The notes beneath the pieces are model-generated. The model made no database searches, was not told where the DNA came from, and saw nothing but the letters and a program-made list of their open reading frames with translations. Shown piece after piece: positions 1 through 64,000 of a stretch of DNA of 64,000 nt (positions within the stretch are counted from its first letter, which is position 1; each line of letters starts with the position of its first letter). A program made the translations under genes and the position numbers. This DNA comes from Trichoderma breve. Its lineage: Eukaryota > Ascomycota > Sordariomycetes > Hypocreales > Hypocreaceae. The stretch is taken from the NCBI RefSeq assembly GCF_028502605.1, contig NC_079235.1:3906001-3970000 (forward strand), read 5' to 3'.

Positions 1-941
1 GCGAGCAAGACTGCGAGAGTTGACCAGTACCGTCGAACCTCGACGCCCACTAGGATGAAGCTTCCGCCAAAGCACGATAGACAGAAGCCAACCACCGGCT
101 TGCTGCCACGTTGGGGGTGCAGCAGTAACAGGCTTCCAATCAAAGGGTCCTGTCCGATACTTTGGATGCAGATTCACACAGGCAAAGCATATCTTCAACT
201 CGGCTGCCAAAAGTAGATACCTAACGTTAGGGGGCTTGGGACTTGATATGCAAAATGGCTGTGCAAACCCCGATATCTCAACTCTCCAAAGCCATGGCAC
301 TAGTGAATTTTCTGTTGAGGCAAAACATTCGCTGCGCATCGAATTTCTTCTCCTCGGCCGCCACAATGCTCTTTTTTCCCACTGAAAATTCTCAGCACTC
401 AGACGCCTCACCGCCTTTGCTTTTGTGGTGGGCTGGCCCCTTGAGGCTTAGCGCGCCATGATAAAGCTGATAAGCCTCGAGACGCCCAATGGAGGGGCAG
501 CAAAAAAAAATCTTTCTGGGCTGCCCGATTTTAGCCACACACCCCGCGAGGAAAAAAAAAAAAGTTGTGGACTTGCTGGCTCTTGGGCCGCAGCCTTTTA
601 AATCTTGTCTCCCTCCCACCCACTTTCTTCTTCTCCTTCGATCTTACCTCCATCTCCTTTCATTATTTTTTTCATCTACTTTTGGTCGTCACTGATTCCG
701 ACCTTGGACTTGTCTTTCAGATAGTCCATTCGCTTCTTTGACGAGTTGTTCTTTGGTTCCTCCCCATCGAGCAGCCCCGCCACCCCGAATCTACAAAAAA
801 AAAAAAGCCTCGATACGAGAGTCGATTCCTCCATCGGCTCTGTTGGCTTCATTGGAAATCGAACGATTCACATCGATTTCGATTCCTTCCTTCGTCCTCC
901 GACTCTTATAATTCACATACCTACTCAACATTACCGCCAAA
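1..941 (+). promoter_or_regulatory. Upstream region of the eEF3 gene, with CT-rich leader
   Basis: No coding region is supported here; short ORFs on both strands have no recognisable product. Two adenine runs (about 551-563 and 796-807) and a strongly pyrimidine-rich stretch (about 602-720) precede the start codon. CT-rich blocks just upstream of the start are common in very highly expressed fungal genes, which fits the gene that follows. The exact transcription start cannot be read from the sequence. A leader intron ending near the CAG at about 718-720 is possible but not demonstrated. Confidence 0.5.
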
Positions 942-3900
942 ATGCCTAGCGAAGGTGCCGAGTCCATCAAGATCCTGGACGAGCTTTTCCAGAAGCTCAC
1001 CGTCTCCAAGGAGGCGGCGGACATTAAGCAGTCTGCTGGAGAGCTCGCTGGTTTCCTTAACGGTCGCATTGACGACCAGGCTGTCCCCGAGAAGTAAGTC
1101 GATCTTTGCAATAGTCTGATATCAATTGTCCCTTTTTTGTTAGGCGGGAAAACTTTTTTTTTGCCTCCTATCTCGCCTGGCAACAAATGCCCCGCCACTC
1201 ACAGCGGGGTTTCCCTGCCTACCCCTCCATCAGTGGCCACCTTGGCTGCTAAATCCCCTGAAAAGTTTTTCCTTCAGCTGTGCGACACCAATTTTTAGCG
1301 TTCAAGGGTATTAACAAGCCTTTTTCCTAGGATCGTCGGAGACATCAAGAAGAGCCTCGTCAACAAGAAGGACGCTACTGCCCGTGAGAAGGCTGCTATC
1401 GCCATTGAGGCTATTGCTTCTCACTCTGAGGTCGCCGCCAACGTCGAGCCCTACCTCATCGTTCTTCTGCCCACTCTTCTTGCCGCTGTTGGCGACAAGA
1501 TCACTGCTGTCAAGAATGCCGCTACCGCTGCTGTCCTGGCCATTGCCAGCGCCATCAACGGCAACGCTGTCAAGAGCGCCCTCCCTTACCTGATGGAGTC
1601 TATCCGCACTGCCCAGAAGTGGCCTGAAAAGATGGCTGCTCTGGACTTCATCCTTGCCCTTGTCAAGACTGCCCCTGCTCAGCTCTCCTACCGTGTTCCT
1701 GACTTGATCCCCGTCGTCTCTGAGGCCATGTGGGACACCAAGAAGGAGGTCAAGGAGCACGCCTACAAGGTCATGGAGACCATCTGCCAGCTCATCGTCA
1801 ACAAGGATATTGAGCGATTCATTCCCGAGCTCATTAAGTGTATCGCCAAGCCTGAGAACGTCCCCGAGACTGTCCACCTTCTCGGTGCCACCACCTTCGT
1901 CACTGAGGTCCAGGAGCCCACCCTCGCCCTCATGGTCCCTCTTCTGGACCGTGGTCTTGCCGAGCGTGAGACCGCCATCAAGCGAAAGTCTGCTGTCATT
2001 GTTGACAACATGTGCAAGCTTGTCGACGACCCCAACATCGTCGCTCCTTTCTTGCCCAAGATGATGCCAGGTCTCCAGAAGAACTTCGACAACCTTGCTG
2101 ATCCCGAGGCTCGTGAGAAGACCAAGCAGGCTCTTGACACCCTGTACCGTGTCGGTAACGTCGTCGACGGCAAGATCCCCGAGGTCCGCAACGACGGTGA
2201 CGTCTCCGTCGTCCTTGGCAAGCTCAAGGAGATCCTGTCTGCCCGCTATGCTTCCCTTCTTGAGAAGATGGAGCCTGTCGCTGAGTACATCTCCGCCATT
2301 GCTGGTCAGCTCATCGACATGAAGGAGGCTGAGTCCCTCGTCTGGGTCGAGAGCCTTAAGCCCTACGTCGCTGTCATCACCGGCATCGACAACGCCGAGA
2401 GCACCATTGACACTCTCCGCAAGCGTGCTTCTCCCGGTGCCGCCGAGGAGGAGGAGGGTGAGGCTGATGATGAGGAGGGCGAGGACCTTTGCAACTGCAC
2501 ATTCTCTCTTGCCTACGGTGCCAAGATCCTGCTCAACCAGACCCACCTCCGCCTCAAGCGTGGTCAGCGTTACGGTCTTTGCGGTCCCAACGGTTCCGGC
2601 AAGTCTACTCTCATGCGTGCCATCAACAACGAGCAGGTCGAGGGTTTCCCCAAGCAGAGCGAAGTCAAGACTGTCTTCGTTGAGCACGACCTTGACTCTG
2701 CTGATACCGAGATGACCACCATCGACTGGACCATGAAGAAGCTTGCCGAGGCCAAGGTTGACGTCTCTCAGGCTGATGTCGAGAAGCGCCTGGACGAGTT
2801 CGGCTTCACCGAGCAGATGGTTAAGGGCGAGATTTCCGCCCTGTCTGGTGGTTGGAAGATGAAGCTCGCTCTGTGCCGTGCTGTCTTCGAGGCCCCTGAT
2901 ATTCTGCTGCTCGACGAGCCTACTAACCACTTGGACGTGAAGAACGTCAAGTGGCTCGAGGACTACCTCACCAGCTCCCCCTGCACTTCCATCATCGTCT
3001 CTCACGACTCTGGCTTCCTTGATAACGTCTGCCAGCACATCGTTCACTACGAGCGATTCAAGCTCAAGCGTTACCGTGGTAACCTGAAGGAGTTCGTCAA
3101 GCGTGTTCCTTCCGCCAAGTCCTACTACGAGCTCGGTGCCTCCGAGATGGAGTTCACCTTCCCCGAGCCCGGTTTCCTTGAGGGTGTCAAGACCAAGGCC
3201 AAGGCCATCCTGCGTGCCACCAAGATGTCCTTCCAGTACCCCGGTACCTCCAAGCCCCAGATCCAGGAGATCAGCTTCCAGTGCTCTCTTGGCTCTCGTA
3301 TTGCCGTTATCGGTCCCAACGGTGCCGGCAAGTCTACCCTGATCAACGTTCTCTGCGGTGAGCTCATCCCCACCGGTGGTGAGATCTACCAGCACGAGAA
3401 CATCCGTATCGCCTACATCAAGCAGCACGCCTTTGCCCACATTGATAACCACCTTGACAAGACTCCTTCCGAGTACATCCAGTGGCGTTTCCAGACTGGT
3501 GAGGATCGTGAGACCATGGACCGAGCCAACAAGATCATCACCGAGGCTGATGAGAAGGCCATGGACAAGGTCTTCAAGATCGAGGGTACCCTGCGTCGTG
3601 TCATTGGCATCAACGCCCGTAGAAAGTTCAAGAACTCCTACGAGTACGAGTGTTCATTCGCTCTGGGTGAGAACGTCGGCATGAAGGGCGAGCGATGGGT
3701 TCCCATGATGACCGCTGACAACGTCTGGCTGCCCCGTAACGAGCTGCTGGCCTCTCACCAGAAGATGGTCGCTGATGTCGATATGAAGGAGGCTCTTGCC
3801 TCTGGTCAGTTCCGACCTCTGGTCCGAAAGGAGATTGAGGCCCACTGCGCCAACTTCGGTCTCGATGCCGAGCTGGTTTCTCACTCCCGCATGCGCGGTC

Positions 3901-4414
3901 TGTCTGGTGGCCAGCGTGTCAAGACTGTCCTGGCTGCTTGCTCTTGGCAGCGACCCCACTTGATCGTCCTTGACGAGCCTACCAACTATCTGGATCGTGA
4001 CTCTCTGGGTGCTCTGTCCAAGGCCCTGAAGAAGTTCGAGGGTGGTGTCATCATCATTACTCACTCTGCCGAGTTCACCAAGGACTTGACTGAGGAAGTC
4101 TGGGCTGTCATGGACGGCAAGATGACTCCTTCCGGCCACAACTGGGTCCAGGGCCAGGGCTCTGGTCCTCGTCTTAAGCAGGACGATGATGATGAGGAGG
4201 ACAAGTTCGATGCCATGGGCAACAAGATTGTTAGCACCAAGAAGAAGGCCAAGCTGACCTCTTCCGAGCTGCGAAAGAAGAAGAAGGGTAAGTCCATTGC
4301 GAATTCATCTCATGATCCAATAACGAACACATTTACTAACGTATTTGCTTTACAGACCGTATGGCCCGCCGAAAGCGTGGTGAGGAGGTGTTCAGCGACG
4401 AGGATGATCTGTAA
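942..4414 (+). CDS. Translation elongation factor 3 (eEF3), ABC-F ATPase
   Basis: Exons 942-1093, 1331-4287 and 4356-4414 join to 1055 residues, the usual eEF3 length (about 1050). The fungus-specific ribosomal ATPase helps release deacylated tRNA from the E site during elongation. Order of parts: N-terminal HEAT-like repeats (to about residue 330); ABC domain 1 with Walker A GPNGSGKS near 468, signature LSGGWKMK near 556 and Walker [12 protein letters not shown] near 575; ABC domain 2 with Walker [10 protein letters not shown] near 711, a chromodomain-like insert at about 805-870, LSGGQ near 907 and [10 protein letters not shown] near 929; then a Lys-rich, acidic-ended tail (KKKK...EDDL). 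Intron 1 is 237 nt, intron 2 is 68 nt, and the last exon is only 59 nt. Codon choice is strongly biased to C-ending codons, as expected of a top-expressed gene; this also leaves a 713-codon open frame on the opposite strand, which is a shadow. The start has A at -3 and gives the expected N-terminus. The yeast counterpart is YEF3. Confidence 0.98.
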
Positions 4415-5353
4415 ACGATTCAACATACCCCACATCACGGCATCTCGATGACGCCTAGTCCTTGATGACTTAGAGGATTTTTTTTCCATGTTCCTTTTGT
4501 TTTTAATTGATGAAAAATACGGATTGGTAACGGAAAAGTTGCGATGCGTTTTTGCGATGATTGTATGCTCGGGCTGCCGATAGAGAGGGCCTTCTCAATA
4601 GATTGATGGCCTGGATGAGTGTGGGACACCACGACCTGGGGATGGAGGACCCCCATGTTGTCACAAGCTCTCGCACCTTGGGCTATAGAGGAGGAAGAGG
4701 GTACATAGAAGCCCGAATAGACTTTTAGTAACAAACCTCTTGAATTTATATCATGTGTCTCTTGTTTCTGTGAATGTTAAGGTGCAAGTGTGCATGCTCT
4801 GAAGATACAAGCCTTGTGTTGTAACTTCACACGTGGTTGTTACTATGTGTTTTGCGCAAGTTGGTACGGATATCATCAGGAGATGGCTCACTTTGGCTAT
4901 ACACATACAAGCACAACTCATGACAGTTCACATCGTCTTCGTCTTTTCGGAGGTTCTATCACTTAGGTACCAACACGGTATTGAGAAATAGCACTAGGAA
5001 CAACGTTTACTGCCCTTCTCTATCTAACTGGGGAGATGAAATCAGGAGCTGGAAGCTTGCTGATGAACATCATATCTTTTCCTTCTAAATACTATCATTG
5101 TAATCTGAGTATAATCCGACTTGGTAATGATAACGCAGCCAAGAGTTAGTTGCAGAATGTAACCCAGCTCGACTTCTCACAAGCCTCTCCCATTAAACAA
5201 CTTCCTCCACATCCCCATCTCTTCATCCCATTATTCAAAATCATCTTCAACCTCCAGGGTATCTCATTCACCTCATCCCATTCTCTCACCTCCCATCCTC
5301 AAACCAACAAGATCCGATTCTACTCGCCCATTCTCCCAACAATTACCCAATCA
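4415..5353. other. Intergenic: eEF3 3' region and tRNA upstream region
   Basis: This holds the eEF3 3' untranslated region (T-rich just after the stop) and then AT-moderate sequence running up to the first tRNA. The short ORFs here have no recognisable product. I see no further gene. Confidence 0.5.
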
Positions 5354-5433
5354 GCGTGAATGGTTTAGTGGTAAAATTCTCCGTTGCCATCCGCAACGTC
5401 GGGGAGCCCTGGGTTCGATTCCCAGTTCACGCA
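5354..5433 (+). tRNA. tRNA-Gly (anticodon GCC) with 9-nt intron
   Basis: A cloverleaf can be drawn by eye. The acceptor stem is GCGTGAA (5354-5360) with TTCACGC ending at 5432, followed by discriminator A at 5433. The A box contains TGGTTTAGTGG. The anticodon stem is CTCCG/CGGGG, the anticodon GCC lies at 5386-5388, and the T arm has loop TTCGATT closed by CTGGG/CCCAG. Removing a 9-nt intron (5390-5398), one base 3' of the anticodon as in canonical eukaryotic tRNA introns, leaves the 71-nt body expected of tRNA-Gly. CCA is not encoded. It lies in tandem with a near copy 36 bp downstream. Confidence 0.96.
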
Positions 5434-5469
5434 TCCCGAGATCCTCATTCTCGGTCCTTTCTTTCCAAA

Positions 5470-5551
5470 GCGTAATTGGTTTAGTGGTAAAATTCTCCGT
5501 TGCCATCCGAGCAGCGTCGGGGAGCCCTGGGTTCGATTCCCAGATTACGCA
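5470..5551 (+). tRNA. tRNA-Gly (anticodon GCC) with 11-nt intron
   Basis: Second tandem copy with the same D, anticodon and T arms as its neighbour. The acceptor stem is GCGTAAT (5470-5476) paired with ATTACGC ending at 5550; discriminator A is at 5551 and the anticodon GCC at 5502-5504. The intron (5506-5516) is 11 nt, two longer than in the first copy and partly different in sequence. Again 71 nt remain after removal. The acceptor-stem differences from the first copy occur in pairs that keep base pairing, so both look functional. Confidence 0.96.
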
Positions 5552-5932
5552 TTGAGATTTCTTTTTTTGCTTCTGGTGTTTGAGGTTTTGTGTATTGACG
5601 ATGGTCATGGAGTTGTAATGAACTTTGGTGGGGCGGCTTGGTCCTGGTGATGGTGACATCTCTTGTATGTTGCAAGTGTTGGTCAAAGTATGAAATAATA
5701 TGTTCTATTTTTGTCATCATATGTCCTGGGTATATATCATGTCTATGTAGCTCATCCATCTTACACGTCTAGCCCCCGTATATCCCATGTGAAATCTCTA
5801 ATTTCACAAAACGTGATGGGTATATATAAAAAAAATAACATAGAAACGAAAAGGGGACGTAATAAAGACATGTGCTCATAATACAGCCTCGGCCGTAAAG
5901 AAGAACGCAGGAGGTACTCTAAACCTTCCTCC
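5552..5932. other. Intergenic between tRNA-Gly and permease 3' end
   Basis: A T-rich run directly after the second tRNA (about 5560-5570) would serve as an RNA polymerase III terminator. The rest, including an A-rich stretch near 5820-5840, is probably the 3' untranslated region of the permease on the opposite strand. No gene is seen. Confidence 0.45.
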
Positions 5933-7737
5933 TTACGCCACAACGAAAGCCGCGTTCTTGTTGCGCTTGATTCCAACCAACTGCAGCATCTCGGTCCAGA
6001 ATCCAGTCGGGGGCTCGACAAAGTGTGATTCGTAGGCGTCAATAGTTGGTTTTTGCCAGACAAGATCCAGCTCACTGGGACGGACTACTCGAGTGCGCTT
6101 CACCACCTTCCAGAAGATGAAGAGGATAGGTGCCAGAAGCTGCATGGTGTAGTTGCGGAAGAAAGCTGAGACGTCCCAAGGCATGAAGGCCTCGTATCCG
6201 TATCCTCCAACCACCAGAAGCTGAATAACGAGGGCGATAATGGCGCAGTAGGGCTGCCCCCAGCCAACATAGGGGAGTGACTTCCGGTCAACACCTTGGG
6301 CCTTGCAGGCTCTGTAGAACCAGAGATATGTAAGCGACATGACGAGGTAGTCGATAATTCCGCCAGCAGTAATCAGGCTGACCAACCAGTCGAGCACGAC
6401 AGCAGAGCCGTTGCCAACTTGAAGGAAGGATAGGAATGGGAAGCACATGACGACCAAAAAGGCATTGATGGGCACACCCTTGCTCGTGCACTTGCGAAGG
6501 AATCGGGGCGCACGGCCCTCGAGAGCCAAACCGTACAGTGATCGGGTCGCACAGTAGGTATATGTGTTGCCAGCAGAGAAAATGGATGTCATCATGAGGG
6601 CATTGACGATATGAGGCAGCACGGAGACACCCATGTTTTGCATGGCAATGACGTATGGCGAAGCCGCTGCAGTGCCGCTGCCCTTTCCGCCACTGACCAG
6701 GTCGGCCAGCGTCTTGTCATTGTACGGAAGAATGATGCCGACTGCCAAGGCGCTGCCGATGAAGAAAACGCCAAAGCGAATGTAAATGGTCTTAAAGGCG
6801 GTCTTGATGTATGTTCGAGGGCGCTGAGCTTCGGCCGCTACCATGGAAATATACTCGGGTCCGACGACGGCGAAAGCTGCACTCCAAAGGCCGGTCAGAA
6901 AACCTTCGAAGCGGCCAAGGGCGCCCTGCGAATGATACTCGGCGAAGGCTCCGGGATTATTCCAGTACCGAAAACCAAAGGCATCGTGGTTCGGGTTTCC
7001 GCCGACCATAGTCACGAAGGTGAAGGAGAAGAGGATGAAGATGAGAATAACCTTTCCACCGGATAGGTAAAATTCCGCTTCACCGTAGGCTTTCACAGCG
7101 AGGACGTTTAGCAGACTACATATTCGCCGGGTTAGCAAATGTCCTTGGATAGCAAGAGAGAGAAGGCGGCGGAATCTAGATCTAGAAAGTGTGGGAATCC
7201 CTTTGCGACCTTCGCCCCTCCAGGTAGGGGATGGAAATCTTACGCATAGCAAACGATAACGGCGGCACAAATACCAGCAGTCGGGCCCGGATTGGTGATA
7301 TTCTCGTCCCAAAAGGAGATGACAAGGTTGAGTGCCGTGATTTCAAAGGGAATTAGCAGAGCTTCGTACAGGAAGAAGTTCCAGCCGGCCATGAATCCCA
7401 AAGCATCATCGACCCAGTGACCTGCAAGACGAATAAAACCTCCGGACACGGGCATATAGACAGTCATCTCTGCGAGAGAGTTGTTTACCAATCCGAGAAC
7501 CATGGAATACAGAGCATAAGCCAAGAAAAGGCTGCCCGGCCCGGCTGTGGAAAGTCCACTTCCGATGCTGACGAAGAGAGCAGTACCAATCGAGCCACCG
7601 ATGGCTATTAGTTGGATTTGACGATTGTTAAGTCGTCGCTGAAGGCCATCCGCATTCTCGATGAACTCTTGGGACGCCACATCTGGGGACCCTGGAGCCT
7701 CGAACTTGGGGTGCTTTTCATCATCCGTAGTGGCCAT
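5933..7737 (-). CDS. Amino-acid permease, APC superfamily (YAT family)
   Basis: Exon 1 is 7244-7737 and exon 2 is 5933-7115, joined across a 128-nt intron in a GCT codon, giving 558 residues. It is a plasma-membrane proton-coupled amino-acid transporter with about 12 membrane spans. The first span carries the APC motif IGGSIGTALFVSIGSGL near residue 48, followed by SLAEMTVYMPVSGGFIRLAGHWVDD. Central segments include the GPEYISMVAAEAQRPRTYI loop, and late segments include SLYGLALEGRAPRF, both typical of fungal amino-acid permeases. The N-terminal tail of about 40 residues is polar and rich in acidic residues, as in permeases regulated by ubiquitination. The substrate cannot be read from sequence; broad-range or dicarboxylic amino-acid permeases are the closest idea. 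Confidence 0.93.
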
Positions 7738-10700
7738 TTTGGAGGTTAGTCAGTAACGCAACGATAGTGTTGTCTCTTGTTTCGCCGTCATGAGAAAGTG
7801 TGACGATAGCCAAGTGCTTAATTGACGAGCATTAACAGAAAATAATGCTGATCCTTTAGGTGGATGATTGCTGTGGGGAAAACCAACAGGAAAACATCCA
7901 AGGACGAAAAAGGATGAGAGGGAGAGGAATGAAGTTCCACATGGGAGGAGTGACGGGCGAAGGAGGAGTATTTGTAGCAATTGTTGATAGGCGGCGAATC
8001 AAACGGGCCAGGGACGGCCGAGAGTACCTACGAGTATATGGCTGGCAATGACCGAAAGAATGAACGAACAAATACTAAACCCTGATTAACCAGGGACCGG
8101 CAGAAGAGCGAACACAACACCGAGCACTTAGAACCGCGATTAGATTGGACAGCATCACTGTGACGCCGAATCTTATGTGGGGGGAGGGCCGAACTGGAAA
8201 CGCTTCCAATATGCTCTCAGGCCATTTTTTTGCGCTTGATGCTGCGCAGTCGACTGTATTGGTCTTGGCACACTGCCCCAAAGCTGCTCTTGTCCTACAG
8301 CAGGCGAGTCGCTCTCTATTCTGCGCGCGTACCCTGCCATTGTCGTTCATGGTGGAGAAGCCAAGGAGGACGCCAGAGGAGTGCTAGCGCATTAGGCCCT
8401 GCTTAGAACGAACGGGATGAGCAGCCATCCACACAGAGGAGGGCCGGGGACCCAGATGGATGAACAGGGGGGAGGGCACAGTGTCAGATTTCCCAGGCCT
8501 CCCTGTACATGCTCTCAGACTTTCTGTACTCGCCAAAGGTGCTGGGGTGGAAGTCCGCAGCCAACAGACGGTGTCGTCGCCAAAAGGAGGTACAGAACAT
8601 CTGGGACTGTAGATAATGATTAGTATTGAATAAAGGAGTAGACACACGGGCAGTGGTACTGTACAACCGCGGGAACATATGAAAAGCTTCAGTATTGAGA
8701 TCTTCAAAAGTTTGGACCATAAACGGACCAGCAATGCTTGACGCATCCGGGATCTTGCCGCCACGTGAAGCAAGGGAACATGTCTCCTAGATAAACACTT
8801 GATTGTTTGGCGAGACTTCAGTTGTTGCATGTATGGTCATGCTGATTAGCCTCGAGTAATAGAACTTTGTATGACGTTGGTTTTCCATTTATTCTCCGAC
8901 TAGATATCCTTGATCTCGGACAGATGCAAGGTAGCTGAAGCCGATGTGTCAAGATTGTTGTGATTATCCAGGACCTGAGTTCCGAAATAGAGCTACTCAA
9001 CAACCGGAAACAAGGTTAGGGATAAGTTTGTAAGTCAAATAGATCTTGATGATGCATATTCAGTCAAGATCGGATCTAGAATGTCGAGATCGGCTCTTCA
9101 ACCATCTCAATTGTTCCGAGAGCACCACGTTTTGTATGGGTCATCGAGTGTTGCATTAAGCCTGAAATACAATTCGGCTCCGGGCCCTGTGCAGTTCTCG
9201 TAGCATAACGCTATCAGAAATGTGCATTTCGCTGTCTCTTACACTCTCGCCCTTAAGAGAGAGGCCATCTTCGTCGTTTCGTTTCATCACCTCCACAGCG
9301 TTTGCCTCGATTACCCGGCTCAGCGAATGAGCACTGTGCAAATCGGCTTTTTTACTACATGTCGCCGGAAGACCCCTTCGCCACTCCGCGGAAAGTTTTA
9401 GGCTTAGGCCAAAGCCTCTTTCTTCTGGTAACTTTCCCATCACGGCTGGACAAAGCGCATGCTGCTCAAAGGACATGCGAGTGACGCTCCTCAGCTCCTC
9501 AGTCATCCCTTGAAAGCGGCATGATCCAGCTGCTTTCGTCGAAGGAATCAATCCCCTGCGCACAACACTGACGTCACCCCGCCTAAGCCTTGTCCCACTA
9601 CTAACTCGCCTTGGACTAGAGGGTATCGCCGATCCGTGGCTCAGTGGACGATGTTCCTGGTCGCACAGTTTCGGGACAGTGTTGATGGTCAGACGGAAGA
9701 GCCATTCTGAGTAGAATTGGCATGGCGAGTGCGACGACCCGGGCACTATGTGCGTGTTCTCTGTTATAACTGTTTGGATGAATTCTGGTTACTGCAGACA
9801 CCACATGTATAATAACCCGAGATCGCAGCGCCCCTTGGTAGCGAGCAAGGCAAGATACCAGGAAGGCTAGCCGAAAGCCGCAGCCGGATATTGGTGGTTG
9901 CCTCCGGATCCTTGTCTCAAGTGCTGGCGGGCGAGGAGAAGACAAGCAAGACAAGGCTGCCGGCTGAATACATTCCAACAAAAGGCCATTCTGGTAGAGG
10001 AGCTGCATGCGGTAGGCTGGAGGACGCGAGTCAGGACAGCAGCAAAGCCATACATCATCAGAGCCGTAATCGTCATATTTGCCTTGGCTGAAGGCGACGG
10101 CGAACCTCGACAGCCAAGGCTAGCAAAAGCGAATCAAATGGGCAAATGGTGGTTTGTTGAGGCGAGAAGCAAGGAATAAAACGTCGCCAGTTGATTTGTG
10201 GACTCGCTTTTTTTCTCCACAGTTTGGAGTGGGGGTCTATACGGAGTGCTTAGACTGGACTAGCAGTTCTCCGTACTCTTTGTGTGGGCTCCTGTTAACA
10301 TGGCACAGACCAAACGACTTAGTGTCTGCCTGTACCTAACTCCGAACATGGGGTCTCTACCTCGCGGAAACCGCTCGTTCTCGCTAGTTTCTGACGGTGG
10401 TCAGGTTTCTCCCTCGTACTTGTACGCCGACCTGGATAGGCGGTGGAGTCTCTGCCCTCGCACTGTGACAGTGTACAGGACTCTTGGGTGCAGCGCCCGT
10501 GCTGCAAAAAGTCCCTCCACCTTTTGTGTGAATGAAGGACTCCGTACTCCGTACTGCCTTTTAGTCTCTTGTTCTACTGTAGGTGCTTTGCTCTGGGGGC
10601 ACATCAAGACGTATTAGACGGCGCCGACAGTCGTTTCAGGCCCTCAGCAGCGCCAGGGTTTTTGGTGGCAAGTCGCCAATGAGCGCCCAGAGCCGTAAGA

Positions 10701-12037
10701 AACGGACGCTAACAGTAAATTATGGCGCAAGCCTTTCTTCTCTCGGGCTTTTTTGCTTCGATGGTGGCTATGGGCTACATCTCAGTACTCGCCTTGCTCG
10801 CATAGGCCTCGTATCGCTGCTGCTGCTGTCGCGTGACCTCTGTTTACCCAGGCCAAAAGGTGATTGCATCCCGTAATAATGGGTGTTTGTATACGAGTAT
10901 GTTTTCTGCTCATGTTCACTCGATACTGTTGTCGAGACTGCTGTGTTTGAATTTCCATACATGTACTTTTACCAAAAAACTCGACCTTCGCCGCCGCCAC
11001 CCGGAGCATTCTCACTGCTCATAGCATACAAGTTGGAAGGACATCATCACTAAAGCCCGCACGTCAGGAAAACTCTGCCAAGTCCACTCACACTCAGCTT
11101 GGTGAGCCTGTGGGGCCGTTTCAAGACGGTGCGTGTCGAGTAAAGCCAACAGACGTGAGATGGGGCAAAAGAGTGAGAGAAAAAATTGTAAGGAAAAATC
11201 ATCAGAACATTCTTCATTGTCGAAGCATGTGAAGATGGATTCTCTCATTTGGATGAAGCTATCTCCGCGCATAGAGATGAAGCTCAACAAATTTAGTAGC
11301 AACGTTGCGATAAGGCTATATATGTTAAGCGAGACAAAGGCCTAGAACTGAGTAGATGCAGCACCCCGGATTTGCATTGCCAATTTGGGGAAATCACATG
11401 TCAAAGAGATGACATTTCTGAAGCTGATGAAATTTGTTGAATGAGGTGAGCACGGAGCATCATCAATCTGCGTTAGCGGTGAGGATGTCGTAGCCTAGCT
11501 CTTTGGTATTTGAAGCTTGAAGCTCTTGTTCATGTGCACCAAGCATTCGTTTCAAATCCAACGACTAAGGCAAGACTTTGCGCATCTCACCGCTGCCGAC
11601 CCAGAGCTGCCTCTCCTATACTCATTCAGTAGCCGTAGTAGATATGATAGGCAGAGGAATGATTCAATTCATATCGGATGAAACTGTAGAGGCCGAATGC
11701 AAGAGAACATTGAATGCTTCCAGACTTTCTTCATGGCTGGCTGTCAGTTCTGATAGGTGGGGTAAAGGGTTCTTGGACGCTAAAATTTTCTTGGTGAAAA
11801 CCACCATCCCACCTCACTGATGTTATCGATAACGAAAACCACAAAAAAAGGAAGCCTGCAAAACAACCGCAAGATACCGTATCAAGGCATCCCAGGGCAG
11901 CTCGTGTCTGTCTCAGGATCATACAAGTAAACATTCTTTGATACCCGCCTCCATCTATTCCTGGTTCGTGGCGGCTCTGTGATCGCCAGGGCTGCCGTTC
12001 AACACCACCGACTCCAAATATCAGCATCAACCCCACC
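7738..12037. other. 4.3-kb intergenic region without a supportable gene
   Basis: It contains the permease promoter on the left and the TPR-gene promoter on the right. The longest open frame (9156-9746, minus, 196 codons) has no recognisable domain, no convincing codon bias and no clear partner exons. A tandem CCGTACT motif occurs at 10539-10555 and related CCGTACTC words near 10269. A sequence matching a tRNA A box (9637-9647) has no B box after it. No transposon ends or inverted terminal repeats were noticed by eye. Confidence 0.5.
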
Positions 12038-15000
12038 ATGGATTCAGCATCAGAAAATGTTAATAGCCTGGCCACCCTGGTTGGCAGTGCTGTAGCGGAG
12101 CAACTCATAACGGCGCATGTATCTCATCTGGTCTCCTTATCGAACGAAGCAAGCTCGGCCTCATCCACACAGCACCCATCCTCAGAACTACTAGCCATAG
12201 GTCTAGCAGCTCTCGATGCCTTCCTCCAAGCAACCGTCACCGGCCCTGTCCTGCCAGCGAATGAGTCAAATCACGTCGAGAAGCTGTTTGTCAGTGCTTG
12301 GAATTCCAGCAAATCAGAATCCCATGAATCAGCTGTTGCTCTGCATCAGCTTCGAAGGGCCTGCCTGAGATATTTCGAAGTTGATGGCGTTGTTCCTTAT
12401 GCCCACATTCCTTATTTAGAACTATTCTCTCTGGCCAAGTACATCTTGGTTGATGTTCTAGCTTCCGAAACAAAAGATATCTTTGAGCTGCCTTCGGCTG
12501 GAGGGATTTTAACAAAGCGTAGCCTTGCGTGGGAAAGGCTACGTGTCAACGTCTGGCACTATAAGATTATCACGCAGCCAAGCTTAGGTTCATCATCCAA
12601 CTTCAACAAGAGCTCCCAGTGGAGTGATGTGCCTACACTGGCAACACAAATCAGCAATGAAATAGACTCTCTTCGAGCAACAATCCTCAGCACTGAAGTC
12701 TGGGCCACGGAAGAAACCTGGACCAGGGAAGAGAAAGCCTTGTTTCTTATCGAAGCAGCTAACAACTACATTCTACTTGGTCGTAATGATAAGGCAAAAG
12801 AAGCCATAGACGAGGCCGCGCAGGCTACTGGAATTGCTTACGCTCTGTCTGGAGCTCTTGGAAAGAGGACAAAATTCCAAGAGAACAACCTCAGTCAGTT
12901 AGTTGTCTTTGCAAAGAGTGCCGCCGAACAAGACATTGAAGGAGCCGTCAGCAAGAAGGATGATGAACAGGCCAAGCCAGATGCTCTCAAGCTCAACGAC
13001 GATACTCTGTTGGAGGAGATCCATTACGCAAAGGAACCCGCAAAAACCACGACAGCCGTTGAGACTCTGCCGCCTGCGTTGGCAGACTTGGCGCCAGACG
13101 ACCAGCCACAGCTATCTGCCCTTGATGAAATCATTCTTCTTACTGAGGCGACAATCAAGGATGCCTTTTCGCCCGTCGATGGCCTCACCTCTGAGCAGAT
13201 TATGCCCTTTGCAGTCCGTGTTTTGACCGACAAGTCCGTCAACTGGCAGATTTACACACAAGCCCTGCTCGTTCGTTCAAGGATAGAAATCCACAGAAGC
13301 AGAACAGTTGAGCGCGGTGTCCTCCAGTTACAAGCTGTGGCCGACCAAGTCCTCACTGATACCACCTTTTCCACTCCAAGCAAAGAAGCTCAGGAAAATG
13401 AGGAATCTGATGTCCCAGCTATTCAGGTCACTGCCCCTGGCCAAGCTACTGCCCCTGTCAACGATTCCAAACCCACCACTTTCCTGCCCGCCGCAACAAA
13501 CTCAGAATCTGCCCCTGCCCACGTTCGTCTCCGTTATATCCACGCTCTATCTACTCCTCCGCGATGGCATCTCGAATCCGAGCTTGCCTATGCCTGGGCT
13601 GGCGTTGGCTCCATGACATCAGCCCTAGAAATCTTCAAGCGTCTCAAACTTTGGGCAGAAGTCGCTCTCTGCTATGCCAGCAGTGCGGCTGCCGAAGACG
13701 AAGACGGTCGAGGCAGCGGAGGAGAAGCCAAGGCCAAGGGAATCATCCGCTGGAGACTTTTCAACAAGACCGGAGCCGCAGCGGACTCCACATCCGAGCC
13801 GGAGGATGAAGTTGTCGGCCAAGACGTCGGCTTTCTCAAAGCAGAGGACTTTTCAGGACCAGAGCGACAACCTCCTCCCCCGAATGCCGCCCGTCTGTGG
13901 TGCATCCTCGGTGATCTGGAAAACGATCCGGCTCACTATGAGCGCGCATGGGAAATCTCCAAGCAGCGCTTTGCTCGTGCCCAAAGATCCCTAGGAGAAT
14001 ACTATCTAGGCCAAAAGGATCTGGCCAAGGCCCTCGAGGCCTACAAAAAGGCCACCAACGTCAACAGACTCAGTCCCGACATGTGGGGTCGTCTCGGCGA
14101 CATCAGCCTTCGTCTGGGACGCTTTGAAGATGCCGCAGAGGCTTACAGTCGATCAATCAGCAGCGCAAACGATACCGAAGGAGGTGAAGGCGCCAGGACA
14201 TGGAGCAATCTCGGCAGTGCTCTGTACAGCCTCTACTGCGAGTTGACAGCACCCGGAAAAGACAAGGAAGAGAGCAAATCTACAAACGGCACCGTCAACG
14301 ACGACGACGAAGACAACTTCACTGAAGCAGCAGAGGAAAAGATCATATCCCGCGACCCCAACAAGCTCCTCGCCCAATCCCTCGCAGCATACAAAAAGGG
14401 CGCCTCCATCGCCCACGACAACTGGCGCATCTGGGACAACGTCGTCACCCTCGCCTCGCGCATCTACCCGACCCCCATCACAGACATCGTCATCGCAATC
14501 TCAAACACCATCCGCATCCGCAAGTCGGAAACCGCCCTCGACATCGACATCCTCTCCGCCCTCCTCCAGGACGCCATCCTGTCAAAGGATAAGGCCCCTG
14601 CGAGCAGCGGCATCTACGAACCTGCCCGCGGCTCCGTCGAGCGCGCCGTCATCCGCCTTATAGAGGAGCAGATCACGCCCCTTATCACTACCCGCTCCGA
14701 GCTCTGGACACTTGTCTCACGTCTGCGTGCCTGGCGCAACGACTATGCCGGCGCAATCGATGCTTCGGAACGTGCCTGGCGTGCCGCCGTCGGCTCCTCT
14801 GGAAGCGGACTGCTACCCGGCGAATCTGCCAGCGTCGACTGGACGTCGGACGAAGCAGCCTGGACGGAAGTTGTCAAGCGCACTGACGAGCTGGTCTCCG
14901 TACTTGAGAACTGGGGACCTGACGTTGAGACCATTGGACAGAAGTGGAAGGGCAAGGCGCGAAGTGCCGTCCGCAGCGTCATGGGACGAGGAAAGGCGAC

Positions 15001-15070
15001 GTGGGAGGATAGTCAGGGGTGGCGAACGTTGGAGAATCTCATGGAGGGATTGAAAATAGACAGGAATTGA
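12038..15070 (+). CDS. TPR protein of the TTC27/Emw1 family
   Basis: An uninterrupted frame of 1010 residues. The C-terminal half has tandem tetratricopeptide repeats: a block from about residue 620 (RLWCILGDLENDPAHYERAW), then LGEYYLGQKDLAKALEAYKK and MWGRLGDISLRLGRFEDAAEAY. This order and spacing are the hallmark of the TTC27/Emw1 family. The yeast member Emw1 is essential and linked to cell-wall maintenance; the human protein TTC27 has the same layout. The protein is presumably cytosolic or nuclear; there is no signal peptide or membrane span. The N-terminal half is helical but has no named domain. Low-complexity acidic linkers occur near residues 565-575 and 745-770. The molecular role is poorly defined. 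Confidence 0.9.
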   Translation: MDSASENVNSLATLVGSAVAEQLITAHVSHLVSLSNEASSASSTQHPSSELLAIGLAALDAFLQATVTGPVLPANESNHVEKLFVSAWNSSKSESHESAVALHQLRRACLRYFEVDGVVPYAHIPYLELFSLAKYILVDVLASETKDIFELPSAGGILTKRSLAWERLRVNVWHYKIITQPSLGSSSNFNKSSQWSDVPTLATQISNEIDSLRATILSTEVWATEETWTREEKALFLIEAANNYILLGRNDKAKEAIDEAAQATGIAYALSGALGKRTKFQENNLSQLVVFAKSAAEQDIEGAVSKKDDEQAKPDALKLNDDTLLEEIHYAKEPAKTTTAVETLPPALADLAPDDQPQLSALDEIILLTEATIKDAFSPVDGLTSEQIMPFAVRVLTDKSVNWQIYTQALLVRSRIEIHRSRTVERGVLQLQAVADQVLTDTTFSTPSKEAQENEESDVPAIQVTAPGQATAPVNDSKPTTFLPAATNSESAPAHVRLRYIHALSTPPRWHLESELAYAWAGVGSMTSALEIFKRLKLWAEVALCYASSAAAEDEDGRGSGGEAKAKGIIRWRLFNKTGAAADSTSEPEDEVVGQDVGFLKAEDFSGPERQPPPPNAARLWCILGDLENDPAHYERAWEISKQRFARAQRSLGEYYLGQKDLAKALEAYKKATNVNRLSPDMWGRLGDISLRLGRFEDAAEAYSRSISSANDTEGGEGARTWSNLGSALYSLYCELTAPGKDKEESKSTNGTVNDDDEDNFTEAAEEKIISRDPNKLLAQSLAAYKKGASIAHDNWRIWDNVVTLASRIYPTPITDIVIAISNTIRIRKSETALDIDILSALLQDAILSKDKAPASSGIYEPARGSVERAVIRLIEEQITPLITTRSELWTLVSRLRAWRNDYAGAIDASERAWRAAVGSSGSGLLPGESASVDWTSDEAAWTEVVKRTDELVSVLENWGPDVETIGQKWKGKARSAVRSVMGRGKATWEDSQGWRTLENLMEGLKIDRN

Positions 15071-15465
15071 ATAGACTAGAATAAGATGAATGCAAAAAAT
15101 ATCGAAGCAAAGCTAGTTTGAAAGTGCCCAACACTGTGACTTTAATTCACTTGATTCTCTTATAAAGCATGTAAGTGGATGGAGTTACTAAAAGGGGTAC
15201 TACCCAGATCTGATATTAAGCTGCTGGCATAGACTAATCAACACTGCAATCACAATACACATGGCAACAAAGAGTGATACAAACTGCATCTCTGAACATC
15301 ATTTTCTCAGCACAAGTAGGCATGTTACATGAAACTACACTAAACAGCTGTCATGTTCGCTTATACACATGTCGCTTTTCCGCTTCCGCAGTCATCCAAA
15401 TCAAACAACAAAACTTCCAAGCCCAATACATGTAACTATAAGCAACAGCGCTTTTAAACAGAGCT
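15071..15465. other. Convergent intergenic region
   Basis: Shared 3' region between the TPR gene and the GYF-domain gene, which point at each other. It is AT-rich and contains no supportable coding sequence. Confidence 0.5.
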
Positions 15466-18400
15466 TCATTTCTTGCCCTTCTTGCGGCCAGGAACAACCT
15501 TGAAGTCGGCACTCTGGATCGCTGCCTCGCTTTCCCTGGTCTGGGTAGCACCGCTCTTCTTGGCAACTTCGCTCCATCCGCCGCCGGAGACCGACGCCTT
15601 GCTCTCAGCCTGGGTTTGCTTTTCAACCACACCCTTCTCCGCTAGCTTCTTTCGTCGAACGTACTCTTCGGCGAAATGTCGTCCGTCCATCGTGGTAGAG
15701 TTAGCATACACAGCGTCTGCGATCAATCCAGTGTCGAGGGGCAGGACAGCAAGATCTGCTTGGAAGCTCGTGACTGCAAAATAAGCGTTAGAATACTCCA
15801 GAGACGTGAAATGCGAACCATGTAAAGACGACTTACTATCGTTAACGCCAGTGATCCCTCTCGAGAGCTCCCTGTGGGCCCACTTGTTGAACTCATCCAT
15901 AGCGGTGTTGGTAGAGCTGACATTGCTAACAATGGACTTGGGTGCCAGCTTCACTGGGGTGGCCAAAGCAGGCTTGACACTGGTGCTGCTAACTGAGCGG
16001 CTTTGAAGCTGAGACGGGACAGTAGATGGGCTCTTCACTTTACCACCGGCTCCAACGGTGGCCCAACCACTTCCACTGGTCAAGATGGGAGAGGGTGCTG
16101 TCGGCGTGGAGCCGTGATTCGGCTTACCAGCAAGGTTGGCATAGCTTTTAGCGGTGTTGACAGGGGCGCCAACGCCGGTCTGAATAGCGACCTCCTTGGC
16201 CTTCAGCTTCCGTGCCTCCTCTTCGCGCTGGATCTCGGCCAAAGTCTTCTTGGCTCCAGCCGCACCAGATGCAACGCTAGGTGTCGTTCCTTTGGCCTTG
16301 GTAGCTCCCGGCTTAGCCCAGGGGCTGACAGATGCTACGGGTGAACTTTGACCCCAGGTGCTGGTCGCTGGGAGGCCAGCGTTGGCAGCAGCAGCAGCGG
16401 CAGCCGCCGACTTTTCCTTCTCTCTGAGCAGAGCTGCCTCTTGTTCCATCGCGGCCTTTCGGAGCGCAGCAGCAGCTTCTTCGGCCTTTGCCGCCTTACG
16501 GGCTTCCGCCTCTTGAATCTCCTTCAGGCTTGGGCCTTTCTGCCCCTCCTGACCGGGATCTTTGGCCCACGGAGCCAACGGAGGAGGCTGGGCGATGGCG
16601 TCGGGAGTTGCGGTTTGGGATCGGTTGAATTGCTCAGGCAAGTTAGACCTGGCTCTCTGTGCCGTTGGGGCGGGAAGGGGGGTCATCGAAGCTGGAGGGG
16701 GGAATGGCATCGGCATTCCTGGCTCAGTCGGCTGGGGAGCAGGAGGGGTGGCCGCTGAAGCAGCTACAGAGGCTTGAGTCTTTTGCACCTGCTGGGTTAG
16801 AGAAAGCGACGACGTCTCTTCACTGACAGCCTTCTTCTTAGAGGCTTTGCTTGGCTTGCTGGCTGAGGGGGCAGGTTCGCTTCGCGGGTCGACGGAGGGG
16901 GGCGTTGCTACGGTCGCTTCTTCTTGCTTTGCGGAGCTCTCTTGGGATTCCTCGACGATCGCGGCAGCAGCTTGCTCGGCGTCATGCTCGGCGCGTAGAT
17001 CTTCAAATTCTTTTAAACGATCTTTGAAACCTTCATCGTCCTCCTTGAGCTCGTTAGCTTCTGGCAGACCGTACCGTAGACTTGCGTCGCCCGGAGTCCC
17101 AATGGGCTGAGGCGCACCAGATTCAGTACCGGCAGGCTCACCCTGCAAGGATACGAGCATTTGACGTTCATTGGCCGAAAGGTTAACCAGGTCTTCTGGT
17201 CTGAAAAGCTCCCCGTTTCCCATAGCGGCGCGAACAGCAGCGGGATTGGCGGCACCAGGGTGGGTATCAAAAACAGTGGCCGGGCCTAGGCCTCCGATGG
17301 GTTGCTGATGCGGCAACTGGTGATGTTGCTGCTGGGGAACTCCCAGCGGCGATGTCATGCTACCAAAACTTGGTTGGCTCTGGAGACTATGAGCACTGGA
17401 ATGATGTTGCAGGCTTGGCTGTATTTGGAACTTGGCCATGGCCTGCTGTCGCATCATAAAGTCGCGTTGTTGAGCCATGAGAAACTGCTCTTCTTGCTTG
17501 CGACGCTCCAAGTTGTTTTGCTCTTCGGCAGTGAGAGTCCTGCCAAACGTTGGGAATACACCGCTCAGGGGTGGAATGATGCCACTTCCAGCGCCAGGTG
17601 CAAAGGGGCCACTCTGCATAGGAGGTCCATGAGCAATTCCGATCTGGGGGACCAAAAATGGCTCGCGAGAGTTTCCAATTCTCCTGATGAGCTGGCCGAG
17701 AGGCTCAAACTCGGGGTCTTCTACCTTCTTCACTCTAAGATCAGGAGTAAAGAAGTTGGCCTTGTACCAGTCGTTCATCTCCAGTCCAGTAAAAGGACCC
17801 TGAATTTGCCCCTGAGGATCAAGGTAGACCCATCGCATCCGATCAGGCATTACCATTTGGCGGACTTGAGCAGACGGGGGCTCTACACCAGCCTGAGCAT
17901 TCCCAAACGGCATTCCGCCACTGACTGGCGTGAATGACTGGGGCACTGCCGCAGCGATGCCGGGCTGTCCAGCATCTGAGGTTCCAAACCCGGCGAGATT
18001 TCTAGAGCTATCGCTGGAGGGGAAAAGTTCCTCAAAGACCCCACGATTAGATCTCATGGGGCTGTCTGTGTCTCGAGTAGGAACGGTAAAGTTGCCTCGG
18101 CCAATAGCACCGAGTGGGTTGCTCTGCCGAAGGTCGCCAAGAGAGTCGGAGAGGCTGCTTTCGTGCTCATGCGCATGCATCTGAGCCTGCATAGCGGGAG
18201 GGAACAGAGATCCCAACTTGCTTTGCCGACCGATGCTACCGGTATTGGATGGCCCAAACACGCCGCCGAGGTTGCCCAAGCCGGGAGATTGGATGTCACC
18301 AATAGGGCTAAAGAGAGAGCTACCGAATGCTCCTCCAAAATTGGACCGCTCACGGTCAGGGGTTCCGGTAGACGGGCCAGCTGGCGCGGGCCAACCAGAC

Positions 18401-20261
18401 GACAGATAGGCGGCTTTGGCGCCCACGCTGGACGTCTGACTACGATCGCTCCCGTCAAAGGCAGCAGCAAAACCTCTAGAAAGCGTACTATAGTTGGAGT
18501 GTGGTTGTTCATGGCCAGTGCTATGAACCCTATCCCCAGTGCCTTGATCAGAAGGTCCGTCGTGATCGTGGCGTTCTGTCGGGGGGCTCCGGTAAGGGTT
18601 TGTCTCCGAAGGACTGGCAGGACCATTGTCGCCAGATGATGAGCCGCCCAAATTTAGGTTGGACATTCCAAAATCTCCAGTAGACCCTTTAATGGGAGTG
18701 CCAAAGGGCATCCCTCTACTTGGCGGCTGTGGACCGCCAGGAGCGATATCCTGCTCGCCTTGGAGAGCAGCACTACCCGACATGCCGGACATGCCAGACA
18801 CCTCCTCGCTGCCGCCGAAAGGATCAGTGTCAGTTCGTGGCCTAGTCCTCCAAGACTGTTGGGGGTTCTGGCCTTCGGACGATTTGCTAGCCGCGCTTTC
18901 GGTATTGTCCTTGGGGATCAGATGAGCAAGTCGACTGCCTCCCGGAGCACCGCCCGGTCGCTTATCACCAACGGCTGGCGAAGTGGGCAAGGCAAAGCTA
19001 CCAAACGCGCCAGCACTAGACGCGGTAGATGATGGCCACATTGACGTCATGCTCACACCGGTCGACGTGTTGGCTCGCATTAAACCAGGAATCGGCGGCT
19101 TTGGGACATCACGCGGGGCCTGTTCGGTGTTGTCGGGATCATCATTTTCTGACTCTCTCAATTCACCGGGCTTTCGCGAAAACCACAGGGGGTCATCTCG
19201 CGAAAACCGGCTGGCAGTTGGCGACGCAATGTTGGTAGGGCTGAACGGATTGGAATCGACGGTTTCTCGTCGGCGGGTGGCAGGTCGGACAGCGGATGAT
19301 GGAGAGCTCACGCCAAATGTGCTTCCTGGGGCATGAGAAAGAGATGGTTTCCGGCCGTTGACTGCCGCTTGGTGACCTTCTTTAGCTTGCGTAGGAGGCT
19401 TGAGTGGCGAGTTGATGTCGGTAGAAAAGGCCTGGTAAAGGTCAGTTATTTAGCGCCCATATAGCAACTCCAATCAGGAAATTTGGGCATCTCGAACCTC
19501 TTTTTCGTCTTGAGAGAATCCCGACAATCCTATGGGTGCCGTGTCGCCGTTGAAATCCCAGCAGGTGCCGGGATCCTGTGGCACGTGGTTCTCGTTGCTT
19601 TTTCCCCAGCCCCTTACGCCACTACCACTAGCATTGCTTGGATCCCAACCTGAGATGAAGAGATGAGAGGGATTGCCACCAGGCCGCTGGGATTGATACA
19701 TCTCAAGCAGATCATCCTTGGTATAACGTGAGGGACCAACTTCGTATGTTGTGGGCTGTGGGATGGGGTCCTCGACGGTGGGTAGCTGGACGGCATTATC
19801 GTTCGCAGGGGGAGGGTTTGAGGTCTGGCTCAGGGGCGTGGTAGAGGAACGACGGAAAGTCAGGGTACCGTTAGCTGAGCGGCCGTCTCTCCTAGACCTA
19901 AGCATCCAAGTTAGCTTCGACGAAGGTGAAAAGAGGTCATGACCGTTTTCGGAAAAACAACAGAGGGGCACTGTGTCGTGAGCGCATCCCCCGCCAAAAA
20001 AATAAAAATAAGAAAAAATAGAAGAAATAATATTTCGTACGGCACACACTAGTGCACGGAAGCAGGACAAATTGCATGCATGACAGAAAATCTCCGTCGT
20101 CTGCAGATCTCGCGTCCAACGCAGGTGTCTGGCGAGGGGGCAAAGACTCACCATTCGCCTCCAGCGGATCCCCTTCCATCACTTCTGCCACCCCTCGCAT
20201 CGCGGTTGGCATTCTGGCCGGCAGCGGCCGAGGCAAAGCTTGACGGGAGATTGGACGGCAT
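15466..20261 (-). CDS. GYF-domain protein (Smy2/Syh1/GIGYF type)
   Basis: Exons in transcript order are 20152-20261, 19498-19897, 15837-19431 and 15466-15773, totalling 1470 residues. The start gives MPSNLPSSFASAAAG, typical of fungal GYF proteins. GYF domains bind proline-rich ligands (PPG-phi) and this family links mRNA repression or decay and translation control to eIF4E-type factors. The GYF domain lies at about residues 690-765 and contains QGPFTGLEMNDWYKANFF; the usual Gly of the third motif is Asn. Near residue 94 there is YTKDDLL, matching the eIF4E-binding consensus Y-x4-L-phi. Other parts are a Q/M-rich helical stretch after the GYF domain, an alanine-rich coiled coil with a run of Ala, and long disordered Pro/Ser/Gly regions. 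The last intron (15774-15836) is 63 nt, in frame and free of stops. Intron 2 has an unusual GTTCGA donor. Confidence 0.92.
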
Positions 20262-21783
20262 GGTTGGACTTGTCCCACGGATCGGAATCGTGTATCGAGG
20301 CGCGGGGGTGTTGGTCGAGTTCGGGGCAGTCGTGGGTCGACGACTGGAGGGTGAGAAATGCAGACACAGGTGGGTTGTGTCTGGCGAGAAGGAAAAATTC
20401 CAAAGTCTGCTAGGAGTAGCAATATGGCGGGTGATAACAATGGCGCGCGTAAAAGGTCGTCTGAGTCGTATGGATAGCTGGAGGCTAGGTCGCGAGAGGA
20501 CAGAATGCTTGAATGAGAAACTAATGCTACCAAGGCTTTGCTGGCGTTAAAAACCTGAGGTTTGGGAAAGATAAAATTGGTTCCAATCTGTTCCCCAGGC
20601 TGTATGTACAGCGAGGCTGGGCGCCGCTAGGCCGCAATGGGGCAGGACCGAACCTTAACCGAGCCTACTGTGCGAGGGCTAAATCCTAATCGAGAAAACT
20701 GGCAGGGCGACCAGCGCCGTATTACGACATGCTGCGATAAGTGCGGCAACGCACCGGGGCGGGGGCTTGAGGAAGCGCCAAATAATGCAGAGGCATTGGA
20801 TAAAAAATAAAATAAAATAGTACTGGTACAATCACGGCTCGAGAGGAGTTGCATCTGGACATGTGAGCCCTGGAGCAAACTGCGTGATATTTGCCCTAAT
20901 ACGGGTCATGCGGCAGCTGAAGGGAAGGGTAGCATCTCCGGAGCAATGGCTCTGCGCTATGCTAAAACATATGCAGCCGCAGCCGTATTGGTTTGGGGTA
21001 ACGGCCCAACTGGGCAGTCGGTATTACTCATTCGAGGCCTGGTTCTTATTTGCTTTTGCGACTGTTGTAATACATACGAGCACGCACCAACCGCCACCAA
21101 CTGCAGGTACTGACTGACTGTTGGTGTATATTGACTTTGATTGTTCGTTCTCCCACGTTCTGCGTATCAAACTTTAGTAGGTATCTACCAGGATTTTTAT
21201 ATATGGAAAAAAAAGTAAATTATCCATATGTTTCAGCTGTTTATCGCGATCGGAGAGATACGGCAAACGTTGACTTGCCAATGGTCCGACTTTTTGGATC
21301 ACAGGGCCGATCAACCTCTGGCCACATGCGGAGCCCAACTCCATAGGTTAGGTACCCATGTACAGCATCAAGCTCAATAAGGGAGGTATCATTGGAGAGC
21401 ACACAAGAGCACGCGCAAAAGGATCGACAAGAGCTTTGCATACAGCTCATGAGAAGTGCAGGTATCTATATCATTGCGGCTGTCGCTATCATAAATAACC
21501 CTTACCATTACTCCTCTATCCAAAATACGCCATCTAGGCAATTCCTCTACATACCTACCTAGGTATCGTCCATAACCACGCCTCATAACTATGGATCGCT
21601 TTGCCCGCTCTGCCCTGCTTCTTATTCATCCACAGTCTCTCACCTAGGAGGTACCAAAGGCCAATCATTCAGATGGATATGTGGCGGTCTCGTTCCGTAT
21701 ACAATGACCCGCCGTACGTCTTTGATCCAAAATATCCAGTTGAGCCTAAGAAAACCACAAGTCAACACGTTGCTCGTTGGGGA
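20262..21783. other. Intergenic between two minus-strand genes
   Basis: It includes the GYF-gene promoter (about 20262-20560) and the 3' flank of the small membrane-protein gene. TAGGTA/TACCTA words recur between about 21176 and 21660, including a TACCTAGGTA-like palindrome near 21560. There is no supportable coding sequence. Confidence 0.45.
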
Positions 21784-22367
21784 TCATTTCAAGGGGAATA
21801 TTACGCACATTTGCCAGAATGCCATTACCAGAGCCGAGACCACGCTGACCCAGTAGTACAAGGGCCAGCTCTTTCCCGCCCATCCATGAGCTCTCGCCAA
21901 ATGTGCATTGCCAAAGAAGTGACAGTATCTCAACTCGTCGTCGTGTTTGAAGCGAGGATTGTGGCAATGCACCATAGCAGCAATCACGATGCCTATATTG
22001 AAACCAGCGGTAATGGTCCAGAGAATGGAGACTGCAATCGTAGCCCAGAGAGTGTCAAGGTTGATGGCAAAGTCGTGCTGCTTTAGGGCTGCGAAGATAC
22101 ACAGGACTAAAAATATTGCGCCAATCTAAACAACGGTCATGGCGATGATTAGCTGTGTTCTCCAGAGACGACACACAGCCTTGCTGGTGGTCTTACCAGG
22201 CAAAGATTTGTGATATAAATGGGGAGGCATATTTTGACGCCAAAAATTTCCATCTTGTCGTAGAGAGCATTCACGTTGGCCAGCAATATGAGAGCCGCCA
22301 TCGTCCTCAGCGCAGGGCCAACAAAGGGCACAGGTATCCTCCATGGGATCGGTTCGCAAAAAAACAT
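21784..22367 (-). CDS. Small predicted four-transmembrane protein
   Basis: Exon 1 (22197-22367) and exon 2 (21784-22125) join in phase 0 over a 71-nt intron with a GTAAGA donor and TTTAG acceptor, giving 170 residues. I do not recognise the family. Four hydrophobic segments are visible: around ALRTMAALILLANVNAL; a second running across the splice junction (CLPIYITNLCL joined to IGAIFLVLCIFAAL); WATIAVSILWTITAGFNIGIVIAAM; and YYWVSVVSALVMAFWQMCVIF. A polar loop with HCHNPRFKHDDELRYCHFF separates segments 3 and 4. The continuity of hydrophobic pattern across the junction is the main support. The layout recalls MARVEL-type tetraspanning proteins, but that is only a shape resemblance. The start is uncertain; an upstream exon could exist. 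Confidence 0.6.
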
Positions 22368-22723
22368 TGCTTTTGAAGCTTCTCTGTAAGCTGTAGAGAG
22401 ATAGATCGGTTTTGGCTGGTAATTTCGGAGATCCGGGCTTCTGTGCAGCTTTGTCTTTGCTCGATAGCCATGAGTTGATGAGATGAGTGAAAGGCCTGTT
22501 GTATGTTGCAACAATATTGGGGACACGTTTCGATATTTATTAATACCAGTCCAACAATACGTAGGATACGAGTGAAGGATGACGACGTATATCCCAATAT
22601 TGAAAACTTAAAAAATGGACAAGCCAGTCTGGCCGTAGAGCTCGTAATGATGAGACGCCCCCAAAACTCATGACGGATAGGGGTGGGGGCATCAGGGAAC
22701 GAAGTAGTCGTAACATCCAACCG
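22368..22723. other. Short intergenic region
   Basis: The probable promoter and leader of the four-TM gene, overlapping the 3' flank of the Pop4 gene. An overlapping open frame (22307-22720, minus) has no recognisable product and could conceal an additional 5' exon. Confidence 0.35.
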
Positions 22724-23404
22724 TTAGACATGTTTTAGGAAATGCGACTTGAATTTCCTGTTGGCTCGATCCGCAGAACGCAGCATCATCTGGTCTCCAA
22801 GAACCTCAAAGGCGAATCTCTTCTCCGTGGCATCATTGGCTTGCTGGGGTTCGGAGACTTCCACACGAAACGTGGTCCCCTCCTTTGGAACAACCTTGAG
22901 CCCCCTCTTTCTTGTAATCAGCTCAACAACAAACTTGCGGTCCCTCACAATGATGCCCTTGATACCCACTCGACCTGGGCACCGACTCCTCACCACTTCG
23001 GCTTCAGCCCCGTGAAACTCGGCGCTTGCCAGCTTCGCAGCAGCCAGTGGGCCGCCGGTGTATATGTCGTTGCCCAAGATTTCCAAGGCGTAGCCCATCC
23101 ACAGCTTGTTCAGCCCTTCGTAAATTTCATACTTTTGCCCCTCCTTGGGGATATCGTATAGGCCCAGCTGGCGGCGCTCACGAGCAGAGAGCGGCTTCGG
23201 CCTTTGTTTCCCCCGGAGTTTGCCCTGCAGACGTGCCCTTTGACGTGCTGCCCTGGCATTTTGAGCAGCAGCAGGAGGAGATGTTGGCTTGAGCTGAAGA
23301 GTTCGATACTGGATCTTATCACTGTAGATGCGATTTGCGCTGTCGGGAGAGTGTGCCCTTGACAGCAAATCCTGAGTCACCTTGACCTGCTCAGAAGATG
23401 CCAT
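22724..23404 (-). CDS. POP4: RNase P/MRP subunit Pop4 (Rpp29 family)
   Basis: A single exon of 226 residues. The C-terminal half carries the Rpp29/p29 fold: the KLWMGYALEIL segment, then the Sm-like beta-barrel with AEFHGAEAEVVRSRCPGRVG, IKGIIVRDRKFVVELI and VVPKEGTTFRVEV. Just N-terminal is a basic Arg/Lys/Gln-rich stretch (about residues 45-75) suited to RNA contact, followed by ARERRQLGLYDIP. The protein acts in nuclear RNase P (tRNA 5' maturation) and RNase MRP (rRNA processing). It is divergently transcribed from the acyltransferase gene, with about 600 bp between starts. Confidence 0.93.
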   Translation of the reverse strand: MASSEQVKVTQDLLSRAHSPDSANRIYSDKIQYRTLQLKPTSPPAAAQNARAARQRARLQGKLRGKQRPKPLSARERRQLGLYDIPKEGQKYEIYEGLNKLWMGYALEILGNDIYTGGPLAAAKLASAEFHGAEAEVVRSRCPGRVGIKGIIVRDRKFVVELITRKRGLKVVPKEGTTFRVEVSEPQQANDATEKRFAFEVLGDQMMLRSADRANRKFKSHFLKHV

Positions 23405-24010
23405 GATGGCGATGCGAAATCTTGAACCTCAGACACCTCAGTAGATAGCAAGCCCTTGAGTTCGACTGGGAAGGGAGTGAAGAAACCGGAAGGCAGACGT
23501 GACTGAGAGATTGAATGTTGATGAAAATTCCATGCCAATCGGCAATTTTTGGGATGTTAAAGCTTGGCAGTAGCCTTGCAGGTGGAGCAGAAGTCGTCGG
23601 TACTCAGCAATGGGCAGCTGCTGGTGGCGCTCTAGCTGTACTTGGTACGGGCTTGGCCGCTAGCGTTTTCAGCTGTTCAATGGATCAATGCGACCACAAA
23701 CATTGGACAGCTCTGCTTCACATGCCCTCGGGCCAAGGAACCGCTGGAAGGCCAATTTGTTAGCACTCACTGCTGCCCCACAGCACTATTGCGGTACCCC
23801 GGATAATCATCAGACTCCTCATGTCTGGCCATTTGTTATTCTTCTTCACCAGCTTTGATTCCGCGTATTCTATGCATCGACCGAGCATCAGCTGAAGCGC
23901 CTTTCTTTATAGCATGGCCTTGCTGTTGTTCGTGTCAACGTCCCTCTGCCGTCTCTGAAATCGATTCCACACCACGACAATCCCATCCCTCGGCTCCGCG
24001 ACCTCCAGCC
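23405..24010. promoter_or_regulatory. Divergent promoter between Pop4 and acyltransferase genes
   Basis: About 600 bp separate the two divergent start codons. An in-frame upstream ATG at 23855 would lengthen the acyltransferase, but the added residues are not typical and the ATG at 24011 is preferred. No clear named operator was recognised. Confidence 0.45.
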
Positions 24011-26630
24011 ATGTCCCACGATGGCGATGCCGTTGACGACGCCAATAGCTCGGCCCCCGACCTCCAAATCCTAGGCGATGAAATCACCCTGCAGCCCAGC
24101 GGCTTCGTCGAGCCCAAGGGAATCGTCCACGATGAAAAAGAGGAAGCTTTGATGAATCAATCGCCCAGGTTTCGCAGCGAGCCGCTCCAGTGCGTATTTG
24201 CCGAGGCTTGCCGGCTCTCCTCTCGCTCCTACTAATTCCGCTGGCAACAGGTTCCTTCGCGAAGTCTCCCTCTATGTGTCTGGCCAAGGATGGCGAGCCT
24301 ACGACCGCGTCATCGGTCAGCCGGTGTTCTACTCCGGCTTCTCGGAGAACATGACCTCCATGGTCCTGTCGGCGCCGCTGCTGCAGAAGCGGATTTCGCA
24401 GCTCGCCAACGATCGCCTGGCCGTAGAGGAGAAGGAGGGATTGTTGAATAAAAATGACAAAGACTACATCACGAAGCATGCGCAGCGACGCAATGTCCTA
24501 GAAAACTCTCTCCTAGAGGTCGCGGAGAAGCTTACAGACAACATGATTTGCAAGATGGAGAGCAACACCTTTATCCGCGGTGCATACTATCTCTGTATGC
24601 AGCTGGTGACGCGCGCCTACCACCAGGGAATCCATGTTTCCAGCGAAGAGGTCCTGCGAATACGAAAAGTGGCAGAGCTGGCCGCCAAGAATAAGCAGAG
24701 CATTGTATTCCTGCCGAGTCACCGATCACACGTGGATTACGTTTCTCTGCAGCTGATATGCTATCGCCTTGGCCTGACATTGCCGGTAGTCGTAGCTGGA
24801 GATAACCTCAACTTTCCGGTTGTAGGAGCTTTCTTGCAACATGCGGGCGCCATGTGGATTAGACGATCATTCGGAGACGATGCCTTGTACACCACACTCG
24901 TGCAGTCATATATCGACACGCTGCTACAAAAAGGCTACAACTTCGAGTGCTTTATCGAAGGAGGCAGATCGCGTACAGGCAAGCTGCTGCCACCAAAGTT
25001 TGGCATCCTGAGCTTCGTTCTCGACAGTATCCTATCTGGCAGAGTGAAGGATTGCATTGTGTGCCCTGTCAGCACTCAATATGACAAGGTCATTGAGACA
25101 GAGGGCTATGTCACTGAGCTGCTTGGCATGCCCAAGAAGAAGGAAAACTTGGCCGATTTCCTCTCCAACGGACCCTCTATCCTCTCTCTCAAGCTGGGCC
25201 GAGTCGATGTTCGGTTTAATGAGCCGTGGAGTTTGAGGAAATTTGTTGACAACCACCTCTCAAAGCTGAATAGCATTCCTGCAAGCCTAGACACGGAGCG
25301 CAACAACTCTGAAGTAAGAGCTATTCGGGAAAAGCTCCTCCGTGCCCTAGGCTACAAAGTCCTCGGCGACATCAACGCGGTTTCGGTCGTGATGCCCACT
25401 GCCCTCATTGGCACTGTTCTTCTCACTCTACGTGGTCGCGGTGTCGGTAAAGAGGAATTGGTCCGTCGTGTCGAGTGGCTGACCGCTCGTGTCCGAGCCA
25501 AGGGTGGACGAGTTGCACATTTTGGAAACGCGCCCCTTTCAGAGATTGTCGACCGAGGTCTGGAAGTCTTGGGCAAGGACTTGGTTGGGGTAGTTGAGGG
25601 ACTGGCCGAACCAACGTATTACGCTGTCGACCGCTTTCAGCTCTCCTTTTACCGCAACATGACGATCCATCTCTTCATCTACGAGGCTCTTGTCAGCGCA
25701 GCCATGTACACGCGCGTCAAGCGTGGAGGCGGCCCGTCGAACCAGGACATCACCTACGAAGAACTTAAAGATCAAGTCGGATTCTTGTCTTCGCTGTTCC
25801 GCGGAGAGTTCATCTTCTCGGGCGCCGGCCTTGTCGCAAACTTGGATGTCACACTGCGCGGCTTGGAAGCCGACCATGTGGTTCGCTTGGATAGAGACGA
25901 GAATGGGAACATTGCAACCATTGGATTGTCGGATGAGGAGCGCAAGGCCGGGCGAGAAAACTACGACTTTTACTGCTTCCTCATCTGGCCTTTCATCGAG
26001 GCCAGTTGGCTTGCTGCCGTGTCATTGATGGGCCTCACTCCTCCTGCAGGTAAAAATGGCCACGTATGGATCGAGGAGGCGAAGGCTCAGAATAGTGCAC
26101 AACTGGTAAGGAACAATTCTACTTGTCTTTGTATACCCCCTGCTCACTCTTTGGTATTATAGCTCGGCAAGACTCTCTATCACCAAGGCGACCTCTCCTA
26201 CTTCGAGGCTGTCAACAAAGAAACCCTCAAAAACTCATACATGCGCTTCCAGCAAGAGCAAATCATCAACGTAGTCAAATCCAAAGACTCCAAGATCCCT
26301 CCTCGCCTCCAGCTCGATCCTTCCTGGCGACCTAGTCGCGATCCTGAGACAGGCGCTCTGCTCGCCGAGGGCAAGCTATGGGACTTTACGGAGAAGATTG
26401 CAAGCTCTCGTCGTGAGGGTAAGAATCGGCGTGATGGCGCCACGGTTAGCAGCCGTGTGCTTCGCTTGACGGATGAGCTTGGCAGCAGGCTCTTTGCTGA
26501 AGCTGAAGAGGCGGAGAAGAAGGGCGGAAAGGTGCCCAGCAGGCTGAGCAAGGAAGATCAGGATGCGCTGGATCACAACATGGAGAGTGCACGGAGGAAG
26601 AGGAAGCTGGAGGGCAGAGCGCATTTGTAA
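24011..26630 (+). CDS. PlsB/GNPAT-type glycerone-phosphate or glycerol-3-phosphate acyltransferase
   Basis: Exons 24011-24189, 24251-26105 and 26163-26630 give 833 residues. It transfers a fatty acyl group to the sn-1 position of dihydroxyacetone phosphate or glycerol 3-phosphate, the first step of glycerolipid (or ether lipid) synthesis. The acyltransferase block includes the catalytic HX4D motif in SHRSHVDYVS (His at 217), the glycerol-phosphate-binding FIEGGRSRTGKLLPPKFG near 293, and VCPVS further on. This arrangement matches the PlsB/DHAPAT branch rather than the membrane-embedded yeast Gat1/Gat2 branch. The last three residues are AHL, which fit the peroxisomal PTS1 consensus; animal GNPAT also ends in a PTS1. 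Peroxisomal location and DHAP preference are therefore inferred. It converges on the pantothenate synthetase gene with 284 bp between them. Confidence 0.92.
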
Positions 26631-26914
26631 GACTTTTGGGGTGTTGTTATATCTTTTTTTCTTCTCCCCCTATTTTCGACCTGCTTTGTATTATACCCAT
26701 ATAATGATGCTATGTAAATTAAGAAAAAGATCCAATAAGGAGCGCGCATATTAGCGGCCGCTGGAGAAGGAGCGAAGTATTCCAATTCTACCCGCCATGA
26801 ACATCCCTGTCTCTCTATGTTTCTTTTTCTTACTCTTCTTCTCGTAAAAACTCCTATTAAACCATACTTCTTGTTCGTCAATCGTAAAACCATGCCGTCT
26901 CGACTATCTCCTTC

Positions 26915-28021
26915 TTACTGGGCCTTGGGCGGCAAGATGATGTTGTCAATCAGCCTTACCGCCGGGCCTCCAGAATGTCCCAGATCCTCTCCATTTTGCG
27001 GTTCCTCCACAGGCAGCATCTTGATGGCGCCGCTAAGAACGGCTCCCTTCGCCGGGTCTACCGTATCGACTTCTTGCAGCGTGTCAGGGTCGGCCAGGGA
27101 GATGTAATCGACCTCGTAAGTAACCCGCTGGTTAGGCGGGAGCTCCTTCTGAGCCTGAAGCATGCTATCGGCGACATTGTTTGCGGCACCGAGGACGTCG
27201 CCGCGGCTCAGCTTGCCGCTGTCGTAGGCCTCCTGGGCAGCACGCAGCGCCTTGCTCAGCACGACGGCGACGTGGCGGCGGCGCGTGCCGAGGTAGACAT
27301 TTCGAGAGCTTAGAGCAAGACCATCGGCTTCGCGGGTGGTTGGGCAGACGACGACTTCGGTGGGCATCATAAAGTCCTTGACCATGCGCTTGATGACGAC
27401 GGTCTGCTGGACGTCCTTTTGGCCAAAGTAGACGCGGTCGGGCTGGACAATGTTGAAGAGCTTCATGCAGATCGTCGCGACGCCGCGGAAGAAGGTCGGC
27501 CTGCTGGCGCCCTCGAGGACCTCACCCACAGGCGTGATGGTGACGAAGCTGCCCTTGCTGTCAATCTCCTGACCCGGGAAACCAGACGGATAGATCTCGG
27601 CGGTGGAAGGCGCGAAGACGGCCGAGATGCGGCCCAGGTTAGCCCCGTCGTCGGCGAACTCGCGGTCGAGGCGGGCCAGCGCGGCGACGTCAGAGTCCCA
27701 TGTTACGGGATACGAGGCGAGATCTTCTTTAATGCCGAACTGGGCCGGATTGACGTAGATGCTGACGACCACGTGGTGGTTCTCGCGGGCGGCGGCGCGG
27801 ATGAGCGAGAAGTGGCCCTCGTGCAGGGCGCCCATGGTGGGCACGAGGCCGACGGAGCGGAAGTTTGTTAGGTGAGGCCTTCGCCATTGGCGCACGGCGT
27901 CGACGAGCCGGAGGACCTTGATGGACGTTGACGGGACGGTTTCGGCGGCGGCGGTGCGCAGGGTGCGGATGGCGGCGCGGGAGACGAGGCGCGAGAAGGA
28001 GGAGGATGATTGCGGCAGCAT
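26915..28021 (-). CDS. Pantoate--beta-alanine ligase (pantothenate synthetase)
   Basis: A single exon of 368 residues, somewhat longer than bacterial PanC (about 280), as usual in fungi. It joins pantoate and beta-alanine using ATP to make pantothenate, the coenzyme A precursor. Family motifs in order: VPTMGALHEGHFSLI (HIGH-like HEGH) near residue 66, VSIYVNPAQFG, FRGVATICMKLFNIVQPDRVYFGQKD, and LALSSRNVYL (KMSKS-like region). The first 30 or so residues are rich in Ser, Arg and Ala without acidic residues, which suggests a mitochondrial presequence. The yeast counterpart is Pan6. Confidence 0.96.
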   Translation of the reverse strand: MLPQSSSSFSRLVSRAAIRTLRTAAAETVPSTSIKVLRLVDAVRQWRRPHLTNFRSVGLVPTMGALHEGHFSLIRAAARENHHVVVSIYVNPAQFGIKEDLASYPVTWDSDVAALARLDREFADDGANLGRISAVFAPSTAEIYPSGFPGQEIDSKGSFVTITPVGEVLEGASRPTFFRGVATICMKLFNIVQPDRVYFGQKDVQQTVVIKRMVKDFMMPTEVVVCPTTREADGLALSSRNVYLGTRRRHVAVVLSKALRAAQEAYDSGKLSRGDVLGAANNVADSMLQAQKELPPNQRVTYEVDYISLADPDTLQEVDTVDPAKGAVLSGAIKMLPVEEPQNGEDLGHSGGPAVRLIDNIILPPKAQ

Positions 28022-29253
28022 TGTGAGAGATGTGTGTTGTTTGTGATTGCGTTTGTGTTTGTTAGGAGTGGAATTGGAGATGTGGTTGGCTTTTGGAGTT
28101 GAGGTTTTGTTATCGGTATCGTATCAGTGGAACGCAAAGCCCGAGGTTTCACAAGAGAACAGCCGGGTATCCAAAGCAATTAAATATACGTCGAGGTGAA
28201 AGCTCTCCGCTCAGCCGAAGCAATCAGGCAGGAATCGAAGCCTCGGCCGCCATCGCCGACGCGCAATGGCTGAGTCAAGTCCAGGGATTTTTTTGTTTTT
28301 CGTGATGGTTTCTGCCGCGGAGTTTTGGGGACGAGTGAGAGTAGTGAGGGGTGTGCTAACACAGTGCTGCCGTAATTTTTTGGAGGTTCCTGGAGGCTAG
28401 TGTACCATGTCATGGCTTAACCAGGCTGCCGGGTTTGTGCCCCCTCCATTGCCTTAGGAATTGGGAGAATTGAAGGTGAGAGAGAGAGGGTGTGTTGCAT
28501 GGAGATCGGAGTTGGCCGTGAAGGAGCTGCGGCAGGATGGGAGCTTGGACTGGATTACAGGTTGCAGAGCTGATGTCCCACGTGAGATCAATGCTTGGGA
28601 GCTGGATCGCGTAAGACGTCATTTGCAGTTTACAGCTGTTAAGGCCCTGGTAGTTAGTTACGAGATATCCGACTTTTGTCAACGCAAATCATAGTGATTC
28701 AAAGAGAGAGAGATGACCCTACCCCGTATTTATGTATATCCGGTCTATATCAAGCTCATTTCTTATTTGACTGTTCCTCTCTTAACAACAGATAGTATAA
28801 GGCAAGGGTAGATGCAGCCTCGTCGTCTCGCTGCAGTCAACCTTACATGCACTCGCACTGCTGCCAACTCGTGATTGCACCTTGCATCTTGCCATCATCT
28901 TTTCTCATTACAGTAAGCTGACTGTCTGTCCACTTTATGCATCACGGTCCAAACGCTCTCTCGTAAAGCAATGCCCAAATGTGCAATCGTACGTAAGTTG
29001 TGATTCTCTTTGCGAAGGATTATCTATATGGTATACAAAAAAAAAAGATGCTAGTCTGAGCGTCATAATCCCACTCCGCCTATTATTATCCGACCCATCC
29101 ACAGAGTATAATCGACTCCGTTTCATCAAACACAAAAAAACAAACGCCTGCGATGCAATCTTCTAGAACATACTATGTCTACAAACCTAATGAAAATTAG
29201 GCTGTCGCATGTATCACAAGCATGATATATAGGTACTTAGGAAAAAATGAGAT
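28022..29253. other. Intergenic region upstream of pantothenate synthetase gene
   Basis: It holds the promoter of the synthetase gene and the 3' flank of the transporter. A short GA repeat lies near 28700. There are AT-rich stretches at 28990-29250 and no supportable coding sequence. Confidence 0.45.
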
Positions 29254-31160
29254 TTATGCCGCTCCTCCGGCGTTCTTAAGAGCGTCTTGGTTGAGCCTCT
29301 GCCACCTCATTCCGAGGCCGATGAGGGTCGCAATGCCCGTGCAAGCAACACACATGGCAAATACAACCTTGATACCAGCCATGTAGCCGTCAATGACAAA
29401 TGGCTGCTGGTCCACGGGGAACCTGTTGCGGATCTCCGTGGCGCCGGTCAAGACGAGCATCGCCTCGCTGACTTGAGGAGCGTGCTTGAGAACGTTTCGG
29501 ATCATGGTGTTGACAAAGGCAGACTGAGCGCCGGAGACAAGGAAAGCTCCTCCAAGGCCCTGGAAGAAGAGAAGCATGCCGGTAGAGGCAGCGAGGTCCT
29601 GGGGGTCGGCCAATGCCTGGACGGCAATCATGGGGATCTGAAAGGCGCAGCCCCAGCCAGCTCCGGCGATGATCTGGTAGCCAATCCACTTGCCGGTCGA
29701 TGTGTTTACTCCCATCGTGTACAAAAGGCCAGCGCCGACAGTGGCAACGGATGTGCCTCCAAGGAGGAGAGGCTGGTACCAGCCAGTGGCGGTGACCAGG
29801 ACACCGCTTGCAACGGTAGAGAAGGAGACGGCAATGATGAACGGCAGGTTACGGACACCGCTCATGGTTGGGTTGGTGCCGTGGACAGACTGGAAGTAGA
29901 TGGGGATGTAGTAGATGGCGGCGAAGAAGCCACCGGCCTGGATAAAGGCGACCAGAGACATGACAAGGTTGGTGCGCTTGGCAAACAGCTTAGGCGGCAC
30001 CATGGAGTACTCGCCCTGGAACCACTGGACAAATGCCCAAGTAGCAATGATGAGGGCGAATCCAACGAGAAGGCCAATGACGACGGAAGAGTTCCAGGGG
30101 TGAGCGATGCCACCGTACTGGACGGCCAGGATGAAGGTGACGGTGGCTCCCATCATCAGGATAACACCGAGAGGGTCCATCTGTCGAATCTTCTCAATAA
30201 AGGGCGCCTTGACGGGAACTGCATTTCGAGGAGTCTGGAAGAAGATGAAGATGATGGCGGCAGAGACACCACCAATAGGCAGGTTGATGTAGAAGCACCA
30301 TCTCCAGGAGACGTGGTCGGTAAAGGCACCTCCCAGCAGCGGTCCGATGACACTGGCGAAACCATACGAAGCACCTATGATGCCCGTAAACGCAGGACGC
30401 TTCTTAGGCGGTGCGGAAAAGGCAATGATGGTGTACGCGCCGGCACCGAGACCAGCGGCGCCGAGACCAGCGATGGCTCGGCCGGTGATGAGGGCTTCGG
30501 CGTTGGGGGCGGCGCCGCAGATGACGGAGCCGAGTTCGAAGATGAAGATGGCGATGAGAAAGCTGGCCTTGAGCGGGAAGTACTTGTAAACCTTGCCCCC
30601 TTCGATGAAGTTAGTATGATGTATATATTAACAACAGATTATGGTGATGGTGTTGGTGAGGATGGCTTACATGTAGATTGAAATGAACCGACAGTCATGA
30701 AGAAGGCGGCGCCATACCAGCCAGCCTTGTCGAGACCTTGGAACTCATCGGTGATTTTGGGAATGGCGGTGGCGACGATTGTCTGGATGAGAATCAGCAT
30801 TCACATTGTCATATGAGCAAAATAAGCCAGTGTCGAACTCACCATATCAAGACTCAGAAGAAAGACACTCAGCACCAGGGCGAGCACGATGAAGAACATC
30901 TTGATACCCGAAGGGTACTCATCCTCTGATAGCTCGTCATTCTGGACCGAAGCAATCTCTTCCTGCTTCTCGTCTGTCTCGTCTCTCTTTTCATCTCTCT
31001 TCTCACCATCGAGGCCGAGGTCGAGAGCCTCATCCTCGTCTCCTACGCTAGGCACAGGAGTCTTGCTATCAAAGTCCTCACCGTTGAGAGTCGTGGTTGT
31101 CGAGGCTACTGCTGCATGCAGCCGCTCAGGGGTCTGCGATTTCGAGTGTAAGTCTGCCAT
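29254..31160 (-). CDS. MFS efflux transporter, DHA2 (14-TM) family
   Basis: Exons in transcript order are 30843-31160, 30671-30782 and 29254-30599, totalling 591 residues. It is a proton antiporter of the drug:H+ antiporter-2 type at the plasma or vacuolar membrane, exporting toxic compounds or secondary metabolites. A charged Asp/Glu/Lys N-terminus of about 90 residues precedes the membrane region. The family motif [13 protein letters not shown] is split exactly after LDM by intron 1. Other motifs are GKVYKYF (motif A region), [15 protein letters not shown] (motif B region) and [27 protein letters not shown] (motif C plus the DHA2-typical [10 protein letters not shown]). No biosynthetic genes are adjacent, so the substrate cannot be inferred. 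The opposite strand is open for 464 codons, which is a shadow. Confidence 0.94.
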
Positions 31161-34100
31161 TGCGACAAGGGAGCCTGTCTCTCGGTTGTGAGTAGTGCGA
31201 GATCAGGGTGGTATCGAGGAGCAATAAGCAGCTGCACGTTGACAAGGAGTCAAAGCAAGCTCCATCACCACATCCCGGCCCTCGTCCATCCTATATATGC
31301 TGGGGATAGATAAAACCAACACATCAAGATAAAAATCTCCATCAAGGCGGATTCCCAAGTCCGCTAGGGGCGTCGTCACTCGGCGGCTCGTGCTTCGTAC
31401 TCTTATTTTTTCTTTCTTTATCCACACGCCCCCCTTTGGCCCGTTATGCGAGAACGAAAAAGTCACTGCTAGTATGGCCTCCTCGACCCGCTTCTGGTGC
31501 GTATAAGTGATATGCAGTCTTCTCGACTCTCGGACACTTAATCTCCAAAGTCCGCAGGGGTGACATAACATTGATCTCCCATGCTGACTGAATTAAGCTC
31601 ATCATCGCGGCGTGTGAGCCAGATTGTCGAACCTGGTTGGCCGCCTTATGCATGTTTAGCTTTTCCCAAGACATGTTTTGCCTTGCAAGTGACGGAGTAA
31701 CGGGGTGGAACTGCGTGCCGCAAGCGTCCAAGACTTGATGATGTTAGCGGCCCAAAGTGGCTCGCATGAGATTTTAGATATGTGTTTACAATGAATGGGC
31801 TCAGGTACGGCAAAGTACAACGCGCTGCTGGAATCCGGATACAGTCAAAAGACCGAAGCAATCAATCAATTAATGGTTGTTGTTTGTGCACGTAACTCCG
31901 GGAACAGGCCATGTGTGCAGCTATTCACAGCATGTCCAGGTGGCGTCCATGTAAGTCCCTTGCGTCAGAGACAATGTGCGCATACCCAACCCAACTCAAC
32001 TCAGCACAATTGCCCGAGATGGAAAACACAGTAAATTTTCTTTTAATTTTCTTTTACAGTACACTCAACTGTTGCTCTCCAAGATTAAACAAAGGGCGTG
32101 CGAGTCAGAATCTAAGTTGAAGGAACGGGCAGCATAACGCTTATAACGCGAGATCCCAGACTAACACGGCATAAGCAGCATAACGCCCAACCATGAGCAA
32201 GACTACCGACCGCTAAGCTTCTAGCAGGATCCGACCTTTGACTCGATCAGGAATCGCCTCGAGGCCCCGGTGACTCACTAGCCTCAAAGAAATCTCTGCT
32301 CAACCGCACCTTGATCCATTGAAGGTTTGCCGAACCACCACGGCGTTCCACGGCGTGACCTCCCCTGGTCAACTCTACCGTAACGTGGGCATACATGTAT
32401 TCACCAGCAATGAATGTTTTCGCACACATTTCGCACACATTCAACCCCCTGTCCAGCCTAAACGCCTAGAGATGTCCTCTAAAGAGCCTCTAAAGAGCTG
32501 AGCCCCATCCTGATCTCTCCGACAGCCATCGGTTACGGAATTAGGACTCCGGACAAGTCGAGGAGCCCTTTTGGCTGCCCAGCTCTTCCTCTCGACCAAA
32601 CGGAAAAAAGCGGATGAAATATTGAGCCGGACTGCGACAAGCCACTACCGTGATTTAGCAGCTAATTCCAGGAAATCCCACTGAGGCTAACGGAGTTGCA
32701 GCGAATCTCTGCTTGAGCAGAGTACATATTTTTGCACGCCATGGCTCTAGTACAGCCCGTAGTGTAGCATGTTTTGTAAGCCTCGCAAGTTGGGCTGGCG
32801 GAGTTTTGTAATGTCCGCCGAACAAGATAGGCTATCATGACGACAAACATGGAAATAGGGTCGAGATGGTGGTTTTGGGGAACCAGCAACTCCGACACCA
32901 GACCGTTGAGGGGGAATTGCGGTTCGAAACCTGCGCATCCCAGCCTCCTTCTCCCTTGCCTAAAAGCATGAGATCCGCGCCGCAAGGGAAGGGATATTTC
33001 CGCCAGGCATCAATACATTAATAATGAACTCCGAGTTTTCGAGGGCATCGACCCTCCGGAAGGATTCATCTAGAATGACATTGATGATGCAGCTTGCGGA
33101 TGGTGTGCGTTGGCATTGGTGTCGGGTGAGACAAACGACAGCGATGTACACAATGGCGACTGTGGTGTTGCAATCTCGAGAGATGGCACCTTTGTGAATA
33201 CAGCCGGGATACAAAACATTCCCTTTTAGGGCAGTAGATTATGAGATCCTTCTTGTTTGTTATCAATCAGTGGCGGCAAAGTGGCCAACAAACGTAACCA
33301 ACGACCCAGCAAATTACACGCCCCCTCCTCTCTTCCTCTCCATGCTTGACATTTCAGTATTTTCATAGTACAAGGCAAACTTGTGGTTTAAAAGGGGATT
33401 CAGTTTAAAATTCGTTGCAGTGCATCACATGCTCACAATGACATGTTCGTATATATGATGTCTTGAGCTTGGACCGATCTCATATCAAAGCTCTTGCCCA
33501 ACCTACGGGTAGATGTCACATAATAGGGGGCTACAGAATAGGAACCGAGGGCACCATACGTAAACTGATACTTGTCCTTTTGGCGTTATCATACTCGTAT
33601 TCCATAGGAGTATATTTGCAAGTACTTTATTTGGACGAATGACGTTGAGACGTAGGATTTCAGGTAGCAACTATAATAATAAAGTTACCCATTCATTGGG
33701 AACAGACATATTCTTCTACAGCAACGTAGTTTGGACTATTCTCTTGGCATATGTAACAGTTAACAGTTGGCCAAAGGGCGTCGAAGGATCATTAGTTGTC
33801 GTCTTATATCATACGGGCCAGCCGTGATATGCAAGTGTCCACTTGTGCGGGCGCGCCAGATCCTTCCTTTAATTCAGCAAAATCCTGTCAGGCGGTTTTG
33901 CCATAATAAACTTTCTCTTTCTCTTTCTCTTCATTATCGCATACAAATTATTTATTCTCATACGATGCACGCCCATCTGCCAAGCTACGCCATCTCAGAG
34001 CCGTCGTTTCTGCAAGCTTTCGGAGACCCATTCAGTTCCTTTGGTGGAGATTTGGAAGAAATACAGAGTATATTCTTGCCCAAAGAACAGTCGTGATGCT

Positions 34101-34737
34101 GACGCCATATTATGAATAGCTCATATACTCCCATCATCATTAATTCTCGAACTGAAGGATTCTCGTCCTCTAATATTAGGCGGACTATCTACTTCGAAGT
34201 AGCGCAACTCGAGCTTGAGCGATAGCGACGACCCCTTGCCTCACGAAAATTGCGTCACGAAATATTTATAAAGGAATAGACGTCTCTACAATTCATTTTG
34301 CACGTGAAATTCCTTCTGTCGCATGTGCAGAGACTGTCAAAAAGTATGCTGTGGTCAAAGTGATGATATCTTGTGTCTCCTTTTGACCCTTGCATCGGTG
34401 GAGGGTTACCATAAATTGGAGTTCAAGCAATGCGCAGCATCTTTTCGTTGTCCCTTTTTTTTTATCATTATTAAATGAAGTAAATCAAGCCAGTTCAATG
34501 CGAATATGCTATTAGACAGCAGTACATTTTTTGTCTGGCGAGGCTGCACCAATGAAATTAGGAATAGAGGTCGATACTCAATTGGCTACTGACTGGTTGG
34601 GTAGTCAGGCAGCAAATCAAATAAAAGAACAGCCTGGCGATAGCGATTAATCGATTACACTTAAATTTGAACACAAATGTGCTCAAAAGGCTCCTAACCT
34701 GTTATATTTCCATCCCAAATTAGTCTATGAAGCCATC
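31161..34737. other. 3.6-kb AT-richer gene-free stretch before the NLR gene
   Basis: The transporter promoter is at the left end. The remainder contains only short unrelated ORFs. A CTTTCT microsatellite-like run is near 33910-33940 and several poly-T or poly-A runs are present. Base composition shifts toward AT from about 33 kb onward. No transposon open reading frame was found. Confidence 0.45.
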
Positions 34738-37700
34738 ATGGCATCTAAGCCTCTGAGTTACAATGACTACATTGTCGGATGGATTTGTGCGCTATCAGAG
34801 GAGCGAACAGCCGCGACAGCGATGCTAGACGAGAGGCATGATTCTCTTCCAATATCCAACTCATCCGACACCAACTCTTACACCTTAGGGGCCATTGGCA
34901 AACACAATGTCGTTGTGGTTTGTCTACCAGAAGGCGAGATAGGAACCAACTCAGCTGCAAGCGTCATTATGCAGCTGGTCACCACATTTCCATCGATCAA
35001 GTTCGGACTCTTGGTAGGGATTGGCGGCGGTATCCCCCCACGCGTCCGATTGGGAGACATCGTTGTTAGTACACCCGTCGGAGAGTATCCTGGAGTAGTT
35101 CAATGGGATCTAGGTAAGGCTACTGGGACCGGCTTCGTGCGGACGGGGTCGTTGGATCGCCCTCCCAAAGCACTACTCTCAGCTTTGACGACGATGAAGA
35201 CCAACCATGAAATGGAAGGAAACAAGATATCTCAACTTCTAGAGGAGCTTGCAAGAAAATGGCCAAGACTAGCCTCCAAATATACCTGGAATGATAGGCT
35301 CAAAGACGCTGCATTCGAAGAAGAGAACGCGGATGACAAAAGATCGCCCGGTGATCCGAGAATTCACTACGGACTGATTGCATCGGGCAATCAGGTCATT
35401 AAAGACGGTTCCATGAGGGACGAAATTAATGCAAGATTGTGCGGCCAAGTCCTCTGTGTGGAGATGGAGGCAGCAGGAGTGATGAACAACTTCCCATGCC
35501 TTGTCATTCGAGGAATATGCGACTATGCAGACTCGAAAAAGAATGATCATTGGCAGGGATATGCTGCCAGCATAGCAGCGGCGTTGACAAAGGAACTTTT
35601 ACAGATAGTGCGACCTACGCAAATTGAGGGAGAGCCTTCAGCGAAAGATTTTTTAAGCCAGGGTTAGTAATTGACATTCTATTGCTTCAACTATACATCA
35701 AATTGACCAAAATTACAGTTCATCAAAGCGTGAGCCACATCCAACTAAAGGTGGATGAACAGGAAGAGAAACAGATACTTGACTGGCTTACACCTATAGA
35801 TTATGGGTCATTACACAGCGACTGCTATAAGAGGCTTCAACCTGGAACTGGAGAGTGGTTCCTTGGGCAAAAAGAATTCCAAGACTGGATTACGGGCAGC
35901 AACAATACATTATTTTGTCATGGCATTCCCGGAGCAGGGAAGACTATACTGGCCTCACTAGTCATCAGTCACCTCTCATCGAAATTTCGAGGCATCTCTG
36001 ACATTGGCATAACCTATGTCTACTTTAACTACAATAAGCAAGAAGATCAAGATTTCCAGAAGCTGCTTGCGAGTCTATTGAAACAACTTGCTGGAGGTCT
36101 GCATCCTTTTCCAGAAAGCACCAAGGAACTGTATCATGAGCACTCAAAGAAAAGGACACGAGCATCGCTTGTGGAGCTGGAAACAGATCTCAGGTGTGTT
36201 ATGACAAAATACTCAGAAGTCTTTATTATTCTCGATGCCCTTGACGAATGCCAGTTTTTCGAACTAAATCTCTTCCTCTCTGCACTTTTCGAGCTTCAAA
36301 AGGAGCATAGAATAAGAATTTTGACAACTTCGAGACCTATTCCAGAAGTTATGGATCGGTTAAATAACCTCAACATCATCAAGTTACAAATTCGTGCTGA
36401 GACGAGCGACGTCACGAAGTATATAGAGGCCCATATCGACAGATTACCTAAAGTCGCTCGTGAAAGTCCGATTCTAAGGGATGAGATCAAGGCAGATATA
36501 TCTGAGGCTGTCGATGGAATGTATGTTGTGAAGTACTGAGAGAAACGAAACACCATTGACATATGTTAGGTTCCTTTTGGCTCAAATATATGTTGTTTTG
36601 CTTCAAGACAAGATAACTGTGAACGATATACGCAGGCAATTAGTAATCTTCAAATCCCGGAATACAGAGAATAGCGGTGATCAAAAAGGGAAAATGCTTG
36701 CCTATGCGTACGAGCAAGCTATCGAGAGAATCAGAAATCAGAAGGAAGGGTTTAGAAGTCTTGCGATGCGAGCTCTAGCATGGGTGACCCTCGCAAAAAG
36801 ACAAATCACCACATTAGAGCTTCAACACGCTCTTGCAACGCAGAGTGGGATGACCACACTCAGTCAAGATGACTTGCCTGACCTCACAGACATAACTTCA
36901 GCTTGTGTTGGGCTACTTACTGTCGATGAAGAAAGTCGCATAATTCGACTAGTGCACTATACAACACATGAATATCTAGAGCAAACTCGAAACTCTTGGT
37001 TTCCTGGCGCTGAGGAGTCAATTTTGAGAAGCTGTCTTACATATCTATCATTCGAAATCTTCAAGTCCGGGCACTGTCGATCAGATGAAGGGTTTGAACA
37101 CAGAATAGGATCCTTTCCCTTATTCCATTATGCCGCAAATCACTGGGAATGTCACCTTTCTCACAATACGGAAGTCATTGATGAAGTGTTACATCTTCTC
37201 GAGTGTCAGACCAGCGTTGAGGCATCGTTGCAAGCGCGATTAGTATTGAAACAGCACCCTTTACACCAAAATTATAGCCAAGAGTTTCCCTCAAACATGA
37301 CGGGACTACACGCGGCTGCAGTTTTAGGGCTTACAGAAGCAACAAAATTGCTTCTTGAACGTGGCTACAGTCCAGACGCAATAGACAGTTACAATTATAC
37401 ACCCTTATCATTGGCTTCTATCTATGGCCATGAAGCTGTAGCTGAACTATTGGTCGTTGCAGGAGCAGATCTCGAAATAAAAGACTTGAAATATAAACGA
37501 ACACCACTCATGTGGGCTAGCGCAAGAGGATATGAGGCTATGGTCAAGTTACTTCTAGAGAAAGCAAGTGATGTTAATGCACAAGATTGCGTTGGCCGAA
37601 CACCCCTATCTCTTGCGGCAAATTTTCAAGATAAGAGGATTATCAAGCTACTTCTCCAGCGTGGTGGCACGATTGACGCCAACGATCTTTTGGGTTCAAT

Positions 37701-38868
37701 AAAACTATTTTATTGTATCGGTGAAAGCGCTTTTTCGGTTGGGGAAAACGATCATCAACATTTGACTCAAAACTCCAAAGAGAGTCGCTATCATCTCTCG
37801 GAAATAGGCAGTGATGTCGACATTTATCAGCTGATAGAGGGCGGCACTGATTTGAATGCGAGAACGTATGCTAATCGTACAATTCTATCGCATGCTGCCG
37901 AACTTGGTCGACAGAATGTCATCCAATTGCTTATTGAGACGGGCAAGGTCGATTTAAACGAGGCAGACGGCGAAACTGGTCTGACACCACTACACTATGC
38001 TGTGATAAGCGGGCACCTATCTATCGTGGAGCTTCTAGCCAATGCTGGAGCCCAGCTCGAGATAAAAGAGAAGGAAAATCGAATGACAGCCTTAGGATTA
38101 GCTATACACCACAAACAGAAGGATGTATTTGATTTTCTATTGAAAAGAGACGCCAACATACACATACCTGATAGAGATGGCAGAACGAGTCTTTATAACG
38201 CCGCTATTTGGGGAGAATTAGCGATTATTCGACAGTTGGTTGACAAGGGCGTCGATATAAATGCCAGGACCTCTGATGGACAGACGGCCCTATTTGCAGT
38301 CATCGGACTGGAAGATTTCGATGCCGTAAGGCTATTAGTTGAATTAGGTGCTGACATTAATGCTAGAGAAGAGTCGGGGCGCACACCCCTTCATTACGCG
38401 AGTATCGTTGGAAATATCGATATTGTAAGGCTGTTGGTTGAAAGAGGTGCTGATGTTGATGCGACATCCGATGGCGTCACATCACTATTTTTTGCTGCTT
38501 TTTGTGGAAAGATCGAGGTTGTAAGGCTATTAGTTCAATTTGGTGCCGACATCGATACCAGAGGAAGCGATAGCGTAACGCCCCTGATGAGTTCTATATT
38601 GCTCAGGCACTCTGACAACATCCAATCGTTGATAGATTTGGGCGCCGATGCCAACGCAAGAGATAAACGTGGTCGTTCGGCGTTATTCTATGCTATTCAC
38701 GACGACGATGCGCCCGTTGTTGAGCTACTAGTAGGAATGGATGACGTTGACATCAACAGACCAGATGCTGAAGGAACTACACCAATTATGTTAGCTATGC
38801 GCCTTGAGAGCCATGAAATCATAAAAATATTGCTTCAGTCGGGTAAACTAACAAACTATGGTAGCTAA
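34738..38868 (+). CDS. NOD-like receptor: PNP phosphorylase-like, NACHT, ankyrin repeats
   Basis: Exons 34738-35662, 35719-36520 and 36570-38868 give 1341 residues. The N-terminal 300 residues are a purine/uridine phosphorylase-like (PNP_UDP) domain, with YIVGWICALSEERTAA, LVGIGGGIPP near residue 90, VRLGDIVVS, and the late VEMEAAGVMNNFPCLVIRGICDYADS. A linker leads to a NACHT NTPase with P-loop GIPGAGKT at 377-384 and Walker B FIILDALDEC (Asp 481). A winged-helix-like part follows (RALAWVTLAKRQITTLELQHAL near 642), then about 14 ankyrin repeats (818-1335), one of them degenerate. This PNP-NACHT-ANK layout is a known fungal STAND/NLR architecture: the PNP part is thought to act as effector or sensor, NACHT as switch, and ankyrins as the ligand-binding end. 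Repeats are diverged from each other. Codon use is AT-richer than in neighbouring housekeeping genes. Intron 2 is needed to bypass a stop at 36537. Confidence 0.93.
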
Positions 38869-39364
38869 GAAGCCTATAACTAGATAGAAACAAGAGCCGA
38901 TCCAAATGCTGCGCTCTAAATTATAATACATATATTACTATAAGGTAGCTATAGACACGACCTGAATACGCTTAGGTAGTTTGTGCACTCGACATCAATA
39001 TCAAGACTACTGACCTAATTAGGTACTTTCGCTCAGAATTGCATCTTTGTTGGCAAGTCTGCGTGCAAAGGGTTTGCAAAGTCCCATTAGGGTAAGACGT
39101 TCGTCACGAAACCGCCTCTTGAAGACGTTGGATCGTATATCTCAACCTGACGCCCACGTGGCTATCCCAGTTTAAACATAAAAAAAACCTATACATATAG
39201 CCTTAATCTAGGTAACCTTCAGCAGCAACATAGTATAGTAGACTCGAAGAATAACGGCGGTTCAATGGTTCATTTTATTACTGCGTGTTTGACTAATCCG
39301 GCAATTATGCCGCAATTATTGGATAGCAGAACCGATCTGAGCCCCAGAAACTCCCAGAAACTCC
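38869..39364. other. Flank between NLR gene and ankyrin relic
   Basis: AT-rich and non-coding. A short run just after the stop (about 38893-38915) reads RADPNAAL in one frame, resembling another ankyrin fragment. A duplicated CAGAAACTCC lies near 39345-39364. Confidence 0.35.
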
Positions 39365-39880
39365 GTTAAATCCACGCTCTTTCAATACGTTGCATCTTAC
39401 GGAAATCTCGATACAATTCGCAAAACGTCCTTAGTTTACAATTTGTGGGGGGTTGATATCGCGAGACTCCTAATTGAAAGGGGCGCTGATGTCAATGCCA
39501 AAGCTTCCGACGGAATAACACTCGTATCCCTAGCCCACCCTTGGATATGTTGATATCTTACGGCTCCTATTACAAAGAGGAGTGTATTTGAATGCCAAGA
39601 ACAATGAAGGAACAACGCCACTACATATAGTTGCGGCGTCTTAGCGACTTGCCAATTTCTAAGCGTTAATAAAGGAAAACACCGCTATCAATGTGAGAGA
39701 TGACAATTGCCAGTCACTGTTATTTCATGCTAATGCAGCTGGGCGATGTTGAGGCCATCGCGGAGATGATGATGGCGGTGGATCTAGTTGACATGAACAG
39801 CCCAGATGTGACGGGCATGATGCTGATGCCCTTTGTTGAACAGCGTGGGGATGAGAATGTCAAATCTCATCTACTTTGAA
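39365..39880 (+). pseudogene. Decayed ankyrin-repeat tail, paralogous to the NLR C-terminus
   Basis: Ankyrin-like peptide blocks appear in successive frames with stops and frameshifts between them. About 39370-39535 reads through VDIARLLIERGADVNAKASDG to a stop. About 39542-39643 reads VDILRLLLQRGVYLNAK and NEGTTPLHIVAAS then stop. About 39665-39730 reads ENTAINVRDDNCQSLLFHA. About 39735-39880 reads GDVEAIAEMMMAVDLVDMN then SPDVTG, corresponding to VGMDDVDINRPDAEG at the end of the intact upstream gene. The order of blocks mirrors the terminal repeats of that gene, so this is most simply the remains of a duplicated or second receptor's 3' end. No NACHT or PNP remnant was found here. Confidence 0.8.
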
Positions 39881-40704
39881 CAGCCAGGTTTACAGACACT
39901 AACGGGAACGTCATACATGATTAGAACGGTGCTGTATTATACAAACAAGAGTAAAAGGTTGCTTAAAATACAATTTGCCCTAGTGCTAATTATGTATAGA
40001 GCGTTCACAGAAGTGATCCACCACTCCATGCTCGGAATAATCTCACTGGCAGCCCGTCTTTTTGTAATCCAGGTACGTCACGTCACATACCTTATGCAAT
40101 GCAGCATTGATCGCAGATGGCCAAATGCACGCACGTTTCAAATCTCACCACCGGCTGCCAAATGCCGAGCCCGAAGACCAGATCGGCACGCGTTGAAAGC
40201 AGGTCAAGGCCCAATCCAGCAATGATCTTTGTGTCCGTCCCGCTCTCCGACAATCTGTGACAGCATCCTTTAGCGTCTTTGTCCGTCAAATAGCCCGAAG
40301 GTGCCATGTGCCACGACTAAGCCTGAACGAGTATCCAGCTATAACGTGATGTCATCCATAGCTCAAAGCAGATTCGCTATCGTCAGATTGGCGACGTAGA
40401 TTCCCATCTCTCAACCCGCCTATTGGACGGCGCCTTTCGCACCGCCAAATTCAAGCTCGGCGCCGCGAATCAAAGCATCGTGACAGCGCCCTGGCATCAC
40501 GTCACTTGCTGTCATGCACGAGCTTCGCGAAGCATATTCACACGGTCCAAGCTGAATGAATCCTTGGCACGGGCACAGCCACCGATAGCATCGACTTCAC
40601 GAAAGTCCACTCAAGAAGTTCGCCTTCGCCTTTTGCTTTCGCATTCTCCTCAAATAACTAACACCCGCTGAGATCTCGGGTTTTCAGTCAGCATATATAC
40701 ATCC
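39881..40704. other. Intergenic after the ankyrin relic
   Basis: The first part is AT-rich; from about 40080 the sequence returns to the GC level of the housekeeping genes. The right end holds the promoter of the next gene. No supportable coding region. Confidence 0.4.
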
Positions 40705-41379
40705 ATGGACGATCCGCCGCCATATCAAGACTCCAGCGAAACCTACGGCCTCGGCCCAGGTGCGCAAGACGATATTCTCTCACCGACAACTCTCTACGTC
40801 GCGGGGCGCTTCATCCACTCCGTTGATCCATGGGCGCCGCCACTGTACGAACTCTCACACTCGGTCAGCTTCCTCAAGGACACGGATCGCAATGTGCGCA
40901 TCGAGAGGCTCGACTACTCGATGAAGCGGCGAGACGGTGTAGCTCAGCTGGCGGCGCGGAAGAGACACATCTATGACCTGAAGCATCCTCTGCGGGTTAC
41001 TGGCCCGACATTTGCGTATCATGCCGAGCCTACTTCGCGGCAGAGCCTCTGCGCTTTTGGGTTGGAGAGCTTCCGGCCGAGGAAACTGTCGACAACGAAA
41101 GGCTATCGCATTCGGCGCGCAACCGCAACAAAGTCTCTCGATCATCAACTCGTGCGTCGAGATATTCTTTTTTCAGCTATCCCCACCAAAGACAAAGCCG
41201 TTCGATACGAGTGGAGCGATGCAGACGGTCAGCTGGTAGCACGAGAAGTGACCGAGGGCAATTTTATGACACTGGTTGTCAGCGCCATGATGGGTGCTTG
41301 TGAGAGAGACGCGCTGGTATCAGCGTGGATGTCGAGAGTTTGGTCAGAGCTTGCGAAGAAGACGGATCCGTTTGGTTAG
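40705..41379 (+). CDS. Conserved fungal protein of unknown function
   Basis: A single exon of 224 residues with a good start context. I do not recognise a named domain. Visible features are a proline-rich N-terminus (MDDPPPYQDSSE), a central basic region with repeated R/K-rich strands (RIERLDYSMKRRDG, RKRHIYDLKHPLRV), the motif VRYEWSDADGQLVAREV, and a hydrophobic C-terminal helix (FMTLVVSAMMGACERDALVSAWMSRVW). The alternating beta-strand look and the C-terminal helix recall tubby/LURP-one/scramblase-like folds, but this is a weak resemblance. It has no signal peptide or clear membrane span. Confidence 0.75.
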   Translation: MDDPPPYQDSSETYGLGPGAQDDILSPTTLYVAGRFIHSVDPWAPPLYELSHSVSFLKDTDRNVRIERLDYSMKRRDGVAQLAARKRHIYDLKHPLRVTGPTFAYHAEPTSRQSLCAFGLESFRPRKLSTTKGYRIRRATATKSLDHQLVRRDILFSAIPTKDKAVRYEWSDADGQLVAREVTEGNFMTLVVSAMMGACERDALVSAWMSRVWSELAKKTDPFG

Positions 41380-41542
41380 GAGGATTGCATCAAAGGTATA
41401 TTCAACCAGACTGATATTTGACGAGTAAATAGCATATTTGGGTAAGCTTTCTCCCAGCGAGTTCAAAGCGGTGGTATTGATTGACACGATTAGATGGGTC
41501 AACGCGATCATGATGTTATGAATTGGTGTATGATAGTCAATT

Positions 41543-43019
41543 TCAGTATATATCCCATAAGCTCACTTTTCCATCTTTCGCCCCTGCTGCAATCCAGTGC
41601 GCCGTCTTTGCAAGCTGAAGCCTGCGGTCCTTGACGCTCATTCCGGGTCCTTTTATCAGGCTCGCTGTTTCTTGCGCTCCTGGTGACGCACTGGTGGCCT
41701 CTTTCACGTTATTCTCGTTGGGTTGCTCGGAGGGTGTGGACTTGGCGTTTTCTGGGGGATTTGACAATGGACTGGGCTCATCTACAGTGGCAAAAGCGAC
41801 AGCATACGCCCCGACTTTGTGCCAACTAAGCACGGCCAGTTCCTTGAGAGTCTTGGCCGAATATATTCGTATCTTGGAATCCCATCCGGCTGTAGCAAAC
41901 AACTTTCCGTCGGATCTGACTTTGAGGTTCTGTTGACCAGAGTGCTTCGTGTTAAGTACTTTGAGCGGATGTTCCCATTCTTTGAGTTTCTTGCGCTTTG
42001 GTCTGGTTTCTGAAGCGGTAGCGTCCCTTAATGCTGCCGAAAGGAGGGACTTTCCTGTACTGCTTTGATGAGGCTCAACTACTTCCGTGACCCTTTGGCC
42101 AGGCTCAAAGTCAGCATCCACCTCTTGCTGAGAAATTGGAATTGGATGCTTCGCTATCAGCGCGTCTGCTGCTGATGTGAAGAAGTATTCTCGACTAGGG
42201 TGAACATCTATAGATAGAATCGGCTGCGTGTGTGCCTGTGACCGGTATGTCATTGTCCAAGACCCATCAGAGCCCAGACGGTGTACAGAGACAAACCCGT
42301 TTTCAAAAGCCACCACTAGTGTTAGGCACCCTTGGTGATAAAAAAGAGATAGACTCATGGCCATGCCATTTTTCTGGCTGGTTTTGATGGTGTGAATCCT
42401 AGTTTGGCTCGGGAGGGTGTAGATGTCAATCTTCAAATTCTGTTAGTTAGACGCAGAGCCCTGCCAAGTACAGCGGCTACTTACGGCTTCCGACGCCAGT
42501 GTGTTTGGTACGGCGATGATGACTTCTGCTGTGGGTGAGGCCGCTTCGAGAGAGCCCTGCTCAGCGTCACTGAGACAGGCAGCAAATGAGCAAAAGTTCA
42601 TTGTGTTCACCTCCAACAAATGAACCACCCAAGGCTGAGGGCGCGGCGTGGGGGTGTCTTCCAGGGGCAGAGAAACGCTGAGCCGACCCTCGTCCTCCTC
42701 TGTAATCTTCCACACAATGAGCTTGTGGTCTCTGCCATGACTTTTGGGACTCTGGTCAGTAACAAAATTGATTCCACGCCATGAAGAGCAGGACATACGT
42801 GATGATCTTGTCGCGACCCCACCCCTTTATGCCGAGAATTGCATTCTCATGGGCCCTCCAAACGGCCCTTGGCCGCATGATGGTGAGATCCCAGAGCACC
42901 ACCCAGCCTTCCGCATCGCCAGTCGCAAGGCGCTCGTTCTGTCTCACGAATGTGGCGGCATGGATCTGGGCCTTATGCCCTCGTAATATCGCTTTTGGCG
43001 ACGGCGTTGATTCAGCCAT
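41543..43019 (-). CDS. ASA1: ASTRA-associated protein 1 (Asa1), WD40 protein
   Basis: Exons in transcript order are 42799-43019, 42485-42740 and 41543-42439, giving 457 residues. Asa1 is a WD40 subunit of the ASTRA/TTT-linked complex involved with PIKK maturation and chromatin factors. WD-type blades are visible at [35 protein letters not shown] near the start, [13 protein letters not shown] across the first splice junction, [26 protein letters not shown] in the middle, and [37 protein letters not shown] and [17 protein letters not shown] at the end. A poorly conserved Pro/Ser-rich insert precedes the last blade. Intron 2 is only 45 nt, with its branch-like CTAAC almost touching the acceptor. 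The start chosen is the MAESTP methionine; an in-frame Met lies 11 codons upstream. Confidence 0.9.
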
Positions 43020-45572
43020 GTTTTTTCCCCGCCTTTTCAACCAACTGATCAATGCCTATCAGCTGAAACATTGCTACCCTAGCAAAACGGGGCACTTCAT
43101 GAGTAGGAAGAGAGCATCTGTCTAAGGATCGAGTCTGTTGCGTTGGGTTGTGCCAGAGGGCAAGTATCGCAAGTCCAAGAGGCGTCGAGTGATACAGAGC
43201 AAGTTTATCAGTCACGTGCATGACCGTTGTATACCTCGTACAAGTTCTCTCAACAACTTTCCACATCTACAATCCGTACAAGCTCCTCCACTCAAATATT
43301 TATTCATTCCAGGCACGCAAATGAACCTGAAGAATACAATCAAATAATTTTGGTGCGTGGGGGAAATGGGCAGAGGTTGTATTTGAACGTCATCCAGGGC
43401 GGGTGACCGGCGACCTACAGCGACTCTCATGCTGCGTTACTCTCAAGGTCTCGGATTTCTGCAACCTCAATGAGCCCTCTCTCATCTCTCTGGTTACAGC
43501 AAGCGATGATCCTTATCCCTGGAGGTGCCACGATCACAAGGCATCTCATGAAATTACTTCACTTCTGTTCACCTCCTTCTGAGACATGCATGTGAACCTT
43601 GTGAAGCTGAGCACTGGCCTTGGCTCCGGATTGGTCTCTGCCACGATCCAGCTTTGTCAGACTCTACCGATAGCCTTTCTTTTTCCTCGAGGCCTCCGCA
43701 CGAACAGAAGGAGGGGAACCCCAGTATCTCTCATAGGGTAATTTTATCTGCCCTGACCACCTCTATGTTTAATTGGCGTGCCTCTTCCTGATCCAAAGCG
43801 CTATGTAGGTTGGCAGCTCACTTGTCTTTGCAGCAAGCCACCGCCACGAGTGTTCAGCAAGTCAGTCTACTGGGCAATTCAAGACTGATGCCTGGACGCC
43901 TTGGGCAGGCTCGGCAAACGCCGTATCTTTTGCACCATCCAACAGGCTCACCGTCCCAAGGTACCTATATGGAATCTTACTGGTAGCAACGCAAAAGATA
44001 CCGGGCCGCACCAAGAGATGTATTGGATGATGATGGATATCAGTGTGGCCTTGAGCGCCTCAGAGTAGATTTCAGAGGCGGTACTTGAGAGTAGCATCTC
44101 TAGTACTCCCTACAGCGAGAGCTGAGGCAGTAGTCCTTCGGACAGCCCGATTCAAGTGAAAGGGCTTTCGTCAGCTGGGTTTATGTGGTATGCTTCAAAA
44201 CTCTCCGTTTATTGCCCTGAAAAGGTGTTTCCCATTGATCGATGCTCAAAGTTGACACGGCGGTCTGCATTTGCATCTGTAGGTTGGGAGAAACCTCACA
44301 TATGCGGATGGCCTTCAATACGGACAGAGGCACTACTTGGACACTTCAGTCTGTACAACTTTGATGATTTCGCCCATATCAGCAACTGTTACCATTGAAC
44401 ATACATGTTTTACTGCAATATACGTGCATTAGGTGGTGCCAGCCAGAAGAGGGACGAGGCTATCCACTTGTCGAGCGTGTCGTGTTTTGCCGGTCTCCCT
44501 CACACCCCCGGACGTCCTCTTGTGTCCTTTGTGAGTCCAAGGCAGATGTTACTGCTGCAACGATGCCGGTGGGCACATGCCCATACCATACAAACTTGCC
44601 ACTTCCCTCGGCCTTTGGCAAGCCACGGCTCCGTGCCCCCTGCCGCCACGTTATGCTTAATATCGGCCGTTCTATAAACGGCATTTTTGACGGATTGCTG
44701 CCATCAGAGTGGCTATATTCCAGATTCAGGCGCTCGATGGCAGTGTGATTCAAAAAGCTTATCCCAGGTGCCATAGTTGGTGTTACAGAGATGCAGTGAT
44801 GTAAATACCTTGGGCACTGGCTCAAACCCTTGGCCCATGGTTCCATCTGCACATTCTCCTCAATTTTGTAGCCTTGGCTGGGCAATACAGACACCCAACA
44901 TCTCGTATCACCGTCACAAACGCTGATGCAATCTGACCTGGGTTCAACAGGGGCATCTTATACCCTCCAAGTTCTTTTTGCACTGCATCCATTAACACTT
45001 CACCGGTTGTTAATGAAGCCACCTAATCCAATCGACTTTTATAGGAGTGTTAGCTAAACTCGCAGTGTTCTCCATCAAGGTATGATATAGACCAGATTCT
45101 TCACCGCAAGACGCAAATCAACACTAGGCTTGGATGAACTTGATCATCTCGGAGCTCTCCACTCCTGATATCCTCTGCTGCATTCTAGATCTATTCATCA
45201 CACCAATACCGTGTATGAGGCAGGATTTCTAACCTGAGATTACAAATCGAAACGTTAGGCGTATACTAATCCTGCTTTCTTGGGAACCACAGCATACCTT
45301 CTTTGTCTCTTGATCTCGGCCTACTCTAACTGGACACAGTTGGCAGGTATGCTCAATAATCCTTTGGAGTGCAGTCCGAAGATTACTTGCCACGGGTTCT
45401 CCGAGAATTAATCTGCGACAGTGATCTGGTAGAGGGAAGTTTTCAACACATTCCAGCCTTTAGAGCATCACCGATAATTTCGATTCGATTCCTCTCGACA
45501 AAATCAACTATGCACGTCGATTATTCCAGCAGGTATCCGTGCCATATACCGATCGCAACCGGAAAGGCTACG
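43020..45572. other. 2.5-kb divergent intergenic region
   Basis: It lies between divergent Asa1 and Zn2Cys6 genes. Apart from the possible dehydrogenase relic at about 44830-45030 it contains only short unrelated ORFs. An upstream in-frame ATG for the regulator is at 45510. Confidence 0.45.
44830..45030 (-). pseudogene. Possible remnant of a short-chain dehydrogenase/reductase C-terminus
   Basis: One minus-strand frame reads DAVQKELGGYKMPLLNPGQ then IASAFVTVIRD. After a one-base shift it continues KIEENVQMEPWAKG. This looks like the end of fungal short-chain dehydrogenases (a 'P..IA.AFV.LI.D' helix followed by an 'IEE...EPW' tail). Upstream sequence is interrupted by stops and I could not find a Rossmann GxxxGxG or YxxxK motif. 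The assignment is by pattern only. Confidence 0.3.
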
Positions 45573-47394
45573 ATGAAAAGCGTCTATTCAGCGGATTTGC
45601 CCATATCCAAGCCTACGCCCAAGTCAAAGCGAGTGCGCACCGGCTGTCTAACATGCCGAGATCGACATCTCAAATGCGACGAGTCAGTGCCAGCCTGCCG
45701 AAACTGCGAGAAAGGCGGCCGAAAATGCATACGCGGCATTCGACTCAATTTCTCAAACATTACGATCCACGATTCAGCTTACTTTGTTCCATTTGGTCCC
45801 TGTAATTGTATGGTCGGGTGGTCCCAAACTGTCTTGGTTCTAGGCTAATATGCATACATTTAGTCTCATTTCAAGATGATTCTCGGCATATCGCCTCAGA
45901 ATATGAAGGAGGAACAAGCAGATATGCAGATACGACGCATACCCAACATGTTGACTACAAAATGGCGGTCCAAACGCAGCTCCCAAGTCCAGATCCAGGG
46001 CCATCCGACCATGTACTTCAAGGGCATGTGTGGCACGTTTATATATCACCAGAAGGCTCAAACACAACGAGAAGCATATATAGCGACAGTTTGATACTGC
46101 AAGCAACTGAATGGCGTAAAGATGGGGAAGTCGAATCAGGGCCAATGAGTTTGTCTGAAGTCGAAGATCGATCGAATGTTAGCGAACCCATTGAGGATGA
46201 CAGCGTTACTTGCCCAACGACTACAGTCACCACCTCGGAGCGCGAATTCCTCGACATGCCCGAACATGTCCGATATATGCAAATCTATGTAGAAGAGGTT
46301 GCAGTATGGATGGACTCGTTCAACAAAGAAAAATACTTTGGCGAATTCCTTCCATACCGAGCCCTCGACTCTCCGCTGTTACTCTATTCTCTTTTAGCCT
46401 GTGGGATTCGACGCTTATCCCAACGCCACCCCGACATGAGCGATACAGCTGCAGCATATTACAGTACGGCAAATATGCAGCTGTTTCGCTATCACGAGAA
46501 TCCAGAACGTGACATTGAAGAGTGCTCAACCGTAGCAGTCATTCTCAAACTTTACAACATCATATTCAGAGAAGGCCCGCAGAGTGGCGGCCATAGTCCT
46601 GCCGTGCTCAACTCCATCATCAGCGAAAGCCAATGGAGTCCAGAGAGCGACGGCATTGGGTCAGCCTGTTTCTGGCTAAACGCCTACCTGGATATTGTGG
46701 GAAGCTTGGAAGCAGGATACTGCTTGTACGTTGACTCTTGGAGTGTCGATATGTGCATGCCCAGCGATGGCAGCGAATTCATGACCCATGGGGACGAAGA
46801 ACTGTGGGTACAGCGGATGCTCTTTATACTCGGCAAGGTGATAAGCTATAGGCTATGCGTGCTATCGTTTACGGATGTAGATTTACGGGAGAACAGGACG
46901 CTGGAGAATCTTCTTCCGGAATGGAAACATTTGAAGCAGCTTTGCGACCAATGGAACGACGCTTGTCCGAGGAACATGCGTCCGTTGGGATACATGTATC
47001 CCGATCAGACGGAGAACAATTCTACTTTCCCGAAAACATGGTATGTCTAACGTTCTCTCCTATGAGGGTGACAACATAGGAACTGACCTCTTTTACTAGG
47101 CTTCCTAAACGAGAGGCAGTTTTCTGTCGTCTTTTATATCATACTGCACAGTCTATACTCACGCAGACACATCCCATGGAGCAAACCATGCTTTCGGAGG
47201 AAATGATTGCGCTTCAGTTGCACCATGCTCGCGAGGTGTGTGGGATTGTGGCCCATACGGAGGATAGCTGTCTGGGACCAATCTCCGTACAGGCGCTTTT
47301 GGTTGCCTTGGGTGCCCTGGTGGGAGACAAAGAACGCATGGAGGTCCTGAACATTCTACAAAGAATGAAGGCTCAAATGGAGTATCCACAGTGA
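45573..47394 (+). CDS. Zn2Cys6 fungal transcription factor
   Basis: Exons 45573-45801, 45864-47040 and 47100-47394 give 566 residues. The DNA-binding cluster is near the N-terminus: C-x2-C-x6-C-x6-C-x2-C-x6-C in [14 protein letters not shown] followed by [15 protein letters not shown], preceded by basic [11 protein letters not shown]. The rest matches the fungal-specific regulatory region seen in many Zn2Cys6 proteins ([21 protein letters not shown], then [15 protein letters not shown]), with no second named domain. The target genes are unknown. The start is uncertain: in-frame ATGs also occur at 45510 and 45369, which would add 21 or 68 residues. The short intron after the zinc cluster joins FGP to [17 protein letters not shown]. 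Confidence 0.87.
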
Positions 47395-47601
47395 GCTGCT
47401 GACGGCCGCTCGGGGCTGGATATAGATTAGCTACGCTATGGCAATAGCAAATAAGCTCAGATAAACTTCAAATCTAGAGAGTTGCAAGCTTAAGGTCATG
47501 TATACGACCGCTCTATCATCTACAACGTTATATTTATGGCCATATTTCCTCCAAGTAAATCCCATGTAATCTTTTCACAATGCAGAGTATTGCCTCGCCT
47601 G
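47395..47601. other. Convergent 3' region
   Basis: 207 bp between the convergent regulator and TPR genes; AT-rich, no gene. Confidence 0.5.
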
Positions 47602-48792
47602 TCATGACGATGAGCCGCCCTGTGAGAAATTCATGCTATACCCTCCAGTCTTTTCATCCTTGACCATCTGGAAATTATTAGTGCTCAACCCAAAAGGCTT
47701 AAGGATACCATCGCCAAGACTCTTCAACTTCCCCCACATCTCCGACATCTCAGCCTCCTGAGCGGCCTTCGTTCGCGGCGGCAAGGCCTTGAGCTGTGTA
47801 CGAACGGTGCGCTGATCAGCCGGTGTCAAGCCAGGCATTTGCGAGAGCGCGCGGTAGTCCTCTTCCGCGCCAGCGAGGTTCGACCAGCCGCCAGCCTCTG
47901 AACGGGCGCGCGCACGCCGAAGTAGTGCTTTGGTGCGGATTCGGAGGATGTCTGCTTTGCGATTCTCTTGGGCTACTTGCTCTGGTGTTGGTTCAGGGGC
48001 GGGAGCGGGTGCGGAACGAGCTGCGCCAGAGCTGACAATCTCTTCTTCCACATCGTCGTCTTCTTTTTCAGCGGCTTTGGTATCTTGATTTTCTGGTTTG
48101 TCCTCTTCGGGGTCGGTTTTGGGGTCATTTGGACTTGACTCGCTTTCCAGCTTTGCTAAGCCGTCGATGGCGTCTGATGCGGCCTTTATGGCTTCCTTCC
48201 ATTGCTCAACTTTCAAATGGCATGCGGCAATGTTGCTCTGGATGACGGCACGCTCATAGTGGAGGTAGTTGGGACATGAGGCAATGGCATCGTCGTATCT
48301 GGAGAGGGCATTGTGGTAGTCTTTGGAGGCGAAGAGAGAGTTGGCGTCGGCCTTGATGGCGTGAGATTCTTTGAGGAGAGCCTAGTGTGAGAAGGTGAGT
48401 GAGTATCCTGAATAATGAGAAGATATGAGATATATTGATAAATGAGAGATGGCTCGTGTTGCTAAGGGCATTCCGGGTAATGAGATGAGATGAGCTGTAA
48501 GATTGAGATAAGACAAGGTGGCTGATTGCATATATGTATGAGTACAGAGTGAGAATCTTCAGGGTAATCCATGAACTATTATATGGTACAGAGATATAAA
48601 AGATGAACGAAGCTTGGTATAAAGAGGAGTGAGGTGAGATATTCCAGAGCCTAACCCATGACATAAACGACACTAATTTGGACTTACTGCTTCCTCCTCG
48701 GGGGAGAATTTCACCACTTCCGGCTCATCGTCTGGTTTCTCCTTTTGAGATACGTCTTTTGTACTTGTTGGGACTTCTTCTTTGTCACTCAT
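47602..48792 (-). CDS. TPR protein, TTC1-like
   Basis: Exon 1 (48688-48792) and exon 2 (47602-48381) join in phase 0 to 294 residues. An acidic N-terminus is followed by TPR units (LLKESHAIKADANSLFASK, DYHNALSRYDDAIASCP, then YERAVIQSNIAACHLKVEQWKEAIKAASDAI). A long acidic Pro/Ala linker interrupts the array, and a final unit starts at KADILRIRTKALLRRA. The C-terminus (DGILKPFGLSTNNFQMV then KDEKTGGYSMNF) is nearly a signature of the TTC1 family, whose members bind Hsp70/Hsp90 and small G proteins. The intron is 306 nt, much longer than most here, and rich in GAGAT-like words. A co-chaperone role is inferred. Confidence 0.87.
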
Positions 48793-49421
48793 GTTTAGGT
48801 GGTGTATGTCTTTAATGTGCTGAATCGCAGCGAGTCATAGATGAAATTGTGAATATTGAACATGGCTAGAAGGCTACGTAGAGGCGTGGCTGGTGGGGAA
48901 GTGGCATGAATGCGATTATGTCAGCGAACTGCGGGACAATTTCAGGTACCAAGTAACAAGGACAGCAGATCTGTACCTGAGTACAGGTAGATGCAGCGCC
49001 ATTGTAAACCAAAGGCCGCGTTCTCAATTGACCAACTTATTTTGTATAAAATATAATTTCACAAATAACTAAATCTCATGCCAATAGTGAACCAAATGTC
49101 AATTCTCCAGCGATACTCCGGTCGGCCCTCCAGTTGGAGTCATTCGGCGAGTCCCGATAAATCAAGTCGCCCCGCCCCCACTTGGGCCGCTGTAGATCAG
49201 AGGACTTTGATCGATACATAAAACCGCCGCCAGCTGCCAACGCGCGGGAGAAGAAAAAAAAAGTTGGCGAGGATAAGGAGCATCCCTCGATCCCTCAACT
49301 CTCGCTCAACAGAACCTTTTACACCTAACATCGTCTCTCATCTGCCTCATCTTCAACCTCATCTTCTACCCTCTACAACAACAGCCACAAGAAGCCATCT
49401 TCTGCCTCTCTCTCATCAAAA
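48793..49421. promoter_or_regulatory. Divergent promoter between TTC1-like and HAD genes
   Basis: 629 bp between divergent starts, containing an A-rich run near 49253-49262 and a CT-rich leader before the HAD start. No specific operator is recognised. Confidence 0.4.
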
Positions 49422-50318
49422 ATGGCTCCCCGAACCGAGTATGTTCCTCATCGCTCACTCTCATCCATCGATTGAGTGCTAAACCACGACCCCAGCTTCC
49501 CTCCCGTGAGAGCCTGTCTCTTCGACATGGACGGCCTCCTTCTCGACACCGAGGACATCTACACTCTCTGCATCAATCTCATCCTGGACAAGTACTCTCG
49601 CCCCTCCCTGCCCTGGTCCATCAAGGCCCAGCTCCAGGGCCGTCCTGGCCCACAAGCCAACAAGATCTTCTTGGAATGGGCCCAGCTCCCCATCACGGCA
49701 GAGGAATTCGCAGCTGAGAACGCTGTCCTGCACCAGAAGCTCTTCCCTGGCACCAAGCCTCTGCCAGGCGTCCCTGAGCTGCTCACCAGCCTGGTCCGAA
49801 CTCAGCAGCCTGGTGTTGAGACACCCGCGGTGCACATTGCCTTGGCCACGAGCTCGCACATGGGCAACTTTAAGCTCAAGACGAATCACCTCGCTGATCT
49901 CTTCTCTGTCTTCCCCGACAATCGACGTGTTGTGGGTGATGACACTCGTCTCACTCCTGGTCGTGGAAAGCCTCTCCCGGACATCTTCCTCCTCGCCCTC
50001 AAGACCATCAACGATTCGCTGCCTGAGGGAGAGGCCCCCATCAAGCCGGAGGAATGCCTCGTCTTTGAAGATTCCGTCCCCGGCGTCGAAGCTGGCCGCC
50101 GTGCTGGCATGCGTGTCATCTGGTGCCCTCACCCTATGCTCAAGAAGGAGTACGCTGGCCGTGAGGAGGAAGTCTTGGCTGGCCGAACTGGTGAGGCAGG
50201 ACAAGTCGACCTGCACCAGGTCGGGGAGCTGGGCGATGGCTGGTCCGAGTACCTTGTTAGCCTGGAGAACTTCCCCTATGAGAAGTACGGCATGGTGATT
50301 CCTCCCGTTAAGGCTTGA
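49422..50318 (+). CDS. HAD-superfamily phosphatase (pseudouridine-5'-phosphatase-like)
   Basis: A 17-nt first exon (49422-49438, MAPRT plus two bases) joins 49496-50318 to give 279 residues. HAD motifs in order: I, LFDMDGLLLDTE with Asp 16 and Asp 18; II, ALATSS; III, the Lys of GRGKPLPDIFLLAL; IV, CLVFEDSVPGVEAGRRAGM. A helical cap lies between motifs I and II (YTLCINLILDKYSRP through QGRPGPQANKIFLEW). This arrangement fits subfamily I phosphatases such as pseudouridine-5'-phosphatase (HDHD1) and yeast glycerol-3-phosphate or 2-deoxyglucose-6-phosphate phosphatases. The exact substrate is undecided. The C-terminus (YEKYGMVIPP) is typical of the fungal group. Confidence 0.92.
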
Positions 50319-50998
50319 AGAGGGAATACGAATCGATGATCCATTCGGCAATTGATATGATGCGACATCTTTTGCGATTTTTTTTTTTATTTCACGAATT
50401 TTACAAAACGGGGAACGAGCCGTCTTGGTTCTAGAGATGAAGATAAAATGCATTTCGAATTATGGCGACTGCCAAGTTACATACATCAGAGAGACTACGG
50501 AAAACTACGAGGGCGAAAATGAAACCAAAGATGCCGATAGAATAAAATAGACTTGAAGAAACTGTTTTTCCAGTATTCAGATTACGAATAAAGAAAGTTT
50601 CTCATTAAATGCCGAGCACTTTAGCATAGAACTCAAAACACCATAGGGTAGCATAATAAGAGGATATCCAACTCTTTTAACCACTTGGGTGTTTTTCTCT
50701 AACAAATACCTATTAATCAAGCGCTACCATAAGCAGGGGCAAATTTTCACAAGAATCGTGGCCAGTGATCTGAATGAGGCATTGGCCAAGAATGTCGCTT
50801 CTTGCGTGTCTAGTAAAGTCATCCGCGTGACGTAATTTACTGATCTACACATGCGCAGTATTTCGGCTTCACATTTACACCTCAATCTTCTCCCAAAAGC
50901 CCCTTGTCACTACATTTATATATCTCACTGACATGAATATCGCATCTAACTAATACTCACCCTCAAAAAGTCAATCACGGGCTAATTATATCAATACA
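50319..50998. other. Intergenic between HAD and TENA-like genes
   Basis: AT-rich 3' flank followed by the promoter of the TENA/THI-4 gene. No gene seen. Confidence 0.45.
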
Positions 50999-51817
50999 AT
51001 GTCTACACCCTTTTCTCTCACCCAAACCATTCTCATCTCCGACCCTCTCGGCTACAAATCGGCCACTCAATCCCCATTCCTCGCCAACGCTTCCCAAGGC
51101 CGCGTCTCCAAAACTCTTCTAGGTCAATGGCTTGCCAATGACCGGTTGTATATTCACGCCTACATCCGTGGCGTGGGCCGTCTACTGAGCTTTCTGCAGC
51201 TCCCCGAGGTGGTGACGCCTCCTCGTGATGACACAAATGAGCGAGAGCACCTACCAAACGCAAAGCTGCTTCACTGGATGATTGATGCGCTTGTGAACAT
51301 CCGTCGAGAGGAGGATTTCTTCGTCCAAACTGCGGCCAAATACGGCATCGACGTGAATCTACCTGCTGATGCCGACGGCCGTGTTGCTGACGACACCAAA
51401 CTCGAAGGTTTACGCCGCTTCGAAGCTCTCTTCGACGGCATCTCCCCCAGCAGCGACAACGACGTCATCCTCCCCTGGCTCGAAGCCGCCATCGTCTTCT
51501 GGGCAACGGAGAAATGCTACCTCGACGCCTGGTCCGGCGCTGCATCCCGGCTCTCCACTCCCTCGGATGGCAAAGACGAAGACGATGCCGACGGCGGGGC
51601 CCTCAGACGGGAGTTCATCCCGAACTGGAGCTCCAAGGAGTTTGCGCAGTTTGTCGACCAGCTGGGCGAGATTATCGATGCCGCGGTTCAGCAAGAGATG
51701 GAGCTGCGGCGGGACGCGGACGAGCTTGTTAGGGTGCAGTTGTTGGATAGGGCGTTGGCGAAGTGGCACGAGGTGGTGGCGGCGGAGAATGCATTTTGGC
51801 CTGCGATGGAGGCGTGA
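50999..51817 (+). CDS. TENA/THI-4 family protein (haem-oxygenase-like fold)
   Basis: A single exon of 272 residues, all-helical by appearance. The N-terminal part (TPFLANASQGRVSKTLLGQWLANDRLYIHAYIRGVGRLL is encoded at about 51064-51186) matches the start of the TENA/THI-4/PQQC fold, where the 'F..ayi.dv..L' helix lines the active site. Later helices contain ALVNIRREEDFFVQTAAKYGID and WLEAAIVFWATEKCYLDAW. TENA enzymes hydrolyse thiamin breakdown products; several fungal members of this fold have no proven substrate. An acidic low-complexity insert (DGKDEDDADGG, about residues 190-200) is unusual within the fold. Role in thiamin salvage is only inferred. Confidence 0.85.
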   Translation: MSTPFSLTQTILISDPLGYKSATQSPFLANASQGRVSKTLLGQWLANDRLYIHAYIRGVGRLLSFLQLPEVVTPPRDDTNEREHLPNAKLLHWMIDALVNIRREEDFFVQTAAKYGIDVNLPADADGRVADDTKLEGLRRFEALFDGISPSSDNDVILPWLEAAIVFWATEKCYLDAWSGAASRLSTPSDGKDEDDADGGALRREFIPNWSSKEFAQFVDQLGEIIDAAVQQEMELRRDADELVRVQLLDRALAKWHEVVAAENAFWPAMEA

Positions 51818-53585
51818 TTTTGAGCATGACTGACCTGTCTCTACTTGGTCATAAGGTATTGCTATATGGTAACAAAGATGCTACGCTGGATGGAGAACGA
51901 ATAGCTAGCCAAGAGTTCTTGGCCGTGACTTGACCACTGCTGTTGAGAGCCAAGACAACAAGTGCTCCAGAGCTAAGCCTCTGCACGGAGCAGACGGTTC
52001 TCGTCAGCCGTCAATATTCATCACATTTTGTGAGAGAACATGAATATCAGTGATATTTAGAAATTCAGATCTGTGAATATTGACTATGAATATGAGAGTA
52101 CTCGTAAACGATAGCGACCGGCGACTAAACAGCCCCTCAAACGCAGAGCCTCACCCATCGAAATAGGACAAAAGACGCGAAATGCAATGCGACCCCGTCT
52201 TAGCAGGTTCCATAGTATGGGGGACCCTAGGACCCTGCACAGAGTAATCCTTAACCGCCCGGCCCCTCACGGAATCAAGCCCTGGAGACATGAGAAAATC
52301 AGCCTTGGGCGTCTAAGAGGCAAAAAAAGATGCGCGTCGGCTGATGTTGGTGTGGCTTGCTCTTCTAGTGTTTCAGCACATGATTGCCCCTGAGAAACAA
52401 AGAAGCACGAAATAGAAGTGGCTGAGCGGATGGCTGGGAAATCTGGAGTGCTACCGTGTAGCTCGCGCCGCCACTTTTGTTTCGGACTTTTGGGATGGAA
52501 AGCTTTCTTCCATTTTCCCCTCTTTTTGAGGATCAAACTGCGCTGAATATTTTGCGGAATGAGATATTTGGTGCTTCGTAATTTGGTTTTTAGTTAGATG
52601 CACCTTGTTGTTCTGTATGAAAGTCAAGTTGCTCTTGCATCCAGGGAGTCAGTCATATCTACGTACATGTCACATCATATCAGGACATAGAGTCTTTGTT
52701 CAGATTGATACTTTCTGCTGCTGCAACATCCTGCATGCGAACCCCTCGTATAATCCTTCTGTACTGTATAATCCCTCTCTCTCCCATCCGTCCCATCCAG
52801 CAGACTCTCTAGCCTGATGGGTTCAAGACCAAAAGTCTGTCGACAGCTCCAGAATGTGCCGGGAAAGCCGTGGCCTGGCCTGGGTGTCCCTGTCTGAGCT
52901 GACTGGCCCTTCTACAATTTTGGTGATATTAGCCGCCGCTCACCTACATGTCCATTTCATCAGCCCTCAGCAACCAGTGTCTACAAAACTGAACGCATAC
53001 TATATGAAAAGCAAATCGTACTGTAATCTTCCAACATGTTTCCATAACCTTCCCATGTAGAATCACTGTCATCAGTCGTCATTTGTTCTGCTGGATTCCA
53101 CCGCCCAAGCGCGCCTCCCAGAGCCGCAGTGACTGCGCCACTCCCCCAATGCACATGTACCTTGCATACCAAAGGCAAAGGCACGAACCGCAGGGAACAC
53201 AGAACACAGGCGCAAAGTAATCCGAGGCCCAATATCCACACACGCCTCCACCAGCCATGCTGATTCGTGTGCTTCGAAACAGCCGCTAAGGCTAACACTG
53301 AACCACCGTCCGTCCAGCTGAGAGGCCAGGCGCCGTGTTAGTAGGATCAAGTGTCCATGTCCTTACTCCCCCCACCAAAAGAGATGGAGAGGTCCCTTGC
53401 CCGCATGATTATAAAAACGGAATAAATAAGCTTGCCTGTGCTTCTGACTCTTTCTTACTTATCTGGTCTCTTATCCTTTTTACATCCTCATTCTACGCCT
53501 CTTCTTCCAGTCGCTTTCGTAGTTGCGACATTTCCGAACCCTCCACCTTTATAAAACCTCACAAACTTAGATAAACCCCGCCATC
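51818..53585. other. 1.8-kb gene-free region
   Basis: It contains an 11-bp inverted repeat, GTCAATATTCA (52010-52020) and TGAATATTGAC (52074-52084), in an AT-rich patch. The last 250 bp form the promoter and leader of the next gene. No supportable coding region is seen. Confidence 0.4.
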
Positions 53586-54309
53586 ATGTCCGCCAACGAC
53601 TACTACAACAACGCCGGCGGCAGCGGCGGATACCCCCCTCAGCAGCAATACGGCCAGCAGCAACAATACGGAGGCGGTTATCCCCAGCAGCAGCAGGGCT
53701 ACCCTCAGCAGGTTCGTCTCGTCTCTCCCAAACAATCTCTCTCGTCTTCTCGACTAACAAAACACAAAAAAACAGCAGCAATACGGCCAACAGCAGCAAT
53801 ACAACCAATCCTACCCCCCTCAGCAACAACAACAACACTACGGCCAGCCCCAATACGACAACAACCGCAGCGCCTCTCCCTACGGCCAGCCCCAGTACGA
53901 CCAGCAACAACAGTACGGCCAGCACCAGCAGCAGTACGGTCAGCAGCAGCCTGGCTACGGCGGTCAGTACCCCGGCGCCGACCAGCAGGGCCAGTACCCC
54001 GGCGCTGAGGGCCAGGACGGCGACCGCGGCCTCGGCGCGACCCTCATCGGAGGCGGTGCCGCTGCTTTCGCTGCTAAGAAGGCTGGCGGAGGCCTCGTGG
54101 GCAGTGGTCTGGCCGCTGTGGGCGGTGCCATCGCCGCAAACTTGATTGAGAACGTGTTTGAGTACGTTTTAATATGCCCAACCTAATAATTGGATAAAAG
54201 AGAGAATGCTAACGGAATTTCTCGTAGGAAACGCAAGGAGAAGAAGGAGGCTGAGAACATGGCCTACGGAGGCCAGGGCGGACACCACCACCACCACCAC
54301 CGTGACTAA
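53586..54309 (+). CDS. Gln/Tyr-rich low-complexity protein with glycine-zipper segment and natural His6
   Basis: Exons 53586-53711, 53776-54161 and 54228-54309 give 197 residues. The N-terminal two thirds are tandem Tyr-Gly-Gln/Pro units (YPPQQQYGQQQQYGGG and similar), a prion-like composition prone to phase separation. A glycine-zipper-like hydrophobic segment follows (GLGATLIGGGAAAFAAKK then AGGGLVGSGLAAVGGAI), able to insert in or associate with membranes. The end is a basic-acidic stretch (KRKEKKEAEN) and then GGHHHHHHRD. No enzyme domain is present. Similar 'glycine zipper 2TM' small proteins are widespread in filamentous fungi without known function. Intron 1 lies within the Gln-rich repeat, so its acceptor has a nearby alternative CAG three bases later, which would change one Gln. 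Confidence 0.85.
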
Positions 54310-54931
54310 ACGGGTCGAATGCGATGAGGGCGACTGTGCTTTTTATACCTCTTGTTAGAATATCATGATTATGAGGGGCGTTTTTTCTTATTATTATTTT
54401 CTTTGTTTTATATGAAATGAGAAATTATAACGACTATATATACATTCATGTCTCGTTTGTCGCGTTTGTTGATGACTGGCGTCTGCTGCAAGATCCATAC
54501 ATAGATCGATTATAATACGGACTCTTGACACAAATATAAAAGCATGTTCGCATATATACGGATCACACATATGAGGGATGCGTGTAGAATCGACTACCTC
54601 TATGCTTTCTACTTGTGTTGCTTCAACGACAAGGTTGTCTCATGAACTCGACCTCAGATTCTCCTACATCACTCAAGATCACTTGCACGTTCAAGGTTCA
54701 TTTCCCAAATGGCGGGCTTCATATAAATTTGGTATTTGTTCGTTATGTATAAACCGCATATTGCGTCACGTCATAATCGACAGTTTCACATTTCTAACTG
54801 CCCGGAGCTCCAAGAGCATCCTATCAAAACCCTCGGGGGCCAATCAAAGTGTTCATAGCTTTGGCCTCCAATTTCCCAAATTTCCCAAACAAATCAAAAC
54901 ATGACATTCAAAAAACTACGGGTATCCGGAT
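54310..54931. other. Convergent 3' region
   Basis: AT-rich 3' flanks of the low-complexity gene and the transporter gene. No gene seen. Confidence 0.45.
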
Positions 54932-56800
54932 TTAAACCTCTTCAGTAGCTCGCTTCTCCGCGGTGGAGTCCCGCGCCTTGGTATCAAACTCCTCGTCGTG
55001 CACAGCCTTGGGCTTGTCATCCCAGCCAGCAACCTCGGCAGCGTCGTGGTCGTAAGCCACGTCGAAGCTCTTGCGAAGCTGCTCGGGACCCAAAAAGGTC
55101 AGGACCAGGACGTAGGCGTAGACGCAGCCCATGAAGATGCAAATGACCTTGCCGTAGTCGTAGCGCTTGGTGCCAGAGGCTGTGGGCGGCAGGGGGAAGC
55201 GCTCGCCAATGCGCGCCTCGATGGTAGAAGAGGCCGAAGACACCAGGTTACCGAGCTGGTAAGCGGTACCGACGACAAAGGTCCTGAAAGCACCGGGAGA
55301 CAGCTCCATCAAGTGGATGGGAATGACTCCCCAAGCGCCCTGCACGCAGAACTGCTGGAAGAAAGCAGCGGCCATGATGGATGTGTCGTGCACAAAGGTG
55401 TAGGGGTAGAGCAGAGCACCGCCGACAATGCAGCAGATGATGATGCTGAAGCGACGGCCCACAGACTGGCTCACGAAGCCGACAATGGTACCACCAGTCA
55501 TGGCACCCAGGTTAGCAACGACCTGTGTCACGGTGACCTTGTCGGCACTGAATCCCAGCTGGTTCGTAAGCATGGTAGGGTACAGATCCTGGCTACCGTG
55601 GCTCATGAAGTTGAAGCCAGCCATGAGAAGAACAAGGTAGGTCAACAGGATCCAGTGACGCTTAACGGCCACCTTGCCCTCCTTGATGAAGACCTTGCCA
55701 ACAGATTCGTCGTTGCTTCTGTTCTGGCCGGCCTCGATACGCATGCGCTCACGTTCACGGTATGTCTGAGTCTCGGGCATCATCAGACGGAAGGCGATGA
55801 AGAGGACGGGCGGGCAGGCGCCGAACCAGAACAGAGGGCGCCATCCGTGAGAAGTGGTGTTGACAAGTCCACGAGCGAAGGCGGCGGCGAGGAGATATCC
55901 AAAGGCATACTATTCAAATCAAGCTGGTTAGCAAATTTGGTCCTTTTTGGTGTTTTGATCTCAAAACAGGGCGATATCGGAGCTGACTTACACCTTGCTG
56001 GAGCATACCGCTAATGATACCGCGAGCCTCTTGCGGGCAATCTTCCAGAGCGGTGGCGGCAGCATTTCCGTACAAACCACCCATGGCAACGCCAAACAGG
56101 GCGCGACAGGCGAGGAATTGCTTGTATGTGTTGCAGAAGCCAGTTCCCTACAAAGGACAGCCATGGTTAGCGGTTATTTCTTAATCGCATCAATTTATTC
56201 TCCGAGCGTTTTTATGAGCCCACGATGAATTGAGCAGCAAAATCAATAGCTCCGGCAGTTACAGTGCGTGCAGTGCCGCTGGCTATTGGCGGGGATTTTG
56301 GGGCCTGTGGCCAAGGCGGGTGGCACCGCCGGCTCAATCTTGGCAAATCGCCAAGTCACAGATTGCGGAAATAACACAATTCGAATGGAAGGGTGTCTTA
56401 CCAGTTCCAGGGCGATAAACAGCAGGTTGTTGACGATAAAGGGCCACTTGCGACCGTAGCGATCGGCAGCAACACCAAAGAGGATGGCGCCGACGGATCG
56501 GAACATGAGCACGAGCGTAATGCCCCAGGTAATGTCTGTGGTTTGCTTGTCGAACTGCTTGGCGAGGTCCGCAACGGTCAGAGACACGGTGAAGAAGTCA
56601 AAGGCGTCCCACGTCCAGGCCCAAAAGGCAATGGCGAAAAAGGCCCATTGCTGGCGGTTGAGCATGCGCAGAAGCTTCCACGGGTTGGGCAAGTTGAGCA
56701 TGGGCGGCTTGAGCGACGAGAACCGCGTGGCCAGGTAGGTGCCAGCCGACATGTTGTCGTAGTTCTCGGGAACCCAGTATTCCTCATTATTCCCTACCAT
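54932..56800 (-). CDS. Monocarboxylate/proton symporter, JEN1 family (MFS)
   Basis: Exons in transcript order are 56402-56800, 55992-56147 and 54932-55909, giving 510 residues. It imports lactate, pyruvate, acetate or similar acids across the plasma membrane. Family marks: FAIAFWAWTWDAFDFFTVSLTV in the first span, DITWGITLVLMFRSVGA, DRYGRKWPF (MFS motif A), and NFMSHGSQDLYPT, which matches the Jen signature N-x2-S/T-H-x-S/T-Q-D-x3-T. The cytosolic N-terminus is short and the acidic/basic C-terminal tail of about 50 residues is suited to trafficking control. Intron 1 is 254 nt. The chosen start (MVGNNEEYW) has a good context; an in-frame ATG at 56845 lies just upstream, and a downstream Met (MSAGTYLATR) would also give a typical Jen N-terminus. 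The promoter is dense in CreA-type sites. Confidence 0.93.
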
Positions 56801-56884
56801 GATGGCGGTGTTTACAGAGAAGACGATGCTATGAGACAAGGCCAAAGGGAAGAGTTAGAGGAGAGGAAGAAGAAAAGGGAGGCC

Positions 56885-57293
56885 GTGGAGAGGAATGGAC
56901 TCCAAAAACCTGGAGGAGGGGGGAGGAGATATATAGAAAATGCGGAGCAAGGGAAGGGAGGGCGAGGGGCGATGGCTAAACGCAGAGCAAGTTGGGGAAC
57001 CCCAGAATGATCATGTATAAAAGCGGGAATTCTCCAGGGTTGAGGCTTACATGGTGCCTGTGCTTGCTAGCCCTTCTCCACGTTTCCTGGAGCCGGCCCA
57101 CGAGCCGGTCTGGAACGGCGAATTCGCAACAATACCAGCGTCCGTACATGCCAGTGCGTGATGCTGGCACTGGCTCGGAGACGAAGACGGAGCCAAGATG
57201 GGGCTAAAAGTTCAAGCCTAATTATTCTCTAGCCTTGCCTCCACAGACGTTCGCTGCAACACAACCTGAGCTTATTCTCTGTTGCTCCTGGGG
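56885..57293 (-). promoter_or_regulatory. Cluster of CreA/Cre1-type sites upstream of the JEN1-like gene
   Basis: The SYGGRG consensus (either strand) occurs at 56885-56890 (GTGGAG), 57000-57005, 57032-57037, 57076-57081, 57087-57092, 57239-57244 and 57288-57293, with a further CTGGAG near 56930. By simple base-probability reasoning only one or two would be expected by chance in this length. Carbon catabolite repression of carboxylate transporters through CreA/Cre1 is well established in fungi, so repression by glucose is a reasonable inference. Confidence 0.5.
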
Positions 57294-60200
57294 TTGGGGC
57301 TGAGACCCAACGTCATGATCTAGTGGGAGCACCAGCAGGCGGGCTATTGTACAGCAGGATCTGCCAGCCGTAGTCCGGTTATCTGTTCCCGCAAAGTGAA
57401 TGGGAATACGAATGTAACGACCAGGGTCGGGGTCAAGAGACAGAAGAAAAAAATCAAAGCCTGATCCACCCGGCTTGGAACCACCATGACAGCGTCTGCC
57501 GGCCAGTCACACACCATGAGATGGAGCCCGTCACAAGTGACTTACATGGATGTCGCAAACCAACGGAGCAACATCCTCCAAATGAAGGATTGCCGTGCGA
57601 ACGCTTCTTCCAACCTGTACTCGTAGTCGGTTAACACATGCGGCTGATCCTTGCTTGGCCATCGTTTTGACATTCGGGACCGGCCAAATTCTGTGCTCTC
57701 AGTCTATTTAGCGGGCACCCATCAGATGACAGCGAAGAAGGCTCCAAGTTTGGAAAGGCACGGCGGCTATGCCGAAGAAGGATCATGTACGATGTACGAT
57801 GCTTGCAATTGTAATGTCTTACGAGCAACAGCTGTGTGGATGCTCGAGTGCTGTTGCTTGATGACTCGTACCAGAGGTCATTGAGAGTTGGGGATGGAGC
57901 TAGACATTTCAGCTCGACACAACGCCAAACACAACCGGATTAACGCCTCCATGGCTTGCCGGAAATGTGATTCGAGACGCCTAACCGAGAGATTCAGCCA
58001 TGATGCAAGCCACGATCAGATCCATTCTCCGTCGTTCAAATCGTACGAGTTCCGTGATTCGGGAATCTCCAAAGCATCAAAGCCCTTCTCTGACTCGTCT
58101 GAACAATGTGCTGGTTCATCAGAAGCTGCCCGTGAGCCGACCACAGCTACTGTATTCCGTACAAACACAAAAAGAAGCTTCTCCAGGTTCATTGGCAATC
58201 ATCTAACAGCCGATCTACACGCATCGACACAATTTACTTCTCGCTTCATGATGATGTACTTGGCGCTATCGATGTCCGCATCCGGCTCTCGATTCCCCAG
58301 GTGCCCTTTCCCTTTCGAGTGCGCTTCTCCGCCATCATGAAGTCGCGAATAGTTTGTCTTTGGACCAGGATCTGCAGCGCTAGATGCCAAGCCTAGTCCC
58401 GTCTTGGCAGCAAATGGCAGCCTTCTCGGCACAGGATTGCCGGTCGACGGGCTTGGCATGCTCTCTCCAGCTTGCACGGGCCAATCAGGATTTCGGACCT
58501 GCTTCCCCGCCCGCATGGGGAGTCAACCTTATGAGAAAGTAAGAACTTACATGGTAAAGTAAGCAATACGGAGGACAGCTGAATAGAATACGCACTGCTT
58601 GCCTATTGTTATTCATAGCAAAGTGTACGAGTATGTGTTGACAAGTATGAGGATGGGTAAAAGAGAAGTGGTGGCAGTATTTGGAGGCAAGTGTCTCGCA
58701 CTTTTCTTCTACCGCAAAGCAAGGCAAGGCCATGAGCAAGACTAGAGCAGGGCAACTCTTTCCGCCTCATCATCAGGCACCAGCATTACCATTTTTTATT
58801 ATTTATCCATTTATTACTTTCCATTCTTTTTTTTCAAGCCACGAGTCAATCTAGCGGTATTACATAAAGCACACCAAGCAGTTTGGTGTCGTTCCATTGG
58901 CTGGCAAACTCGGTAGATTCGGCTAATACTTTTGATTGCCGGCGCCGGACCGCATTCTCGCTTGAAAGGATCAAATGGAAAAAAAACCTACGAGCCTCGT
59001 CCGCAACCAGAGCAGGAAAAAGCCACCAACTAGACAAGAGAAGGCTTGGAGAAGCAGAAAAGAAGACGCTAGTTGTTTTTACTGGGCTTGCTCGTGCGAG
59101 TTGACTCCGAGAGCCACATTCCATGCAGGCTCTTCCGGAAGAAGTCCGAACATTCAATCCCAAATAGATAGTCTTGCGTTTTTGACTCAGTTCACAGATC
59201 CTAGACCCTGTATTTTTTGCCGCTTGCTCTTTGGTTGCTGGATAGCTACATAGCTTGGCAAAGAGGCAAATGTCAGCCGTTTTCGCAGCTCGACTCAGCC
59301 TGGGGCGAGCGGATACGGACGAGATGAAATGCAGTAGAATGGCCTGAGAAAAAGCACAACGTCCATAATACACGTGACTGCTTTTCTTTTTCTTTTCCTT
59401 GACAATAGGGATCCAACTCATCAGCAACAATAGGATCTTGGTCCCTCTGCCCCATACAAAATAGCCCCAACGCCAAACAATCTAAAAATCCAGGCGTTAG
59501 AGTTGGAGCATGCCCTTTTTTTCCCACGCGAACGGCATTTTCCGTCGTTACAAGTCTAAGCACTAGGCCTCCAGATTGCAACCCACAGGGAGCATTTCTG
59601 GATAGACTTAAAAAAGAATCGAATGCTACGGTCCGGATTTTACCACGCGAGAAATTCCCTCTAGTGTAGCCAGAAATAGTAATCCTTCTTTTTCAGCTCG
59701 CGGCAAGTTGCAGTAACACGACGTCACGCCAAAACAATCTCTTTTGACTCCTGCCTCCTACATTCCGCGGCCTTTAGAAAAAAGGAAAAGGATCATCCAC
59801 CAACAGTCAAAAACCCCTGCAACCAACAAGCGAACTCGTCCCCCGGATTCACCCACCATGCAAAAAACGCCCTCTCCTCCGCATCCGCAAATCTCATCAC
59901 CTTCTTTTCATTTAAAACTACGGATACTCTCCTAAGGGAATCTTAGATCCGGTTTTTTATCGTCCCCATGTAACACTACATCTCCGTAGCACGCGTCAAT
60001 CAGTCAAAATCCCATTTTTACCCCAACTTTTCTCCTCCCATCTTCTCCACGAAAAACCCTTATCCTCGTAACATGTCACCGGAGAAATCATATAAAATAA
60101 TCGCCGCTGAACACTAGAACGAGCCAAAACTCCACAATAGTTTTGCTCGGTGCATTTCCGTGCCCGCTAAAAAGCCCTTCCTCCAACTGCCGCTCCCAAA

Positions 60201-61095
60201 AAAATGAAACCATTGAATTAATTCTCAATGCTTGCCTTCCCCCGGGCTTTCCCCACGTCCTCGTCCCATTCTTTTTCCTGCTTCCCCACATCTTGACCCC
60301 AAAAAATTCTCACGGCTCTTCTCCAACGCCCTCTTGAAACTTCTCTAGACGATGCGGAGAAAAGGGGCACTCGGAATGATACGGGAACAAGGCCGCGTCA
60401 ATCATGCTGTAATCATCAAACGTGTATCAAACAATTAATCATTCTCGCAAGTCATCATCTTCAATGCGCGGAGAACCTCAATTTGATTCCTGACGAAGCT
60501 TATCAAGCATCTTCCTCTCCCACTTTATTCCCGCTTCCCGGACCGCTTCCGTATCCTCACCTATCCGCCACTCCGAGTCATGATTCAAAGCTTCAAAGGT
60601 CCAAAACAAAAGACTTAGTTTCCGAATTGCATAATCTTAATTCAGTCCAGCTTGAACCAAAACTATCAAAAACTACTCAAAGCCGACCATTTCCTATCAC
60701 TATTTGCCTCAACGCCTCTCCTACCGCCCTCCTCCCGGGGTATCGGAAAACCAAAATCCAAATAATAAAAAAATGAGACTTGTCCGGTTAATAGTCCTAC
60801 ACGTACAAACCCCCCATATTAATTCAATCCATAACGATTCCAGTCTCCGTGTCGTGTCATTATATGCGTCTTGACGATGCCGTAATTTTGTATAGCCGTT
60901 CTTTGTCTTGCAGATCCCGTCTTGTACGCTCTTGAAAAAAGAAAAGAGGGAGAGGAGAAAGAGAAGAGAAGAGGGAGACGTAACCAAGCTAGCTAGCTCT
61001 CTCTACATTGCGCGCCCAGCGAGGCTCATTAGCATCATGGCCCCGTCTGTAGCTGCCATTTGCGATGCCTCGCTTGCCTCGCCTGCTGCATTGAG
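57294..61095. other. 3.8-kb gene-free region
   Basis: It lies between the JEN1-like promoter and the 3' end of the second regulator. Only short ORFs without recognisable products are present. A/T homopolymer runs are common from about 58790 to 60780. A purine-rich run (about 60937-60980) precedes the regulator's stop on the other strand and is probably part of its 3' untranslated region. Confidence 0.45.
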
Positions 61096-63908
61096 TCAGA
61101 CTCCGCCACCCATGAAGGCGGCAAGATCGTCGAGATCGAGCAGCTGGCGCTCAAAAGCTTCGCACAGCTCTGGGGCAGTCATGTCTTGACTCGTAGTCTG
61201 ACCGTCGTGGACGGAGACCATGCCATTTTGAACCATCTCAGGACTTTGTCGCTTAACCTCATGCACCTGCATATTCGCTTGCGGCGCACCGGCTGGTGGC
61301 GGAGATACGGCGTCCGGGGTGGAGACGTGGTTAGACCCTCCGTTGATGGTTGTGACCCCGGGCCGCCGCGGAAGGGAGATGGGTGGCTCGCTGCTTTCCC
61401 CTCGGGCAGAGCCGGATACCGAGCGTGGTTCACTGGGGTGCTGACCAGGCGCGACACCAGAGTTCTGCTGGTCATATTCCATGGCGTCTGGGTTGGTATC
61501 AGCATTTGACGACATCTCGTCCTTGATGGCAGCCGAAGGCATGTGAGGGTGAGGTGCGTGGCCAGCAGGACCGCCCATCATGGCCGCGGCATCGTTGTGC
61601 AGAACGCGCTGCATAACGGTCAGGTGCCTAAGCCAACTAGTCATGAGAGGCCAATTCTCGTTGCCATCGTGCATAAAGCGCAGCCCGTCTTTGACAATGT
61701 GCGCCGCGGTCTCGACGGCATTGGGAGGTGTCAGCCCTTTGAGTGAGAGGTAGGCAATGGTCGCACCGGCGGTGAATGCGGAGAAGAGCATGAAAATGGG
61801 GAAGCAGGTGACATGATCCTTCTCAGCGCCAGACTCGACCGCTGCCAGGAGAGACAAAGTGCCGTGGCAGGAGGTGAAGAGTCGATCGACGATGTCGTGG
61901 CACCGGGGGCTCATCCGGTATGATTCTATGTTGAACGAGGGAGATGTCACATCTTCCAAAAGCCGTCGACGATGGACGAAGATGGTGGCGCAGTGAATCA
62001 GGCAGTGCAGCATGGCAAAAGTATAGCCAGATCCCATCGTCATATGAAGGTTGATTTGACCAGGCTTATCGACAAACTGCATAGGGAGGGTGGCTCGGAG
62101 CCTCTCGATTTTGATGACGAGGTCTGTGCAATCATCCTCACGGAAGCTAGACACGGCGAGCATGCCAACGACATCGCGCCAGATGGTGGCAGCCAAGACG
62201 ATGTATCCGTACTCGCCAATCTCGCCGGTTGGCACATGGCTTGGTGATGCGTGGGCGTTGTGTTGGGCGAGCTGCTGCGGGAGCGTCTTCACATATACGG
62301 TATTACCAAATGCGAAGTTGATGTCCGAGCAGGGCAAGGCCACGTCGGTAGTATCCTGAAGAGCCAGGGCAGGGTAGCGGCCAGGCGTACAGGTGAGAAG
62401 GCAGTCGAGGATGTAAGTCAACCACAAGGTGCGGCGAAAGGACTCGTCACGCAGGAACTGGTCGGCATTGTCAGATGCGTGATGGCTGTTAAGAATCCGG
62501 TACATCTGCAACAGCCGCGTGGCCTGGCCGAGATAGACGTAGGCACGGACGGCATTCCGGCTGCCCCATTCGTGAATGATGACGAGGCAGAGAGCCTGGA
62601 TATCAGCAAGATTAGGCTGGTCCAGGTTGGCATTGATTAGGGAAACTGTCTTTCCGGCAAAGGTGTCGGCAGCCGCCGTGGGGGTGCCACCATAGCGCCG
62701 GATGAGGTTTGGAGAGCTCCTGAAGATTGTGTCAGCTCATGTTGCATTATTTCAGAATTAAAAGGAAATAGGAAGAGAAATGGCCAAAGCCAATGCGCGT
62801 TCCTAGATGCCAAGCCACAGCCGGACAAGGCTTGTGTTGTAGCCTGACATGCGGCGCCTGATCGGACCAATTGATCCACAGAGGCCGGCCGCGGCTGAAA
62901 CATGTTTCGTCACTTGCCTGACGGCAGCGCATGCCTTGGAGAAGAAAAAGAAGAGAGAAGAGAGAGAAGAGAGGCTTACCGTGCGGCGGCTGTCAAAAGA
63001 CCATAGACGAGGCTTGATTCTAGCGTGCCGTTCTTGAGCTGCTGCACAAACGTCGGCTTGTGAAAGGCCACGCAGGCCGGGAATGTCTTTGAGACGACTC
63101 GCTCGCACTCGGCGATGAGCTCTGGTGTAAGCCTGAGGCAGCGTTAGCAAACATTCCGCTCGGGTTCCGGCGGCATCATCGGCCAGCCAAACTAGACTTG
63201 GAGGGGGAATTGAGAATTTGACAGCTCGCGCATAGGGCGGCGGTAAAGAAAAAATCGGGCCGTTCTGCCATCCGAACGGAAATGGGCGAGTGGGGACAAG
63301 AAACAAGCAGCATAGCTCAACGTGAGCACGAGGCTAGAAGGGCGGCCGGGCCACTCGGGGGGGAAATAGTCGGGGGGGCAGAGGCTGTACCGAGGGCCAA
63401 GGGCTAGGGCCAGGGGACGAGACGGGATTGACACCGTCCCAACAGAGGCCAAGGCAACGACGACGTCGATGCAGGACGAGGGAATGAAAAAGAGAAGAAA
63501 AGGAAGAAATAATTCTTCTTTTGCTTCTTTTTTTTCTTCTGTGTCGGGCGGCGATAAAAGACAAAAGAGGGGGCGCGCAAGGAAACAAAGCACTCACTTT
63601 TCGGAGGTGGTCTGAACGTGTCTGGCTCCGCCTGAGCCCACAACGGGCTGCCTGGCGTCAGAGGCACCGGGCCCGGAGGCCGGCAAAGCGTCGCGAGAAG
63701 GGCGATGAGCAGCGGTATGGCGAGCTGGGCTTTGGCCGTGGTGATGGGCCATGCTCTCCGAGGGCAGATAGCACTCATGCATGCCTTTTGCGCAGTTTTT
63801 GCAAGGCGCGCGGCCGTTTTCGTAGACACACTTGGTTTTGCCCTTGCGGCAGCGCACACAAGCGCCGCCGGCTCTAAGGGCAGTGGAGCGCACCACGCCG
63901 GAGGACAT
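61096..63908 (-). CDS. Zn2Cys6 fungal transcription factor with fungal_trans domain
   Basis: Exons in transcript order are 63598-63908, 62980-63132 and 61096-62719, giving 695 residues. The zinc cluster is C-x2-C-x6-C-x8-C-x2-C-x6-C from Cys 17 (CVRCRKGKTKCVYENGR then APCKNCAKGMHEC). The middle region (about residues 95-450) is the fungal-specific transcription factor domain: SLVYGLLTAAARSSP, ALCLVIIHEWGSRN then AVRAYVYLGQATRLLQMY, and SFRRTLWLTYILDCLLTCTPGRYPAL. The C-terminal 160 residues are disordered, Pro/Ser-rich and end in an acidic/hydrophobic segment (EAFERQLLDLDDLAAFMGGG) that could be an activation region. Intron 1 is long (465 nt). The regulated pathway cannot be named from sequence. 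Confidence 0.92.
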
Positions 63909-64000
63909 TGTGGGCGAAGATTCGGGTCAGAAGAGAGGGGATTGACGAGGGAAAAATTGCGCGATGCGATGCAAGGCGCGTGGCCGTCCCAGAGACGACT
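63909..64000 (-). promoter_or_regulatory. Leader/promoter edge of the second Zn2Cys6 gene
   Basis: The window ends 92 bases upstream of the start codon, so only the proximal leader of this gene is present. Confidence 0.4.

Follow-up and report, generated by a model that had tools for sequence, protein, structure and literature searches.

Among the closest described systems to the receptor analysed here are NLRs of Podospora anserina, in which the PNP_UDP/NACHT/ANK combination is known (Dyrka et al. 2014, PMC4986451). In the parts of that paper used here, Pa_3_8560 has the same effector-NTPase-ankyrin order as the present protein, and most ankyrin sites that vary and are under selection belong to the concave face, as they do here. 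Published counts for the Sordariales, taken from an excerpt, give 170 PNP_UDP_1 NLRs of the T-NACHT type and 145 with NB-ARC. Proteins combining ankyrin and PNP, with the same end domains and in the same genus, form the first row of the major Trichoderma paralogous expansions tabulated in 2011, where they are listed as unknown and number 19 in T. reesei, 38 in T. virens and 45 in T. atroviride; that table adds a CCHC zinc finger, leaves the NTPase unnamed and does not single out the present gene (PMC3218866, Table 6). A 2019 comparison, in the portion drawn on here, reports that Trichoderma gained ankyrin and HET/NACHT genes and that its PNP_UDP_1 numbers exceed those of other Sordariomycetes. 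The excerpted account of the A. fumigatus het genes describes old, recombining alleles under balancing selection, with a trans-species divergence that the pattern at this locus may resemble; these loci were mapped by crosses, and three of the four fine-mapped genes were tested by expression (PMC11138114). Among these loci, hetA (PNP_UDP, with NB-ARC in one allele), hetD (PNP_UDP) and the hetE candidate (NACHT plus ankyrin) have effector and/or NTPase-ankyrin parts in common with the receptor, which differs in carrying all modules within one protein (PMC11138114). The literature listings searched show no genetics for the receptor gene itself. Immune PNPs of the Detocs and CBASS type convert ATP to adenine and ribose triphosphate; the Detocs DtcC/PDC-M60C and CBASS SAVED-PNP effectors have the same catalytic carboxylates and the same K268/W272 pair as the receptor PNP, but they are bacterial and their sensors are a response regulator or SAVED, unlike the receptor's ankyrin array. 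MtnN, the MTA/SAH nucleosidase, has the fold and the catalytic carboxylates in common with it.

The receptor lies within a window of 64,000 nucleotides of the T. breve genome (C4:3906001-3970000; genome searched, 38.5 Mb in nine contigs). Its open reading frame, 34738-38868 on the forward strand, comprises three exons and two introns and encodes 1341 residues, as the original prediction had reconstructed it. The features of the gene, in window coordinates, are as follows.

34738..35662, + strand: exon 1, encoding the PNP nucleosidase effector (Pfam 16-272) and the first part of the linker
35663..35718, + strand: intron 1, 56 nt, borders GTTAGT..TTACAG
35719..36520, + strand: exon 2, encoding the STAND NTPase (NPHP3_N type, 351-514)
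35922..35945, + strand: P-loop/Walker A GIPGAGKT, residues 377-384
36222..36248, + strand: Walker B FIILDALDE, residues 477-485
36521..36569, + strand: intron 2, 49 nt, borders GTATGT..TGTTAG
36570..38868, + strand: exon 3, encoding the remainder of the NTPase module, the winged helix and the ankyrin array, and including the stop codon
36754..36984, + strand: winged helix GPIID_WHD, residues 638-714, 29.6 bits against a cut-off of 27
37288..38865, + strand: ankyrin array, 14 canonical repeats and one degenerate
37666..37809, + strand: residues 942-989, within the degenerate repeat/insert, absent from T. breve P0121
38425..38511, + strand: residues 1195-1223, about one ankyrin repeat, in frame, absent from P0121

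Fifteen GT..AG combinations keep the receptor frame, and the chosen model has the most fungal-like borders. It is matched by the T. breve database protein P0121, which shows 0 mismatches in the alignment and is identical at all aligned positions outside the two absent stretches, both of which were probably modelled there as introns. Residues 942-989 overlap a low-confidence stretch of the predicted structure; among 12 other aligned relatives they are ungapped in eight, lack 6 residues in one and 18 in two, and are missing entirely (all 48) in one. Residues 1195-1223 are ungapped in 11 of the 12, the remaining one lacking 9 residues. The 87 nt of 38425-38511 are in frame and start with a donor-like GTAAGG site, and alternative splicing here, removing about one ankyrin repeat, is a possible means of varying the sensor. 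Relatives, among them P0122-P0126 with 74-75% identity over 100%, rule out a chance reading frame, and a pseudogene is rejected because every exon is open and no stop interrupts the joined frame.

A profile search of each domain, proposed with the original prediction, matched PNP_UDP_1 at residues 16-272 (E 2.9e-12), NPHP3_N (PF24883) at residues 351-514 (E 8.5e-37, 127.3 bits), GPIID_WHD and ankyrin. The name given at first, a PNP-NACHT-ankyrin receptor, stands for the two ends of the protein and has to be changed in the middle: the NTPase is of the NPHP3_N type, NACHT PF05729 gives no match in the receptor at E <= 0.01, and the locus is absent from the genome's 86 NACHT matches (89 of 121 candidates scored). 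The P-loop falls exactly at the residues first proposed and Walker B is also present; the winged helix had gone unnamed. The predicted structure of exon 3 (pLDDT 79.2 overall, below 50 in the first 39 residues, which end the NTPase module) contains canonical helix pairs for 14 repeats and a further pair that is broken and carries an insert of low confidence, so that the expected count of about 14 repeats is right for canonical repeats and misses a degenerate one, seen in sequence and model alike. With an N-terminal effector, a central P-loop NTPase carrying Walker A and B, a winged helix after it and C-terminal repeats in one protein, the gene has the make-up of a fungal NLR/STAND receptor, as had been proposed. 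It departs from the P. anserina NLRs in the NPHP3_N assignment of its NTPase by Pfam and in repeats that are not highly alike: the best pair is 52% identical and the mean over 14 repeats is 28%, well outside high internal repeat conservation (>85% identity over >=100 aa, PMC4986451).

This architecture is already known and is common in Trichoderma, and by build the receptor is an ordinary member. The T. breve genome contains 67 loci of the PNP subfamily, of which 38 have an NPHP3_N match no more than 2.5 kb downstream on the same strand, a count in which two PNP clusters probably each merge two genes. Genome-wide there are 149 NPHP3_N and 86 NACHT matches at E <= 0.001; the pairing used 123 of the 149, the weaker ones being left out. 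The other 29 PNP loci have none of the used NPHP3_N matches within 2.5 kb; they may encode PNP effectors that stand alone or are linked to NB-ARC.

We consider it reasonably probable that the protein is a fungal NLR working as a ligand-gated ATP (adenine-nucleotide) nucleosidase that causes regulated cell death; the oligomerisation, the substrate, the death and the nature of the ligand are the parts that we infer. The ankyrin array would bind a variable partner, either the product of a non-self allele or an intruder molecule, and this binding would free an ADP-locked NTPase for nucleotide exchange and oligomerisation. Clustering would then switch on the PNP domain, which would cleave ATP, or an adenine nucleotide related to it, at the N-glycosidic bond; the loss of nucleotide would starve and kill the compartment.

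The original prediction set this gene apart from rapidly evolving fungal NLRs on account of its dissimilar repeats. The dissimilarity is real, but the contrast fails: unlike repeats do not imply slow evolution, and the diversity lies between species and strains. We compared close relatives of this receptor (group A) with a sister PNP-NLR (group B), measuring domain divergence on the receptor itself and the five nearly gap-free relatives out of the 12 other than P0121. Among these six sequences the mean pairwise difference is 0.11 in the PNP domain, 0.20 in NPHP3_N, 0.09 in the winged helix and 0.42 in the ankyrin array. Within the array, binding-face positions differ at 0.66 and exposed positions of the outer helix at 0.41 (p 2e-8, treating sites as independent), the concave and outer position sets following DARPin numbering; the true ankyrin register ranks first of 33 shifts for binding-face divergence. 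The comparison of the two groups in the five species that have both, for which gappy group A records were included, gives 0.69 against 0.46 in group A (p 5e-6) and 0.27 against 0.235 in group B (p 0.24), the same direction in a group that is less divergent and whose test is therefore less powerful. The group B register ranks 9 of 33 shifts, and its result is equalled by 6% of the sets of six exposed positions drawn at random. Identity in the ankyrin part is lower in group A than in group B in 10 of 10 species pairs (for SZMC 28015 and camerunense, 57% against 92%), and also in 10 of 10 in the PNP domain, by a smaller margin. Within T. virens, two records from different strains are 94.6% identical in the PNP domain, 77.4% in the NTPase and 58.9% in the ankyrin array. 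In the proteins compared, the array diverges fast between species and mainly at binding-face positions. This, together with the tree conflict described next, is what is new here, and the divergence pattern is unlike that of the sister receptor in the same five species.

The domain trees add a second irregularity, since the PNP, NTPase-WHD and ankyrin trees disagree with each other and with the group B tree. AU tests were run on four clades, three picked after the identity table had been seen and the fourth taken from group B. The pairing of simile with SZMC28012 (98/96 in the PNP tree) is rejected by the ankyrin part (p 1.7e-4) and not by the NTPase (p 0.24); that of SZMC28015 with SZMC28012 (100/100 in the ankyrin tree) is rejected by PNP (6e-5) and NTPase (6e-10); and that of SZMC28015 with THAR02 (97/90 in the PNP tree) is rejected by the ankyrin part (7e-6) and not by the NTPase (0.10). 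The group B clade of THAR02, SZMC28015 and camerunense is rejected in the NTPase (1.2e-4) and the ankyrin part (1.5e-4) and is marginally rejected in PNP (0.037). Group B is an imperfect species yardstick, its NTPase tree departing from its other two. P0136 and P0145, aligned with group B, were excluded from trees and counts.

Old alleles that recombine under balancing selection would produce divergence and tree conflict of this kind, seen here in proteins only. The divergent, non-species-sorted pattern shows up when species are compared and also between the two strains of T. virens, with one sequence per strain and orthology judged from identity and locus tags. We would go further only tentatively, to a recognition locus of the Harzianum/Virens clade that is ancient, recombines and is kept in balance: a single gene coupling an ATP nucleosidase to an ankyrin reader with a binding face under diversifying selection, in which allele differences predating the species would settle which fusions, or which intruders, set off death by energy depletion. 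Should strains unlike at this locus prove to reject one another, a molecular het locus would become available in the biocontrol genus Trichoderma. Its unusually diverse sensor makes the receptor a good candidate for tests of self/non-self recognition. It is quite possible, if short of probable, that the receptor senses not conspecific non-self but bacteria, mycoviruses or mycoparasitism partners, the ankyrin diversity being the trace of an arms race. Such sensing predicts binding-face divergence equally well, and related PNP effectors are found within bacterial defence loci; the conflict between domain trees suits allelic recombination somewhat better, and nothing here is decisive.

More doubtful is the view that the differences between species stem from hidden paralogues and from poor gene models, in place of old alleles of one locus. 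The comparison was of proteins only, among the best 120 matches listed, and several records look imperfect: P0130 and P0132 lack 43 and 71 of the 300 PNP residues and appear broken or mis-modelled, and the T. harzianum TR1 gene is split over two records, P0005 and P0172. Yet the nearest PNP paralogue in the T. breve genome is 59% identical over nearly the whole domain (partial segments reach 68%), below the 80-97% identity of the group A PNP domains, and among the matches listed there is one group A record per named strain, counting P0005 and P0172 as one. Moreover, the receptor and a neighbouring acyltransferase gene lie within five locus tags of each other both in T. harzianum TR1 (receptor 08350 and 08352, acyltransferase 08355) and in T. 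virens GV298 (008440 and 008445), which suggests that the locus is syntenic in the two species. The receptor is split or truncated in the records of T. harzianum TR1 (P0005/P0172), T. pleuroticola (P0135) and T. semiorbis (P0004), which are either broken alleles or poor gene models.

Returning to the proposed ATP nucleosidase, the PNP residues that bear on it are those listed below.

34801..34803, + strand: E22, the counterpart of catalytic Glu12 in E. coli MTAN
35467..35469, + strand: E244 (VEMEAAG), the counterpart of MTAN E174, which binds the ribose
35521..35523, + strand: D262 (GICDYADS), the counterpart of catalytic Asp197 in MTAN
35539..35553, + strand: K268-N269-x-x-W272, from the alignment with bacterial PNP domains and MTAN

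The Glu and Asp singled out in the original prediction are thus in place and aligned with their MTAN counterparts, and titles of MTAN structures in the PDB name Glu12Gln and Asp197Asn mutants. All 74 of the 74 sequences aligned have E22, E244 and D262, and likewise G94 and G96 of the glycine-rich loop, so that no loss of core residues is seen; judged from its sequence, the PNP part is intact and probably enzymatic. The analogy first drawn with bacterial antiphage systems gains support and becomes sharper, since the PNP part matches the PADLOC profiles PDC-M60C (2e-18) and CBASS effector PN-superfamily (3.2e-17), E-values given with no curated cut-off; the equation of PDC-M60C with Detocs DtcC is our own, from gene make-up. 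If the head does cut ATP, direct biochemistry could extend bacterial ATP-depletion defence to a fungal receptor.

We consider it improbable that the PNP part is instead a true MTA/SAH-type nucleosidase, altering methyl-cycle or bacterial quorum-signal metabolites with no ATP depletion, as put forward for the P. anserina PNP_UDP NLRs in the parts of Dyrka et al. 2014 used here (PMC4986451). The predicted structure of the PNP part has an MTAN-like fold with MTANs as its best structural matches, a ranking presumably blind to subfamilies because MTANs prevail among solved structures. In NCBIfam the top match is likewise the MTAN equivalog model NF004079, but at 73.2 bits against a cut-off of 169, and TIGR01704 (MTAN) gives 32.2 against 73.8 bits, below the equivalog threshold. 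K268 and W272, absent from the E. coli MTA/SAH nucleosidase and from three aligned MTAN chains, recur in five of the six bacterial PNP domains compared, which are mostly of the defence type by profile. By themselves these two residues would be no proof of ATP specificity, because they are missing from one of the six (Leptolyngbya PNP1) and rhizobial relatives (L043-L045) have the K and lack the W; N269 is missing from Leptolyngbya PNP1 and from the Acetobacteraceae PNP domain. A catalytically dead PNP, or an adaptor signalling through clustering alone, has a precedent in the many STAND receptors that signal via non-enzymatic adaptors, and the invariance of the three carboxylates and both glycines makes it very improbable.

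The search for PNP relatives gave no match at E 1e-5 among 50,697 phage records. Twenty plasmid records match the query, seven over about residues 202-289 and 13 over residues 107-301, none covering 80% of it. A Leptolyngbya plasmid protein (L048:3202-6099) has two tandem PNP domains and a STAND-like NTPase, with K-N-x-x-W in the second PNP and not in the first. On a contig titled as a Deltaproteobacteria MAG (L040:6001-9062, NYXK01000071.1), a fungal-type PNP reading frame is followed by an NTPase-like one; this contig is probably fungal contamination of the bacterial MAG. L042 resembles it, both looking like fungal contigs in bacterial MAGs, and the two were left out of the bacterial counts.

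The gene had been placed alone in an accessory island, and its surroundings do not bear this out: core-looking neighbours, the synteny suggested by the locus tags and a decayed ankyrin remnant all speak against it. Judged by eye, the genes to the left look like those for an RNase P subunit, a pantoate ligase, an MFS transporter and an acyltransferase, the last of which was also searched in the database; to the right are an unknown gene, one that looks like a WD-repeat gene and others that look core. This neighbour is 98.0% identical to its T. harzianum TR1 counterpart (586 columns) and 90.6% to that of T. virens GV298 (636 columns), and the receptor's ankyrin array is 59.8% and 43.1% identical to those of the same strains. 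With an intact enzyme head bearing defence-type residues and a locus that can apparently be traced by synteny, the receptor offers a concrete test case. A drop in GC is real (0.42-0.48 per kb over the gene, 0.51 over the window). RIP decay of the gene or its flanks is ruled out, the indices being near those of the remaining window, and a repeat or transposon origin of the flanks is unsupported: 31300-34730 and 38900-40700 match only themselves in the genome, very common words being skipped.

The remnant lies downstream of the gene.

39443..39876, + strand: decayed ankyrin remnant, in three frames with internal stops

Its score was equalled in 0 of 100 first-order random sequences. Origin from a recent tandem duplicate is not supported, DNA matches to the gene being only 12-30 bp long and the genome holding no other copy. 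A lost extension of the array fits better, because the pieces are collinear with T. virens P0133 towards its C-terminus (residues about 1431-1642) and the last of them shares 50% identity across 46 columns with the C-terminal end of T. aggressivum P0132. This C-terminal extension is missing from P0134, a shorter T. virens record, and the extension of P0133 and P0132 is possibly a neighbouring ankyrin gene fused in those records. Elsewhere in the window, at 5354-5551, two tandem tRNA genes were called, Asp with anticodon atc and Gly with gcc; the atc anticodon is an unusual one, perhaps produced by the use of a bacterial model.
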